NCBI GenBank assembly: GCA_951394045.1
Contig: OX595992.1
Span: 1,302,001 to 1,366,000, forward strand
From: Nitzschia sp. DOCU1
Lineage: Eukaryota; Bacillariophyta; Bacillariophyceae; Bacillariales; Bacillariaceae
DNA length: 64,000 nucleotides
Reading direction: 5' to 3'
Shown here: positions 1 to 64,000 of the stretch, piece after piece
Numbering within the stretch: the stretch's first letter is position 1
Layout: each line of letters starts with the position of its first letter
The notes under the pieces: model-generated
What the model was told of the DNA's origin: nothing
The model's database searches: none
The model's input: only the letters and a program-made list of their open reading frames with translations
Translations under genes and position numbers: made by a program

Positions 1-96
1 GTCTTCCTTCTTTTTGGAATTGTCCGCAACATTTTCCCCTTCATCGGCCCGGGAACGTTTCCGCTGCGACGGCGTACTTCGTTTCTTGACCGACAT
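1..96 (-). CDS. Left-edge gene, N-terminal 32 codons only
   Basis: An ATG at 96-94 on the minus strand opens a frame that stays open to the window edge. The 32 visible residues are very basic at first (KKR, RKRSR) and then acidic, ending in a KKKED run, which resembles a nuclear or nucleolar localisation region. No domain can be recognised from so short a piece. It is transcribed divergently from the eL37 gene, with about 415 bp between the two starts. It may instead be a chance start inside a 5' exon. Confidence 0.45.
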   Translation of the reverse strand, partial: MSVKKRSTPSQRKRSRADEGENVADNSKKKED

Positions 97-511
97 GACA
101 ACGCGATTGACAAATAGTAGCTCCGAGAGGCTGGGCGATGGATGATGTTTCAGTAGTACGAGATTTTGACAAGTAGCCACAAGTCTTCACAGTAGGAAAG
201 ATTGGAGATCCAATGCCATTCGACATGACGCGTTTTTTTCGTTTCTGCTTCCCGCCGCGAGAAAAAGATTTCGCGCGCTAGCAAGATCGTACTAATGTAG
301 TCGAACAAGTCATTAATCGACTCGATCGATCTTTCTCCATTTTACCTCTTTTCTCTCCACTAAATCAGGACTCGCGCGTAGGAATTACGTGAAAATCTAC
401 CAGGGCATGTCCGACCATTCGACTCTGCAGTAAAGCCACCCGACGACCCGTCAAGTCCCAAGACAGTGCAACGATACCTAATCACTTTTTTGTTGTAACA
501 ATACTTGCAAG
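97..511. promoter_or_regulatory. Divergent intergenic region, left-edge gene / eL37
   Basis: About 415 bp separate two outward-reading starts and should hold both promoters. I see no clear TATA box. A TCGATCGA palindrome lies near 323-330. No convincing coding frame is present. Confidence 0.4.
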
Positions 512-1126
512 ATGGTGCGTGATGGGCTGAATGTCCAGGATTGTAGACTATGTAGTGCAGTGGAGAGATATAGGGGTTGCTGTGGTCGCCGGTTGCCTGT
601 TGCTGGGGAGAGGTGGTGGGATGCCAATATGATGCATGCTCGGCTCCGCATGGACATTTAGAACGAAAGCGTGGTGATGCGTCTTGATAAAGTTTTGTGG
701 TTTTCTTGGGCATGGACGCTCGGAATGACTATCCGTGGAAGTCTCTTGTTTGGCTGGACTCTGCTGGTAGCAACGGTCGTCGTCTTCCGCCGTTACACTA
801 CATGTTTCATTTTCTCACTGATTTCTGCTATTTTCTTTTTTGGTTTACAGACTAAGGGTACGACATCCTTCGGAAAGAGGCACAATAAGTCTCACACTTC
901 CTGCCGTCGATGCGGTAAGGTCAGCTATCACATCCAAAAGGCGACCTGCTCGTCTTGCGGATACCCCGCCAAGAAGACCAGACAATACAACTGGGGACAA
1001 AAAGCCAAGGGACGCCGAACTGATGGCACTGGACGTATGCGTTACTTGAAGACCATGACCCGTCGCTTTAAGAATGGATTCCGGGAGGGAACTCAAGCAA
1101 AGAAGCAAACGGCTAAGACTGAATAG
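512..1126 (+). CDS. RPL37: 60S ribosomal protein eL37 (L37e), split start codon exon
   Basis: Structural protein of the large cytosolic ribosomal subunit. Exon 2 (851-1126) encodes [10 protein letters not shown] at its start and a C-x2-C-x14-C-x2-C zinc ribbon (CRRC...CSSC), with the family's GTGRMRYLK and [10 protein letters not shown] blocks. It has no Met of its own. The only upstream ATG directly followed by GT is at 512-514 (donor GTGCGT), so exon 1 is modelled as the ATG alone, with an intron 515-850 ending TTTACAG. This gives 92 aa, normal for eL37, and animal RPL37 genes are also split right after the ATG. The intron (336 nt) is far longer than any other here. The product is certain; the exon 1 position is inferred. 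Confidence 0.9.
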
Positions 1127-1480
1127 ATTTCTTCCGTGATCCCATTTGCTTCATTATTTGTTGTTGAATCGTTTGGCGTTCATTGGGAACTAGCACCTGC
1201 ATGTCGTATCTGTCATCCTCCATGTAGAGCAATAGAAACACGTGTAGTGATATCTCTGCAGTTGTCACATTCTCAAATGGGATCTATCAGAGCTGGCTAG
1301 AGAAAGTCGTACCACCTCCTAGCTGGCATCTTTGCTAATGGCTACAGTGCCACTGGAGTCGAAGCTTCCTGGTTCGAAATCAGAAGGATGGGGGTGGATG
1401 GAACAGCTACTGTAGTGGTATGTACCATTGGTACTTCAGTCCAACGATATCCCGTTACATGTCTATTTCGTATCACACTA
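1127..1480. other. Convergent 3' spacer, eL37 / ThrRS
   Basis: 354 bp between two stop codons. It contains only short simple-sequence stretches and no supported gene or RNA. A GGTTCGAAATC string near 1372 is only superficially like a tRNA B box. Confidence 0.4.
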
Positions 1481-3576
1481 CTAAGCATCGCTCTTAGCCT
1501 CTACTTCGCCCATCTTGGTCATCTCCACTGCATCGGCGGCGCAAGCTGAAAGTTCTTGCATCAGTTCGTCCACGTCAAACGAGCCCAAATCGCCCAACTT
1601 ACGGCTACGAATGGCGAGCTTACCCGTTTCCATCTCCTTCATACCAACGACAGCCATGATGGGAACTCGTTGCTGTTCGGCGTTTCGAATCTGCTTAGCC
1701 AGGCGTTCGTTACCTCTGTCAACCTCGACACGGATGCCTGCCCGTCTCGCTTTCTTGGCAATGTCTTGACAGTATGCTTGGACAGCGTCAGTTACTGGAA
1801 GCAACTTGAGCTGAGTAGGAGCGAGCCAGAATGGGAAGTCTCCGGCACAGTTTTCCGTCAAGATACCAAAGAAACGCTCTAGGGAACCAAAAATAGCACG
1901 ATGGACCATGATGGGTTGCTCCCTTGTCCCTTCGGCGCTCACATATTCCAAACCGAAACGGTCGGGTAAGTTAAAGTCGCACTGAACCGTCGAACACTGC
2001 CATTGTCGACCAATGGCATCGCGAATCTTGACATCAATCTTGGGGCCATAAAAGGCGCCACCACCCTCGTCCACACCATAATTCCAACCTTTAGCTTTCA
2101 AGGCGCCCTCCAAAGCCGCCGTGGCAGCTTCCCAAATGGCATCCGATCCCACAGCCTTTTCAGGGCGAGTTGAAAGCATAATGTCATACTTGTCGAATCC
2201 GAATCTGGTCAAAATCTTTTCTGTCAAATCCAATACGCCGACGATTTCGTCCTCGAGCTGTTCCGGAAGACAGTAGATATGGGCATCATCCTGTGTGAAC
2301 CCTCGCACGCGCATCAAGCCGTGAAGTGTTCCGGATCGCTCGTACCTAACAACGAGAACAAGATGTTAACGCAAGCTGATTACGCGACCACATCAATCCC
2401 AATCGCTGCTTACCTGTAAACGGTGCCGAGTTCGGCCCATCGAATTGGAAGGTCGCGATATGATCGTAGTTCGTCCTTGTACATCAAACAGTGGAAAGGA
2501 CAGTTCATTGGCTTGATCTGGTATTGCTCGTTCTCCACATTCATCTGATCAAACATGTCAGACCGGTAAAAGTCAAAATGTCCCGATGTCTTCCACAGGT
2601 TCAAATTGGCAATGTGGGGAGTGTACACGACATCATATCCACCTTCTTCGTGAGCATCCTTCCAGAAATTTTCAATAAGTTTTCGCACCTTGGATCCCTT
2701 GGGATGCCAAAACACAAGACCACCACCAGCGTCCTCCTGAATAGAAAAAAGATCAAGCTTCTTGCCCAGCATTCGGTGATCGCGCTTCTTTGCCTCCTCC
2801 AAGAGGTTCTTGTATTGTTTAAGTTGCTCGGGGTCCTTCCATGCGGTCGCATAGATACGTTGAAGCATTTCCCGGTTTTCGTCACCACGCCAGTAGGCAC
2901 CCGCTACACTTTGCAAAGCAATTGCCTTCTTGGGGATCTTATTGGTACTTTCCACGTGCGGCCCGGCACACAAATCCCACCATTCGTCACCAATATGATA
3001 GATAGTGATGGGCTCTTTCAAACCCTCTAGAATTTCCAGTTTGAAGGGTTCATTGATCTCTTTGATTCGCTTTTCTGCTTCTTCTCTGGAAACTTCCTCC
3101 CTGGTGATTGGGTACCCCTTCGAGATGATCTTATCCATTTCCTTTTTGATGGCCTTTAGATCCGTTTCCGTCAACTTTCTAGCTTCAATTTTGTCGCCAG
3201 TCTCAGGATCAGTCGTCTCGGGGAAGAAAAAGTCGTAGTAAAATCCATTGTCGATCCAAGGTCCAATGGTAACTTGAGCTTCTGGATAGATTTTCTGAAC
3301 TGCCATGGCCATCACATGAGCCGACGAGTGACGAATTCGGAGCAACTCATCGTCGTTGTCGTTGGTTGGAAGTTCTACGATTTCATCAGAGGTTTCTGCC
3401 TCGGGCGCGACCGTCGCCATCCATCGAGATGTCAGTGTGTTGCCGAACCGAAGGACCGACTGCTGCGCCGAAATCGACAAGCGCGATGGTCGGGTGACAG
3501 CTGCAGGCGTAAACGCAGCCACCCTCGCAGCCGAATATAACACTGCCAACATGTTGATAGCAGGACTCCACTTCAT
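1481..3576 (-). CDS. Threonyl-tRNA synthetase, organellar (plastid, possibly dual-targeted)
   Basis: Charges tRNA-Thr. Two exons (3576-2414 and 2345-1481) join as AG|G at a 68-nt intron and restore class II motif 2 (RYERSGTLHG), giving 675 aa. The editing domain shows HSSAH and CAGPH zinc-type motifs. The catalytic core has the zinc ligands (MNCPFH, DAHIYC, MVHRAIFG) and motif 3. An anticodon-binding domain ends the protein. The ATG at 3576 was chosen because it begins a hydrophobic signal peptide (NMLAVLYSAARV) ending in AAF-TP and followed by an S/R-rich stretch, the diatom bipartite plastid presequence. A second in-frame Met (WMATVAPEAE) precedes the mature enzyme and could start a second form. 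The N-terminal TGS domain of bacterial ThrRS is absent. Family certain; targeting inferred. Confidence 0.93.
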
Positions 3577-5414
3577 GCTTCTTCTATCAATTAAGGTGCT
3601 TTCGTTTCCAATGAGCAACGAAACGAGTGCCCAGTCGTAAAAGAGGCAATAAGGGCAGCAGGGCTCAAAATGTGAGTGTGGGATGATGTGTTGTCGATCC
3701 CTTTGAAAGAAGTCAGTCACGACGAAAAGATCGATGGCGTTGACGCACGCGACGCTCCTGTTGCGAAACGTTACAGGTGGAACCATGCGGTACGACGCTC
3801 AATGCGTCAGATGAACGGTCAGTACGGCGTCAGGCAGATACTTCTTTTGGCGGGGAAGGAATCAATTTCTGCTATCACAAGCCTGGACCCCCACCGTAGG
3901 CACCCAGTGGTGGACGAATTTATCGGATTTCAGTGGGATGGAGAAGCAATGTCCTCTTGTGGCTCATTTGCTAGATGTATTGCAGCAGATTTCACCGTTG
4001 CTATCTACCACTATGAGTCTACTCGAATAGCCACCTTGTCACCAGTACTACTAGTAATACCGCTGGTGTACACTGTGAGACTGGCCTAGGCGGCTATCGC
4101 TCCGGCGAACAAAGTGATCACTCCCCTTCGGTCATCAAGGTAGGTGCGAACTGGATAGTGCGTAATCGTCGCTTCTTTAACTACAGTAAGTTGTCGTGGA
4201 GGTTGCGATGCCCTACCGGTAGTCGCTACCTGTAGCGTCGGACCTTTCTCGACCCGAAGGACCCAAGCGAGCCGAACGGTACAATACTGTGTACTGACCA
4301 TATTCATTGAAATACTGTTTCGCATACGGATAGACGGACGGTACAATGGTGTCCTTCTGCCTCCGTGCGGTCGGAAGTTCGAAATTCTGACACCCTTTGC
4401 AGTCGATGATGTAAGCGACCTCCAGTTTCGCGCAGAAATTGCGACAAAGTCGGAGCCTGCTTGTTCCGTAGAACCATCGTAGAAAATGTACTGCCTGTAC
4501 GAAAATCTGCGAATCGCAATCCTGGTACGTCGCCGGACCAGATCATCTTTCAACGCGCGCAGAACCATCCAACCATAGAGAATACCGCGGGCGTAGCTCG
4601 CCGAAGCCAGCCAGATGGTGCCGCGACGTTCCGGAAACGAGCTCACAGCTTCGGCGTTTCTTTCGTCGGCCGAAAGACGTGCCCCCAGCGAGAATTACCT
4701 ACGCGGCACGGTGTGCTCGTCCCAAAAAGGTTCTTCGGGCCACAATTTCAACCCCTTGTTCTCCACACAAAACATCCAACCATTCAACTCATCTGGTACA
4801 AACTTATCACACCACACATTAGAATAGAATGTGAGTTTTCACTTTTGATCCGTTGTATCTCTTGGCTTTGAAACTATATTTTCGACAATGGGGGCACCGC
4901 TACCGTTGTGTTAGGGGACAACGGATGTTTCTCTATCGCACTCGTGTCTGACTTATTGGAAGTCAAGGCGGGATTTGGCGGGGGTCGTAGTTTGTTGGTT
5001 TCGCGGGTTTGCGTCCGGGTAAAGACGGCAAATAGATGATTGCAATGGAACTATTTCGGTGATAGGGTGATTGGGTGTGATTTCTGCCTTCTGATTCGTT
5101 GCCCCATCTTCGGGACGCAGTTGATAAGGCTGGGATTCTCCTCTCTGCCAACCTGCTTATGCTCATCACGTGCTTTTCGTTCTTTTGTTCAGAGACCACA
5201 CCTCTCTTTTTTACCACCATATTTGCTAGAAATCAAACCAGTGGGGTCTATTCAAACACACAACAAGGGAACCAGGGAAAGAAAACACAATGTCAAATAC
5301 GCAATAAAACGCCCAAGCGGCCCACAACACACATACAAACAACAAGGACGAGACCGAGGAGAAAGCTAGCAATTATCTCGGTCTTAACACACGACACATT
5401 TCGCTCTACATAAC
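3577..5414. other. 1.8 kb intergenic region between divergent ThrRS and cyclin genes
   Basis: The longest gene-poor stretch of the window. It must carry the promoters of both flanking genes. Open frames of 137 codons (3676-4089) and 186 codons (4086-4646, minus) have no recognisable family and no splice-supported extension, and I treat them as chance. A repeated ACGGTACAAT decamer occurs near 4277 and 4336. No RNA gene or mobile element was recognised. Confidence 0.4.
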
Positions 5415-6599
5415 ATGGAGGCCACACCGGAACAAGCAGCAGAAGGCGCAGCGATCGTCAGAGTTTTAGCCGATGTCCTGGACAGACTAGTAGTTTCGAA
5501 TGCAGCTCTCGCGAGACAGGACCCGGGGCAGGTGACGAAATTTCATGCCCTGAAAGCTCCTGGCATCGCGATTCAGCCGTACTTGGAAAGGTAAGATAAA
5601 CGCTCGTCTGATCATTGCTTGGGCAACATGTCTGGGCGCTCACGAGTTATTGTGATGTTTTGCAACCCAAGAATACATAAGTACGCGCAGTGCTCGAACG
5701 AGTGTTTCATTCTTGCATTAATCTACATCGATCGGTTGATTCAGCGAAACAACTTTCTTTTGACGGAGCTCAACGTGCACCGAGTTGTTATCACTGCAAT
5801 TCTTCTTGCCGCGAAGTTCTTCGATGATGCTTATTACAACAACGCTTATTATTCCAAGGTGGGTGGGGTTCTGGTTAGCGAGATGAACGGACTAGAGGTT
5901 GATTTTCTTTTTCGGATCAACTTCAGTCTGCACGTCACACCAGAGTTGTTTGATAAGTACAAGGCAGAGTTGGTGGCTCATTCGATGCATGCAATTATGG
6001 CGGCCCCCCAGGCCTCACAAATGATGCCTCCAATCGAGGAGCCTTCACATGTTGCTGCCCCGATGCCATCGTTTCCGCAGCCACAAGCGTTGGTAGCCCC
6101 CATGGCGTCGATGCAGCAGCCTACTCACTCGCATCATCCGCCTCAGGTGACGCCTTCGCCGTCCCATGTGGTGCCGCACCATGTTTCGTCAGGGGTTGAT
6201 GCTAGGCAGATGTACAACGCAGTCCAGGCTCTAGAACAACAGCATCACGAGCAGCAATCGGCATATGCAGCCGAGCAGCAGCTGTTGGCTACCGCCTTAA
6301 CGCAGCAGCAATTGCTCCAAAGAGCAAACTCAATGCCTCCGTTTCCGTCTCATCCGGGCCGATGTTCGTACAACTCCAAACCTCCATTTAGTGCACCAAT
6401 GGTTTCGATGCTCCCAGTTGGAGTAAACGACCAGTACATGCTAGCGGTAAGTCGGCAGCTCTTACCGCTCCAAACGACGCTAGTGCATCATCATCACGGT
6501 TTGCAAGATCAAATGGGCTTTCACGCGCAGACGGCCGGCGGACCAGCGTATCCTTTGTCAAGTAATGGCCTTGGATCGTTGGTGGCTGGACATTATTAG
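5415..6599 (+). CDS. P/U-type (Pho80-like) cyclin
   Basis: Regulatory partner of a cyclin-dependent kinase; P/U cyclins link nutrient or phosphate status to the cell cycle. Exon 1 (5415-5590) and exon 2 (5672-6599) join as AG|A over an 81-nt intron to give 367 aa. The junction restores the hallmark [17 protein letters not shown] followed by [12 protein letters not shown]. The cyclin box runs roughly over residues 15-155 ([39 protein letters not shown]). After residue 165 the protein is a low-complexity Gln/His/Pro/Met tail. Diatoms have enlarged families of diatom-specific cyclins; I cannot name the member. The ATG is the first in frame. The kinase partner is unknown. Confidence 0.9.
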
Positions 6600-7059
6600 G
6601 CGACCCGTAACGCTTGGCTAATCGATCCAATACATAAAATCTAAAAATCTACTTTCTCTCTCGCTACTATTATTATCATAGTCGACTAGTAGTACAAAAG
6701 TTAGCTTTAGAATCCCTTAGCTGCCCGAAAACGCCTTCTCCTAAAAATGGAAATCAGAAACGAACAAGGTTTAGGAGAATGAGAATGGATCCAAAGTTCC
6801 TTGGTTCCCAGGTTCTCAGAACTTGCAATCCTTTTGCTTTGTGAAGGGAACTAAATCGTGGGGCGAATTTGGAAAGGGACGGAAGGGAGAGATGAGGCTG
6901 ACGAGATGAGTGCAACGCACCCAAACTTCGATAGGGCAACAGGCGTCGGCATGCATCCGCAAACACTTCGACGTTGGGTATGACGTACCTGGTACAGACC
7001 GCAGAACAGCACGAATTGGGGTCCAAAATGTGTGCGAGAGGATTGCACTTTTCTTCAAT

Positions 7060-7067
7060 TGACGTCA
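7060..7067. promoter_or_regulatory. CRE/bZIP-type palindrome TGACGTCA
   Basis: A perfect TGACGTCA palindrome lies 12 nt upstream of a TATATAAA sequence and upstream of PEX11. In Phaeodactylum, TGACGT elements are known CO2/cAMP-response sites at carbonic anhydrase genes. Function here is inference; a perfect octamer is expected about once by chance in 64 kb. Confidence 0.4.
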
Positions 7068-7078
7068 CCTTTTGGGCA

Positions 7079-7086
7079 TATATAAA
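7079..7086 (+). promoter_or_regulatory. Candidate TATA box of PEX11
   Basis: TATATAAA in the sequence GGGCATATATAAATGATGG, downstream of the CRE-type palindrome and about 300 bp before the PEX11 start codon. It implies a 5' UTR near 270 nt. Sequence match only. Confidence 0.35.
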
Positions 7087-7390
7087 TGATGGCCGGCCAG
7101 CGAACAGCGTTCTTCTCGCTGACAGACGCACGCACGTGAAAAATTCTGGCACGAAGAAATCGACGGCATCGTCGATGGCACCTGGCGTGTCAAGCACACT
7201 ATGTGAGAATCCACATCGTCATGTCGCGAACGCAGTGAGGAATTCGTTCCATCCATCCCATCGACGTGCTGCCGCCGACGGCCATTGTCTTCTCAATCAT
7301 ATCTTTGCTTCTTGGACATTGTCAAAAGTGAATTCACCTACGTTCCTTTGACGAATCAAAGCAAGCAAGCAAGGAGCCTAGATTTTAAGA

Positions 7391-8892
7391 ATGTGCTCTT
7401 CAGGGAACGGCGCCACTATTCCCGACACTTCGACTGCTATGGAAGCATCTACACCGGCTTCGCATCCAGAGTCCAACGACCAGACATTGGAAACTGGCGA
7501 TGCAGAAGGTGTGACGGGTAAAGCAGCCAAGACGCCGACTCGCCACCACCATCATGAGGGAAGCGACGATGAAACCAGTGATCCGGTGGTAGTAAGCCCT
7601 GCCAGTAGTCCAAAGCCTTCGAATTCTTCCGTCGGAGATGATGTGGACGAAATCTTTCAAGACGCCAAAGCCGATGCTTGCATCGTTGTCCCGCCTCCGC
7701 CCTCCTTTATTTCCCTAGGACTACGACGCAAGGCGACTCCTCTGTCTTTAAAATCCTGGACGTCTCTGGCGTTAACCTTGGATGGACGAGATAAGATTAC
7801 CAAAGTCTTTCAATATGCCGCGCGATTCTTGGCGTGGTGGTTTGCGGGCGCTGCGTCCAATAAGCATCTCTCATTGAAATTTGCCAACTTGTACAAATCG
7901 CTTTCTAATTCCAGAAAGGCCTTTCGATTGGGTCGATCCTTCATTGAGCTGGTCAAGATTGGCGATATGGGAGTGGGCCGTCTCCTTTTGTGGCATTTAC
8001 AAAACACCATGGGTCTCGTCGAAAATGAGACATCGTCGTCGACCTCGTCAAAGCCAAAGGGTCCTCCAAAAACATTTGTGAGGAGAGCTTCTTCCAACAT
8101 TGGGTGGGGTCCATTGACTCTGGATGAAGAAGAAAAAGCCATGGGTGCTCGTAGGCAGAAACAGTCCTTTGTGCGTTCCATGAGTATGAAAGCCTACCGA
8201 GCCATTTATCGACCATTGCATTCTACGATTTCATCCGTCATGGGTGACTCCTCGGCATGTTCGGCATCCTCCACCACAGAGGAACTTTGGACAGTGATTG
8301 GTTCTGTCTTCAAGATGCTGGGACTCTTTGGCTTTTGGGCTGGCGACAATGTGAACTATTTGTATTCGACTGGCTTTTTGGATGACCATACCATTGCGAA
8401 TGAAAAAGAACGACTAGAAAAGCGCAAACAACTAGCAACACTTGCCAGTGAGCGAGCCAATCAGGCGTATTTTGGTGGGTCGATTGCTGGATTGTTGGTA
8501 AGCGCCTATTCTTACTTGAGTTATAGCCGTGGAAAACTGGCAGCCGTAGAGGAACAGTGGAGGGAAGCATGTGAAGAAGGGGGAGAAGAAGAAGAGCACG
8601 CGAAACATCAACTCAAGAAAGCCAAGGAAAAGCAATTTTCCCTCTTTTTGGCACTCGTCAAGGTAAGTTTTCAGAGTTGGGAACTACCACTTGCGACCAT
8701 TTGCACAAAAGCTTACACTATTGTCACCCCGTTACTCCACAGAGCTGCTGTGATGTCATTGTTTTCAGTAACAATCCTGGAATCGATTTGCATGAGAAAT
8801 GGCGCGGAAAGAAGAATAATGAAGGGTTGCATTGTTTGTTTGGTCTCATTTCCGCTGGAACAGTCCTCTACAACAATTTCCCGGATGCCTAA
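7391..8892 (+). CDS. PEX11: Peroxisomal biogenesis factor 11 (PEX11) family protein
   Basis: Membrane protein that elongates and divides peroxisomes. Exon 1 (7391-8662) and exon 2 (8743-8892) join in phase 0 at an 80-nt intron (AAG|GTAAGT...CCACAG|AGC), giving 473 aa. The spliced end runs SCCDVIVFSNNPG to GLISAGTVLYNNFPDA; the GLISA-x6 end is typical of PEX11, while reading through the intron gives an unrelated tail. The PEX11 region begins near residue 115 (LALTLDGRDKITKVFQYAAR, ARFLAWWF) and contains SRKAFRLGR and FGFWAGDNVNYLY. Two insertions enlarge it beyond the usual 230-280 aa: an acidic Ser/Pro N-terminus and a basic loop near residue 225. A Glu-rich helix lies between the last hydrophobic segments. 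Confidence 0.9.
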
Positions 8893-9288
8893 TGACAATA
8901 ATAAGCGCGGATAAGATATAGACCATGAGAAAATACCCCATTCTTCATTCCTTCCAGAGATAATCTTTTGGTAGTAGGCACCTCCATTGAAAGACTACTA
9001 GTAGAGCCACTGGATAGTAATAACGTTCGCTTCTAGATTTTTTAGAGTAACAGTTACGTAAGGACGCTACTATCTTGAAAGAATCTCTCGGACTACTCCG
9101 ACTCTCAGAAAACTGACTCATTCGACCGAACAATTGGATTCATTCGATTATGTGGCGGCAAATCCCCATCGCACATCATCACGTCACGACGATCGCCAAC
9201 AGATCGCCGTCCCGGTGCCATCATGGCATCTCATGATGGATGACAATGTCGTGGTCAAAGATCGTTCTTACACATTCCACTTTTGACC
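8893..9288. promoter_or_regulatory. Spacer upstream of the DNAJC11-like gene
   Basis: 396 bp. It contains the palindrome CTACTAGTAG at 8995-9004 and ACGTCA (reverse TGACGT) at 9181-9186, about 105 bp before the next ATG. No TATA box is obvious and no gene is seen. Confidence 0.35.
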
Positions 9289-11829
9289 ATGAGTCACAAT
9301 ACCTCCCCTCGCTACAACCCCGAGACTGACATGGAACGAATTGCCCGGGAGTCTCGAGAGTTCCGAGAACAAGAGGCGAAACGAATTGCCGCCGAAAAGG
9401 AAGAGGCTCGATTAGAAGCCTTGCGTCAAAAAGAATTGGAGCGCGAGCGTATTGCCCAAAAGTCGGGACAGTTCCTTCAAGATGCCGCAAAAGAATTAGA
9501 AGCCATGTCTCGACTCAAAGAGCTGACAGCACAGCAACAACGGGAGCAGGATCGGTTAATGGGAGTGGACGTCTCCGATAAGGCAAAACGGTTGTCCGAA
9601 AAGGAACGAATGGAACGGAAACGCAGAGAAGAAGAGGACTTGCTGCAGCAGGAACGATCCACGAGAAAAGCATCATCCAGAGACTCTAACGTGTCAGTGT
9701 CAGATTCAGTGAGCCTTCAGAGTTTTTCGGATCGTGACGATGAGGAAGCCAGTGATATAGTGATGGTGTCGAAAATGTCGAAACAATCGACTGTTTACTA
9801 TGATACTGCCATGAGCCAGTCAACGCTCGAGGATGACAACTTTGGTGCAAAAAGTGGCTCCAACATTGCGAGTGGCTCCAACACTGCGCCATCACTGAAT
9901 AAACAAGCAACAGTCTACTACGATGCAGCAGAAGATACACCTGCTGGCCCTGCGAGTGCCACACCAGGAAAGCTTGATCTAACAGAAAACTTTGCAACGC
10001 CCTATCAAACGCGGAGTGCGAGTAAAGCCGACTCTTTTACTGTTACGTTTCAAGATCCCGGCGAAGAAAGTGTCGAAACACCCTTCGGTCTTGAAAACCT
10101 TCGTGCAGTTGCAACCCCTCACACAGTTTATAAGACTCCTCGCCAAACCCCAGTGCCGCTGGAATCGTCCAAGAAGACTGTTTACTTTGATGCTCAAAGT
10201 CGTCCTGCTGAGAGCATCACAAGTCCGGCAGGAGTACAAGCTCGTACCCTCTTTGCGGCCGCAAAAGATGGCGATGCTTATCTGACGGATCCATCGGCAG
10301 CAGACTTGGCAGTAGATCCAAATGAGCAGGAGAGTATCATGGCGCACAAACCACGGGCAGCTCCTCGTCAGACAAGAAAGAAGAAAACGGAAACACCAGA
10401 CGACGAAGAATTGCTATCTCACGCTAGGGTGCAAGAGGCATGCTACGAAATCCCCATTGATTACGACGCTTCCAGCGGAAGCTTTTTGGTGACACGTGAT
10501 GCCGAGTTGTCCATGATTACGTTCATGGCGCCCTCGAGAGTAGATGGTCGATGGAGCGGCACTTTGGAAGGAAAGGCGTCACTGGGGCCATCGGCTATGG
10601 TGGAGTCGTCTGTTGGATCAGCTACGCTTGACTACACAGTAAATTCCTGGAGCAAATTGTCGCTGGGAATGATTCGAGGCCATGAACTCTATCATCCTCT
10701 CATCACCATGGGAGGGTCCCTCATACGACATGGATCCATGCTTGGGGTCACTTTCTACCACAATGCTTCTTTTCTACAAGCCGTGCTTCTCGAGCACTCC
10801 ATGTATTCTGTGTCTTTTCGCCACTTGTTCCAGAAGTCACGATGGGTCTTCTCATCAGAATTATCACGTCGGCAGGACTTGTCCGTTGGTTTATCGAACG
10901 CAAAAGTAAATTCCCATTTATCCTGGTCGCTTCGAAATCCGAAACAAGTATCTGCTCGTCTGGACCTTCGTCCGAGCATCAGTGAGGATCGAGTTGCCCA
11001 GTTGACTGCGGAATGGCAATCCTTTGGGAGCTGGCACATTGGTGCGTCGTTGGTACAGTCTTTGCATTCCAAAGTCGCAACTATTGGGTTGGGTGTTCGG
11101 CTTTTCTCGACGCGAGGGCTTGAATGGATACTCTCCTGGAACAGAGGGGGTGCCACGGTGAGGATACCAATTGTTGTCGCACATGGGGTGCGGAATGTTC
11201 ATATGGGGCAAATATTGTATTTTTCCATGCTTTCCTTCCTAATACAAGAAGGAATATCCGAGTTGTGGGGCTGGAAGCATCCGGCTGCAAGACAGTCAGA
11301 TGAAGAGCCTACATCGTCAACTTCTGCCGCTGTATCGACTGACAAGGCCAAGCAAGACGCAGAGCTGCAAAAGAGTTTGATGGCACGGCAGGCCAAGCGA
11401 AAGAAACGAGAAGAAGCAGAGAAAGAAGGGTTGGTCATCTACTCGGCGACTTATTCAGTCGAAGGTGGTGAAGAGTGGGACGCCACCATCCCGCTTCAGT
11501 TTTGGGTGAATCGCTCATCGTTGACTCTTCCACCCAAATCCAAAAGCAAGCTTTTGGGGTTCTACGATATTTCTACCACAAAGAGCAAGGCACGGTCGAG
11601 TCCAAAAACAACCACCACATCCAGTGACATTCTATCATCGCAATGGTGGAAATCAGTCTGGGACGATCTGTTGGACTTGCCGGTTTCCACTTTGTCAGAA
11701 GGATCCAAACAGTCCGGCCCGAAACCAACCTTGCAAATCCGTTACGATTTCCAAGGCCAGCCCTACCGAATCACAATTCGTGATGATGAGGAGCTAGTTT
11801 TACCCAATCCAAACGCCACGAGACTTTAG
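9289..11829 (+). CDS. DNAJC11-like mitochondrial protein lacking a J domain
   Basis: 846 aa, no intron. The last 130 residues match the DNAJC11 C-terminal domain (DUF3395): a short strand (LVIYSATYSVEGG), WDATIPLQFWVN, KLLGFYD and LQIRYDFQGQPYRITIRDDEEL. Residues about 385-620 are strand-rich, like the barrel-like middle of DNAJC11. Animal DNAJC11 is a mitochondrial membrane protein associated with MICOS and cristae. The expected N-terminal J domain with HPD is missing; instead residues 15-130 are a highly charged coiled coil (RE/KE/QQ repeats), followed by a Ser/Thr-rich linker in which QxTVYYD/KTVYFD recurs. The true ATG is at 9289. It converges on EFG1 with only 46 bp between stops. Homology to the C-terminal domain is fairly strong; function is inferred. 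Confidence 0.75.
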   Translation: MSHNTSPRYNPETDMERIARESREFREQEAKRIAAEKEEARLEALRQKELERERIAQKSGQFLQDAAKELEAMSRLKELTAQQQREQDRLMGVDVSDKAKRLSEKERMERKRREEEDLLQQERSTRKASSRDSNVSVSDSVSLQSFSDRDDEEASDIVMVSKMSKQSTVYYDTAMSQSTLEDDNFGAKSGSNIASGSNTAPSLNKQATVYYDAAEDTPAGPASATPGKLDLTENFATPYQTRSASKADSFTVTFQDPGEESVETPFGLENLRAVATPHTVYKTPRQTPVPLESSKKTVYFDAQSRPAESITSPAGVQARTLFAAAKDGDAYLTDPSAADLAVDPNEQESIMAHKPRAAPRQTRKKKTETPDDEELLSHARVQEACYEIPIDYDASSGSFLVTRDAELSMITFMAPSRVDGRWSGTLEGKASLGPSAMVESSVGSATLDYTVNSWSKLSLGMIRGHELYHPLITMGGSLIRHGSMLGVTFYHNASFLQAVLLEHSMYSVSFRHLFQKSRWVFSSELSRRQDLSVGLSNAKVNSHLSWSLRNPKQVSARLDLRPSISEDRVAQLTAEWQSFGSWHIGASLVQSLHSKVATIGLGVRLFSTRGLEWILSWNRGGATVRIPIVVAHGVRNVHMGQILYFSMLSFLIQEGISELWGWKHPAARQSDEEPTSSTSAAVSTDKAKQDAELQKSLMARQAKRKKREEAEKEGLVIYSATYSVEGGEEWDATIPLQFWVNRSSLTLPPKSKSKLLGFYDISTTKSKARSSPKTTTTSSDILSSQWWKSVWDDLLDLPVSTLSEGSKQSGPKPTLQIRYDFQGQPYRITIRDDEELVLPNPNATRL

Positions 11830-11875
11830 AAGTTTAAGTTAAGCGGAAGATTCTACTCTTTTTTGTGTCTATCGT

Positions 11876-13246
11876 CTACCGTCGAACTCTGGGTTTCTTG
11901 AACTGGCCCGGTCGTTGGCGCTGCGTCTCCCAGCCTTTGCTCTTATCACCTTTGACTGGTGCTGCCGGAACCTGTTTCAATGTCATAGAGAAGACGTTCA
12001 CATCATCGTCTTCCTTGGCGTCCACCAAAAACTCGTCAACTTCTTCTTCCTCCTCATCCTCAGCGGTTGCAGTCTCAAGTGCCCTCTTCGGTGGCTCTTG
12101 TTTTGCAGTGGCGGCGTTTTCTTCGCTACTGTCAGACGTACTACTTTCCGAGTCATCGTCGTCCTTACTCGAATTCATGGCTCCTTTTTGTGGTTCGTCG
12201 TCGCTGTCATCGTCCGAAGAGGAAGAAGAGTCGCTCGAGTCGTCGCTTTCACTTGACGCTGCAGCAGCCCCTTTGGCCAACGTGGTGTTTGTCTTTTTCA
12301 ATGGATCTACCATATCACTCTCCTCATCACTGTCGCTACTAGAGGAGTCATCGCTTTCCGAGTCATTCTTGGGAGGCTCCATTCCTTTGGATTTGACCGT
12401 CGGAGCCTTTGCGACCTGACCACTGTTCTTGCCACCAGTCCCCACGTCGGAATCATTGTCCTCGGAACTTTCGTTCGTATCATCCCCCACTTCTTCTACC
12501 TCATCCAACTCCTTGTCGACTCGATCAGCGACTTGCAAAACAGCCTCATGCTGTGGGGCCAGGGAAAATCTGGAATCTTCGGTCGCCTTCTTTTGACGCT
12601 TTTGCTTGATTTCTTTCATCCCCTCTCGAGTAATACTGCCCCCAAAGACACGTTCTTCATCTTGAATCGTCCATTCCACAGATGGTAGACGAGCATATTG
12701 ATCTTTGGATATCCATGGACAGTTTTGCTTGTCTTTTGACGCCATCAAGGTCTTGAGAATTCGACGTCGAGTCACTGCTCGTCGATACAGCTGTCGACTC
12801 GTATCGACGACACGCTCCCCCTTTCGAAAGAGAGGCATGTATTTGATATCGTTCGGGTGATGTGCCACATACACTTGATCCAACGCAATTTTGAAAAGCT
12901 CCGATTCTTTCGCTTTGTCGTCGTCATTTTTGTTTCGAAGGTGCTTTTCTTGCCGTGTCAAACGCTGACGATCCAAAAAGCGCTGACCGTGAGCCTTTTC
13001 GGCATTCTTCTTTTCTCCCAACACTTTCCTCCTCTCCGCAATTTCCGTTTGGAGGTACTGAATCTTTTGTTGCAACTCGCTCCGCTTTTCGCTGTTGTCG
13101 TCTGGCAGTTTCTGCAGCAATCTTTCTACTCCTCGCAATTGCTGTTTCAACGAACTTCGCTTGTTGGATTTTTCGGATTTTCCGCGCCGCCACGACTTGA
13201 ATTTGCGGTCCAAGCCATGCTTGGTAGGGGCTTTGACAATCACCAT
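11876..13246 (-). CDS. EFG1: rRNA-processing protein EFG1 family
   Basis: Nucleolar factor needed for early 18S rRNA maturation in yeast. The 456-aa intronless frame starts at ATG 13246-13244. The EFG1 domain covers about residues 25-170: LKQQLRGVERLLQKLP, a long basic coiled coil with ERRKVLGEKKNAEKAHGQRF, RQRLTRQEKHLR and then a conserved HHPNDIKYMPLFRKG. The second half is a highly acidic Ser/Asp/Glu tail (runs of SDSDEES, DSSSSSD, EDEEEEEVDEF), typical of nucleolar proteins, ending in a basic RPGQFKKPRVRR. Yeast Efg1 is about 230 aa, so the tail is lineage-specific. Assignment rests on the N-terminal half. Confidence 0.85.
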   Translation of the reverse strand: MVIVKAPTKHGLDRKFKSWRRGKSEKSNKRSSLKQQLRGVERLLQKLPDDNSEKRSELQQKIQYLQTEIAERRKVLGEKKNAEKAHGQRFLDRQRLTRQEKHLRNKNDDDKAKESELFKIALDQVYVAHHPNDIKYMPLFRKGERVVDTSRQLYRRAVTRRRILKTLMASKDKQNCPWISKDQYARLPSVEWTIQDEERVFGGSITREGMKEIKQKRQKKATEDSRFSLAPQHEAVLQVADRVDKELDEVEEVGDDTNESSEDNDSDVGTGGKNSGQVAKAPTVKSKGMEPPKNDSESDDSSSSDSDEESDMVDPLKKTNTTLAKGAAAASSESDDSSDSSSSSDDDSDDEPQKGAMNSSKDDDDSESSTSDSSEENAATAKQEPPKRALETATAEDEEEEEVDEFLVDAKEDDDVNVFSMTLKQVPAAPVKGDKSKGWETQRQRPGQFKKPRVRR

Positions 13247-13595
13247 TGTCGGTGAGAGCGGCGTATGCTACGATGTGAGACGCAATTCAATCGACGACTA
13301 CTTTCTTTCTATTACTGGACACCAGCAAAGAACTCATTTTGGGCCGTCATGATGCCTAAAAACAAAAATGGCTGGTGGATGGATGGCGTGTGGGATGCCC
13401 GGCGCGTCGCGCCTTTTTTCCTAGGTCTGTTCAGTCCGTCGTCCGTGTGTGAAACGTCAGTACGCCGTACGAAAATCTTTGTGTATCGTGCTGTCTTCAA
13501 GTGCAAGCAAACGCTGTTACGACTGGATGCTATTGCTTTGGCAATACAATAGTCTACGATGGTCAGATTGCAAATATACACAGAACTAGTATCCA
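13247..13595. promoter_or_regulatory. Spacer between EFG1 start and TPR gene stop
   Basis: 349 bp between two minus-strand genes. It must contain the EFG1 promoter and the TPR gene 3' end. No distinct element or gene is seen. Confidence 0.35.
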
Positions 13596-16154
13596 CTAAC
13601 ATTCAAAGTGTCGACCACCTCCCATAGCTAGCGCTGCATCAATGTCCGCCGAATCGCGATTGGCATCTACCATCCAGGGATGCTCCTCATCGATCTTATT
13701 CAAACGATACATCAGCACCGCTCTGGATAGGAAGGACTGGGCCATGTGGAAATCCTTGCTAAAGAATGCAAGCTTGCCGAGTTTGTGCAACAATCTAGCC
13801 ACATCCACCGAGTGTCGACCAAGACATGCCGACTTTATTCGGACGGCTTCTTCGTAGGATTCCATGGCATTGGAGTATTCACCAATTTTCTCGTACACGT
13901 CGCCCATGCAAGCCGCAGCGACTGCCACAGAAATGTGCTCATTGCCAAAGAGTTTCTTCTCGAGACCGATCACTTTGCGATAGAGCTGTAGCGCATGGTC
14001 GTAGTTGCCACGGGCAGCATCGATCGTGGCAATATTGTGCAGCGTAATGGCGACATCTGGGTGGCTCAGTCCAAGACGATAGGATTCAATGCCTAGAACT
14101 TCCTGGTAGGTGCTATAAGCGGCGTCCATGTCACCCATTTCCTTTTGGAGATTACCGATATTTCCCAAGACAGCGGCCACGTTTGGGTGATGTTTACCCA
14201 ATGCGTACTTCATTCCTCTGAGAGCGACCACGTATGCATCCAATGCCCTCGCGTATTCGCCCTGGCAACGATGCAGCTGAGCAATCTGATGTAACGTCAA
14301 TGCCAGGTCCATATCGGCATGGGCGTCTTGCCGTGTGCGCTTGTGGCGGCTGTTGCTTTTGGCTGACGCCGTTCCCTTGCTTGCCTCCAATTCCGCATCC
14401 AAATGAGCAGGAAAGAAAAGTTCGTAAACATTTTCATTGCTCTTGCTGACTCCAAACGGCGATCCTTTTCTAGATCCAATCCACACTTCCATCTCACCAT
14501 CTTCCTCCGTGCCATGTACATTTCGGTCTGAAACAGCCCTAGTCAATCTGACATCGGCAAGGGAATACTCATTGCTCTCTGAACGATTGAGCTTCGCGCT
14601 TTTGCTGACAGACGACTTCAAATCATTTCGAACTGCTTCCTTCCATTCCAACACAGCCTCCAGACTCTTGTGGTAGAAGTTGAGTGCTTCGTCCACCTTT
14701 CCCCATCGCTCGTAGATGACGCCCATTTCACGATAGGTCACACTTTTAGCTAGTAGGTTGGAGGTGGGTTTCTGAAGCTCGACATCATCAAAATTCGCAC
14801 TGAATATGACAGGCGAGTCCTTGAGCGCCAATTCGTAGATTTGCATGGCTTCCTGAAGTTCACCGCGCTTAATCTGTATCGAGCCCAACATGTTGAGTAG
14901 TACCACTAGACTGGGGTGATTTCGACTCAGATTGTCGCGACGAATTCTGTAGGCAATCGTGTACATTTTCAGGGCCCGAACGAGCTCTCCGGCGTCTTCG
15001 TACTTGATTCCCATCTTGACAATGTTCGCCGAGTTGTTATAGGAGCTCAGGACGTGATGAGCATTGTTTAGCATATCCATAGTCTTGATGGCAGTTGGAT
15101 GGTCGTTCGGATACTTTGCTTCCTTTAGGACTTCAAGAACTTTCAAGTAGCACTTGACGGCATATTCGTAGCGGAAATGCTTATGCTCTGCTTTGCGAGC
15201 CTTGTTCAAGAGTTTGCTCACTTTAGACCTGATCTTGGAGTCTTCTGAGAAGCTCAAGAGCAGCTCAGATGCACCGTCAGAGTTGTTCTTGGTTGTATGG
15301 ACAACTTCTGGCCCAGTTGGCGTTTCCGCGCTTTCCCAGACCAGCGATCCTGCGAGAGAGGCTACCTCGGCCTTCATCTCATCGTTCAGATTCTTGGAGG
15401 TCTTGGATGATCCAAACAAGGCTCGGGACATGAACGACTTGATGTTGGAAGCTGACGCTTTGCCGTCGTCTGTAATGGAGGACTCTTCGCTCTTCTTTTC
15501 TGTCGTCGGTGGAGGACTCGGCCCGTCGTTGCCCTCTAGTGCGAAACGTACCCTTTGAGTAGTTCTAGATTCAAAGATTTGAATGACAGGGTCCTCTTCG
15601 GCAGCGGCTGGGACATCGTCTTCATCTTCTTCCACAGACCTGGTTTTCGCTAGTTTCCTGTCTACTTCATTACTTTTCTGGCGACCGCCGGACAATCGTA
15701 TGGAAGTAATGCGACGGCTCAGGCCCAGTAAGCTGAATCTGGGTCTGTTAGCCCGGTTCTTGGACGCTCTAGCTGGCGACGATGAATACGCGGTATTCTT
15801 TGAGGAGGAACTAGCTTGCAGTAGCTCTTCATGCTGCTGCGTGTGGTGAACTTTCTTCGGGCTGCGGAGAGAGCGTGGTTTGGAGGATTTTCGCCTTCGC
15901 ACCATTCGACGCGAAGGCGAGTCCGGTTTCAACTTTCTTCGCGAAGGGGAGTCAGGCAAGAGCGGTTGTTGGGCGTCGTCCTCAGCCTTCTTCTCCTCTT
16001 CGTCATCATCCGAGAAAAGGCTCACATGAGTATTAGCAGGAGAGGACGGGGCCGGTTGTTGCATGGGCTTGAAGGAAGAAGGTAACATGACTTTCTCCTT
16101 GCTTCTTCCTATTTCAGGTGTGCTATCTGGTTGTACCATGGACTTGTGAATCAT
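13596..16154 (-). CDS. TPR protein, kinesin-light-chain-like repeats
   Basis: 852 aa, intronless, ATG at 16154. The first 250 residues are disordered, basic and Ser-rich, with a duplicated PDSPSRRKL/PDSPSRRMV element and RRRKSS sites that look like kinase targets. From about residue 290 the chain is helical. Two TPR blocks follow: residues about 320-510 (AVKCYLKVLEVLKEAKYPNDHP, ALKMYTIAYRIRRDNLSRNHPS) and about 620-830 (LHQIAQLHRCQGEYARALDAY, LGNIGNLQKEMGDMDAAYSTY, MGDVYEKIGEYSNAMESYEEA). The 42-residue units with a YxxxLxIxxxxLGxxHPxVA spacing are of kinesin-light-chain/NPHP3 type. No catalytic domain is present. It is probably a scaffold; its partner cannot be read from sequence. Confidence 0.85.
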   Translation of the reverse strand: MIHKSMVQPDSTPEIGRSKEKVMLPSSFKPMQQPAPSSPANTHVSLFSDDDEEEKKAEDDAQQPLLPDSPSRRKLKPDSPSRRMVRRRKSSKPRSLRSPKKVHHTQQHEELLQASSSSKNTAYSSSPARASKNRANRPRFSLLGLSRRITSIRLSGGRQKSNEVDRKLAKTRSVEEDEDDVPAAAEEDPVIQIFESRTTQRVRFALEGNDGPSPPPTTEKKSEESSITDDGKASASNIKSFMSRALFGSSKTSKNLNDEMKAEVASLAGSLVWESAETPTGPEVVHTTKNNSDGASELLLSFSEDSKIRSKVSKLLNKARKAEHKHFRYEYAVKCYLKVLEVLKEAKYPNDHPTAIKTMDMLNNAHHVLSSYNNSANIVKMGIKYEDAGELVRALKMYTIAYRIRRDNLSRNHPSLVVLLNMLGSIQIKRGELQEAMQIYELALKDSPVIFSANFDDVELQKPTSNLLAKSVTYREMGVIYERWGKVDEALNFYHKSLEAVLEWKEAVRNDLKSSVSKSAKLNRSESNEYSLADVRLTRAVSDRNVHGTEEDGEMEVWIGSRKGSPFGVSKSNENVYELFFPAHLDAELEASKGTASAKSNSRHKRTRQDAHADMDLALTLHQIAQLHRCQGEYARALDAYVVALRGMKYALGKHHPNVAAVLGNIGNLQKEMGDMDAAYSTYQEVLGIESYRLGLSHPDVAITLHNIATIDAARGNYDHALQLYRKVIGLEKKLFGNEHISVAVAAACMGDVYEKIGEYSNAMESYEEAVRIKSACLGRHSVDVARLLHKLGKLAFFSKDFHMAQSFLSRAVLMYRLNKIDEEHPWMVDANRDSADIDAALAMGGGRHFEC

Positions 16155-16750
16155 ATTTGAGAAAAGTCACCGCAGATTGTTCTACCGCCGAAAGTAAACG
16201 ATGGGAACGGAAACGCCAGAAAACTCTTGGTTTGCAGGCTCGGAGAACAGCAACGATGATGCAGGGAGAAATGCACTGGGAATGGTGCTTCTTGTCCCTC
16301 CGCTGGCGGTCTTTTCGGCCACCGACCATTTGAATAAAGCCGCCCGTTCTTTTGCCTCTGCCGAAGAAAATCCGCGCCCGTTCTTGTGAAAACGGAGGTG
16401 AACGGAAACTTACAAAACATTTGGGCAATGTTAGATCTACGTTGACATACATTTGGACAAATTTGGCATGCCGAAGAAAATATGCCTACATGTTAGACGA
16501 CCAATAGTGATTTTTTTCGTCGAACGTTCGACTTGGTTACCTACATGCATTTTCAAGTTGCCGCCGAGCTCGGCCTGCGCACCTCTAAAGCAAGCGTCAT
16601 CTTTCGTGTCTTGTTCGTGACCTAATAATATTGCTCCCGGTCGCTATGGAAAAAATGATACCCTCCGTGGTGCGACTAGCGTGAGATTGCTGCGTCTCGT
16701 TCAAAATCCTAGAGGAATGTTATGTATCACTGGCTCGATATTTGACTTTC
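16155..16750. promoter_or_regulatory. Spacer upstream of TPR gene, downstream of ALG6
   Basis: 596 bp between two minus-strand genes. The TPR promoter should lie at the 16155-16400 end. Short related strings (ACATACATTTGGAC, CTACATGTTAGACG, CTACATGCATTT) occur at 16440-16560. No gene is seen. Confidence 0.35.
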
Positions 16751-18358
16751 CTATGCTGTTTTAGTCTTTGGTACAACAGTGTTGTTCAGTGGCCCAGTAT
16801 AGAGCTTTACGCAAGTGATGCACCAGGCAACACAAAACATTGCGCAACCGGCCGCACTCCAGAGCACTTCAAAGATATCGGGTAGGCTGGGCGGTACAGG
16901 AATCACTATTTGTGCCGTGTGCAAACCGAGCATTCCCGCATAACTTAACGGGGGTATCCACCTCCATGGAATTCCTCGAAAGATGGAAATGGTTTGGCCC
17001 GTCGTGCATTTCCGTAGACGAATCATGGATTCAAAAATAAGCATGCAACATACGTAGGGTACCTGTAGCCGATCTGTCTGAAGAAGAGGCCAGAGTGTCC
17101 AACAGCTCACCATGGAGAACCAGTCTACCAACACTGGGTCCTGCCACAGCAAAAGTGTGCACGGTGCCAATGCCAAAAGAATACTTTTCTCGTGGACTTG
17201 AAAGCTCGCCAAGAAGAAGGCCAGCGCAGTTGACATGGTAGCCCACAGCAGTAATGTCCAGTGGCGATGTGCAATATCGGTAGTCGTACTTGGTGAAACG
17301 GACGTTCGTGCCTCGGTGCCCAGACGAAACATGCGAATGCATGCCGGGAGGATCAGAACCAAGGTCACCCCGAGGGCGATCATGGGTTGCAACTCCGGAT
17401 CAATGCGGTCCCGAATACGAATTGGCTTTGTCGACAAGACACACCACAGATTCGCAACTTTTCCTTCAAAGAGACCCCGTTGAAAAGGGAATATCCGTTT
17501 GAGGACATGGAGCAAGCGATCTAAAGGTTCCGTTCCGGAAGGGCCATGCAAAACAACAGGCGCCCAAAGGACGGCAAAAGTCACCACGACAGTAACGCCT
17601 AGAGACAGAAATCGTACAATGAAATGTCGTGGTTCAGAGAAACATCGACCAAGTAGATAGAAAAAGACCGCGGGTGCATAATACAGTGTCATTTGCTTGA
17701 AATTGAGTGCCAGGCAAAAGTAGATTGACCCAATCAAGCAACCTCTAAAGTTTGGTTGCACCATGTAGGAAAAGGCAGCAATCGATAGACCCAGTGCCAC
17801 GGTATTATACTGAAAATGACCATGGTCAATCAGAAGAATCGCCGGCTGTGCCATGGCCAGAGCAAAGATCCAGAGAGACGAGTGCCGACGACCTTCTGTA
17901 GACCGATCAATGGCATACCAGACAGCCATGCCGTAGAATAAAACATCCGGGACTATCACTGTCGCTCTCATGAAGGACTTGTGGACAGGATCTTCGATTC
18001 CTCGCGAACTCAACAGTGCCACAGTATGTGGACCCACCAAAATATGAGACAAAAAGCCGCAAACATAGGAAACGTACGCCGTCAATGGTGGATAATCGAG
18101 ACCCCAGTACTCCAAGTCATAGTAGTACCATTCACCCACTGGTAGCTGCCATGTCAACTCCATCCAATGTCGCTGAGCTTCAAAATCCCCACCATAGGCG
18201 ACTCGACTCCCCTCGTAGTTGTCCTGACCCGAGTGCGAGTGAAAACCTACCAAGGCGCGGAGCAAAATGGCCAAGCCGAACAGCGCCGTTTCCAGATTCT
18301 TCTGGGAGACTTCCCGGGTTCTTTTCAAGGAGACTACTGCCTTTGGTTTTCCATTCAT
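16751..18358 (-). CDS. ALG6: ALG6-type dolichyl-P-Glc:Man9GlcNAc2-PP-dolichol alpha-1,3-glucosyltransferase
   Basis: ER membrane enzyme that adds the first glucose to the lipid-linked oligosaccharide for N-glycosylation. The 535-aa frame starts at ATG 18358 (MNGKPKAVVSLKR); the frame upstream of it begins only with TTG. The luminal loop motif is clear: GGDFEAQRHWMELT, then LPVGEWYYYDLEYWGLDYPPLTAY. About ten hydrophobic segments follow (LIGSIYFCLALNFKQMTLYYAPAVFFYLL, SLGVTVVVTFAVLW, FLASFQVHEKSILL). FQVHEKSIL is the conserved late motif shared by ALG6 and ALG8. The WGLDYPPLTAY form favours ALG6 over ALG8. Length is close to human ALG6 (507 aa). It diverges from the S33 hydrolase gene. Confidence 0.93.
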   Translation of the reverse strand: MNGKPKAVVSLKRTREVSQKNLETALFGLAILLRALVGFHSHSGQDNYEGSRVAYGGDFEAQRHWMELTWQLPVGEWYYYDLEYWGLDYPPLTAYVSYVCGFLSHILVGPHTVALLSSRGIEDPVHKSFMRATVIVPDVLFYGMAVWYAIDRSTEGRRHSSLWIFALAMAQPAILLIDHGHFQYNTVALGLSIAAFSYMVQPNFRGCLIGSIYFCLALNFKQMTLYYAPAVFFYLLGRCFSEPRHFIVRFLSLGVTVVVTFAVLWAPVVLHGPSGTEPLDRLLHVLKRIFPFQRGLFEGKVANLWCVLSTKPIRIRDRIDPELQPMIALGVTLVLILPACIRMFRLGTEARTSVSPSTTTDIAHRHWTLLLWATMSTALAFFLASFQVHEKSILLALAPCTLLLWQDPVLVDWFSMVSCWTLWPLLQTDRLQVPYVCCMLIFESMIRLRKCTTGQTISIFRGIPWRWIPPLSYAGMLGLHTAQIVIPVPPSLPDIFEVLWSAAGCAMFCVAWCITCVKLYTGPLNNTVVPKTKTA

Positions 18359-18817
18359 TATTGCGGTGAATGAGGTTGGAGCAAATGTAGACCGTGTGGG
18401 AGGTGAATGCTTCGAGATATACAGTATGTCTGCGATGGCAATCAACTCGAGCTACTTGTGCGTCGCCGGTCATTATGTTGTGTCGACACGATGAGATGCG
18501 ATGGGAATTTTGTGGCAATTGCGAACGACGGTGCGACCACTTCGACTACAGAAGAATATTGATCGACCTAGTCAAAGATCCAAAAATCCAAACGAATGAG
18601 AAGAGGTGCCATCTTTTCGGGGAAATTGGATCCTGACCATGAAACCATTTTCACCCAGCATACGAGAAGTCAGGCACTTTCATGGACATCCTACTGTACC
18701 TCTGGAATCTCCTCTATGCAAACCATATGATCAGTTTTATCAAATTCGTTAAAGGATTTCCATAAAGCGAATATTGGATGATCCTTGTTTCGCTACAAAG
18801 CTGACCAGATCGCGTTC
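18359..18817. promoter_or_regulatory. Divergent promoter region, ALG6 / S33 hydrolase
   Basis: 459 bp between two outward-reading ATGs. AT-rich toward the plus-strand gene. No canonical TATA box or other gene was recognised. Confidence 0.35.
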
Positions 18818-20135
18818 ATGTGGCACGCAGACCAGGTTCTCATTGTTTCCTTGCTTCCATTTGTTGCACTGCGGAGTGGTTTCACAAGCCGGATAGGCAA
18901 GAGACTTTCGTCTTATTGTTCAGGAGTATCCATGATTCGATTGGCGGATGACGAGTATGGCGTCTACCTCGATGGCAATGTCGAAGTAGAACGAGAACCA
19001 TCGTCCACCTTTCAATTGTACTACCGCATCTACAATCCAGCTGGACGGCGCATTCCACTTGTTGTGCTCCATGGTGGACCGTAAGTATAGTTCTTGTTTG
19101 AGAAGCGTGTTTTTCTTACAATTGCATTTTCTCAGCACAGTGCATCGTGCTTGGTCGTTCAACTATTCCACCCATCTACTACGCAACAAGGTCCTTGCCA
19201 TCCCAGTATTTGTATCCTTTGGTTTCATTGGTATCCAGTGATCGACCTGTCATCTTCTACGATCAACTTGGCTGTGGCAACAGTGACGAGCCCAAGGATT
19301 TGACATGGTGAGTGACTTTTGACGGAAGTGATTACTGGCATCAAATCTCCCAGCATCATGACGACGACTCGTCCTTATACTACTACACAACGTCCTCTCA
19401 ATGCACACTATTATTTGCCATTCGTCTCCTTTTGTCACCAGCTATTCCAATGCTCTTTCTGTACGGGATCTTGACGTTGTGAAAGAACGAGCATTCGCAA
19501 AGGTTGGACTCGCGCGAATGTCGAGTGACGACAATGAGCAGCAGGCAAGGCCGTCGTCGTCGGGACAATCTGAGTTTCATTTGTTTGGACATTCCTATGG
19601 CGGAAGTCTGGCATATGAGTATGTTCGGGAGGGGCTTTTGACGTCGAATCCTTCGTCATCCGATGCGACGAATCGCGACAAGGCGATTGAAAATATTTGC
19701 CGCTCGTTGATATTGTGCAGTGCAAGTCAAAACATGAAAGTTACCAATGATGAATACGATCGCCTACAAGCAGAAAAGCGCAAAGCCTTTTGGACGCAAC
19801 ATGTGTGCAAGAAAGGGATCCCATCGCCTCTGGATAATGCTTTCAAACATCTTGGGACGACTTGGCACGGAATGGATTGCGTCATCGACTTCGTGGCGCT
19901 ACCCATGCCCAACAAGGAAGGAAGTGCTGCCATATCGCATCCACCTGTACTTCTTCTTTGGGGCAAGGATGATTTTGGCTACCAATCCAACAACGATAAG
20001 GTTTGGAGGCCTCTGCTCAAGACTGAGGTAGAAGCTTACGAATTCGGTAACTGCGCCCACTATCCTTTCTACGAGGAGCCAGAAGCATTCGGTCGTATTG
20101 TGGAAGAATTCATGCAGCGAATAGAAACAAAATGA
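18818..20135 (+). CDS. Proline iminopeptidase-like alpha/beta hydrolase (S33 type)
   Basis: Three exons: 18818-19080, 19191-19307 and 19442-20135. Introns of 110 and 134 nt split codons as CC|G and TG|C. The spliced 357-aa product shows the oxyanion motif VVLHGGPSLPSQYLYPL, then IFYDQLGCGNSDEP, the nucleophile elbow FHLFGHSYGGSLAYEY, the acidic residue in LLLWGKDDFGY and the catalytic His in CAHYPFYEEPEAF. These are the marks of proline iminopeptidases and related amidases, which release N-terminal Pro or act on small amides. The first 30 residues (DQVLIVSLLPFVALRSGF) are hydrophobic and may be a signal peptide or anchor. A Cys replaces the common Trp at the second junction. Substrate unknown. 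Confidence 0.85.
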
Positions 20136-20347
20136 CAAGAAACCAAAAGCCACGAGTATGCTTTCTAGAAGCGTTGGATTGTGGGGGCTACTGTCGAGGG
20201 ATGTGGCTGCTACTCTACCTTTGGCGTGATGTTCCCGGTGAAGGAATCGAGAAAGCCTTTCATCAGGAATGAATGCCAGATAACACCTACTTGTAGCATT
20301 GTATTTGGATCTCTGATGCTGCCATTTTCAATCGCCCTAATCAAGAA

Positions 20348-20804
20348 TTATGGTTCCTTCACGCATCGGCAATCTTCGCAAGTATAGTGATACCAGGAGA
20401 GCCCCATCTGATACTGACATTTGGATCCGACGCATCCGTCTTTATGTTGCCAATGACACATGCATTCTGTTAGAAAAGAGTAGAAGTAGTTGTACACGGG
20501 CGAGTGAGACGATGTGGTTTCTATCGACCACAAGCACGGGTTCCTTGGAATGAAACGCGAAAGAGACTCACCACCGGTGGTGGCAGTTACATCTCCTGTG
20601 TCTGGTGGACAAAACTGCAAGTTAAAGCCATTCGTTTCAAACAGCAAAATAACACATAGAAATTAGGAACACATACAACTGCGGTTTCCAAGCATTTCGG
20701 CGACCTTTGAAAGCACTTACACCTTCAGGGAGGGGCGGAGCGCTGTTTGGGGCACGTCCCGCCGATACTAGGGCACACAAACAGGCAAGGAGAAGCCAAC
20801 GCAT
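20348..20804 (-). CDS. Small secreted cysteine-rich protein, 81 aa
   Basis: Not a recognised family. Three exons on the minus strand: 20804-20721, 20614-20572 and 20466-20348, with introns of 106 and 105 nt and good sites (GTAAGT/TTGCAG, GTGAGT/AACAG). The product starts MRWLLLACLCALVSAG, a clean signal peptide with cleavage expected after about residue 16. The mature 65 residues carry eight Cys in the order FC, CMC, C-x4-C and CEDCRC, enough for four disulfides. Aromatics (HWQ, WYHY) lie between. It has no membrane segment after the signal, so it is likely exported. The second intron keeps an open frame, so an unspliced 116-aa form is possible. The model is inferred from splice signals and Cys clustering. 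Confidence 0.6.
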
Positions 20805-21287
20805 TGCGCCAAAGGTCAAGCTTCTGATTCGAATAGTCGCAACTGGGGTTACACTGGTTGAAAAGGCTACAATAACATTCCTCTGAGCAGCAATGATGAA
20901 GTGAATGTGGGCATTTTCCGTCATCATTTACCGCCCGTTGACTTCTCCGAGTGAAAGGACTTTACCGAGCTTCGTACTTCTGTCGTAGTTTTCGACAAAG
21001 AAAACATCGTCCGATTCAATCGAAACAAATAATTTAGCAAATCCGTGTGTTTTAACGCACTTTTCGGTTCATCGACCAGTAACGAGGGAACGCCCTCCAA
21101 CAGAGACGACGAAAGTCACAAAACCGCCGGCGACGATGACGATAGAGCGATCTTGTCTTCATAATGCGTCCACGGCGCCACTTTGCCACAATTAGCTAAC
21201 GTATCTTGTTGGATTCACTCTGCCTCCTCCTTGTCGCTATCCGATTGACACTCCTGGATCGTCCACCGACGAACCTGACCACTCAAG
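20805..21287. promoter_or_regulatory. Divergent promoter region, Cys-rich gene / BET gene
   Basis: 483 bp between outward starts. No TATA box is obvious. CG-rich towards the BET gene (CGCCGGCGACGATGACGATAG near 21123-21143). No other gene seen. Confidence 0.35.
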
Positions 21288-22208
21288 ATGCCTCCTGCCC
21301 CTGGACAAGACGAGCCGCTCAAGCGAATGGTAAAGATTGTCAATTCGTTGCTTGCCCGGCCAGACATTGCCCCATTCCGCGAACCCGTCGACTGGCGAGG
21401 ACTCGAACTATACGATTATCCCAAGGTTATCTCCAAGATGATGGATCTCGGCACGATCAAACGTCGCCTCGAGAGAGGGCAATACGCTACGGCTCATCAA
21501 GTGGCGGAGGACGTCCGATTGGTGTGGAGCAATTGTATGACATGTAAGTTTGTGGTGGCTAACTGTCAGCTTCCAAGATTTTTGCGACAACATATACTCA
21601 CGATACCAACCCGTTTGATATACAGACAACGCTGATGGATCTGATTTTTGGCTTCTAGCAAAGAGCTACGCGAGACGTTTCGAAGATCGATACCGAAAAG
21701 TCCGTAGCGAATGTAAGTACGGAAGACGATGTTGCCCTGCAACTATTTTGTTCTAGGAAGCAAAGTACTCAATGTTTGTTGTAAAGTTGACGTTGGTGAG
21801 GAACTAGATGAAGAGGGGGAGCCCATCAAACCTACCCCAAAAACTCCAGCCAGCACTACTAGTGCAAGCGCTCCCAAGCCAACGCCATCCACTTCGTCTG
21901 CCAAAGAAACGGCATCCACCATCTCCTCTGCCTCTGTGGCGCTGGATGTTCGAGCCAAGTTTGGCTCGAATCTTTTCTTGCTGAGTGGGAGCGAGTTGGG
22001 CTGGGTCTTTACCGAACTAGAGCTGAAATGCCCGCAGGTCTTGGAGTCGTGGGGGGAATCCAAAATCGAAATCAATGTAGATGCGATCCCATCCGATATC
22101 TTTGCCCGACTTCAAAAGTACGTCAATGATTTGGTGGAGGACATTAACCATACGCAAGATTCTCCAGACGCTGGTGGTCCAAGAAAGAAGAAGCGAAAGT
22201 CAACATGA
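21288..22208 (+). CDS. BET-type bromodomain-NET protein
   Basis: Acetyl-lysine reader acting in chromatin. Exons 21288-21543, 21626-21712 and 21787-22208 (introns 82 and 74 nt) give 254 aa. The first junction rebuilds the bromodomain signature CMTYN, where the Asn contacts acetyl-lysine; without splicing the frame ends early. The bromodomain spans about residues 12-112 (FREPVDWRGLELYDYPKVI, MMDLGTIKRRLERGQY, AEDVRLVWSNC). After a Pro/Ser/Thr linker, residues about 172-230 match a NET domain (LSGSELGWVFTELELKCPQ, KIEINVDAIPSDIFARLQKYV). It ends in a basic KKKRKST, a likely nuclear signal. One bromodomain plus NET is the plant/protist BET plan, shorter than animal BRD2-4. Confidence 0.9.
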
Positions 22209-22317
22209 GACGAGAACCAACCGTATTAGTAACGTTTGTGTTGATTGTACAACTAGATCGATGTATCGCCACCGCAAAATAGAAGCACTGAAATACCCCT
22301 CTAATATAGTTGGGTCG

Positions 22318-23562
22318 TCATCTACAGTCAAAGATGAGCTTTCGTCGAATAGCTTCTTGCTCGATTGACTGCCAGTTCAGGGCTTCTTGGACGTCCTTGA
22401 GCGGGAAAACTGCACATGGTGGGCATTCCACGCCCTTGCTCTGCACTGCTTCCACCAAGTCATCCACTAATTGTTGCTTTGTCGAAATCGGATTCTTCAC
22501 CATCCATCGACTATGCCAATAGCCCACTGCTCGAAGGTCTTTGAAAATGAGTTGCGGGGTTCCCACAGTTACTGGTTTGCCGCTCATGCCACCGTACGTC
22601 ACCAGAGTACCACCCGTATCCAATAGACGCATTAACGACTTGGCACTGTCCCCTCCTACCGAATTGAGTGCAAGTCTGGGGAGATTACCAGCAACCGAAA
22701 AGTCCCGAAGCTTGGATTCAGCTTCCTGTCGGTAGCTAGCATCGTCCATGTCTTCCTCCACTAGAATCGTGGCATTCTTCCCAGTCACTGTCAGATAGTC
22801 GATTAGCTCATCCATTTCTTGGGTCGATTTTGAGCCTCGCCGAACCAGACTCACTACGGGAGCCTCAAAGGTAGCCGGTGCCAATTGACTCACCATCAAG
22901 CCCACGCCCGAATTGCCAGCATTTTGAATCACCACCTCGCCTGGCTGGAGAGGTACAAAGTCGGTCAACATTCGAAGAGCTGTTCCACCTAGTTGAAACA
23001 GTGTCGATCCGGATGGACCAATTTGATCCAAAAGTTCCGGTGCATTGATAAGTAAAATATCATCCTCCTTGACCCACAGTGAGGATCGCAAAGTGCCCAA
23101 ACCTGGTTTGGCCACTGTCACCAATGATCCGATTGGGATATTCGATGTTTCTGACACTGCCACCACGTGGCCCCATCCTTCCGATCCTGATACGGATCGT
23201 CCAGGAAAGTGCCAGCTGGAACAGCTCGGTGCCAACAGACCAGTCGCCGCCGAAGTATAAGGTGACGCATATTTTCCCTGAACCGTATTGACATCGGCAG
23301 GGTTCCATGGAACATGGATCATTTGTACCTGCACCATGCTGGATGGATCAGGCGACGCCGATGAACCGAGATCGGATTCTGCTGTCGTCTCGTGATATTC
23401 GAGAACGTCCATGGGTTCACCATGATGCGAATACGACAGCTCATGATACCATCGTTGATGCTGCAAAGGCCACACGGACGATGCGACTCGAGCAAGTCGA
23501 CCGACCTGCCGCCAACTTTGGGCAATAGGCGTCCTCATCACTAAAGAATAAGAAAAGTTCAT
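22318..23562 (-). CDS. MECR: Mitochondrial trans-2-enoyl-thioester reductase (MECR/Etr1)
   Basis: NADPH-dependent reduction of enoyl-ACP in mitochondrial type II fatty acid synthesis, a source of octanoate for lipoate. Starting from ATG 23562 the protein is 414 aa; the longer frame begins with TTG. The first 40 residues are Arg/Ser/Trp-rich without acids, as in a mitochondrial presequence. The zinc-free MDR fold shows VPWNPADVNTVQGKYA near the start, EGWGHVVAVS, then the nucleotide-binding turn VIQNAGNSGVGLMVSQLA and LNSVGGDSAKSLMRLL, followed by GGTLVTYGGMSGKPV. No catalytic zinc site is seen, as expected for MECR. It converges on the BET gene with 109 bp between stops. Confidence 0.9.
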   Translation of the reverse strand: MNFSYSLVMRTPIAQSWRQVGRLARVASSVWPLQHQRWYHELSYSHHGEPMDVLEYHETTAESDLGSSASPDPSSMVQVQMIHVPWNPADVNTVQGKYASPYTSAATGLLAPSCSSWHFPGRSVSGSEGWGHVVAVSETSNIPIGSLVTVAKPGLGTLRSSLWVKEDDILLINAPELLDQIGPSGSTLFQLGGTALRMLTDFVPLQPGEVVIQNAGNSGVGLMVSQLAPATFEAPVVSLVRRGSKSTQEMDELIDYLTVTGKNATILVEEDMDDASYRQEAESKLRDFSVAGNLPRLALNSVGGDSAKSLMRLLDTGGTLVTYGGMSGKPVTVGTPQLIFKDLRAVGYWHSRWMVKNPISTKQQLVDDLVEAVQSKGVECPPCAVFPLKDVQEALNWQSIEQEAIRRKLIFDCR

Positions 23563-24047
23563 GGTGCCTTGCTTTGTACGAATTGCCAATTCTCAATCTG
23601 AAAACAACAGTGTTTTGTTCTTTGGATGTGAGAGGATTTTGCAATGGATGAGAACGCCATGAGAGGATGTCATGCTCGTCCGTCGGTGACATTTGGTGGC
23701 CATGCTCGTTTTCTATTCATACATATGTATGTATGTATGTATACAGCTTAGATACAGCATGGGTATACTCCCGGTTTGAAAGAAGCTACGTATGAATGTA
23801 AAAAGTTTACCTGCAGTGCCACATACGTTTTTGAAAACCAGACGGGTCTATCTTTCTTCCTCTCTTTTCGACCATGGCGGTTTTCATTTGTAGCTTTGAA
23901 CACGTTTCCGCAGCCCCCGCAGTATCGTCTGTGTGCTTGTGGCCCTATCCTGCAGTTAACAAGAGCAGGGAAACTGTGCATTCCTGCAACCTATGTTAAT
24001 AGGCTTTTATAGCATCTTTGAACGAGTGATATGCACAAGCCCAAAAC
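23563..24047. promoter_or_regulatory. Divergent promoter region, MECR / RelA-fold repeat protein
   Basis: 485 bp between outward ATGs. Contains a short ATGT microsatellite at 23725-23743. No TATA box with convincing context and no further gene. Confidence 0.35.
23725..23743. repeat. (TATG)n microsatellite
   Basis: Roughly four and a half tandem TATG units in the MECR upstream region. Simple slippage repeat. Confidence 0.8.
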
Positions 24048-27000
24048 ATGGGCAATGAAACATCTACTCCTACGACTGACGAAACACCCCCGCCGCCTCA
24101 ACCCGACGCCTCGCATCGAAGATATCGTACTTTATCATCGACGGAGTCCTTTGATGGGCCTGGCTGGTTAAGTGAACGAACGACTTCAGTGGATAGCGTT
24201 GATCTTCGTGGAGACGACGTTTCCGCTTCCTTCGACGATGACGACTTTAGGGGTCGACCCCTTCCCAAGCGACCACCACCGCGATCCTCACCGACATCTC
24301 GACGTAGATTGAAAAGTTTTGACGGAGGGTCCTTGAAAGGCAATATTGCTGCTATGGAACGACAAGACGAATTGAAGAAAGGCTTTGTGGATCCCATTTT
24401 ACAAGCAGCCGCCGCTGGAGCCAAAGCACGAAAATCCAAACATGCCTATCTCCTGAAACAAAAAGAACTGGAACGTCGACAAGAAGAAGAGCGTAGGATT
24501 CAAGATAGAATTCGTGTCGAAAATGAGTGGAAGTCGTCCCTGCGAAGGTTGGCAAGTGTAGCGGCTTCCACTACCAAAACAGTGGTGAAGGTGACAGCAC
24601 CTGTTCTAAAAGATGCGACAGCTGTCGTCCGGGAATCCGCCAAGGAATTTGCACAGGAAGTACAGACCGAATGGAAGAAAGAACCAGAGCATCACTTTGA
24701 TCATGACGACGCCGAATCTGTAGTGTCATTCATGTCACCCGGCACCTCTCGATATTGCATGGGGAGTCCTAACTCCAAGAGTCATTATGATATCAGTCCT
24801 TCGGCTACCCCCAACCGATCGTTTCCACTCGTACGAAATCTCAACGTTCTGGCCATGCCTACATTTCAGCATCCTGAAGATCAATCTCCCATGCCAGTGT
24901 CATCACTTTTCCCCCACCATTCATCACCAGATTTTCTAGGAGATGGTGCGCCATCCAATTTTCAAAAGCACGCCGAGTCGTCAGAGGCAGCTGATTTGGA
25001 AAAGGCTGTCGAATCAACAGGCGAGGCGATTGTTATTGAAGAAACAAGTGAGGAAAACAAGGAACAATCGGAAAGTGTGAGAGTCGAAGAATCTTTGGCC
25101 TTAAAAGCATCCCCATCGGAGCATGACTCTGCTGAAGAGGCGAAGACAGCTCAATCTGCCGCTACCAACTCTGGAAGTGATTCACAAGACTTGAAATCAC
25201 CCAAAGGTCCCACTGAAGCCGAAGATGGAGCGGACGAAATGAGTGAGAAGGACAAGGATCAGTCGGAAAGTGTGATAGTCGAGGACTCATCTGCGGGGTT
25301 AAAAACAGCCACATCGGAGCATGAAACTACTGGTGGCGCTGATGAGTCGGAGAATGCTCAATCTGCCGCTACCAACCCTGGAAGTGATTCACAAGAGAAA
25401 TCGCCCCAAGTTACCACTGAATCTGGTGGTGTACTGGAAGCAACGAGCGAGGAGGACAAGGAACAGTCGGAAAGTTTGCGAATCGAGGACCCTGCGGGGA
25501 TGAAAGCAGCTACATCGGAGTATGAAACAACTGGCGGTGCTGATGAGTCGGAGAACGCTCAATCTGCCGCTACCAACTCTGGAAGTGATTCATTAGACTT
25601 GAACTCACCCCACGTTACCACTGACGATAGCAATGATACAGTCGAGAGCACACACGACCGAACAGGTGACTTGACCTTGCCTGTCGAACCCACCAAATCC
25701 GGCGACGAAAACAGCGTTATTGAAAAGGAGGGAATGCTCCCTGACGGTAAAAAGAAATCTCCGAAATGGGAAAATCTTCTCAAAACGTTTAAAGACTCGA
25801 TATCAGAAACATCGCAGTCTTCGAACCTTTCCAAGGGTCAAGATGTACCCGCAGATTCGTCGCAGGAAAACGCCCAAGGCCCCTCGACTGAGGAGAACGA
25901 CGGCGTAGAAAAGGACGGTACGTGCTCGCCATCTCAAAATAATGGTGTAGAGCCGGAGACTAATACTCTGAACTCTGAGCGACAAGAAACCATTGCCGAG
26001 AGTCCACTAGCCAGCGACAGCAGCGATTGGGGCTCGAACCGTCGTTCAGCGTTGGTAAGAAGCGAACCTCTCTCAATCTCTGGTCTACAAACCGAGCTCT
26101 CCGGAAGCGAAACCGCGGCTGCGGGTGGCGACGAAGGTCCAGCTGGACTGCAAGAAACTCCCGTAGCATCAGGTCGACGTCCCAATCTGTTACGAAGCGG
26201 ACCGCAGTCAATCACCGCCTTGCAGGATGTCATACACAAGTCTTCGCCACAAATGGAAGTTGATGACAGCCCTCTTCCGGCAACAGCATCGCCTCTAGTA
26301 GGAGAGCAGGCAATCAAAGCACTAGATGGTTCGAACGCTGCGACCCATGCAACAGCCGCTATCGAACTGGGGGACGACAACGAAGGTACTTCCGGGAGAG
26401 ATGCGGCTAAGGTCACTGACAATGCCCCCTTGACTACAAATCAAGTTGAAGTCGAAACACCAATGGACGAGAGGCAAGGGGCCGTCCAAAGGGAAGCCGC
26501 CGCGCCGCTGAAGAAAGAGTCGGATCTCAAGTTGGGGGGCAAGGTCGGCGTGCCGGTTGCCACTGGTGACGCCCGCAAAGCCAATCTTTGGGTCAAACCT
26601 GAAGGCAAGATACTCAGGGATTCTCGAGGTTCCTTATTCGAAGCAAGCGACGTGGCGGTCTATGAAGCGTCGCCTGAAATGGAAAATGAAATAGGATCAC
26701 TGCCAGCTCCGGGTCCTATTCTGGGAAGAAGCCATGCTCCTGTGCGGTCACGTGACTTGTTTCAACGCCCTCCGAAAATTCTTCAGTTTGTACTGTCGAA
26801 GGCCTCCGAGTTTCATATCTCGCGCGAGAGAGGGAACCATGAAAGGAAGGATGACTATGTTTTCGACCAACGAACCGATGTAATTGCAAAGAGCGTCTTT
26901 GAAGACGAAATTGCCTTGGTCACGGCTCTGTCGGAATCCAGTTTCGGTAGCATTTCGTCACCAGAAGTTGCGCCTCTCCTTTCTGTGACTGGTAGTATAG

Positions 27001-30000
27001 AACCGTTGAGTGAGATCGAAATGGGAGAAGCCGTTTTTTGGGACCTGTATCCGCCGAAGCATAATGTCACGCCTGGAAAATATGCCTATGCTGTTACAGA
27101 CGGTCAAGGCTTGGAAGAACAAAAACAAGATACATCTTTCTTCATGTCGGACACAGGTAGTGGGTCGGTCTCATTGCATGAAAACACTGCATCGTTGGGA
27201 CCGCAGAAGTATGCTGTAGCTGACTCGGTGTCTTTCCTGTCAGATCCGCTCCAAAAGAGACCAAGCCGACGTTCCCGAAAATTATTCAAAAAGAGATCCT
27301 TGGATACCGCAAATGCCTTAGCAGACTCCGCTCCAAATTCTATTGGTGCGCCCGAGAAGACACCAACCCTGGAAGCAGTCTCAGAGGATCAAAGAAAACC
27401 TGAGAGTCTCACCGTTGGATGGGAAAATGATGATTCCGAGAGCTTTCCTGGGGTTCCTGAAACTGAGGACATCTCTGAAGCTTACGAGCGTGACGAAGTT
27501 TTGGATGAAGCACTTCTGGCATTTTCTTCCCTTGACGACGTCGGGTTCCTAGCCAAGATTAACGCATTTCCCACATTGGAATCTGTTAGCAATACACCAA
27601 CTAGCCTGCTGTGGAGGCACCTTCTTGGGAGGTGGAAACACGCAGAAATGTGGAAGGCAATGATAGCGAGGCCGTGTACCGTGAAATTCAGGACCTTCCA
27701 AGAAGATCGGAGCCCTTTGGATGCAGAGAGCAATTCGTCCGCATCGACGTCGAAACTCAAGTTCCACGAAGGCAAAATCGAATTTCCAGTGGAACCACAC
27801 AGCATTTATTCGGCAATTCAGCACGTGAGTGGATTCACTCCCCACACTCTCGAAGGCGATGTGGTGACTTTGATGGGTTACGTATGCGACATTGGGCCTA
27901 CGTCGTTCGATGCTGGTGGTGGTACACCAGAAAAACCTAACTACCTCCAGCACAAAGTTCCAGCCGAGCCGAACAAAGAATCGGGAGAATCGGACGACAT
28001 CTCATGTTTGATACAATTCGCTGAACGTGACAAAGCCACATTGGCAAAAATTGTCGACATCCTTGTGCAGTCTTCGGCGCAAAACGAGCCAGTTGTGCCT
28101 GAAGCCGACAAGGAGTCTGCGGCCTCAGCAGTTGGCATCAAGGCTTTCTCTTCGATAAAAGCGAAAGCAGCAAGAAAATACGATGGTGACACCTCACGAG
28201 TCTTGGACATTCTCAGGGCGAGTATCGTCTTCCCCGATGAAGGGTCTTTGATATGTGGCCTTGCTAAGCTTTGGAACATAGCAAAGAAGGGCATGCCTGG
28301 TACCAGTTCCGATGAAAACGAGCACGGAATCGAAATTTTGCGTTTGAAAAATCTTTTCCGAACGTCACCAGCCGGTAACGCGTACTTCCCAGCACTGTAT
28401 ACGGGGTATCGGCACATCCTTATCAACATTAGGCTCGAGAGTGGGTTGATCGCAGGTAAGTTTACCGCCCCGTGACTTGATCAATGTTTCCGAGAATCAC
28501 AACGGTTCCGTCTGACTTTGCTGCCCCCACAGAACTTCAGTTCCAGTTGTCACAATTCTATCAGGTCCTTGGTCTCGCCGGGTATGAACTTCATCAAGAA
28601 GTTGTCGGTAGAATGTCCAAGTCTGGTGACGATGACACTGGGCACCCACTTGGTCCGAATGAAAAAATTGATGTTATGAAATTTACCAGTGGGATTCTGT
28701 GCGACGGAATTGAGGATGGAGGCCCTCCAACGACAGAGGCTTCCGTTGCCACATCTTCTGCTTCAGGAGGAGGAAATGCACCCGAAAGGCCGGGGCCTGC
28801 AGTGCGAGGCGGTGGGATTGCTGCCATGGCAAGCGAAGAAGTTTCTGCCCCTTCACAAGGCAGAGGCGGGATAGCGGCGATGGCAGCTGCAGCTGCCGCA
28901 AAGAAGAATATGGCATCCGCAAAGGGAACAGATCTGGAAAGCGGCGGTGGCGGTATTGCTGCCATGGCCGCCGCTGCGGCAGCAAAGAAGAACATGGCGA
29001 GCGAAGAAGCTTTTGCGCCTCCACTGGGCGGAGGTGGGATAGCGGCGATGGCAGCTGCAGCGGCCGAAAGGAAGAACATGGCATCCGCAGAGGGAACAAA
29101 TCTGGCCAGCGGTGGCGGTGGTATTGCTGCCATGGCCGCCACTGCGGCGGCAAAGAAGAACATGGCGAGCGAAGAAGCTTCTGCGCCTCCACCGGGCGGA
29201 GGTGGGATAGCGGCGATGGCAGCTGCAGCTGCCGCAAAGAAGAACAAGAAACCTGAGGACGTAGTACCAGATCCGGCAAGCACCGGCGGTGGTATTGCTG
29301 CATTGGCCGCCGCTGCAGCAGCAAAGAAGAACATGGCGAGCGAAGAAGCTTATGGCTCTCCGCTGGGCGGAGATGGCATCGCGGCATTGGCGGCTGCAGC
29401 CGCTGCAAAGAAGAACAAGAAACCCGAGGACGTAGTACCAGATCCGGCAAGCACAGGCGGTGGTATTGCTGCCGTGGCCGTCGCTGCAGCAGCAAAGAAG
29501 AACACTGCGTGCGAAGAGGTTTCTGCCCCTTCACAAGGCGGAGGTGGCATTGCGGCGCTTGCAGCTGCAGCTGCTTTGAAGAAAAGCATGGTATCCGCAG
29601 AGGGAACAAATCTGGCAAGCGGGGGCGGTGGTATTGCTGCAATGGCCGCCGCTGCGGCAGCAAAGAAGAGAATGGTGAGCGAAGAAGCTTCTGCCCCTCC
29701 TCCGGGCGCAGGTGGCATCGCGGCGATGGCTGCTGCAGCTGCTGCAAAGAAGAATAATTCGAGCGAAAAGAATCTAGCTGCGCCTGGTCTGCCTGGAGGA
29801 TGTATCGCCAGGATGGTCGCGGCCGCTGGGGCAGACACAACGAAGGAAGTATCCGGTCCTAGCAACGAAGTACCAGCACCATCTGGGGCTGCGAGAATAG
29901 TCGCTGAGTCGAAGACGAAACGTGATGAAGGCACCGGCAAGGAATTTGAGCTTTTGATCGCAACGATGAAGACGGGTGCTTTGGAAGCGCATGGTTCGCC

Positions 30001-31504
30001 TCGAGATTTTTCTTCCTTCTACTGTCTTTATCTCCTTGCCAGGAAACTCAAGGAATCGAAATATCCTGAAACGTCGGCGAAAGTGGAGGAAATGCAGATA
30101 TTGGCAAAACGACTTCTCCTCCGAAGTCTCGCGATTAGTAATCAAGCAACATCTGTGGGCATGGTTGGGTGGCTGGAATACGGTTCAAGTAACCCCTTGG
30201 AGCGAACTTTAAGTCTTCCCTTTGAAGTCTTGCGGCAGCTGGCTTGCAATTTCGCCGCCGATGGAGACTGGGACTCAGCGTCTGATGTTTTGGGGTCGCT
30301 GGTGCTTCGGTGTGAACAACAACTTGCGCATTATCATCCAACAACGCTGAGTGCTATGCTTGATCTTGCAGCGTCTTCGAGTTTGGCAGGAAACATGGTC
30401 TTATCAGAAGGGTTGATTGGAAAGGTCTCGGTCTTGCTGAATACGTACCTAGGGCAGCACGAGGCGCTCCATTTCGAGAGGGAGAGGGCTCTCAGCGAGT
30501 TTGAGCGCGACGATGAGAAAGTTGTACATTTTGACCATGGCGAAAACGTCGTTGCCCTTTTGAAAGCCTTCGCGAACTCGTTTCACGATCAACTCTCTCG
30601 CGAGTTTCTGAAAAGGATCCCTGCAAATCATCAAGTTAAGCTTTTCAACTACTCGTTTGTTGCGGATTCTTTCTCGGTCCTGGCGAATTGCCTCTCTGCA
30701 GGCGAGGAGAAGAAGACTGAGGACCGATCGAACAAGAAGAAGAAGAAAGCCTCAACTGAAAGGATGGATCCACAGGGGTGCAAATACTACTGGTCCTTAG
30801 CCTACACGCACTATCAGCAAGCGCTTCGCGGGTGGATCCATTTGGGCTCACTCACGAATCCGAACGCTGCTGCAGTAGCCTATTCCGTGGCGAGATCTCT
30901 CCGGGAGCTGGAGATGTTGGATCAAGGCCTCAAGATACTTTCTGCTTTGACGTCGGCTCTGAAGGAAAGCCTGGCCAAGCCTCAGGTACCCATATCGACA
31001 CCGCACCGCCGCATGACATTTCTACCACCGGCAACAATGACCAAGCATGCGAGAATATTCACGCTTCCAGAAGCCTGTCGAAATGAGCAAACATTTGTGC
31101 TTGGCTTATGGCTGATGGCCGTCTTGACCGTCGAGCAAAGCCCCGACGAGAGGGGAAGAATCCGTGCCCTAAGCCTCCTCCACAGTGCGTCGGATGCGCT
31201 GAGGCGCACTTTGCAGCACGTCAAGGACATGGACGAGGCGACCAAAACTGTTTGCTTGGAACTTTACGAATGCATTGAACAAGAAGCTCGTGTCTTGTTT
31301 CAGCCCATGGAATTAATTCCCATGCCTCGCGTGCCGAAACATTCAGTAAAGTCCGAGGAAAAGGCGACGGTTGGCGAATTGCTCACTCCCATGCGACAAA
31401 AACGATGGCAGAAGGAAGCAAACAATCGTGTGATACCTCGTGTGGAGGTCCCACTGGTTTCACGGAGCGATAGTTTTCCCAAAGCAGTTGTGCATTTGAT
31501 CTAG
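24048..31504 (+). CDS. Giant protein: N-myristoylation start, RelA/SpoT-like fold, Ala-rich tandem repeats, helical C-terminus
   Basis: Two exons (24048-28455, 28533-31504) join as G|AA over a 77-nt intron, giving 2459 aa. The junction restores GYRHILINIRLESGLIAELQ, so the two long frames are one gene. It begins MGNETSTP, an N-myristoylation-type start. Residues 1-1300 are mostly disordered, with a Lys/Arg/Glu helix near 105-170 and three approximately 66-residue Ser/Glu repeats. About residues 1365-1500 resemble the RelA/SpoT fold: IKAKAARKYDGDTSRVLDIL with RASIVF, then GYRHILINIRL and the E-x-Q of AELQ. About residues 1558-1900 hold some 12 copies of GGGIAAMAAAAAAKKN plus linker. Residues about 1950-2400 are helical and TPR-like. 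No full synthetase or hydrolase motif set was verified, so (p)ppGpp activity should not be assumed. Role unknown. Confidence 0.75.
25046..25650 (+). repeat. Three tandem ~200-bp coding repeats
   Basis: Starts near 25046, 25241 and 25445. Each unit encodes SEE-x-KEQSES, a -TSE-x-ET- segment and ENAQSAATNSGSDS. Units 2 and 3 are nearly identical (GGADESENAQSAATN), so the last duplication is recent. All are in frame in a disordered region. Confidence 0.8.
28799..29830 (+). repeat. Tandem array of ~84-87 bp repeats coding GGGIAAMAAAAAAKKN units
   Basis: Twelve recognisable units plus a degenerate one. Each has a Gly-rich turn, IAAMAAAAAAKK, and one of three linkers: NMAS-x-EGT-x-L-x-SG, NMASEE-x-SAPP-x-GG or NKKPEDVVPDPASTG. 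Linker types partly alternate, showing growth by two-unit duplication. The reverse strand is also open, a side effect of GC-rich codons. Confidence 0.9.
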
Positions 31505-31987
31505 ATTGCTACTAGCAGGTGACTTCTACTCGACAATTTTTGATTCGATCGTGATGATGGGCGGAGAACATGGATGGACCCCCTTGCTGCCTCTCATGAA
31601 GTACTCTGGGATTTGTCCCATTGGAAACTAAATGAAGCCACACAAAGCAGTTCGCTATCTAGTCCGTGCAACACCGGTACGGCAGTGCTCTGCTACTACC
31701 ATCAACCAGTAGCCCATCGAGTTGCAACATAGTAGCATTTTGATCAATGGTTTGAATCGAGTTGCGTTCGCGGGCCAAATCGACGTAGCATAATTATACG
31801 ACCTACTTTACTACTGCTGCACTAAAGTACGAGTAGAAGAGACTTGCCACTCCAATTTCTCTACTAGTAGAGCCTCTCCCATCTCTATCATAGATAGAAT
31901 TGTAAAGTGGTACATGGATACGAGAGTTCCTACAATAGTCCCGTCCCACCAACCAACATCGCGATTATGGCGCTCAACCGCGCCAGC

Positions 31988-32006
31988 CAGCTCGTTGAAC
32001 GAGCTG
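31988..32006. repeat. Perfect 9-bp inverted repeat, 1-nt spacer
   Basis: CAGCTCGTTGAACGAGCTG. A near-perfect palindrome in non-coding DNA upstream of the TBC gene. It could bind a dimeric factor; no evidence beyond symmetry. Confidence 0.6.
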
Positions 32007-32239
32007 AACGGACGACTACATGCCGATATTTAAGGATTAATAAATCTTTCAGTTGGCAGATTTTTGCATCATGTGTGACGCGCTTTTCTACAAGCGCAGA
32101 ATGCGCGAGGCGTAGCAATGCTGAACGTTTCGCACCTCGTTCAAAGATGTGCCATGCCGATCGGCTCGGCTCGCAGGATACAAACCATGGCAAGCAAAGC
32201 AAAGCGGTTTTTCGGAGAGGGCGAATTCCTCGTTCAGCG

Positions 32240-32254
32240 CCCCCCCCCCCCCCC
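32240..32254 (+). repeat. Poly-C tract (15 nt)
   Basis: Fifteen consecutive C between CAGCG and GTCC, about 400 bp upstream of the TBC start. Length may be variable or uncertain in the assembly. Confidence 0.8.
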
Positions 32255-32653
32255 GTCCATTCTCAAATTTGCCCGGCAGGCAATGCGGATGAAAAACAGG
32301 TGTCACAACGAAAGTGAAACTGTTTTGACTTTTGCCAAGCATTGTCACGATCTCTTTGTCATTTTACCTTCGATCATCACTTTGATCGTTACTTCTGTTT
32401 CATTCCTATCTTGAACAAGTTTTGCTTCGCTTCTTTTTGTTTTTTGATTGTGGCCCTACAGCGCCCACATCAAAGCGAAGCAGTTGTCTTCATTTGCCAG
32501 TTCCATTGCCGCTTGGGAACCTCTCCTCTTACTCTTCCCCTCTGGTCCACCGGTTATTAAGGTGGTAGATTTTGTCAGTCGGTGCTGTGTTTCGTCGTGG
32601 AACCCAGCGCTCGCAAACCTCTAGCTTTCATCCCTGAAATTGTGTCATTTCCT

Positions 32654-34463
32654 ATGGGCATCTTTGGAGTAGTACCCAGCAAGCGCAACCAGGAAACTGA
32701 ACCAAAAACTCATTTCATTGGCAAAAAGATCGACACCCAGAGGTTTAAAAGCAGTAGTGGCGTGATTATTGTGGACGTGATTGAGCCGGCCAGCTCTACC
32801 GCTGACAACTCTTCCGAAGAGGAGGGGCACTACCGGTATGAAGAAGAGGTTCTTCCGTTAACTATTAAAGCTACCACGGGACAAGGATCTCTCACTGATT
32901 CATCGGAAGGAACCGAAATCACCATGGCTGCTGCGCGAAAATTGGACAAGTATGGTTTCATTGTCAATATCGATGCCAACGGTATGGTCTATGAGAGTCC
33001 TCTGGGACCTGCCAACGCAGGGGTTCCCACCTTTGCGGATGCTAAGCGGACTGCTCGGCGTGAACGAAAGTGGAACACCACTCTGAACGCCTGGGAGAAA
33101 CGACGCTCCAAGAAGCTAAAGGAGCGTCTGAGAAAGGGCATCCCAGACTCTCTTCGGGGGCGTGTCTGGCTCCTTTTGGGTGGGGGGATTCGAAAACCTG
33201 GACTATACCAGGAAATTGTTCAAAAGACGAGTGGTGCCATGATGGATAACTACAAGGAGTTAGCCATTCATAGTGCGACACCTAGGGATAGCGAGGCAAA
33301 TTCACAGGGGGGTACAGCAGAGACGGCAACGTCACCTCTAACATCTTCTGACTCCGAGTCGTCTCCGCAGCGCAAGGGCAGTGCCGATTTCATTAGACCC
33401 ACGGGCAGCAATTCGAGTGCACGTTCGAAAAATGGTTCCAAACGAATCTCTGCGTCTTCGCCCACGAGCCGAGGGCCGCCTGCGGATCAGGATTACGCTT
33501 ATTCCAAAGCCTTTCGAACGGTCCAGGACACTATTGAACGCGACATCCATCGCACCTTCCCTCGTCACAGCCTGTTTTACGAAGAAGATAATATGAGGGA
33601 CGATGATGCAGTGGCTAGCGCTGCCTCTTCGCTCTTGGGGTTAGCGGGTATGTGTGATCCAGAGCTGGCATCTCTTATTCTCAATTTGGAGAGAGACATT
33701 AAGACGATCTCAACCTCGGGTGCGACTATGACACCATTGTCGACATCGGCAACTGTCAGTTCGAAAAACAAACTATCAATACCCGATGGGCAGGCAGCAC
33801 TCCGACGGGTCTTGCGCGCTTACAGCTACTATGATCGGGAAATCAGCTACTGTCAGGGAATGAACTTTATTGCTGGCATGTTCTTGACTGTGATGAGTGA
33901 GGAAGAAGCATTTTGGTTGCTAGTAGGTACGTGAGATGAAATGACCTGTGTGCTGAATTCCCTCTTATGGATAAGTATGATCTCACCTTTCTTCCCTTTC
34001 TGTTCTAGCCGTCATGTATGAGAAGCCATGCGAAATGAGAGGCATGTTTGGGGAGGGAATGCGCGAAACCCATAAGGTCTTGCATGTAGCCGAGCGCCTC
34101 ATTCATATGCATCTTCCAAAACTGGCTCGGCATTTCGATCGAGAAAACATCCACGTCACCATGTATGCAACTCAGTGGCTGCTCACACAATACACAAGCT
34201 CGTTCAAATTTGATCTGGTCACACGAGTGTGGGATGCCTTCTTGGGGGAAGGATGGAAAGTTATTTATCGAGTCATGTTGGCGCTTCTGCAACAGTGGCA
34301 ATCACAGCTCTTGAAAATGAGCTTTGAGGAGATCTTGGCATTTTTCCGCGAGTTGCCGGATCGAGTGAATGGTAATGCGGTGATGGAAACGGCTCTTCGA
34401 ATCAAATTGAAAACCCGACAAATCGTCAAGTTGGAAAAGGAATGGTACGACAAGCAGCAGTAG
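32654..34463 (+). CDS. TBC-domain Rab GTPase-activating protein
   Basis: Accelerates GTP hydrolysis by Rab proteins in vesicle traffic. Exons 32654-33926 and 34009-34463 join as G|CC over an 82-nt intron, giving 575 aa; the frame upstream of ATG 32654 starts only with GTG. The TBC domain begins near residue 160 (KGIPDSLRGRVWLLLGG), carries the arginine finger in TIERDIHRTFPRH (about 293) and the glutamine finger in SYCQGMNFIAG (about 398), and runs into exon 2 (YATQWLLTQYTSSFKFDLVTRVWD). Both catalytic residues are present. A roughly 100-residue Ser-rich insertion separates the first motif from the arginine finger. It is closest to the TBC1D10/EVI5/GRTP1-like group, but the Rab target cannot be told. 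Confidence 0.92.
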
Positions 34464-34579
34464 CTACATAGCAGCTGTTCTGTAGGGTTTAAAATTGTCG
34501 CACTTTGTCATTTAGTAGTACTATCACAAAGAACTATTCAGACCTCGTGAATTGTATCCCAACGCTTCTATATTCTTAT

Positions 34580-36352
34580 CTACATGATGGCACAGGCGCA
34601 ATGCTGCTCCGCCCCATCTTCCAAAATCGTCGTCCCTTTGGCAGTCTTTTCACGGCGTTTCTTCTTCTTGCTCTTCTTTTTGGGTGCGTCTTGTGCTACT
34701 GCGGAAGCTGCCGCTGGTTCTTCTCTTGGTGGTTTGAATTTGGGGGCTTCGTTTAGCAGAACAGTCGACGATTGTGGTGGTTTCGCGACGGGAACAGGAT
34801 GCACCTTGGGATCGGCCGACCTGGGGACCACAGGGTCTGGTACGACAGCGGGAGCGGGGGCTGGGGCAGGTACGGGAGCAGGTGGCGGAGCAAATGTTGC
34901 CACGACGGCCTCTTGAATATGGGGTGGGGCTCCATCAGATTGCATTTCCGCTTGGACCTCGTCCAATGGTTTGCCATCTTGTACCATTCCACGGTAGTAA
35001 TCGGCAACTTCTTCCTCATCTGGCGCGAGTTTGATTGTGGGGACAGGCGCCGGAGATTGAATGACAACGGGTGCTGGTGCTGGCGGCGACACTGGGACGG
35101 GCTGAGCTCTCCTTGGAGCAGGAGTTGGTGCCGATCGCGGAACCGGAATTGGAGCAGACGTTGGTGTTGATCGTGGAACCGGAGGAGACGCTCGTGGTGG
35201 ATTTGAGGCCGACGCGGGAGGCTGTGCTGGCGATGGTGCCCTTTGAGGTGCCGCGCTTGGCGGACGAGCGGCCCCAGCGGCAGCCGCCGCAAGCGCTAGA
35301 GGGGATCCACCCTTGGTAGCTCCGCCGCCACTGGATGCTGGAGCAGGTGTTTGTTTCGGGGCCGATCGAAGCGCGGAAGCACCAGCGGCCAAGGCAGCAG
35401 CGGGAACTCCAGCGGGCGCTGAGCTCTTTGCTTGAGTAGGAAGTCCAGCGGGCGCTGGGCTCTTCCCTTGAGCGCCTGGGACCTCTCTCGCAAGAACAGA
35501 ATCCTGAATATTTTTTGCCACGCCGTCCATAGACATTTTATGAATAATGGCTCCGTCAGGAAGCCCCATCTTGATCATTTTACGATACTGCGCCGCAATT
35601 TGTTCTTCCTTTGGCGAGAGTCTAGACGGGGGTCCTCCACCATCTGCAGATGGTGGAGGACCAGGTGGGGGACCAGATGGGGCACCACGACCACGGCCAC
35701 CACCACCACCAGGTGCTGGCTGTTGACCTGGAGCAGCGGGCATTTCACCAGCCAAAACAGAGTCCTGAATCTTTTGGGATACTCCATCCGAAGTCATTTT
35801 GTGTCGAATGGCGCCATCGGGCATACCAAGTTTGACCATCTTTCGATATTGCGCTGCAATTTTTTCTTCTTTGGGCGTCAGTGTCGATGCACCACCAACC
35901 TTTTTCGGGGGCGGAGGCGGTGGTCCAGGACGACCAGCGGGGCCACCACCACCGCCGCCACCACCACTCGGTCCACCGTCACCACCAGAGAGCACTTCAT
36001 CAATCACGTTCGGTGGAATTCCCTCTGCACTCATTTTGCCCCTGATGGCACCAGCTGGAACTCCCATTTTGACCATTTTACGATATTTGTCCAGAGTTGC
36101 ATTATCAACGGTACTTTTGCTACCCGCCGAAGAGGGAGGAGGTCCCTTTGGCAAACCTCCTCCCAGCCTCGAAGCGAGCGCTGCCGCGGCCGCATTCTTG
36201 GCTTTGGAACTCTGTTTTGGATCGGCGCCGGTATTAATTGGTGCCTTTTTCTGTGCCGGAGGCAATCCTAATAACTCGGGTGGCGGTGTGGTTCCATTTC
36301 GCTTGTGTGCCTTGAGGACGGCTGCTCGAGCTAGCTCTTTTTGAACGTCCAT
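34580..36352 (-). CDS. Polyproline protein with WASHC3(CCDC53)-like motifs and CaaX box
   Basis: 590 aa, intronless, from ATG 36352 (MDVQKELARAAVLKAHKR). Four copies of a 30-residue motif are separated by Gly/Pro/Ala tracts: YRKMVKMGVPAGAIRGKM (about residue 90), YRKMVKLGMPDGAIRHKM (167), YRKMIKMGLPDGAIIHKM (254) and a diverged YYRGMVQDGKP copy (about 451). The motif matches the conserved YxKMxxxGVPxxAIxxKMxxEGLxP segment of WASHC3, a WASH-complex subunit that regulates Arp2/3 on endosomes. Between them lie proline runs suited to SH3 or profilin binding. The C-terminus is a basic KKKSKKKKRREK stretch followed by HCACAIM: CAIM is a CaaX box (X=Met suggests farnesyl), with a second Cys upstream. 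It is therefore likely membrane-anchored. The actin role is inference. Confidence 0.75.
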   Translation of the reverse strand: MDVQKELARAAVLKAHKRNGTTPPPELLGLPPAQKKAPINTGADPKQSSKAKNAAAAALASRLGGGLPKGPPPSSAGSKSTVDNATLDKYRKMVKMGVPAGAIRGKMSAEGIPPNVIDEVLSGGDGGPSGGGGGGGGPAGRPGPPPPPPKKVGGASTLTPKEEKIAAQYRKMVKLGMPDGAIRHKMTSDGVSQKIQDSVLAGEMPAAPGQQPAPGGGGGRGRGAPSGPPPGPPPSADGGGPPSRLSPKEEQIAAQYRKMIKMGLPDGAIIHKMSMDGVAKNIQDSVLAREVPGAQGKSPAPAGLPTQAKSSAPAGVPAAALAAGASALRSAPKQTPAPASSGGGATKGGSPLALAAAAAGAARPPSAAPQRAPSPAQPPASASNPPRASPPVPRSTPTSAPIPVPRSAPTPAPRRAQPVPVSPPAPAPVVIQSPAPVPTIKLAPDEEEVADYYRGMVQDGKPLDEVQAEMQSDGAPPHIQEAVVATFAPPPAPVPAPAPAPAVVPDPVVPRSADPKVHPVPVAKPPQSSTVLLNEAPKFKPPREEPAAASAVAQDAPKKKSKKKKRREKTAKGTTILEDGAEQHCACAIM

Positions 36353-36796
36353 GATCAAAAGAGATAGAGAGGTGGTTTGTCGATCTTGCTGAAAGAGGAA
36401 AGAATGAACAAATGGCCAGTGGCGACGAGGGTGGTCAATCGCGCCGAAAAATGGCCAATAAATCCAGGAATGACCCTTTTCGACTTGGGCACGGTCGGTC
36501 GTAGCGGTCGAGAAGATTCTACGTCATTTCGGTCGGTCTTCGCACCGTTAAATCGTGACCGACGGCAAGATTGGCCGAAAAGATACCAGCCCCATCAAAT
36601 TTCCTGCATGCGCCCGAAATGGTAGTAGTTTTGATAGAGGCAATATGCTCTCTCTACTACTCTAGAGAGGAGGGTCTCTGAAGAATAACTATCATACTAC
36701 GTACTGTCAAGCAAATGCCTACTTAACATGTTGAATCGACACATTCTATCACCTGAGTGGGAAACAAACACAACTCTCCCGTTATGATCTTTCAGT
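36353..36796. promoter_or_regulatory. Spacer upstream of the CaaX protein gene
   Basis: 444 bp between two minus-strand genes. Contains ACGTCA at 36521-36526, about 170 bp upstream of the CaaX gene start, and CTCTACTACTCTAGAGAGGAG at 36651-36671. No gene seen. Confidence 0.35.
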
Positions 36797-39158
36797 CTAG
36801 GCAGAAGTTGCCATCTTATTGGGGATCAAAGGCTCAACATTTTCGTCATCCAATTTGCGTGCCCTCAAGCATGAATTGAGGGAGCAACCAAAGAGGACTG
36901 CCGAAAAGAATAAAATAGACCATGCAATCACATACATCAGGGAGTCGGTGGATTTTCCAAGGAACATTACCGAGGTAGTGGATGTCGCATTTTCTTTTGT
37001 CAGAGGGTTGGGCCCATAGATCGACCCTTGGGAAATCGCCATCTCCACATCCCGGAAGGTCGCGGTCATCATCCTTGTTTTGGTTTTGAATTTCATGCAC
37101 TGGTGGAAGGACATTCGAAAAGCGAGCGCCAGGTGAGGTATTAATATTAGGTCGACTAAACCACTTTTTGCCAAGCATCGAACCTACCTGATTGACATTA
37201 TCGTAGCCGGCATCATCGTGGCAGTGAAATTCCTGGTCTCCACCATCTTCTTGAAGTCGTCGCCCGGGGTTATCGTACCGGTCGCCGTCTTCGTTAGCGC
37301 TTTGACCCCAGATTTCAATCAACGATCCAGTCTTGCAAGGCATGCACTGCTTGAAAACGTCAAATGCATCATTCCACTGGTCAAGTTCCTCTTCAAGCTT
37401 CCAGATACTACTATCGTCGTCATCGTCATCATCATGGTCGTCACCATAATTCATAACATTCGCCGCGTAGTAGACCGCAGTCATGTTATAGTACTTCAGC
37501 TTCTTGCAATCGTCGCCACCACACATGTCACAGAGGTACTTCTGGAACTTGTAATCCTGCAAATACTTTTGGTATGGGTTTCCGTCGTCATCGTCCTGTT
37601 GACGTTGCATGTTTCCTCCACACCACGTTCCGCTAAGAGCCTCTTCGACAGATAGGGATCCCGTGTATTCGACAATGCAATCCGTATCTGTGTACAAACC
37701 AATATCGTAGTCACCGTACATGGCAGGCTTGATGTCATAGTACAAAGTATTGCCGTTCTTGTCGCCGTAGGCGGTCTCTGTGCAGCCGCGGGGCCAGACC
37801 TCTCGATTCTTTTGCATGAACTGATATTCGTCATCTGTCCAGACACAGTCACCTTGGTGCTTGAATAGCTGTTCCATCCACTCGCCGTAATTAGGCTCCT
37901 TGAAGAATCCTAGCAAGCTGAAATGGGTGTCAGAATTGTGACAGTCCATCTTGACGCACCGAGTCGATTCCTCAGCCTTGCACGCAGCGTCAGACCAAGT
38001 GCTCGTCTTGCGATCCCAGTACATGTACTCTCCAATTCCGTTTCCAGAATACTCTTCGTCAACGTACTGAAGTAGAAACAAAGGACGGAATTCAGTTAGA
38101 AACGACCAGGCAGGCTGCTATGGTATCGTTCTACTTACCGCCGCCCACAGCAAGTATCGTTGGCAACCACCATTGTCCTCAAGCCCGCGTCGGTGCCTGT
38201 CCTCGTCTTGAGCGTCACAATCAATATAAAATCCAAGAGCACGCCAGGCTTGAGCATACTCATCATAATACGTCTCCGCTCCGTCGACAAAGATCTTTGA
38301 CATGGAAGTATCAAAACCATCAGAGTTCCACCAGCTCCCGGTCTTACGATCGCTAGGACTTGGGGTAGGACTGGCAGCGTAGACCGCGGCATTCTCGTTA
38401 TAGTTATTTCCGCCATTGGCATTATAGTTATTGCCACCGTTGTAGTTGTTTCCTCCATTGGCATTATAGTTATTGCCACCGTTGTAGTTGTTTCCGCCAT
38501 TGGCGGCATAGTTGTTTCCGCCGTTGTAGTTATAGTTGTTTCCGCCATTGGCATTATTGTTATTGCCACCGTTGTAGTTGTTTCCTCCATTGGCATTATA
38601 GTTATTGCCACCGTTGTAGTTGTTTCCGCCATTGGCGGCATAGTTGTTTCCGCCGTTGTAGTTATAGTTGTTTCCGCCATTGGCATTATTGTTATTGCCA
38701 CCGTTGTAGTTGTTTCCTCCATTGGCATTATAGTTGTTTCCGCCGTTGTAGTTGTTCCCCCCATTGGCGTTATAGTTATTTCCACCGTTGTGGTTGTTTC
38801 CGCCATTGGCATTATAGTTATTGCCACCGTTGTTGTAGTTGCCATTTCCACCGTAGTTATTTCCTCCGTAGTAGTTGTTGCCGCCATTGTAGTTGCCATT
38901 TCCTCCGTAGTTGACATTTCCTCCGTAGTTGTTTCCGTATCCATTGTAATTGTTTCCGTAGTTGTTGTCCACCAAACGACGCAAGTGCTCTTGTGCGAGT
39001 GGGCTCAAATTGTGAGCGGGCTGATATTCAACGCCATTTTGCAGAGTCGTCCATTGCTCGCCGGTATCAGGAAGCTTCTTGAGAAGATGTTCCTTTGGAA
39101 TACGCTGCGACTGGACAAAACCCAATGCTGATACGGGAAGGATGGTTGAGAGCTTCAT
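36797..39158 (-). CDS. Secreted/surface protein with Asn-Gly repeats, Cys-containing ectodomain and C-terminal membrane anchor
   Basis: Not a family I can name. Three exons in phase 0 (39158-38139, 38066-37188, 37099-36797; introns 72 and 88 nt) give 733 aa. It begins with a signal peptide (MKLSTILPVSALGFVQS). Residues about 65-280 are an Asn/Gly/Tyr array (NGGNNYNAN units). A Cys-containing ectodomain follows (WWNSDGFDTSMSKIF, CQRYLLWAAYVDEEYSGNG, CDMCGGDDCKK, QCMPCKTGSLIEIWG) with acidic Asp runs. Exon 3 supplies a membrane helix (LMYVIAWSILFFSAVLFGC) and a short tail rich in charged residues. The topology is type I. Such proteins are plausible cell-wall or surface components in diatoms. 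Exon 2 stays open through intron 2, so a variant C-terminus is possible. Confidence 0.8.
38380..38960 (-). repeat. Coding minisatellite, Asn-Gly repeat with 132-bp higher-order period
   Basis: Short NGGNNYNAN-type units (about 27-42 bp) are arranged in a larger 132-bp (44-residue) period; the block starting near 38451 recurs near 38583 almost unchanged. The near identity at synonymous sites points to recent unequal exchange. Confidence 0.85.
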
Positions 39159-39783
39159 TGTCAAAACTACCAATTCGTTCTTAAAAATGAATATGGTGAG
39201 GATCAAATTATGTGCACAGTGCTGAAGCAGGGGAGGAGCAAAGTGGTACCCAGGTAGCCAATTTACGTTGAGTAGGTGAGGTGCAAAATCTCCACCTAAT
39301 TCAAAATAACCATACTTAACAACACATTTCGCCAACGAAAATATATAGGGGTTTCGAATAGTTTAGTGAATATAACTAAAAATGCCAGCCGGATCAATAT
39401 TTTTTTATTTATTCATCCACGTATAAACGAACTAACTGAGGATTTCTGAAAAGGCTTATTTATTTCCGTTGTGGAAATCTCGCCCGGCTACTGCAGGCTA
39501 ACGTTATCAACGCGACAAATGTACGATGTCATCATCGAGGGAGTTCGCAGTATCGTAAAAAATCGTTCCACTGGAAGCAAAGAACGAAAATCGAATTGTA
39601 TGATACTATTCTTCTATTGTTGCCGAGAGTGTCGATACAAGATTTCCCTCCCACACGAAACGACCGCCAAAGTAGAGACCGACAACCTCAGCTAATCTTA
39701 CTACTCTATACTCTTGCCAGCTGTTGGAGTGGAGATGACAATCTGTTGAAAACACATATTTCTACATTGTCAGAGAAGCCAGC
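39159..39783. promoter_or_regulatory. Divergent promoter region, surface protein / MATE
   Basis: 625 bp between outward starts. AT-rich around 39340-39470 (CAATATTTTTTTATTTATT). No gene recognised; two 68-74-codon frames are judged chance. Confidence 0.35.
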
Positions 39784-41649
39784 ATGCGGGGCAAACAAAT
39801 AAACAATGTCGCCCTCACCAAGGCAGGTCATTGTCGTCGGCAGAGTCGTCGACGTGAAAGAGTGTCGGTCGCCGGAGTATTGATCATGGCTATGCAGCTA
39901 GGAAATACAATCGCTCTCCAGGTCAACCACTCACTATGGCGCCCGCGTCCAATGCACGCAGTCCCCTCCTCGCATCCATTTTCCAAGGCCAAATTCTTCA
40001 TGACGAAATCACCACCCGAGGATGACTCGGACGACCAACGAGACGATCATCATGTACTAAACAACGCCGACGCAGGCGACTCTTCGGCAATATCGGTGTC
40101 AAAAATTGTCAAGTTTGCGATTCCAGCGATGGGAATATGGATCTGCAGTCCTTTGCTTTCGGTTATTGACACGTCGGCAGTAGGACTACTAAGTGGGACT
40201 GTGCAGCAAGCTGCCTTGAACCCGGCAGTCGCTGTCACGGATTATTCTGGGAGGTGCATGGTGGGTCGACACAACGATGGGCTTTGGATATGAATGCGGC
40301 TGTCCAAGCTCACTCTATCACATTTTCAGTCATTTTTGTTTACAGCGACTACCAATTTGGTGGCGATTTCGTACAAAGCAGATGGACAGAAGAAGGGAGC
40401 CGAGAAACTGTCGTCATGCACAAACACCTTAGTGGGAGCGCTTCGAGTGTCTCTTCGCGTCGGCCTCTGTATGTGCGCATTTTTACTTCTACTGGGCAAT
40501 GCGATGCTTCGGGGTCTTGTTGGTACCAGCAGCAGCAGCGCACAGGAAGTATTGCTGGCATCTCGGAAATACGTGTGGATTCGAGCACTAGGAATGCCAG
40601 CAGCCGCAATGATCGGAACGGCGCAAGCGGCGTGCTTGGGAATGCAGGATACCACAAGTCCCTTAATTACAACCTTTCTGGCTGCCTTTGTCAACTTGGT
40701 TGCAGATATCGCCTTTGTTCGTCAGAGTCATCCTTGGATTGGAGGTGTCGCAGGAGCGGCCTGGGCCACGATTCTTTCTCAATATGTTGCCGTTGCATTT
40801 TATTTAAGATGGCTTCGCGGTGGCTCTTTGCCTAACATCAGTCTGTGGAAAAGGTTCCGAAGGGGGGCGGAAAATGAATCAGATCCCACACCGATTGATG
40901 CTGGGAGTTTGAGACAACGAAACGTCCGAGGCATTCTAAAGGGCAGAATGGGAGTTCGAGATATGTTTGTGCGTAGAAAAAGTGAGAAAAGTACTGCACA
41001 GGATTTCGCACCCTACTTGGTTCCTGTAACGACAACACAGGTTGGGCGGTGCTCCGTGTACGTTGCGATGGGTATTGTTGTCTCTGCAATGGACGTGGTA
41101 AACATGGCAGGAAACCAAATTTTGAATGCATTTTTCTACGCGCTGATCCCGGTTGCAGATTCACTGAGTCAAACTGCACAAGCACTGCTTCCACCCCTCT
41201 TTTTAGACTCCTCTCCAGAGGGCATCGCTCGCCTACGGTCTTCCATGAAGAGCTTTGTCAAAGCAGCACTTTTATGCGGTGCTGGTTTGGTAGGCGTTGT
41301 AGCATCAATACCATTTCTGACCAAGACTATGATGACAACAGATATCGCGGTACAGACCATAGTGAATTCTGTTGTTCCCATACACATTTGGATCTTTCTT
41401 TTCCATGGGATTTTTTGCGCCTCGGAGGGGATTCTTCTCGCTCAGAAAGACCTTGGGTTCCTTGGAAAGATGTATGGTGTCTACTTCGTTGTTGTTCCTA
41501 CACTGATTTTGCAGCTTCAACACTACGGGTCCCAGTTGCGACTGCAAACAGTGTGGTATGCGTTCATGGCGTATCAATTTTTTCGGATTTCAGCCTGGGT
41601 CACCCGTGTTTACTATCTCTTCAGAAAACGAGCAAAGGCGGTTACGTGA
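39784..41649 (+). CDS. MATE (DinF-like) efflux transporter
   Basis: Multi-pass antiporter that exports organic compounds using H+ or Na+ gradients. Exons 39784-40260 and 40330-41649 join in phase 0 over a 69-nt intron (donor GTGGGT), giving 598 aa. The junction rebuilds the family block DYSGRCMSFLFTATTNLVA. About 12 hydrophobic segments follow; motifs include IPAMGIWICSPLLSVIDTSAVG in the first helix and GMQDTTSPLITT with FVNLVADIAFV mid-protein. A basic loop (residues about 340-390) separates the two halves. The first 90 residues are extended, with Arg/Ser-rich stretches and a hydrophobic patch (VAGVLIMAMQLGNTIAL), so organelle targeting is possible; the closest plant relatives are plastid DinF/EDS5-like MATEs. 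Substrate unknown. Confidence 0.9.
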
Positions 41650-41865
41650 TGGAATGGTACAAAACAATCGATGCCCCTACCCCATAGACGGATTGGAGCC
41701 GTGGAGCTGCGGAGTCGTTCTAGGGATTTTGCATTACGTTCTATGAAAGGTGCTGGATTATCACTTTCAAATTTATCAACCAGGACTCTTGCAGTGGACA
41801 CGAAGCCATTTCATAACCTTGGGGAATGGATTTGTATTGTACGAATGCATACCTCTTTACGAAAG

Positions 41866-43132
41866 TTACGCCTCGTCGGCAGCGTCGCAAAGCTCCGTCA
41901 ACAAACGGCAGAAGTCGCCTCCGACTTCTTTCTTAAGCGTTTCTTGAAGCTTACCGCCAAACAATTCCTCGAATGCGGCCATCACCTCCTTAAGACAAAT
42001 TTGGTAACGAATGATAGTCGCACTCAAAAGCAATTCGTTAGTACCGGCGCCCTTCATCGCTTTCTTGATGAGTTTGGCAACTGTTTCGAAAGGTTTCACT
42101 TTCATACCGAGCAAAAATAGGGTCGCGTCTCTAGTTTTTCCAGCCAATTCCTTATCCATCACATGGAAGAGTGTAACATCATGTTTGTCTGCATACAATG
42201 CATTCACCTTCTTCAGATGCTCCGAGGGGCGAGCACACAACAACTTGAACAAACCGCTTTCGTCGGTTCCAAATTTTCCTTCGCCCATCTTGTAGAAAGT
42301 TTGAACGTCCTTTGCGACGAGGTCGTCGTTGTGGTAGCCTGGATCATAACCTTCCTCAATGCCCTGCAGGCAGTTGACAACGAGTTTCTCGAAAGCACCT
42401 CCAAGCTCTTTGTTAAGAGCCATACCAAGATCCTGGTCGTAGATCTGAAAAACATAAATCAAACAAAAAGGCCGTCAGCATACACAATCTCGCAGACAAC
42501 GTTCCCCGACGACCGTCTTCGGTACACCTACTTTATAGTACTTCTTCTTGAGAAGGTCAATTTCCGTGTTCGTGCGCCCACAGATGATAGGATACAAAAG
42601 AAGTTCATCGGTTCCAGCACCTTTACACGCTTGTTTGATCATGTCGCATTCGGCCTCATCGGAAGGAACCGCCAAAAATTGAAGGGCAGTTCCAAAATCG
42701 CGCTTTCCACATTCACTCTTCATCAGCTTTTTCAAATTCTTGTCGTGTACTTGCTCGTATTTCGCCGCGACTTGTGCTCGTTCTTGGGGAGAGCAGTAGG
42801 CGAACGCCTTGATCAAACGCCTAATACAAACAAGGGCCAAGATTTAAAACGTGAGCTCTTGACAAAGCCCCAAAGCTCCCAGATCGTGGATATCCCGGTA
42901 ACGGTCCGAGAGAACTTACAATTCATCCGTCCCAAATCCCTTACAAGCCTCGTAGATTTTCTGCGTTAGTTCAGACGAGTGTATAAGATGACGATGTGAG
43001 AAAGTGGCATGAGAATCACCAAAAAGATTCGCCTGCATCCATTACCTCAATCTTGCCGTTAATTTCGTCGCCAACGGCGTCGGGAGTCAGGTCTCCTTTG
43101 TAGATGATTTCAGGGTAGAGTGGAATCGTCAT
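41866..43132 (-). CDS. Annexin (copy 1)
   Basis: Ca2+-dependent phospholipid-binding protein. Four exons (43132-43046, 42960-42920, 42820-42532, 42444-41866; introns 85, 99 and 87 nt) give 331 aa, the standard size. It starts MTIPLYPEIIYKGDLTPD. Four annexin repeats are visible, each with a type-II loop: KGFGTDELRLIKAF, KGAGTDELLLYPIICGR, GKFGTDESGLFKLL and KGAGTNELLLSATIIRYQ. The 41-nt exon 2 carries the first loop and the TT|G split Leu codon, so splicing is needed for repeat 1. All four loops keep G-x-GT or GFGT and look able to bind Ca2+. It converges with MATE (216 bp) and lies in tandem with a second annexin upstream. Confidence 0.92.
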
Positions 43133-43621
43133 GGTACTGGTATTTTCGAAAAATAATGGATGCGATGTGAGAGACAGAGAGAGATTATGGCGGGGGGGTG
43201 TTCCGAGTATTCCTCACAACCCGTTTAGATCTTGACACATCAGAAAGACGTCGTCGTTTTCCCGGTTGCGATCTTGTTTCCGAATCTTGGATGGAGGAGG
43301 TGGGATTAACGTGCAAACAAGCTAAATAAATACTTAGCTGAGCGTGACCAGCGTTGGTATGATACCAGGTACTTACCAGATACGAAAGCAAGGTTAGCAG
43401 TTATCATACGGGACCCGGTGACAGGACGGACGTCGGCTGATTGCTCTGGCTTTTTCTGGGTAGTACTATTCGTGAACTTTGGCGCTTGCACTACATGTAT
43501 CGCTATAGTACTGGCAAACGTCCTTTTATTCAATATCTATGGAGCTACATCATAAACCAATTTTGGTGTTTTCACCTGTTCCAATCTTTCGGCTTGGGAT
43601 CAAACATTTTGACCAGGTGCC
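43133..43621. promoter_or_regulatory. Spacer between the tandem annexins
   Basis: 489 bp; the promoter of annexin copy 1 should be at the left end. A GGCGGGGGGGTG tract lies near 43189-43200. No gene seen; frames here are short. Confidence 0.35.
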
Positions 43622-44802
43622 CTACATGCCTCCTTCCGGCCAGACTGCATTCAACACAGCGAGCAACAGCGTCTTATACTTCCCCCCGCATTCTTCTCGA
43701 ACGCGATCATGCACGCTCTTGCCGAACAATTCAATGTGGGCCGCCATGACGTCTTTCATCACCATCTGATATCGAATAATGCAGGTTGTCAACAAGAGCT
43801 CATCAGTTCCAATGCCGGCACAGGCCTTCTTAATGAGCCCTGCAATGGTTTCAAATGGTTTCATTTTCATTCCGACCAAATAGACGCAGGCATCCCGAAC
43901 GTTTCCACTCAATTCCTTTTCCATGGCTTTGTAGAGTGTGTATCCATACTTGTCGGCGTAGGCTGCCGAAATGTTCTGAATGTGCTCGGGTGGCGAGGCG
44001 CACAAAATCTTGAAGATTGCCTTTTCATCCGTACCAAAGAATTTGCCTTGCCCTTTTTTGTAGATCGCCTCGGCATCATCCCTGGCCTTTTCGGCTGTAT
44101 GATACTGAGGATCAAATACCTCCTCGCCGGCTTGCATGCAATTGAACACGATTCTAGCAGTGGTCGAAGGAATGCTCGCGTCAGAAAAAACGTATGGAGT
44201 AGTCCAATGGCCCAAAATCCTGTTGTGAATCAATATTCTCACCTTTCCATGTCTCCGGTTAATTCTTTGGCCATCAATTTTCCAAGATCCTTCGTGTAGA
44301 GTTTGAAATAGTTTTTCTTAATTCGGTTCATTTCGTCGTTGGTTCGTCCGCACATGATCGAATACACAACAGCAACGTTGGATCCAATCCCATCGGTTGC
44401 CTTTTTCAGCATGTAACATTCCGCCTCGTCCAATGGCATAGCCAAGCAAGTCATGCCAAATTTAAAGTCGCCACTGAATTCTTTTTTCATGAGTTCATCC
44501 AGAGGTTTATCAAAGAGTTCCTTGTAGCGGCGGCTTAGCTTCCAACGCTCGTTGGCATCCTTGTTGGCAACCGCATCAATAACTTTCTGGACATTGGCAC
44601 CCCATCCCTTGGTCGCCTCATGGATGGTCTGTCAAGGAGGGCAAGACGTGACTGTTAAAGTCGTGGAACATTCGGCCTGCTGGAGTAATCACGTTCGACG
44701 AAATGGACCTACCTGGCAATCGTCATCAATGTCTGGTCCAAATCCCTCGTCGGGGGATAGGTCTTCGCGGCTAACTAGCTCTGGGTAGATGGGAATCGTC
44801 AT
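43622..44802 (-). CDS. Annexin (copy 2)
   Basis: Three exons (44802-44713, 44628-44243, 44153-43622; introns 84 and 89 nt) give 335 aa. The start MTIPIYPELVSREDLSPD matches copy 1 (MTIPLYPEIIYKGDLTPD), and the first intron is at the same place, so the two arose by tandem duplication. Repeats: TKGWGANVQKVIDA, TDGIGSNVAVVYSIMCGR, GKFFGTDEKAIFKILCA and CAGIGTDELLLTTCIIRYQM. Loops 1 and 2 have lost the T-D/E of GxGTDE (GWGAN, GIGSN), while loops 3 and 4 keep it, so Ca2+ binding is probably weaker in the first half than in copy 1. It has one intron fewer in repeat 1. It is divergent from SMC5. Confidence 0.92.
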
Positions 44803-45449
44803 GGTGGATTGAATCGAAAGTAGTTGTTGCTGTACTATTGCAAGCGCTTGAAAATTTATGACCCTTCTCAAACCATTTGACAATCAGCGAGTACCCGTCG
44901 AGCGAAGATCTTGCTTCCGTTGCGTGGCCCTCCGTCGTGGTGTAATCGCGATGGCGACCGCGAATCTTCTTGGATCTTGCTTGGAGAACTCCATCTTGGG
45001 AACTGTTCAGTCTTGAGTCGTGGTCAGTACCGGGAAGGACTAATGCGACCAATTTTGGACCCACCGCGTGCGTTGACCGCACGTCAGGGTCGATGGAGTC
45101 GGAAATGATTGGCTGGCGCGGGCGGCGGCCCGGCTGGTGGCTGGTGGTGGCAAAGTTTGGCGCGAATCGTAACCAGCACAAAACCTACGTAAAGTGCTCG
45201 GTGCACTGCCACCGGCGCGGGGCTCCTCTCTATCCCCTCCCTCTCTCTCCCTCCGCATCACTTCCTTGTGGCTCGACCTTGTTTGTTGATGTCGCACGGT
45301 CCGTTTGCCGGCATTGTCCAAGCTCCTTCTCTCCTCCCAAGCAAAGGATTTGAGTGAGGACTCGCCTATTGCCTTTCTAGTCTTGTCAAAGCGTTGTTGC
45401 TCCTCCTCTCTCCTGCTGCGAAACGAAGCAAAACGCCATTCATTTCAAA
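44803..45449. promoter_or_regulatory. Divergent promoter region, annexin 2 / SMC5
   Basis: 647 bp between outward starts. A pyrimidine-rich tract (CTCTCTATCCCCTCCCTCTC...) occupies about 45224-45256 upstream of SMC5. A 127-codon frame here (44970-45353) has biased composition and no family. Confidence 0.35.
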
Positions 45450-48400
45450 ATGACAAATGCCACCGCGGAAGAGCGCTTGCAGCTCGTGGGGACATATAAG
45501 CATGGATCCATTCGCAGAGTCAAGCTCCGGAATTTCTTGACGTACTTTGATGTCGAGATCACGCCTGGACCACGGTAAGTCGGCCTTGCGACAATGGCGC
45601 TGTTTGGAAATGAAAAAAATGCTAATGCTTGTACGACCGTCTCCACAAAATCTCTCAGGCTCAACATGGTCGTTGGACCGAACGGTACAGGAAAGGTACG
45701 TTTTGTACTACGCTTGCTAGCTAGCAAGCAAGCCTTGTGGGAGTCTCACAAAAAATGCAATCCTCTAACATGTTGTTGTTATTGTCTATGATTTTTCCTC
45801 ATAGTCCACTATTCTTTGCGCCATTTGCCTGGGACTCGGTGGAGAGCCTCGCTTGCTGGGCCGTGCCTCGGAAGTCGAGACATTTATCGCCAACGGGGAA
45901 GATGAAGGAGAAATTGAAATTGAGTTGGAGAACACTCGTGGTGGCACAAACCCTGTCATTCGTCGTTTGATCCGTCGGGATCAAAGTCCAAAGTCGATAT
46001 TTCACTGGGACGGCAAGCAAATTACGGGCAAGGCAGTCAAGGAGACCTGCTTGACGAAGTATGATATTAGCGTCGATAATCTCTGCACGTTTCTGCCGCA
46101 AGATCGTGTGGGAAGCTTTAGTGGCTTTGACTCGAAGCAGCTTTTGATTGAGACGGAGAAGGCCCTTAGCGCGTCTCAAGATCTGTACCATACCCATCAA
46201 GAACTCATCAAGGATCAGGAAGATCTGAGAGGGGGAGACAATCAGAGAGAAACTCTCGAGGATAAGCTGAATCAGCTTCAGCAAGAAAACAAGCGTCTAG
46301 AGAGAGCCAAGGACCTCATGGAGGAACGTGACAAGGCAGTCGCGCAAATGGATCTTCTTCGGAAAAAGATGCTCTGGATGGAATTCGATGAGAAGTGTGA
46401 GGTAGCCAAGAGCAGAAAGGAAGCTAGAGAGGAGCTCAAGGCGAAACTCACGGAAGTTATGGAGACGGTAGCGCCGTTGGAAGAGGAGTACAAGAATGCT
46501 GCGGCCCGGGCAGCAAAGCTCAAGGAAGAGTGGCAGGAATGTGAGGCCGAAATCAAGGCCTGCAACTCGGAAATGGACAAGCAGATCAAGAAACACGAGA
46601 ACCACGACGACGCCATTGAAGGGAACATCCAGGAAATTCAATCGATTGATGTCACACGTCATGCGAAGGAAAAGAAACTTCGTGACCTCCAAGCCAAATT
46701 GAGTCAACTCCGAGAGACATTCAAGGATGCCCCTTCGGCAGACTCTCTAATGGAGGAGATGAAGCAGTGTCAAGAGGAGGTCCAATCGACCAAGCCCGCG
46801 TACGACAACGCTAAACGCGAGCATCAGCGCTTGGCGGAAGAACACAGAGAGGTTGAGGACGAGTTCAAGCAAGTCGCTGCGAAGATGGAAAAGCTCAAGA
46901 ATGAAAAGGCTCGTCGCAATGAGCGAATCTTTCGGCAGCAACCAGACCTAGCCAAAATATCGGAGTGGTTGAGTAAGAATCGTTCAATGTTTCGAAAGCC
47001 GGTGGTCGGTCCAGTCATGTGCGAAATCACAACAAAGAGCGAAACCACTGCTTCGTACTTGGAGCAACATGTCCCAAACGCCGTCCTTAAATCCTATATC
47101 GTTCAATGCAAGGAAGACTACGATTTGCTATACCGGTCCATTCGTGAGGAACAGGGTATTCCCATCAATGTAACGGTTGTCAAAGAGATTAAGCCCGTCA
47201 ATAGATTCTATTCTGATGAAATGATGGAGGTGCTGAAAGGCCAGCACGGAGTCCTTGGGTATCTCGACGAATGCATCGAGGCACCAGCCAATGTTCTTGA
47301 GGCACTCAGGAGTGCAGCTTTGATCGACAAGGTTCTGGTAGGAGCCGACAAGACGCAGGACAGTTTGGATAACAGAGGGCTATTCGACTTTCTTGCTCAA
47401 CCTGAAGACGGAAGCGACAAGCTCAGGGGCAGCGTGATCTTTACATCCCAGGGGAGCAAGTCCTTCAAGTACACTACAATCATATCCAAGTATGGCGAAA
47501 AGAAACCTTCTACGCGGATCGATACCATTCGACCGGCCAAGTTCCTGGCACCCGGCGTTTCTGAAGATGCCAAAAACAAGGTCGCTGCTGAGCTCGCGGA
47601 ACACGAGAAGCGTCTGAGCGAGGTTCGTCCAGCTGTAGAGCAGGCAGAGAGGGCGGTCACTGAAGCAAGCCTCAAAGCGCAGGAGGCCAGGGCCAGACTA
47701 AATGCCGCGAGGGAAAACATGAGCAACGTTCGTCGAATGGAAAACAAAGTCCGCAACGCCGAAGCAAAGGCGCTTGAAGCCGAGAAAGAGCTTGAAGGCA
47801 ATGACGAAGACGAGAAGCGAAAGCTCGTATCAGAATTGGGCAAACGCCTTCGTCACTCTCTAGCGGCAGTAGAAGCTCACGCGGTAGGCTACGAGAAGAT
47901 GATGCAAGCAACCATCAAGGCCGCAGGTGCCCGCCTGAATTACGAACCCGCGAAAGTGGAAGAGCAGAGGTTGACGTAAGTATTGATACTGCCTGTGATA
48001 GTCCCCGTTTCGCGTATTTCTCCATTCTCACTTTTGTGGTTTCCAAAAGATATTTGTTGCAAGAAGCAAGAGAAGAGTGCAAGGCGATTGAGGTCGAATA
48101 CCACCGTGCAGTCACGGATTACAAGGCGGCGGTGCAGGAATGTAAAAAGGCCCAGGCCGTGGCGAAAAGGGAGGCCCCGATTCAAGACGAAAATGGCGAC
48201 CCGACCCCTCTTCGGGCAAAGTTGGAGGAGCTTGGTGTTGAGACTTATGCTGAGGCTGCTGAAGCCCTCGATGAAGCCGAAAGGAAAGTCCAAGGTATAC
48301 ATGCTGACAACAACGCCATTGCGTCTTATGAGCGAAACAAGGAGGAATTGGAGGAAGTTCAAGCTCAATTGGATGATCTCGTCAGCTTTGAAGAGAAGCG

Positions 48401-49179
48401 GCGTGAAGAATTGGATGCAAAAGTCAAGCCATGGGAGCAACGACTTGTCGCGGCTGTTTCCAAAGTGGATGTTTTGTTTGGAAAGTACATGGCCGAAATG
48501 GGTAATACAGGTAAGCCACTGCCAGAGTTTTGTTTCCCCAATGTGGCATCGGAATCTACTAACTCGATTGTTTGGTTCAGGCGAGGTGGCTCTTGTCAGG
48601 GGAGAAACAACAGAAGAGATGCCCTATGGAAGCTTCAAAGACTGGGGCATTGAGATTCGCGTCAGCTTCCGCGACAACCTTAAGATGCAAGTTCTCTCCG
48701 CTCGGGTTCAGTCTGGTGGCGAGCGATCAGTGTCCACGATTATGTACTTGATGGCACTTCAAGGGTTGATGGTCTCGCCTTTTCGTTGCGTCGACGAGAT
48801 CAATCAGGGGTTGGATGAGCGGAATGAGCGTCTTGTATTCAGACGTATCGTCACCAACTCTACCCTGCCCCCAGGACGCAGTGGCCTCACCGATCACTCC
48901 GGACAATATTTCCTTATCACTCCAAAACTCTTGCCAAACTTATATGATATGGAGGTCGAAGCAATGACCGTTCTCTTCATTTTCAACGGCCCATACAATG
49001 TGAAAAATCCCAAGGATTTTGATATCGCCAACTTGCTCTCTCTTCGGAAGCGAGCCATTGAATCCACCGAGGCTGCCGAAGACGATGAAAACACTCCAAA
49101 TAGTGAGAGAGCACCCGCCAAGAAGCAAGCTCGGCGATCACTTTCTTCGCGAGCTAGTGTAGAAACAACCGGAGAGTAA
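45450..49179 (+). CDS. SMC5: SMC5, structural maintenance of chromosomes protein 5
   Basis: ATPase core of the SMC5/6 DNA-repair complex. Five exons: 45450-45574, 45659-45695, 45805-47975, 48050-48510 and 48581-49179 (introns 84, 109, 74 and 70 nt), giving 1130 aa. The N-terminal head shows GSIRRVKLRNFLTYFDVEI. The 37-nt exon 2 carries most of the Walker A motif GPNGTGK, completed by ST from exon 3. SMC5-specific text follows (KYDISVDNLCTFLPQDRVGSF). Long coiled coils flank a hinge near residues 420-600. The C-terminal head has the signature VQSGGERSVSTIMYLMALQ, Walker B FRCVDEINQGLDERNER and the SMC5 end QYFLITPKLLPNL. A Lys/Arg-rich tail follows. All catalytic motifs are intact. Confidence 0.96.
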
Positions 49180-50132
49180 GCTTGTCAGCTTCGTCTGAGG
49201 TCGTTCCAGGAAAGACTCATCGTCATTCTTCTATTCCTTTCGTTGACGTTCGAACGCAGTCTTTCTGCCAGTCGCCATCGTGCAGTATTGTGTTGAGGAG
49301 AATCTAACCATAGATTTATTACACTTTGCACAACAGCCATGTTGGGTTTATCGCACGAATAGGTTCCAAGGAACTGCGGCTACTATACTAGTCAGAGGGG
49401 AGCTAGAGTGGAATAGCGAGATAGGACAGGTGCTAACCTTACTTCTATCCGAAGGGGGTACTACCGATAGTTATTTCTGCAAATTCTCAACTACCAATAA
49501 TAGAAGTCGAAGGAATCCTTGCACCAAAGTACTCGTAGGAGGACGGACGGATGCGGTCGGCGGTGCATTTATTGTAAGGCAAAGTATATATATACTATAC
49601 GTACATACAATCGTGAAAGCATTGGTCGGAATTAGGTGAACATACGCGGAACCTTTGCTTGCTGCCGGGTTGACGATGGGAAGAAGCACGAATGTGCTGA
49701 CGCCCGAAGGCTGGCGAAAACAGATGGGTTTGGACGACTGCGTGGCGACACAGAACACCGTGCAGAAATATAGTTCATTCCTACGTACAATGGTAGATGA
49801 CTTCGCCTTCTCCCACATGACAACGGCGCCACGTTAACAAAGAACTTGCACAAAGGCGTAAATTGGCGTATTTCAAGCGAATCGGAATTCCTCCCGTCAC
49901 GATTGGGCACTCCGCCAAACTCCGTAATAAAGATGATAACGGCGTGCTTTCCTATTCGTCGACAGTGCGCCGAAACGGTCGAGACCGAACTTCCAACTGT
50001 TGCTCAAACAAGGTGCAATGCGGCACAAAAATTCAATTGCGTGATATTGCCATACAAACAGTCTTACTACTGAAAATCTACAATCGCATCGTATCTCTGC
50101 GCGAGAGGAAAAAAGGAAACTTGAACAGAACA
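49180..50132. other. 950-bp spacer between SMC5 and the amine oxidase gene
   Basis: Holds the SMC5 3' end and the next promoter. AT-rich TATATATACTATACGTACATAC near 49586-49610. The frame of the amine oxidase is open upstream to 49863 but starts only with TTG there, so a longer N-terminus with an upstream exon cannot be excluded. No other gene seen. Confidence 0.4.
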
Positions 50133-52075
50133 ATGATGACGAACTCTCACGTGCAAGCTGGAGCCGCCTTCAACCACGGGCTCCCTTCAATTCGATCGAT
50201 TGCTGTCCCGAAATTGCCTTTTCATCGTGGCAGTGGTCCCGACGAGTCATTGTCGGTGCCAACACTGTCAAATTTTCAAAACAAAATCCCTGCCGCCAAG
50301 TCGACGAGACCCCGATTTTTCAAGATGAACGAAGACAAACACAAGAAAGTCGACGTTGTCATCATCGGAGCCGGGGCGGCTGGCCTTCAGACCGCGTCTA
50401 ATCTTTTGGCGTCATCAAATTTCAATGGTGTCACGACAGAACGACCGTCCTTTCTCATTCTTGAGGGCCGAAATCGCGTCGGTGGTAGGATATGCACTGC
50501 AGTCGAATCCAAGACAAAGCTTGGCGGCAACGAAAAGGTGTCATTTCCAAGAGATCTCGGTGCTGCCTGGGTTCACGGCACGGGTTTGGGAGATGAGGAC
50601 GTCGAGGACCAGAACCCTATGATTAAGCTCCTGGAAAAGACGACTCCCGAAGGTCAATCGGTGCTAGAATATCATCTCAACCCCATCTTCCAGGGAAACT
50701 GCTGGACTAGGCCGGATACCGTGCTGCACAAAGCTGGCAGAATTGCTCTTTTTCGGAAGGGGGAGCGAATACGAAATGATTCGCCTTTGGTCAAGGTGTC
50801 AATAGAACGACATTATCAGATTGAAAAGGAAATCGCGAAACGTGGCAGTCAACTCTACGAGATCGGCCAAGAACTGCTGACTGCCATGACTCCTGTGGCT
50901 CAGGTGCGGTCCAGGGTGTCTAAGCTATTAGAGGCGGAAGAGAAGGAGGATTCATCGCTAGTTGGAGATTTAGTTCCCTTTTATGCCTTCCTGAGTAAGT
51001 ACCGAGTTCCGCCTGCCGTGTCGGGTCATTGTTTCAAGCATCTCATTTCTTCCTTCGTGAAAACCTCCTTCTGGCTGCTCTAGGTGAGAACTGGAATGGC
51101 ATCTCGGAAGACGACCTTCAGTTGAGCTGGTTCGAGCTACCGGACGAGCCGATGAACACAGATGAATTGTATATAGACGAAGGGGACTATCCGGGTGTCC
51201 ATGCTAAGCTACACCATGGAATGGAGAAGGTCATTGAGCCGCTGTATGACCAAGTTGCCGATCGCATCATTCTGGATCAGAAAGTGGTGAAGATCGCGCG
51301 TTTGGGGACAGAGGAGGTCCGGATACAAACGGAGTCGGGAATGACCGTGGACGCCAAGTGCTGCATCAGCACGATTCCTGTCGGTTGTTTGCAGAGGGAT
51401 GTGGGAACAATGTTCGACCCTCCCTTGAGTACTGAAACTGTTGAGGCAATTCATTCGCTTGCCACTGGACACTACAAGAAGGTCTTTCTCACCTTTGACG
51501 ACATTTTCTGGCCAATTGAAGAGCCAGTACTTGGGCTAGTTAGGACTGCTGACCAGGCCGACGAACTCGGCCAGTACCTTTTGGTGTACAATTTCTTGGC
51601 CAAGGATTCGATTCCTTGCCTCGAGGCTATCCTGGTGGGCAACAGCGGAAAGTGGTCCGTGTCGAAAAGCGACGCCGAAATCCGGGATGCAGTTCTCACC
51701 TTCATTGAAGATGCCATGGCTGTGGAAGATCTTGCTAGCAAGTGCGTATCCTGCCACATTACTAGGTGGGAAGAAGATCCATTCACACTTGGAGCATATA
51801 GCTCATTCAAGTTGGGAACGCTTGATCGACACATGGACGCATTGACCGAACCAAAATGGGATGGCGACTTGATCATTGCCGGTGAGTTCACCGAGTCGGA
51901 CGACATGGGCAGTGTTCATGCTGCCTTGTATAGTGGCGATAGAGCCGCAGCGCAGGCCCTGGAAACGCTTTCCAGAAAGAGAGCGCAGTCCATGAATGGC
52001 AACGAGAAGAGGTCGGATATGGTCGCCGGCGTCTCTGGAAGTGCCGAGGATGACAGGGAACAGCTGGTCGCTTGA
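50133..52075 (+). CDS. Polyamine oxidase / LSD1-like flavin amine oxidase
   Basis: FAD-dependent amine oxidase, likely acting on polyamines. Exons 50133-50994 and 51084-52075 join as A|GT over an 89-nt intron, giving 617 aa. The FAD-binding Rossmann motif VVIIGAGAAGLQTASNLL lies near residue 75, followed by LILEGRNRVGGRI and DLGAAWVHGTG, which bind the cofactor. The second half has CCISTIPVGCLQRD, the YKKVFLTFDDIFWP block and the C-terminal FAD motif IIAGEFTESDDMGSVHAAL. There is no SWIRM domain, which argues against a true LSD1. The 66-residue N-terminus is Pro/Ser/Arg-rich and might be a targeting sequence. The ATG at 50133 is the first in frame; a start one codon on is also possible. Confidence 0.88.
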
Positions 52076-52648
52076 GTGGTCAATGCCATGGATCTGTGTC
52101 GCAATGCCACCATAGCTGCCAATGTCAGTGCCTAAATTTAGTCCTCGTGTCCGTCCTTTTCCCAAACTTGAATCAAGGTTGTATTGCTTGCCAGCGGTCT
52201 ATATTCACTTATTCTCGCAATCGCAAATACAAAATACTAGAGCAGTCAGTTGAAAGTTGTCTCGCATTGGAGCGGGATATGGCCTTTCTTTATTGGCTAT
52301 TACTCGAACTACTTCTATTCAGCAGCAGGTCATTGTCACCTGTTTCTTTCTTTGGCGCCGCCAATGTGAAAGGCATTTCGGAGCTACCTAGTTTCCATCG
52401 AACTCCATACCCTCGTTGTCCCGGTATTTCATAGTACGAATGTACCCAGGTATTCGGGTATGTCATGCTAGTACTTTAGCGCGCTCGTGGTTTTGACCCG
52501 TTCCACGATTCGCGCGCCCGCCGTCTTCAAGAGCCAACACTCGCCCATCCCATTCTTTCCGTTTTGGGTCCTGCATCACCGCCACGAAGAACGAAAGGGA
52601 GGCAAACGACACTGATGAATGTGCCACAAATCCTTCATCCGAGTAGCC
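52076..52648. promoter_or_regulatory. Upstream region of RING-Deltex gene A
   Basis: 573 bp. From about 52480 onward it is clearly related to the region upstream of gene B (53465-53661): CCCATTCTTTC, GGTCCT-CATCACC, AACGACACTG and CAAATCC-TCATCC-AGTAGCC align in order. The promoters were duplicated with the genes. Confidence 0.6.
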
Positions 52649-53305
52649 ATGGAAACACAGATCTGCTTCGATCCCTCTCGGCGGCTCTGCAGTCAGCTAG
52701 GGCATTGTACATATACGTGGGTGAAACCTTCGAAGGGGTGTCCGATTTGCCATGAAGATCTTGCTCGGGGCTTGGGAGTGGCCGTCATGTTGAATAAGTG
52801 CGGGCATGTCTTTCACTCAGCATGTCTTAATGACGCGTTGTCGTTCAACAACCGATGCCCAGTGTGCCGCGTCACCATTGGTGAGCCAACCGGTAGCTGT
52901 CCGGCGGGTACCATGCTCATCAAGGTGGATTCTTCGATCCATTGCGGTGGGTTTGAGGGTATCGACACCATCGTTGTCACGTATCGAATCTCGTCTGGAA
53001 TCCAATCGAAACAACACGAGAACCCTGGTCGCCCTTTCCGGGGGGTGACGCGGACTGCCTACCTACCCTCTACTCCACAATCGGAAGATCTCCTGAAGCG
53101 CTTGAGATACGCCTTTCGGCGTGGCCTCACTTTCCACGTTGGAACATCGCTAACCTCCGGCAGGTCGAATGTAGTGTGTTGGGCAAGCATTCACCACAAG
53201 ACAGTTCTTAAAGGTGGAGCCCATGGGTGGCCTGATCCAAACTACTTCGACAACTGCAACCATGAATTGGACCAACTCGGCGTCCCCAAAGCATACGAGC
53301 TTTGA
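52649..53305 (+). CDS. RING-Deltex C-terminal (DTC) protein, gene A (lacks ART domain)
   Basis: Probable E3 ubiquitin ligase, 218 aa, intronless. A RING-H2 finger (CPICHEDL...KCGHVFHSACLN...CPVC) is followed at once by a Deltex C-terminal domain: GSCPAGTMLIK, GIDTIVVTYRISSGIQSKQH, ENPGRPFRGVTRTAYLPSTP, LLKRLRYAFRRGLTFHVGTS, TSGRSNVVCWASIHHKT and GWPDP. Human Deltex RING-DTC pairs ubiquitinate substrates and ADP-ribosylate ubiquitin, with NAD bound in the DTC. The start METQ (52649) is chosen because it is shared with gene B, although an ATG 30 nt upstream is in frame. Compared with gene B, codons about 5-285, including the ADP-ribosyltransferase region, are missing, while the 5' flank and first four codons are kept. 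Confidence 0.88.
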   Translation: METQICFDPSRRLCSQLGHCTYTWVKPSKGCPICHEDLARGLGVAVMLNKCGHVFHSACLNDALSFNNRCPVCRVTIGEPTGSCPAGTMLIKVDSSIHCGGFEGIDTIVVTYRISSGIQSKQHENPGRPFRGVTRTAYLPSTPQSEDLLKRLRYAFRRGLTFHVGTSLTSGRSNVVCWASIHHKTVLKGGAHGWPDPNYFDNCNHELDQLGVPKAYEL

Positions 53306-53661
53306 AGCCCATAAGTCTGCCAACGATCGGCTGATGGAACTTCCAGATCTTCATAAGATGGCACAAAGGAAAAATTAGAAAAGTAAGCTAAAGCAACATA
53401 CATGTACGAGTAGTCATTAGCAAAAACATTTACCTTCTTCGGGACTGGCCGACGAGCGTGGGAAGGCGAGCGCGCTCGTCATTCCAATGGATGCACGGGC
53501 CGACGGTGCACGATTTGCGCGCCAGCCTTCTCCAACCAGCATACCATCATCCCATTCTTTCATTTTTTGGTCCTCACCATCACTGTCACAAAGACTTGCA
53601 TGTTTTGAGAGGGGAAGTAATCGAAACGACACTGTGTTGCAAATCCCTCATCCAAGTAGCC
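53306..53661. promoter_or_regulatory. Upstream region of ART-RING-Deltex gene B
   Basis: 356 bp between genes A and B. The right part (53465-53661) is homologous to the flank of gene A. The frame of gene B is open here back to 53458, but the homologous ATG in A is METQ. Confidence 0.5.
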
Positions 53662-55164
53662 ATGGAAACACAGAGTCTTGCTTTCAATACTCCAAAGACT
53701 CCCTTCAGAGACGACGCCGACTCGCAACTTCGATTCCAGTCGAGACAGGCATGGGATCATGTGCTTGCATTGTTCTGCCAACTCCAGGAATACGGCATAC
53801 AACTTGCTATTCCAGATCCAAAGACTTACTGTTGGTTCGCAGAAGGATTCATTTCGCGTCAAAAGTGGATGGAGGCGTCTCGCAAGCCGAGCAATGTTTC
53901 GGTTGGTTACCACTACACCGGTCCGGTCTCGGCCACAATGATTGCAACCGGCGGATTGAAGGCGATGGGCCGTCGACAGTACTTCGGATCTGGAATCTAC
54001 ACAGCCACCAACCCTCATGCCTTTCGAGACTACGGAACCGTCGGTTTGGTAGTATTAGTCCTCAAGGGAGCTGTAGCGCTCTGGAACGCAAAGCCTAGTA
54101 CAGAGGAGATTGCTGACGTTGACAGTATCGTAGGCAACAAGGCACACGAAAATCTCAAGGCCCGCCGAGACCCAAATCAAAGCCATTATTTTGATGAAAT
54201 CGTGCTGAAATCTCATGATCAGACACTGCCACTGCTCCGGTTTGATAGAAAACTGGAGAGCAATGCCGATCTCATGTGGCGTGTCCATCAAGCGGTCGAA
54301 ACATTCGTATTCGCTCAATTTCCAGGACAACAACACTACCGAAGCTCGCGCGTCTTCCCACGCTACCATGACATTGAATTCCAACATCGACTCGCTCTTA
54401 GTCTCGATAGTGACTTGCCTTCAGCATCGCCAGATCTTCTTCAATGTTTTGCCGCTGCAACTGAAGCAGCCGAGCGCAAAGCAGCTGCCAGTAGACGCGC
54501 CATGATAACCACGTCCGACGAGTGCTCCATTCTCTCTCAGCCGCTCTACAGTCAGAAAAAGTATTGGACATATACGTGGGTTCAATCGTCCGACGACTGT
54601 CCCATTTGCCATGACGATCTTTCTGAGGGCTTGGGGGCAGTCGTCACGTTGAGCAAGTGCGGCCATCGCTTTCACGCAGAATGTCTTAATGAGGCGTTGT
54701 TGTTCAGCAACCGATGTCCAATGTGCCGCGGTACCGTTGGTGAGCCAATAGGCAGCTGTCCGCGGGGTATCATGCTCGTCAAGGTGGATTCTTCGATCCA
54801 TTGTGGGGGATTTGAGGATATCGACACTATCGTCGTCACGTATCGAATCTTTTCCGGAATTCAGTCCAAGCAACACGAGAACCCTGGTCGCCGCTTCTGG
54901 GACACGAAGCGGATTGCATACCTACCCTATACTCCACAATCGGAAGATCTCCTGAAGCGCTTGAGATACGCCTTTCGGCGTGGCCTTACGTTTCACGTTG
55001 GAACATCGCTAACATCCGGTAGGTCGAATGAAGTGTGCTGGGCAAGTATTCGTCACAAGACAGTGCTTAAAGGTAGAGCCCACGGGTGGCCTGATCCTAA
55101 ATACTTCAACAACTGTAACCATGAATTGGACCGACTCGGCGTCCCCAAAGCAACCGAGCTTTGA
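53662..55164 (+). CDS. PARP-like ADP-ribosyltransferase fused to RING-Deltex E3 module, gene B
   Basis: 500 aa, intronless, start METQ at 53662. Residues about 30-200 resemble a PARP-type ADP-ribosyltransferase: motif 1 VGYHYTGP (His84, usually HGT), motif 2 YFGSGIYTATNPHAFRDYG (Tyr113) and FDEIVL followed by LPLLRF (Glu179), matching the position of the xEYxxY-LRYLL block. This gives a candidate H-Y-E triad. A helical linker (200-295) follows. A RING-H2 finger covers 313-355 (CPIC, CGHRFHAEC, CPMC) and a full Deltex DTC domain 361-495 (VDSSIHCGGFEDIDTIVVTY, HENPGRRFWDTKRIAYLP, GTSLTSGR, RHKT, GWPDP). In animals these activities sit on separate partners, PARP9 and DTX3L. RING and DTC are certain; the ART assignment is from motifs. 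Confidence 0.82.
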   Translation: METQSLAFNTPKTPFRDDADSQLRFQSRQAWDHVLALFCQLQEYGIQLAIPDPKTYCWFAEGFISRQKWMEASRKPSNVSVGYHYTGPVSATMIATGGLKAMGRRQYFGSGIYTATNPHAFRDYGTVGLVVLVLKGAVALWNAKPSTEEIADVDSIVGNKAHENLKARRDPNQSHYFDEIVLKSHDQTLPLLRFDRKLESNADLMWRVHQAVETFVFAQFPGQQHYRSSRVFPRYHDIEFQHRLALSLDSDLPSASPDLLQCFAAATEAAERKAAASRRAMITTSDECSILSQPLYSQKKYWTYTWVQSSDDCPICHDDLSEGLGAVVTLSKCGHRFHAECLNEALLFSNRCPMCRGTVGEPIGSCPRGIMLVKVDSSIHCGGFEDIDTIVVTYRIFSGIQSKQHENPGRRFWDTKRIAYLPYTPQSEDLLKRLRYAFRRGLTFHVGTSLTSGRSNEVCWASIRHKTVLKGRAHGWPDPKYFNNCNHELDRLGVPKATEL

Positions 55165-55310
55165 AGCTCAGCAAGTCCGCCAAGAATCGGCAGATGAAAC
55201 TTCCCTATCTTTATGTGGTGGCACCTTGTAACATAAAGAAGCAAAGTAAAAAACTGAATTTACCTTTGCCTTCGAGTAATATCCTAGCAAGAGCTGTGCC
55301 ACTCGACTGG

Positions 55311-56378
55311 CTAGGATAGGCGCTGCTGTTTGCGCGTTCGGATTTGGGCGTCACATGTTGGACAGTGACCCTGAGGCTTGTTTTTGAATATGCTGAGGCA
55401 CTTTTCACACACAAAGGCCATATCAACAATTTCTCCCGTATCAAAGCTTCGTGCCCGAAAGTCAACCTTGTTCATGGCTGGTAGGTTGAGCCTGTGACGG
55501 CAGGACCGCGGAGGCAAGAAGACACTCAATAGCACCTCGGTCAACGCCATGTTGGCTTGTGCCGCTCCACTGGGTGCCAAATAGAGACCTCCCGTCAAGT
55601 CACAAGTCTGTTCCAGAAACGAGCTGGACTTGCTACCACTTGGACTGGGAATAAAGCATCCATCCACGACGATTTGGAGTTTCTTTGCCGCAAAGGCACA
55701 GTTCATGAGAGCATTGTAATCGCTCGGCCGATCATCCGACGCTTGAATCAATAATACTCGAGGGGACCAGGCCCGAGCCTTTTTGGAGGAAGACTTCTTT
55801 TTACCACCCGTACCGCTCATCGCGGTAATAACACCTTCATCATCGGCGTTACCGCGATTCCAAATGTGTGAATCATGCAAGGCCGAGACGCCCGCATTTG
55901 CCGCCACCAAAAATCGATTGATCAGGCAGAGCGCCGTGGAAAATGCCGACGCCATGGCTGCCTGAGAAGCCGACAGTGGAACTCCGGCTTGATTCGCGTC
56001 TTTTGCTGCAGTAGCCACCAACTCCGCCACGCCATCTACCAAGTCGGTCGGAATCGACCGCGTATCCAATTTTGTTTCGAGATTGGCAAAAAACGTCTCG
56101 AGATGATCTTGACGCGGATAAACTACAGCAGAGTGATTTCCAGCTACCGCTACCAATACCAAAGCAGCATCACGTTCGAGACTTCCAAAGGCGCTGGAAA
56201 ACGCTTGGACGGCGCTCAACATTTCTTCCACCGTGGCAGGACCGATGCTGCGTTTACCCGCCGCCTCTCGCGCCTTGTCACTGGCCGTACGCTGGAAATC
56301 TCGTTCTCCCCAGGCGACGGGAGAAACGTCAATCACCAAGACTGTCAGGGGGCGTTCATCTGTGCGTTTGGCGGGCAT
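55311..56378 (-). CDS. TFB4: TFIIH core subunit p34 / Tfb4 (GTF2H3)
   Basis: Component of TFIIH, used in RNA polymerase II initiation and nucleotide excision repair. 355 aa, intronless, ATG at 56378. The von Willebrand A-like fold begins LTVLVIDVSPVAWGER and continues with ALVLVAVAGNHSAVVYP, MASAFSTALCLINRF, SPRVLLIQASDDRPSDYNALMN and FAAKKLQIVVDGCFI; DLTGGLYLAPS is the typical Tfb4 helix region. It ends in a C4 zinc finger, CEKCLSIF-x-N-x5-CPTC. A Lys/Ser insertion (KKKSSSKKAR) lies near residue 195. Human p34 is 308 aa. It converges on gene B with 146 bp between stops. Confidence 0.95.
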   Translation of the reverse strand: MPAKRTDERPLTVLVIDVSPVAWGERDFQRTASDKAREAAGKRSIGPATVEEMLSAVQAFSSAFGSLERDAALVLVAVAGNHSAVVYPRQDHLETFFANLETKLDTRSIPTDLVDGVAELVATAAKDANQAGVPLSASQAAMASAFSTALCLINRFLVAANAGVSALHDSHIWNRGNADDEGVITAMSGTGGKKKSSSKKARAWSPRVLLIQASDDRPSDYNALMNCAFAAKKLQIVVDGCFIPSPSGSKSSSFLEQTCDLTGGLYLAPSGAAQANMALTEVLLSVFLPPRSCRHRLNLPAMNKVDFRARSFDTGEIVDMAFVCEKCLSIFKNKPQGHCPTCDAQIRTRKQQRLS

Positions 56379-56843
56379 TATTAGTATCGGGTTGTGGAAT
56401 AGACTAACTAAAGTGTGATGGAAGAAGGTAATGGACGATGATGATCGAGACCAAAATGCAGGTTTGGGGGCAAGATGAGAAGAGGCACAAAAGATACGCG
56501 AGAGAGACCCGCGCTCTTCACTACGTATGTACCTGCAAATCTACGTACAGGAAGTGGTCGTCGGGGTCAAATTGTGACGTAATTTACTCTATTACCCTCT
56601 CTACTAATGTTGCTATCGATAACAGACGACGCTGTTGGCTGTGACACATTTTCCTCTCTTGTAACAGGTTAGCACTAGTAGGTAGCTTTCCCTAGTTCAT
56701 CTTGCCGTCACAGAGATCCCATGAGCATCTTTTCCTACTAGCTAGTAGTTAGCAGCTTCCATGTCGTTAGGTGACATTTCCGCCACAGAGTACGGCAATA
56801 GTAAATAGCCTGAGTATAGCTAGTAGCAGGGGATTAGCAGATG
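56379..56843. promoter_or_regulatory. Spacer upstream of Tfb4
   Basis: 465 bp between two minus-strand genes. TGACGTAA-type element at 56575-56582, about 200 bp upstream of the Tfb4 ATG, and several TACTAGTAG-like strings at 56675-56750. No gene seen. Confidence 0.35.
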
Positions 56844-58265
56844 TCATTGTTCGATGAATACATCTTTGTTGAAAAAATTGAACCAGGATTGTTCAAACAA
56901 TTTGCCCTTTCCAAAATAGATAAACAAAAGAAACAGCATGTGTAGACATTCCATGATGGCGGCACATTGATCAAGCAAAATGGAATCGTAGCCTTGCTGG
57001 AACAAAAGATACGCCAGACAGCTTTCACAAACCAAAAAGATTAATCCAAAGAAAAAGTTGTTCAAGATCCATTGCATTTTGATTTGGTACCCCACGACAG
57101 GAAGACGAGAATCCACCGTCATGCGAATGCCAATCTCGACAAAGGCCGTGGCTAGAAGCATTTCTCCGCGAGATCCAAATTGTTCCGCCGTCAAGGCTAG
57201 CGTGCTGATTCCCACGGTATTCAATGCCGCTAGGAGTGGAACAATGTTTCGGTCATAGTACGACGATTCTCTAGTCACTCGCAACTTGACTTGAAGACAA
57301 TGGTCCCGAGAACTCATGGTCGTCTTGCTATTGCTGTTTCGCTGCTGCGACCCGAATTCCAGCGGTAAAAATTCAAAGTCCAAGCCTCGTTGCTTGTTGT
57401 AACTATAGCCTGGAACTTGAACATGATCGACAATGGTACCATGGGGAGTATCAATGGTTCCTTCGGTGTCGGCTTCCGTGGCGAGACTGAGTTTCCATAG
57501 CGTCTTGTCCCATCGTTTGTGCCTTTGTCGGTGTTTAAGAATTCCCAATCGCAACACCAAATTATGACTATCATGAGGAAAGTCGGATACTTGCATGTCA
57601 TCTTGAAGAAGATTGGCCTTGTAGAGACATGTCCACTTCATTCGATTTTCGTCTTCAGAACTATTCAATTGGCAAACTTCCGGTTCATCCAAGCATTCAA
57701 AATCGACGGCATTCAAAATGGAGACGGGCGGTACATAGACAAGGTGGTCTTCCGCTCCCAGTTCGGCTAGTTCCGTTTGATACGCTCGTTGCCGCCCATG
57801 AAGCTTCCAAACTTTTCGGTGAAACGGATTGCTGCTTCCATATCCTCCAACCACGTCTTTATCGTTGTCGTCGGAAGAATCAGTATTGTTCCAAAAAATG
57901 GTGACTCGAAATTTCATTTCGACCTTGCCCAAGACTTCATCGGGCTTTCCCACATACCAAACCACAACTTGGAATCGAATCGTCTTTTGCGAGGAAGATG
58001 AGGATTCCATAATAATTTGACTACCATTCGAAGTAGTAAAGGAATCGTAGCTCACAAAGGAACTATTGAAAGACCGTGATGAACTTGTCAGAAGCGGTAC
58101 CTTGATGACTGGAGGTTCTAGGCGAGTCGTCGACGACGGGTAACGCCGATCAAAGATCCATTGCGTAATGGATGGAAACGAGGAGCCCGCTGTTGCTGCC
58201 TCTGCCAATGTAGGCTTTTTGAAGTGGCCGGATTCTTCGTCATCGATGGCTTCCTCATCGTTCAT
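56844..58265 (-). CDS. Pentameric ligand-gated ion channel-like (Cys-loop superfamily) protein
   Basis: 473 aa, intronless, ATG at 58265. The plan is that of a pLGIC subunit. A beta-rich ectodomain (about residues 90-330) includes FRVTIFWNNT, HLVYVPPVSILNAVDFE, RMKWTCLYKANLLQDDMQV and DFPHDSHNLVLRLGI, which lies where the Cys-loop FPFDxQ segment is. Four membrane helices follow: YYDRNIVPLLAALNTVGISTL (with the M1 proline), RGEMLLATAFVEIGIRMTVD then SRLPVVGY (pore helix and M2-M3 loop), MQWILNNFFFGLIFLVCES, and a final CLHMLFLLFIYFGKGKLF. The M1-M3 order and the R...LPxVxY pattern are strongly diagnostic. No signal peptide is obvious; the first 85 residues are acidic then Ser-rich. Ligand, selectivity and membrane are unknown. 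Confidence 0.78.
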   Translation of the reverse strand: MNDEEAIDDEESGHFKKPTLAEAATAGSSFPSITQWIFDRRYPSSTTRLEPPVIKVPLLTSSSRSFNSSFVSYDSFTTSNGSQIIMESSSSSQKTIRFQVVVWYVGKPDEVLGKVEMKFRVTIFWNNTDSSDDNDKDVVGGYGSSNPFHRKVWKLHGRQRAYQTELAELGAEDHLVYVPPVSILNAVDFECLDEPEVCQLNSSEDENRMKWTCLYKANLLQDDMQVSDFPHDSHNLVLRLGILKHRQRHKRWDKTLWKLSLATEADTEGTIDTPHGTIVDHVQVPGYSYNKQRGLDFEFLPLEFGSQQRNSNSKTTMSSRDHCLQVKLRVTRESSYYDRNIVPLLAALNTVGISTLALTAEQFGSRGEMLLATAFVEIGIRMTVDSRLPVVGYQIKMQWILNNFFFGLIFLVCESCLAYLLFQQGYDSILLDQCAAIMECLHMLFLLFIYFGKGKLFEQSWFNFFNKDVFIEQ

Positions 58266-58985
58266 ATTGTTGACAAGCTATTACCGTTCTTTGATGTTGA
58301 GCACACCGGTGGATTCCAAAACTTATTGTGAGGAATAGATCGATCGACTCCCTCTAGTCCAGCTCTACTTTGTAGGCAGTGTCCTTTAAGTGTTCACTCC
58401 AACACAAATAGTCGGCATTGTTTGTGGATAGAGTACGATCGTGCCAAAAACAGGCACCAGTTACGTTGTTGGAATTTGACACCACCCTCGACGGGGTCGC
58501 TCGCGCATTGCATGGAGCGCGCGATAGCAGCCTATCATACATGCTCATGTAATGTAGGTATCGTATGTATGCATGCTCGGACGCCCTCCCACCACCAGAA
58601 CCAATGGCACCCACGAGTCCGCGGTGGATGGCTGTTGGAGCGGTATGCCACTTCGCGAATGAAATCGGCACTATTAGCTAGAGATTTCGCTGGACTCGGT
58701 CGGCAACACGGGACTTCAAATCAAAATGGGATTTAACAAAGAAACGATGTTCACTCCGACGACTGCGCAGCTTAATTAGGGAGGGCTTTAATAAAAACTT
58801 CGTAGTAGCGCCAATCCTCCCCAGCACGTTAATTAGAATTAATGAAGAAGACGAGGCGTCTCAGAAGCCAGAAGCAATCGACTGACTCGACTCCTCCTCC
58901 TCATCGAGCTGAGCGCACCCTGATAATACACGCGGTATTCGTTCAGCAAGCATAATACGGCAATAAATGACCACAAAATTCCACC
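58266..58985. promoter_or_regulatory. Divergent promoter region, ion channel / prolyl hydroxylase
   Basis: 720 bp between outward ATGs. TTAATT-AG-AATTAA inverted repeat at 58829-58842, and a related CTTAATTAGG near 58770. A CCACCATG context precedes the P4H start. No gene recognised. Confidence 0.4.
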
Positions 58986-60518
58986 ATGAGGATGAGGTCG
59001 ACTACCTTGCTCCTATTAGTAGTGTTACTATCTCCTTTTTGCCTGCTCCGGGCAGAGAAGGAGGAGGCGTTGACTTGTTCGGTTGTCAATGAGAATGAAC
59101 GTGACCCAGCGCTGAAAGAAATGACGTATGATGTCGGGGATGGACCACAATCCTTTTGGGCATATGTTATGCCGGATGTGACCGAGTTTTATCGGGACGA
59201 TCCACCGGCATCGACCAAGGTGATACCAAAGTTCAATGGACTCGCTGGAAAGTTCATCAACATGAGCAACAAACGATTGGCGTTGTACTGGGAGAGTCGT
59301 ATAGGAGGACCTGTGTCTGCCATGAAGCGTTTCCGGCCATTTGATTGTAGTGGAACAGGGACGTTTCCGGGTCATCGATTTTTCTTCACTCCCGAAGGTG
59401 GCGACGCCAAGAGGGACCGACTGATTGAATTTGTCATCAAGGAATACCCAGAGAATCTCTACGTCTATGATCCCTGTCTGGTGGAAGGCGATGAGGCGGC
59501 CACAGAAGCCAATCTCCAGGCGTCTCTGACCCCTGCCGAACGTGAGCTCTACGATTTGTGGAAGAAAACTCTGCTCTTTTCCGAGCAGTATCGAAATTTT
59601 ACGGGTCGTACGTACCTGTCGGCTTATCTAAGGGATCCACCTAAGCATTTCATGTGGAGGGCCGATTATTTCGGACAAGAGCATTGGGTGACGACGCGAG
59701 AAACGCATTTCGAGAAGTTGCCACCATTGGATGAAATGGACCCTATTATGATGCGAGGTGAAGACCGAGTCTTGGCCGAACACCAGCCTCGCAATATGCA
59801 GCAATTTCGTGTTCAAGACACCAAAATTATGAACATGACACTCAAAGTTTTGTCGTGTGCTCCTCGGGTCTTTGAAATTCCAAACTTTTTGAGCCCTTCC
59901 GAGGTCCAGCACATTTTGGAGCTTGCGGGTGGAATAGAACTCAGTGTGAGTACGACTGGAGATGCGACGGATGGAACAGCCAGCCTCAAGGACGAGACGA
60001 GTATCCGAAAGACAAGAACCAGTTACAATTCCTGGGTACCGAGGGAACGTACAGAGGTAATTGATGCCATTTACCGCCGCTCGGCGGACTTATTGCGGAT
60101 CGATGAAGCGCTGCTGCGATCTCGTGGTAAACACGAGTATCCTGACCTGCCGACAAGAAAGACTGTAGCTGAATCGCTTCAGTTAGTGCACTATGGGGTG
60201 GGCCAGGAATACACAGCTCATCATGACTTTGGTTACTCGTACATCAATGAACCTTTCCAAGAAGCAAGATTTGCTACTCTATTATTATATTTGAATGATG
60301 GCATGAGAGGGGGTGAAACGTCATTTCCTCGGTGGATCAATGCCGAGACCTTTCGTTCCTTGAGTGTGAAACCCGAGGTAGGAAAAGCGGTACTGTTCTA
60401 TTCTCAGTTACCCGACGGAAACATGGACGATTTCTCGCAGCACGCCGCGGAACCTGTTACAGATGGCGAAAAATGGCTCATCAATCTGTGGGTCCATGAT
60501 CCTGTATACGAACTGTAA
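58986..60518 (+). CDS. Prolyl 4-hydroxylase alpha-like 2OG-Fe(II) dioxygenase, secretory pathway
   Basis: Hydroxylates peptidyl proline in the ER/Golgi using 2-oxoglutarate, Fe(II) and O2. 510 aa, intronless. It begins with a signal peptide (TTLLLLVVLLSPFCLLRA). The N-terminal 290 residues form a lineage-specific region with VYDPCLVEG and HFMWRADYFGQEHWV. The P4H domain starts at PRVFEIPNFLSPSEVQHIL. The iron ligands are His and Asp of YTAHHDFGY (about residue 411) and the distal His of SQHAAEPV (about 484); the 2OG-binding Lys is in GEKWLINLWVHDP. GGETSFPRW and RKTRTSYNSWVP are further family blocks. All catalytic residues are present. Its likely substrates are wall or extracellular proteins. 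Confidence 0.92.
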   Translation: MRMRSTTLLLLVVLLSPFCLLRAEKEEALTCSVVNENERDPALKEMTYDVGDGPQSFWAYVMPDVTEFYRDDPPASTKVIPKFNGLAGKFINMSNKRLALYWESRIGGPVSAMKRFRPFDCSGTGTFPGHRFFFTPEGGDAKRDRLIEFVIKEYPENLYVYDPCLVEGDEAATEANLQASLTPAERELYDLWKKTLLFSEQYRNFTGRTYLSAYLRDPPKHFMWRADYFGQEHWVTTRETHFEKLPPLDEMDPIMMRGEDRVLAEHQPRNMQQFRVQDTKIMNMTLKVLSCAPRVFEIPNFLSPSEVQHILELAGGIELSVSTTGDATDGTASLKDETSIRKTRTSYNSWVPRERTEVIDAIYRRSADLLRIDEALLRSRGKHEYPDLPTRKTVAESLQLVHYGVGQEYTAHHDFGYSYINEPFQEARFATLLLYLNDGMRGGETSFPRWINAETFRSLSVKPEVGKAVLFYSQLPDGNMDDFSQHAAEPVTDGEKWLINLWVHDPVYEL

Positions 60519-60597
60519 CCTCGAATCTAGTTGTGGTGTGAAAGTGTTGCGATTAACGTTGTAGCAATCTGTTGCGAATATCACTAGCTCGTTTAGT

Positions 60598-63500
60598 CTA
60601 TGCCCGAACGGCCGGTGCCGTTTTCCCTCCCTTCGATTTATTACGCCGGTCTGCTTCTACTAGCCGTCTTAATTCACCATTCCGAATCTTCAAAAGGTCG
60701 GATGGCGTTCCGTACTCCAAAACTTCACCATCACCCAATACTGCGATTTTGTCGTACCCCAGTACAGTGTCCAAGCGGTGAGCCACAGTAATCACGGAAA
60801 CACCCTTGTTGACAAACTCGCGCCGAATGGTCGCTTGCACCTGTGCATCGGTGGTCGGATCAACGCTAGAGGTTGCTTCATCGCAGACCAAAATCTTACT
60901 CTTTTTCACTAGAGCGCGTGCTAGACAAATCAATTGTCGTTGTCCTTGACTTAGGTTGTTGCCTCCTTCACTGATGGGGGTATCCAGTCCACCGGACTCT
61001 CGGAATTGTTGGGCGAGTTCCGGAGACGCGGCCTCCAGAGCTTCCCACATATCCTCCTCGGATGCCTTTCCAGTGGCATCTAGGTTGTAGCCAACTGTTC
61101 CGGTAAACAACACTGGATTTTGTGGAATGATTGACAGGCTTTCACGCACCGTCTGAATCGAGACCGACCGAATGTCAACTCCGTCGATTTGAATACTCCC
61201 CCCGTTCTCGATTTCGCAGATTCGAAATAACGTGAGCAACAAACTGGATTTTCCACTGCCTGTCCGACCTACAACACCCAAAGTGCTGCCGGGTGGTACC
61301 CGAATAGTTACGTCCTTTAACACCAGTGGAGACGAGGGGTTATACCTCATGGATACCTTGTTGAAGAGTACTTCACCCTTCCATGGCCAACCCGCCGCCT
61401 TGAGAGCAACATCATTCAGGGGGGCTACAGCAGCACTGGGCTTTTGCCTTTCTGGAAACGACAACTTGAGGGCTTCACCAACACCCTTGAGTTCCTTGGG
61501 CATTTGAGACTTCTTCTTTTCCGGGTGCTTCGACAAGTCTGCCTCTTCCGCGTCCAGGTCCGTGAGTTCTCGCACTCTCATTACGCTCATCATGTGGCTT
61601 TCCAACATGGTTAGATTCCGTACTGCCCACGCCATGAGCCCCGTGATTGCAAGTGACTGCGTCAGACCCCACCCCGCGGAACCAGGCTTGAGTCGACCTG
61701 CACGAGAGAGCACGACGGAAGCAAATGCCGCAGCAAATACCATGGAGTTACCGAGGAATTCCAGAGAAACCGAGAGCCATCGATCGAGCGCCTTGACAGT
61801 AGAGAACACGGACAAATTCTTGCCAGTCAACTCCCGGTGTCTCCTTGACCAGGTTTTGGCTGCGCCAGGGACAGATCGAATGACTTCCATTCCACGTAAA
61901 GCCTCTCCGAAATGAGTGAAGATTGGAGATCGTGTTTTCGTCTCACTTCGCTGCATGTCACGAGCGGCGGGACGGAAACGCTTCATTGTTCTGAAGTACA
62001 ATGATCCCGCAAAAAATGTCGGCACTATCATGGCAGGAGAAATGGCGCCGGCAAGAGCCAATGCAGAGGAGCCAATCTGTAGAGCGCAGAAAAACACTGA
62101 GGCGAGACTTTCTGGCAGGGCACGGTCTATAGTACCGATTTCTTTTCCAAAGCGCGACAAGATTTGTCCGCTTGGTGTTGCGTCGAAGAAGGACATTGGG
62201 GCTTGGAACACCGAACTGACCATTCGTTCGTGGTAGAAGGCAGAGGCCCTTGCACCCACATGCATAGTCAAGTAGCTGCGGAGCCATAAAAAGACTGACA
62301 CCACACCCGCGGCGTAGACCAGAGACTGAAGGTAACTGCTACCGAGAGCTGCCGCCAGTGCGTTCTCTGTGGCAAACTCCGTCCACTTGGCCACGGTATA
62401 CTGCTGAAAGAGTTGTGCTCCGTTGGCCGTAGCAAAGGCCATAACCATCGCGGCCAACAGTGCTGGACTTCGAACCGCCTTCAGGTAGCCAATGTATGTT
62501 GAGAGCGGGACGGCTTCAGTTGACATGCTATCGTCTGTGGACAGAGGTTTGATCCGGTGCTGGGGCGACAGTTCTTGACTATCCCATTCCTCGTCGCTCT
62601 TGGGGGCTGCTTCCACCTTACCATTGTCGTGGGCAACTTCACCGACTTCGACTAATCGTCCGATGGCCCTATCTGAAATTGAGTCTGGGCAGTTCCTGTA
62701 ATCAATTTCCGCACAATCGGGATCAGCATGAACATGGTCAATAGCTGTAGCGTTGACTCTATAGCCACCAGTGACTCGAATCATTTCTGGTATTTCTGTT
62801 GTGCTCTCGATGACGCCGAGTTCCTCTTTAGAGAACCGGTGATCTAGGTTCTGAGGTGCCGATTCATTGATAGTTGTATTTTCAATTTCTGTATCGGTGG
62901 CAGAGTAGCTCTGTAACCGGTGGCCTCGCCCTAGCAGCTCGTCGTATGTCCCGGAATCCAGGATTGTGGAACACGATGACGCCGATTTGGAAGGTTTCGC
63001 CCCCTCAGTTGGCCCCATCAGGATAACTCTGTCACAACGGCGGGGGATCGACGGGTCGTTCGTTACGATCACAGCTGCTGCCTGGGCCGCCTTAAAACGT
63101 TTTGTGATCCCAAACACAATAGAGCCGACACATGCATCAAGAGCTGCTAAACAATCGTCGAGTAAGAAGACCTTGGTATCGTCGCCGCTATATAGAGCCC
63201 TCGCAAGAGCAACTCTAGCACGTTGACCCCCACTGAGATTTGAACCCGACTCGCCCACATCCGTGTCATCGCTGAGAACGCCATCTTTGGGATCCATATC
63301 CTTGTCCAGTCCAGCGTCGTACAGTGCGGCTTTGTATCGATCCTCGTCATAATCACGCCCAAATACGACTGCATCTCGAATGGTACCTTTCGGAAGCCAC
63401 GCCTCCTGTGAACAGTATGCAACATTGCCATGCATGGTTACGGAAGGTCTATCGATACCTGAATCAGTGCCCGAATCAATCGCTGTACGATCGACAACTA

Positions 63501-64000
63501 CTCTTGGTACGGGTGACAATTCGCCAAGCAGGGATTTGATCAAGGCCGTTTTGCCGGACCCTACCTGTCCGACAACGGCGACCACCTCTCCCGGATTCAC
63601 GTTGAAATTGACATTGCATAACGCCGGCGCTTCAGGAGCTGGTACTTCTCCATCTCTGGGTGCGTGTGAAGTTGACCACAAGAAATTTCCATTTTTCAAC
63701 TCAATGCTACCGCCATGGGTTGGCGGTACTGACCGTACATATGGCGTCAGCTCTTCCGAAGTGAGGTACGAAGATATTCGCTTTAACGAGTTCTTCCCAT
63801 TTACCAGAGCCTCGATCAACATTGGATAAAAGAAAAGCGGAAAGCGGAGTTGGTTGAACAGAGAAATGGCAGTAAATACGGTACTGGCGACAATTGGTTT
63901 TCCTGTTTTGGCATAGGCGGTCAATGTGACGACGAGTACCAAAGCAGGGACGGCGTTGGATATTGCAGAATTGATTGCTCGGATAATACCTCGTGATTTA
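60598..64000 (-). CDS. ABCC-type (MRP) ABC transporter, N-terminal part outside window
   Basis: Exporter of conjugates and organic anions; 1134 codons are visible and the frame is open to the right edge. Order on the minus strand: end of membrane domain 1 (KSRGIIRAINSAISNAVPAL, PLFFYPMLIEALVNG), NBD1 with Walker A GQVGSGKT and signature LSGGQRARVALARAL, linker, membrane domain 2 (about five clear helices), NBD2 with Walker A GRTGSGKS, signature LSQGQRQLICLARAL and Walker B KILVCDEATSSVD. NBD1 has VFLLDDCLAALD, with Asp in place of the catalytic Glu, as usual in ABCC, so hydrolysis is mainly at NBD2. NBD1 carries an insertion before TDTE. It converges on P4H with 79 bp between stops. Substrate not predictable. 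Confidence 0.94.
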   Translation of the reverse strand, partial: KSRGIIRAINSAISNAVPALVLVVTLTAYAKTGKPIVASTVFTAISLFNQLRFPLFFYPMLIEALVNGKNSLKRISSYLTSEELTPYVRSVPPTHGGSIELKNGNFLWSTSHAPRDGEVPAPEAPALCNVNFNVNPGEVVAVVGQVGSGKTALIKSLLGELSPVPRVVVDRTAIDSGTDSGIDRPSVTMHGNVAYCSQEAWLPKGTIRDAVVFGRDYDEDRYKAALYDAGLDKDMDPKDGVLSDDTDVGESGSNLSGGQRARVALARALYSGDDTKVFLLDDCLAALDACVGSIVFGITKRFKAAQAAAVIVTNDPSIPRRCDRVILMGPTEGAKPSKSASSCSTILDSGTYDELLGRGHRLQSYSATDTEIENTTINESAPQNLDHRFSKEELGVIESTTEIPEMIRVTGGYRVNATAIDHVHADPDCAEIDYRNCPDSISDRAIGRLVEVGEVAHDNGKVEAAPKSDEEWDSQELSPQHRIKPLSTDDSMSTEAVPLSTYIGYLKAVRSPALLAAMVMAFATANGAQLFQQYTVAKWTEFATENALAAALGSSYLQSLVYAAGVVSVFLWLRSYLTMHVGARASAFYHERMVSSVFQAPMSFFDATPSGQILSRFGKEIGTIDRALPESLASVFFCALQIGSSALALAGAISPAMIVPTFFAGSLYFRTMKRFRPAARDMQRSETKTRSPIFTHFGEALRGMEVIRSVPGAAKTWSRRHRELTGKNLSVFSTVKALDRWLSVSLEFLGNSMVFAAAFASVVLSRAGRLKPGSAGWGLTQSLAITGLMAWAVRNLTMLESHMMSVMRVRELTDLDAEEADLSKHPEKKKSQMPKELKGVGEALKLSFPERQKPSAAVAPLNDVALKAAGWPWKGEVLFNKVSMRYNPSSPLVLKDVTIRVPPGSTLGVVGRTGSGKSSLLLTLFRICEIENGGSIQIDGVDIRSVSIQTVRESLSIIPQNPVLFTGTVGYNLDATGKASEEDMWEALEAASPELAQQFRESGGLDTPISEGGNNLSQGQRQLICLARALVKKSKILVCDEATSSVDPTTDAQVQATIRREFVNKGVSVITVAHRLDTVLGYDKIAVLGDGEVLEYGTPSDLLKIRNGELRRLVEADRRNKSKGGKTAPAVRA

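Follow-up and report, generated by a model that had tools for sequence, protein, structure and literature searches.

A predicted single-chain fusion of a PARP-type ADP-ribosyltransferase and a Deltex-type RING-DTC module in diatoms, with a tandem copy devoid of the transferase domain

Results

The locus

The window analyzed here is the whole stretch of 64,000 nucleotides from Nitzschia sp. DOCU1 (contig OX595992.1, positions 1,302,001 to 1,366,000). It contains a gene whose predicted product joins a PARP-type ADP-ribosyltransferase (ART) domain to a RING finger and a Deltex C-terminal (DTC) domain (Table 1). The initial annotation had read this gene as one frame of 500 codons, and the frame is indeed open over its full length and closed by a stop. 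It goes beyond a chance open frame, since 28 relatives align with its product at 52-29% identity. The proposed start codon is supported by the relatives P0002 and P0003, whose starts fall at the same position. An in-frame extension upstream of this start is also open. This extension looks non-coding, because the corresponding sequence 5' of the tandem copy is 73% identical (129/176) and differs by indels that are not in threes.

Directly downstream, on the opposite strand, lies a match to Tfb4, a TFIIH subunit (PF03850, E 5.6e-48; 55311-56378, -). A flavin amine oxidase match (PF01593) extends across two overlapping frames at 49863-52075 (+); an intron or frame change within a single gene is the probable reason.

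Table 1. Features of the ART-RING-DTC gene and of its tandem copy. Positions are those of the window; residue numbers are those of the predicted protein.
Feature	Position	Strand	Remarks
Tandem paralog; RING-DTC with the DTC His, no ART	52619..53305	+	just upstream; ATG at 52649 matches the start of the copy with ART
ART-RING-DTC gene	53662..55164	+	500 codons plus stop, single exon; full-length relatives
PARP-type ADP-ribosyltransferase domain (predicted), residues about 24-203	53731..54270	+	
His84 codon, first triad residue, motif HYT	53911..53913	+	29/29 rows; 48/48 in the wider ART alignment
Tyr113 codon, second triad residue, motif GSGIY	53998..54000	+	29/29 rows; 48/48 in the wider alignment
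Glu179 codon, third triad residue, motif DEIVL	54196..54198	+	27/29 rows; 31/48 by column
Helix-containing linker, residues 229-300, partly of low confidence	54346..54561	+	AlphaFold2 whole-protein model
RING-H2 finger, residues 311-356, with Arg356 at the linchpin site	54592..54729	+	PF13639, E 8.5e-12
DTC domain, residues 364-494, full length	54751..55143	+	PF18102, E 1.1e-35, profile positions 2-133 of 133
Arg464 (CGT), replacing DTX2 catalytic His582	55051..55053	+	alignment
Glu488 (GAA), equivalent of DTX2 Glu608	55123..55125	+	alignment

The N-terminal domain

Structure prediction supports a PARP-type ART fold for the N-terminal part, both in the whole-protein model and in a model of the ART alone, in agreement with the PARP-like region initially proposed. 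The AlphaFold2 whole-protein model has a pTM of 0.51 and does not fix the placement of the ART relative to the DTC domain. Submitted to Foldseek, the ART model gave loose superpositions (TM-score by query 0.38-0.44, rmsd 4.3-9.3 Å, 50 rows listed). None of these 50 listed matches lay outside PARP domains, which excludes nothing.

By sequence alignment the candidate H-Y-E triad is present in the domain, and its residues, correctly numbered in the initial annotation, are almost invariant in the relatives. The wider alignment was built from the window piece together with 47 of the 75 proteins that its search retrieved. Its Glu179 column holds 31 Glu, 4 gaps and 13 other residues, but gaps and one-residue shifts, some with a Glu next door, make this count alignment-dependent. 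The motif at the first triad residue is HYT and departs from the HG[ST] of PARPs, Tyr being found in 45 of the 48 rows. For PARP-like toxins, a lysine is listed along with HG[ST], Y and E in PMC3482391; no such lysine was evident by eye after GIY here.

The ART part of the window protein had no Pfam match of its own, whether the whole protein was scanned (E <= 1, 25 of 26 matches) or the ART piece (E <= 10). Relatives did match the PARP profile PF00644: 13 of the 29 alignment rows at E <= 0.1 (best 6e-6), and 11 of 16 ART pieces at E <= 10 (best 1.2e-6), these 16 having been picked for spread from the 29 ART regions. Of ten relatives scanned for comparison with the curated cut-off, six matched the profile, none of them above that cut-off (best 26.3 versus 26.7 bits). 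When the PDB was searched with an ART-only profile, tankyrase-1 and PARP10 led, all matches being weak (best E 0.012), and exotoxin and DarT appeared at E 0.35-0.38. The best 60 of 79 PDB matches to the window protein, the best 60 of 322 to the whole alignment and the best 60 of 99 to the relative P0013 comprised RING and Deltex chains along with further ubiquitin ligases; no PARP stood among them.

The HYT motif could indicate that the ART descends not from PARPs but from a different H-Y-E group, for instance Tox-ART-HYD1, taken up from bacteria. Weak matches of the ART pieces to Tox-ART-HYD1 (PF15633; 4/16, best E 0.025) and to DUF7002 (3/16, best 0.012) point the same way. However, the PARP profile matches more pieces and far better, the structure matches listed are PARP domains, and it is tankyrase-1 and PARP10 that lead the PDB profile matches, weak as these all are. 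We consider a non-PARP origin improbable.

The same motif bears on the function of the domain. The ART might be a non-catalytic module that binds NAD+, ADP-ribose or a protein, as proposed for PARP9, in which case the protein would simply be a RING-DTC ligase with a targeting domain. The replacement of HG[ST] and a PARP similarity below the Pfam cut-off are consistent with this, as is the precedent of tankyrase-2 G1032W, a change at the Gly of HG[ST] described as catalytically inactive in PMC9712121. On the other side stand the constancy of His84 and Tyr113 in all 48 ART rows and that of Glu179 in 27 of 29; PARP9, by contrast, is reported with Thr or Ser at the third position (PMC2964712), and so lacks the residue that the diatom ART keeps. 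A non-catalytic ART appears unlikely, though its chances are appreciable.

The ligase half

The RING-H2 finger and the complete DTC domain proposed in the initial annotation were both recovered above their Pfam cut-offs. The RING is directly followed by the DTC domain, as in Deltex (DTX) E3 ligases, and DTX folds were matched. The RING-H2 ligands are C313, C316, C333, H335, H338, C341, C352 and C355. Arg occupies the linchpin position in 28 of 29 rows, the remaining row (P0029) having no RING. According to PMC7615817, human DTX RINGs have no Arg linchpin and carry Lys, Gln or Gly there.

The same source reports that the ADP-ribose 3'-OH is activated for ubiquitin transfer by two DTX2 residues, His582 and Glu608, both of which it describes as strictly conserved in DTX proteins. 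The equivalent DTC residues of DTX3L were tested by mutation (PMC11460948). In the window copy, the Glu alone is kept from this catalytic pair. His582 corresponds to His in 25 of the 29 rows, Arg in the window protein, Pro in P0009, Ser in P0030 and a gap in P0029, the last three being judged divergent or cut there; Arg464 is found in no other row. A second DTX2 histidine, His594, corresponds to His474 of the window protein. The DTX2 numbering follows an offset set from the construct length; its one check was that the letters at 582, 594 and 608 proved to be His, His and Glu, as expected.

Arg464 speaks against an ability of the window copy itself to ubiquitylate ADP-ribose, and this copy probably lacks one of three activities. 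The initial claim that both activities reside on one chain may therefore hold for the family, and maybe not for this gene.

Relatives and their distribution

A search with the full-length protein, in which scoring was confined to the 7996 candidates with the most words in common, returned 30 proteins, 27 of them with both the ART and the RING-DTC part. The 29-row alignment consists of the window protein and 28 of these matches; P0006, without ART, and P0031, with a cut ART, were dropped. Among the 28 aligned relatives the sole exception is P0029, which ends before the RING. The complete set of residues (H-Y-E, eight RING ligands, DTC His and Glu/Asp) is found in 22 of the 29 rows. Named sources are Fistulifera solaris (P0025), Thalassiosira exigua (P0028), a Thalassiosira MMETSP entry (P0021) and Skeletonema marinoi (P0020). 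Fistulifera is a pennate diatom and the others are centric, the Thalassiosira lineage having been checked by taxid. As judged from these sequences, the ART-RING-DTC family is conserved, and every member with a named source organism comes from a diatom. The relative P0006 (649 aa) shows, by eye, one RING followed by three DTC-like repeats.

Residues 20-300 alone, used as a protein query, retrieved none of 2685 candidates at E <= 0.01. A search with the ART profile, which admits short proteins only, found 46 of them, none with a Pfam domain listed. Given the 30 and 46 matches obtained otherwise, the empty result was judged to reflect search sensitivity. No relative was found in the viral contigs scanned with the family alignment.

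The ART and the RING-DTC could be separate products of two neighboring genes, or of a chimeric gene model. P0029 would fit such a split, and so would the 46 short ART proteins, though these may be exons cut by introns. The uninterrupted frame and the presence of both parts in most full-length matches speak against it, as does P0021, whose MMETSP label denotes a transcriptome project. This reading is largely refuted and retains a very small probability. The fusion proposed in the initial annotation is a single continuous coding frame that recurs in many relatives.

A tandem copy without the ART

The tandem copy had escaped the initial annotation. It is 76% identical to the window gene, has matching 5' sequence and keeps both the catalytic His and the Glu of the DTC domain. 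In a tree built without P0009, P0025, P0029 and P0030, the two copies pair as sisters with support 100/99 within a group of 10 (97/99), the other members of which all have the ART. Because the copies nest among members that all carry this domain, its loss from the tandem copy is the simplest reading, and we infer such a loss rather than a gain by the window gene. Over the RING-DTC part (199 codons), dN/dS between the copies is 0.34, which indicates that both are on average constrained.

The window copy might still be a decaying duplicate that has lost its DTC catalytic residue and has no distinct role. H464R and G472R affect positions with at least 80% conservation among the relatives, and 3 of 56 conserved DTC positions are changed in the window copy versus 1 of 56 in the tandem copy (counts made without P0009, P0029 and P0030). 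Yet the frame is open at full length, conserved positions are changed at only 1/26 in the ART and 0/14 in the RING, and in several relatives DTC changes are at least as numerous; the dN/dS value also runs counter to decay. We give this explanation little credence.

Two other DTC-containing loci of the genome were considered as further evidence and did not help. A third Deltex gene on contig C16 (802317-802889, -) has a RING and a DTC domain with, by eye, Pro at the catalytic His position; its long N-terminal region has no Pfam match at E <= 0.01 and no ART match. The other, a DTC match on contig C7 (2921240-2921470, +), is interrupted by several internal stops and probably represents either a fragment of an exon or a copy that is no longer functional.

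Discussion

We propose that the gene is a member of a Deltex family of diatom type, whose chains combine a PARP-type ART with RING-DTC, and that the two halves act as a relay, the steps of which may now be shared between the copies. We give this explanation about an even chance of being right. The ART would use NAD+ to place ADP-ribose on a substrate or on itself, a single unit being likelier than a chain. The DTC pocket would then capture this ADP-ribose next to the RING-held E2~ubiquitin, and ubiquitin would be transferred to the 3'-OH of the adenosine ribose, as in the DTX2 reaction, or to a nearby lysine. The Arg linchpin of the RING should favor transfer to lysine. In the window copy, the ART and the RING may still work, with ADP-ribose ubiquitylation lost or weak owing to the change of His to Arg at 464. 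The neighbor without ART keeps an intact DTC site, so that after tandem duplication the two steps may be shared out between adjacent genes.

A bolder version can be put forward only tentatively, and we think it more probably wrong than right. Diatoms would have evolved a self-sufficient single-chain writer of the ADP-ribose-ubiquitin mark, with a noncanonical HYT-type ART feeding ADP-ribose to a Deltex module in cis, possibly for sexual reproduction. In the present genome, tandem duplication would then have produced two partners, one ART-RING with a disabled DTC site and the other RING-DTC with an intact site, a natural separation-of-function pair. Taken as a whole, the initial interpretation is partly supported, and the mechanism that it suggested, coupling ADP-ribose signaling to ubiquitination in cis, is a plausible hypothesis.

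The predicted architecture unites on one chain what the known animal systems assign to separate proteins. PARP9 and DTX3L likewise place a PARP-type domain beside a Deltex ligase, but they are two proteins in animals; no macrodomain was found in the window protein among 25 of the 26 Pfam matches listed (E <= 1). Compared with human DTX1, DTX2 and DTX3L, the ART in the same chain is found only on the diatom side; the diatom RING differs by its linchpin Arg, and the window copy by Arg at the His582 position. The initial comparison with PARPs holds for the fold and for the His and Tyr positions, which are common to the catalytic domains of PARP10, PARP15 and tankyrase. It does not extend to their HG[ST] motif, and identity is about 15-22%. 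PARP10 has no triad Glu, whereas the diatom ART has H-Y-E. A PARP and a ubiquitin-system domain also share one chain in the Dictyostelium U-box-macro-PARP and fungal PARP-UBCc proteins, as described in PMC2964712. These carry a U-box or an E2-like domain and not RING-DTC, hence no known ADP-ribose-ubiquitylating site. The initial annotation knew of no description of the ART-RING-DTC architecture, and none was found among the literature matches listed, a set that mostly leaves out subscription papers.

In the human field, the cellular synthesis of the ADP-ribose-ubiquitin hybrid mark is a topic of active research. Ubiquitin has been reported ester-linked to ADP-ribose on PARP10 in cells, and which E3 makes the hybrid mark under interferon is a question posed in the same source (PMC12000418); titles among the literature matches point to later work. 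A chain that carries both domains ties the two steps together genetically and makes them testable with one protein. In diatoms, Deltex members are upregulated during sexual reproduction in four species, Skeletonema marinoi included, according to PMC12618581. The S. marinoi ART-RING-DTC protein P0020 is among our matches, which does not imply that it is the regulated Deltex gene.

The family also bears on the statement in PMC2964712 that PARPs are missing from diatoms such as Phaeodactylum and T. pseudonana, since the ART of this family escapes standard models. That statement has been amended by the finding of at least two PARPs in T. oceanica (PMC4245714). The present genome contains a partial match to a conventional PARP with HGT (contig C10, 870756-871151, +; E 4.9e-21, profile positions 2-120 of 199), three macrodomain matches and five ADP-ribosylglycohydrolase matches, two of them adjacent. 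Enzymes of ADP-ribose turnover thus appear to be present.
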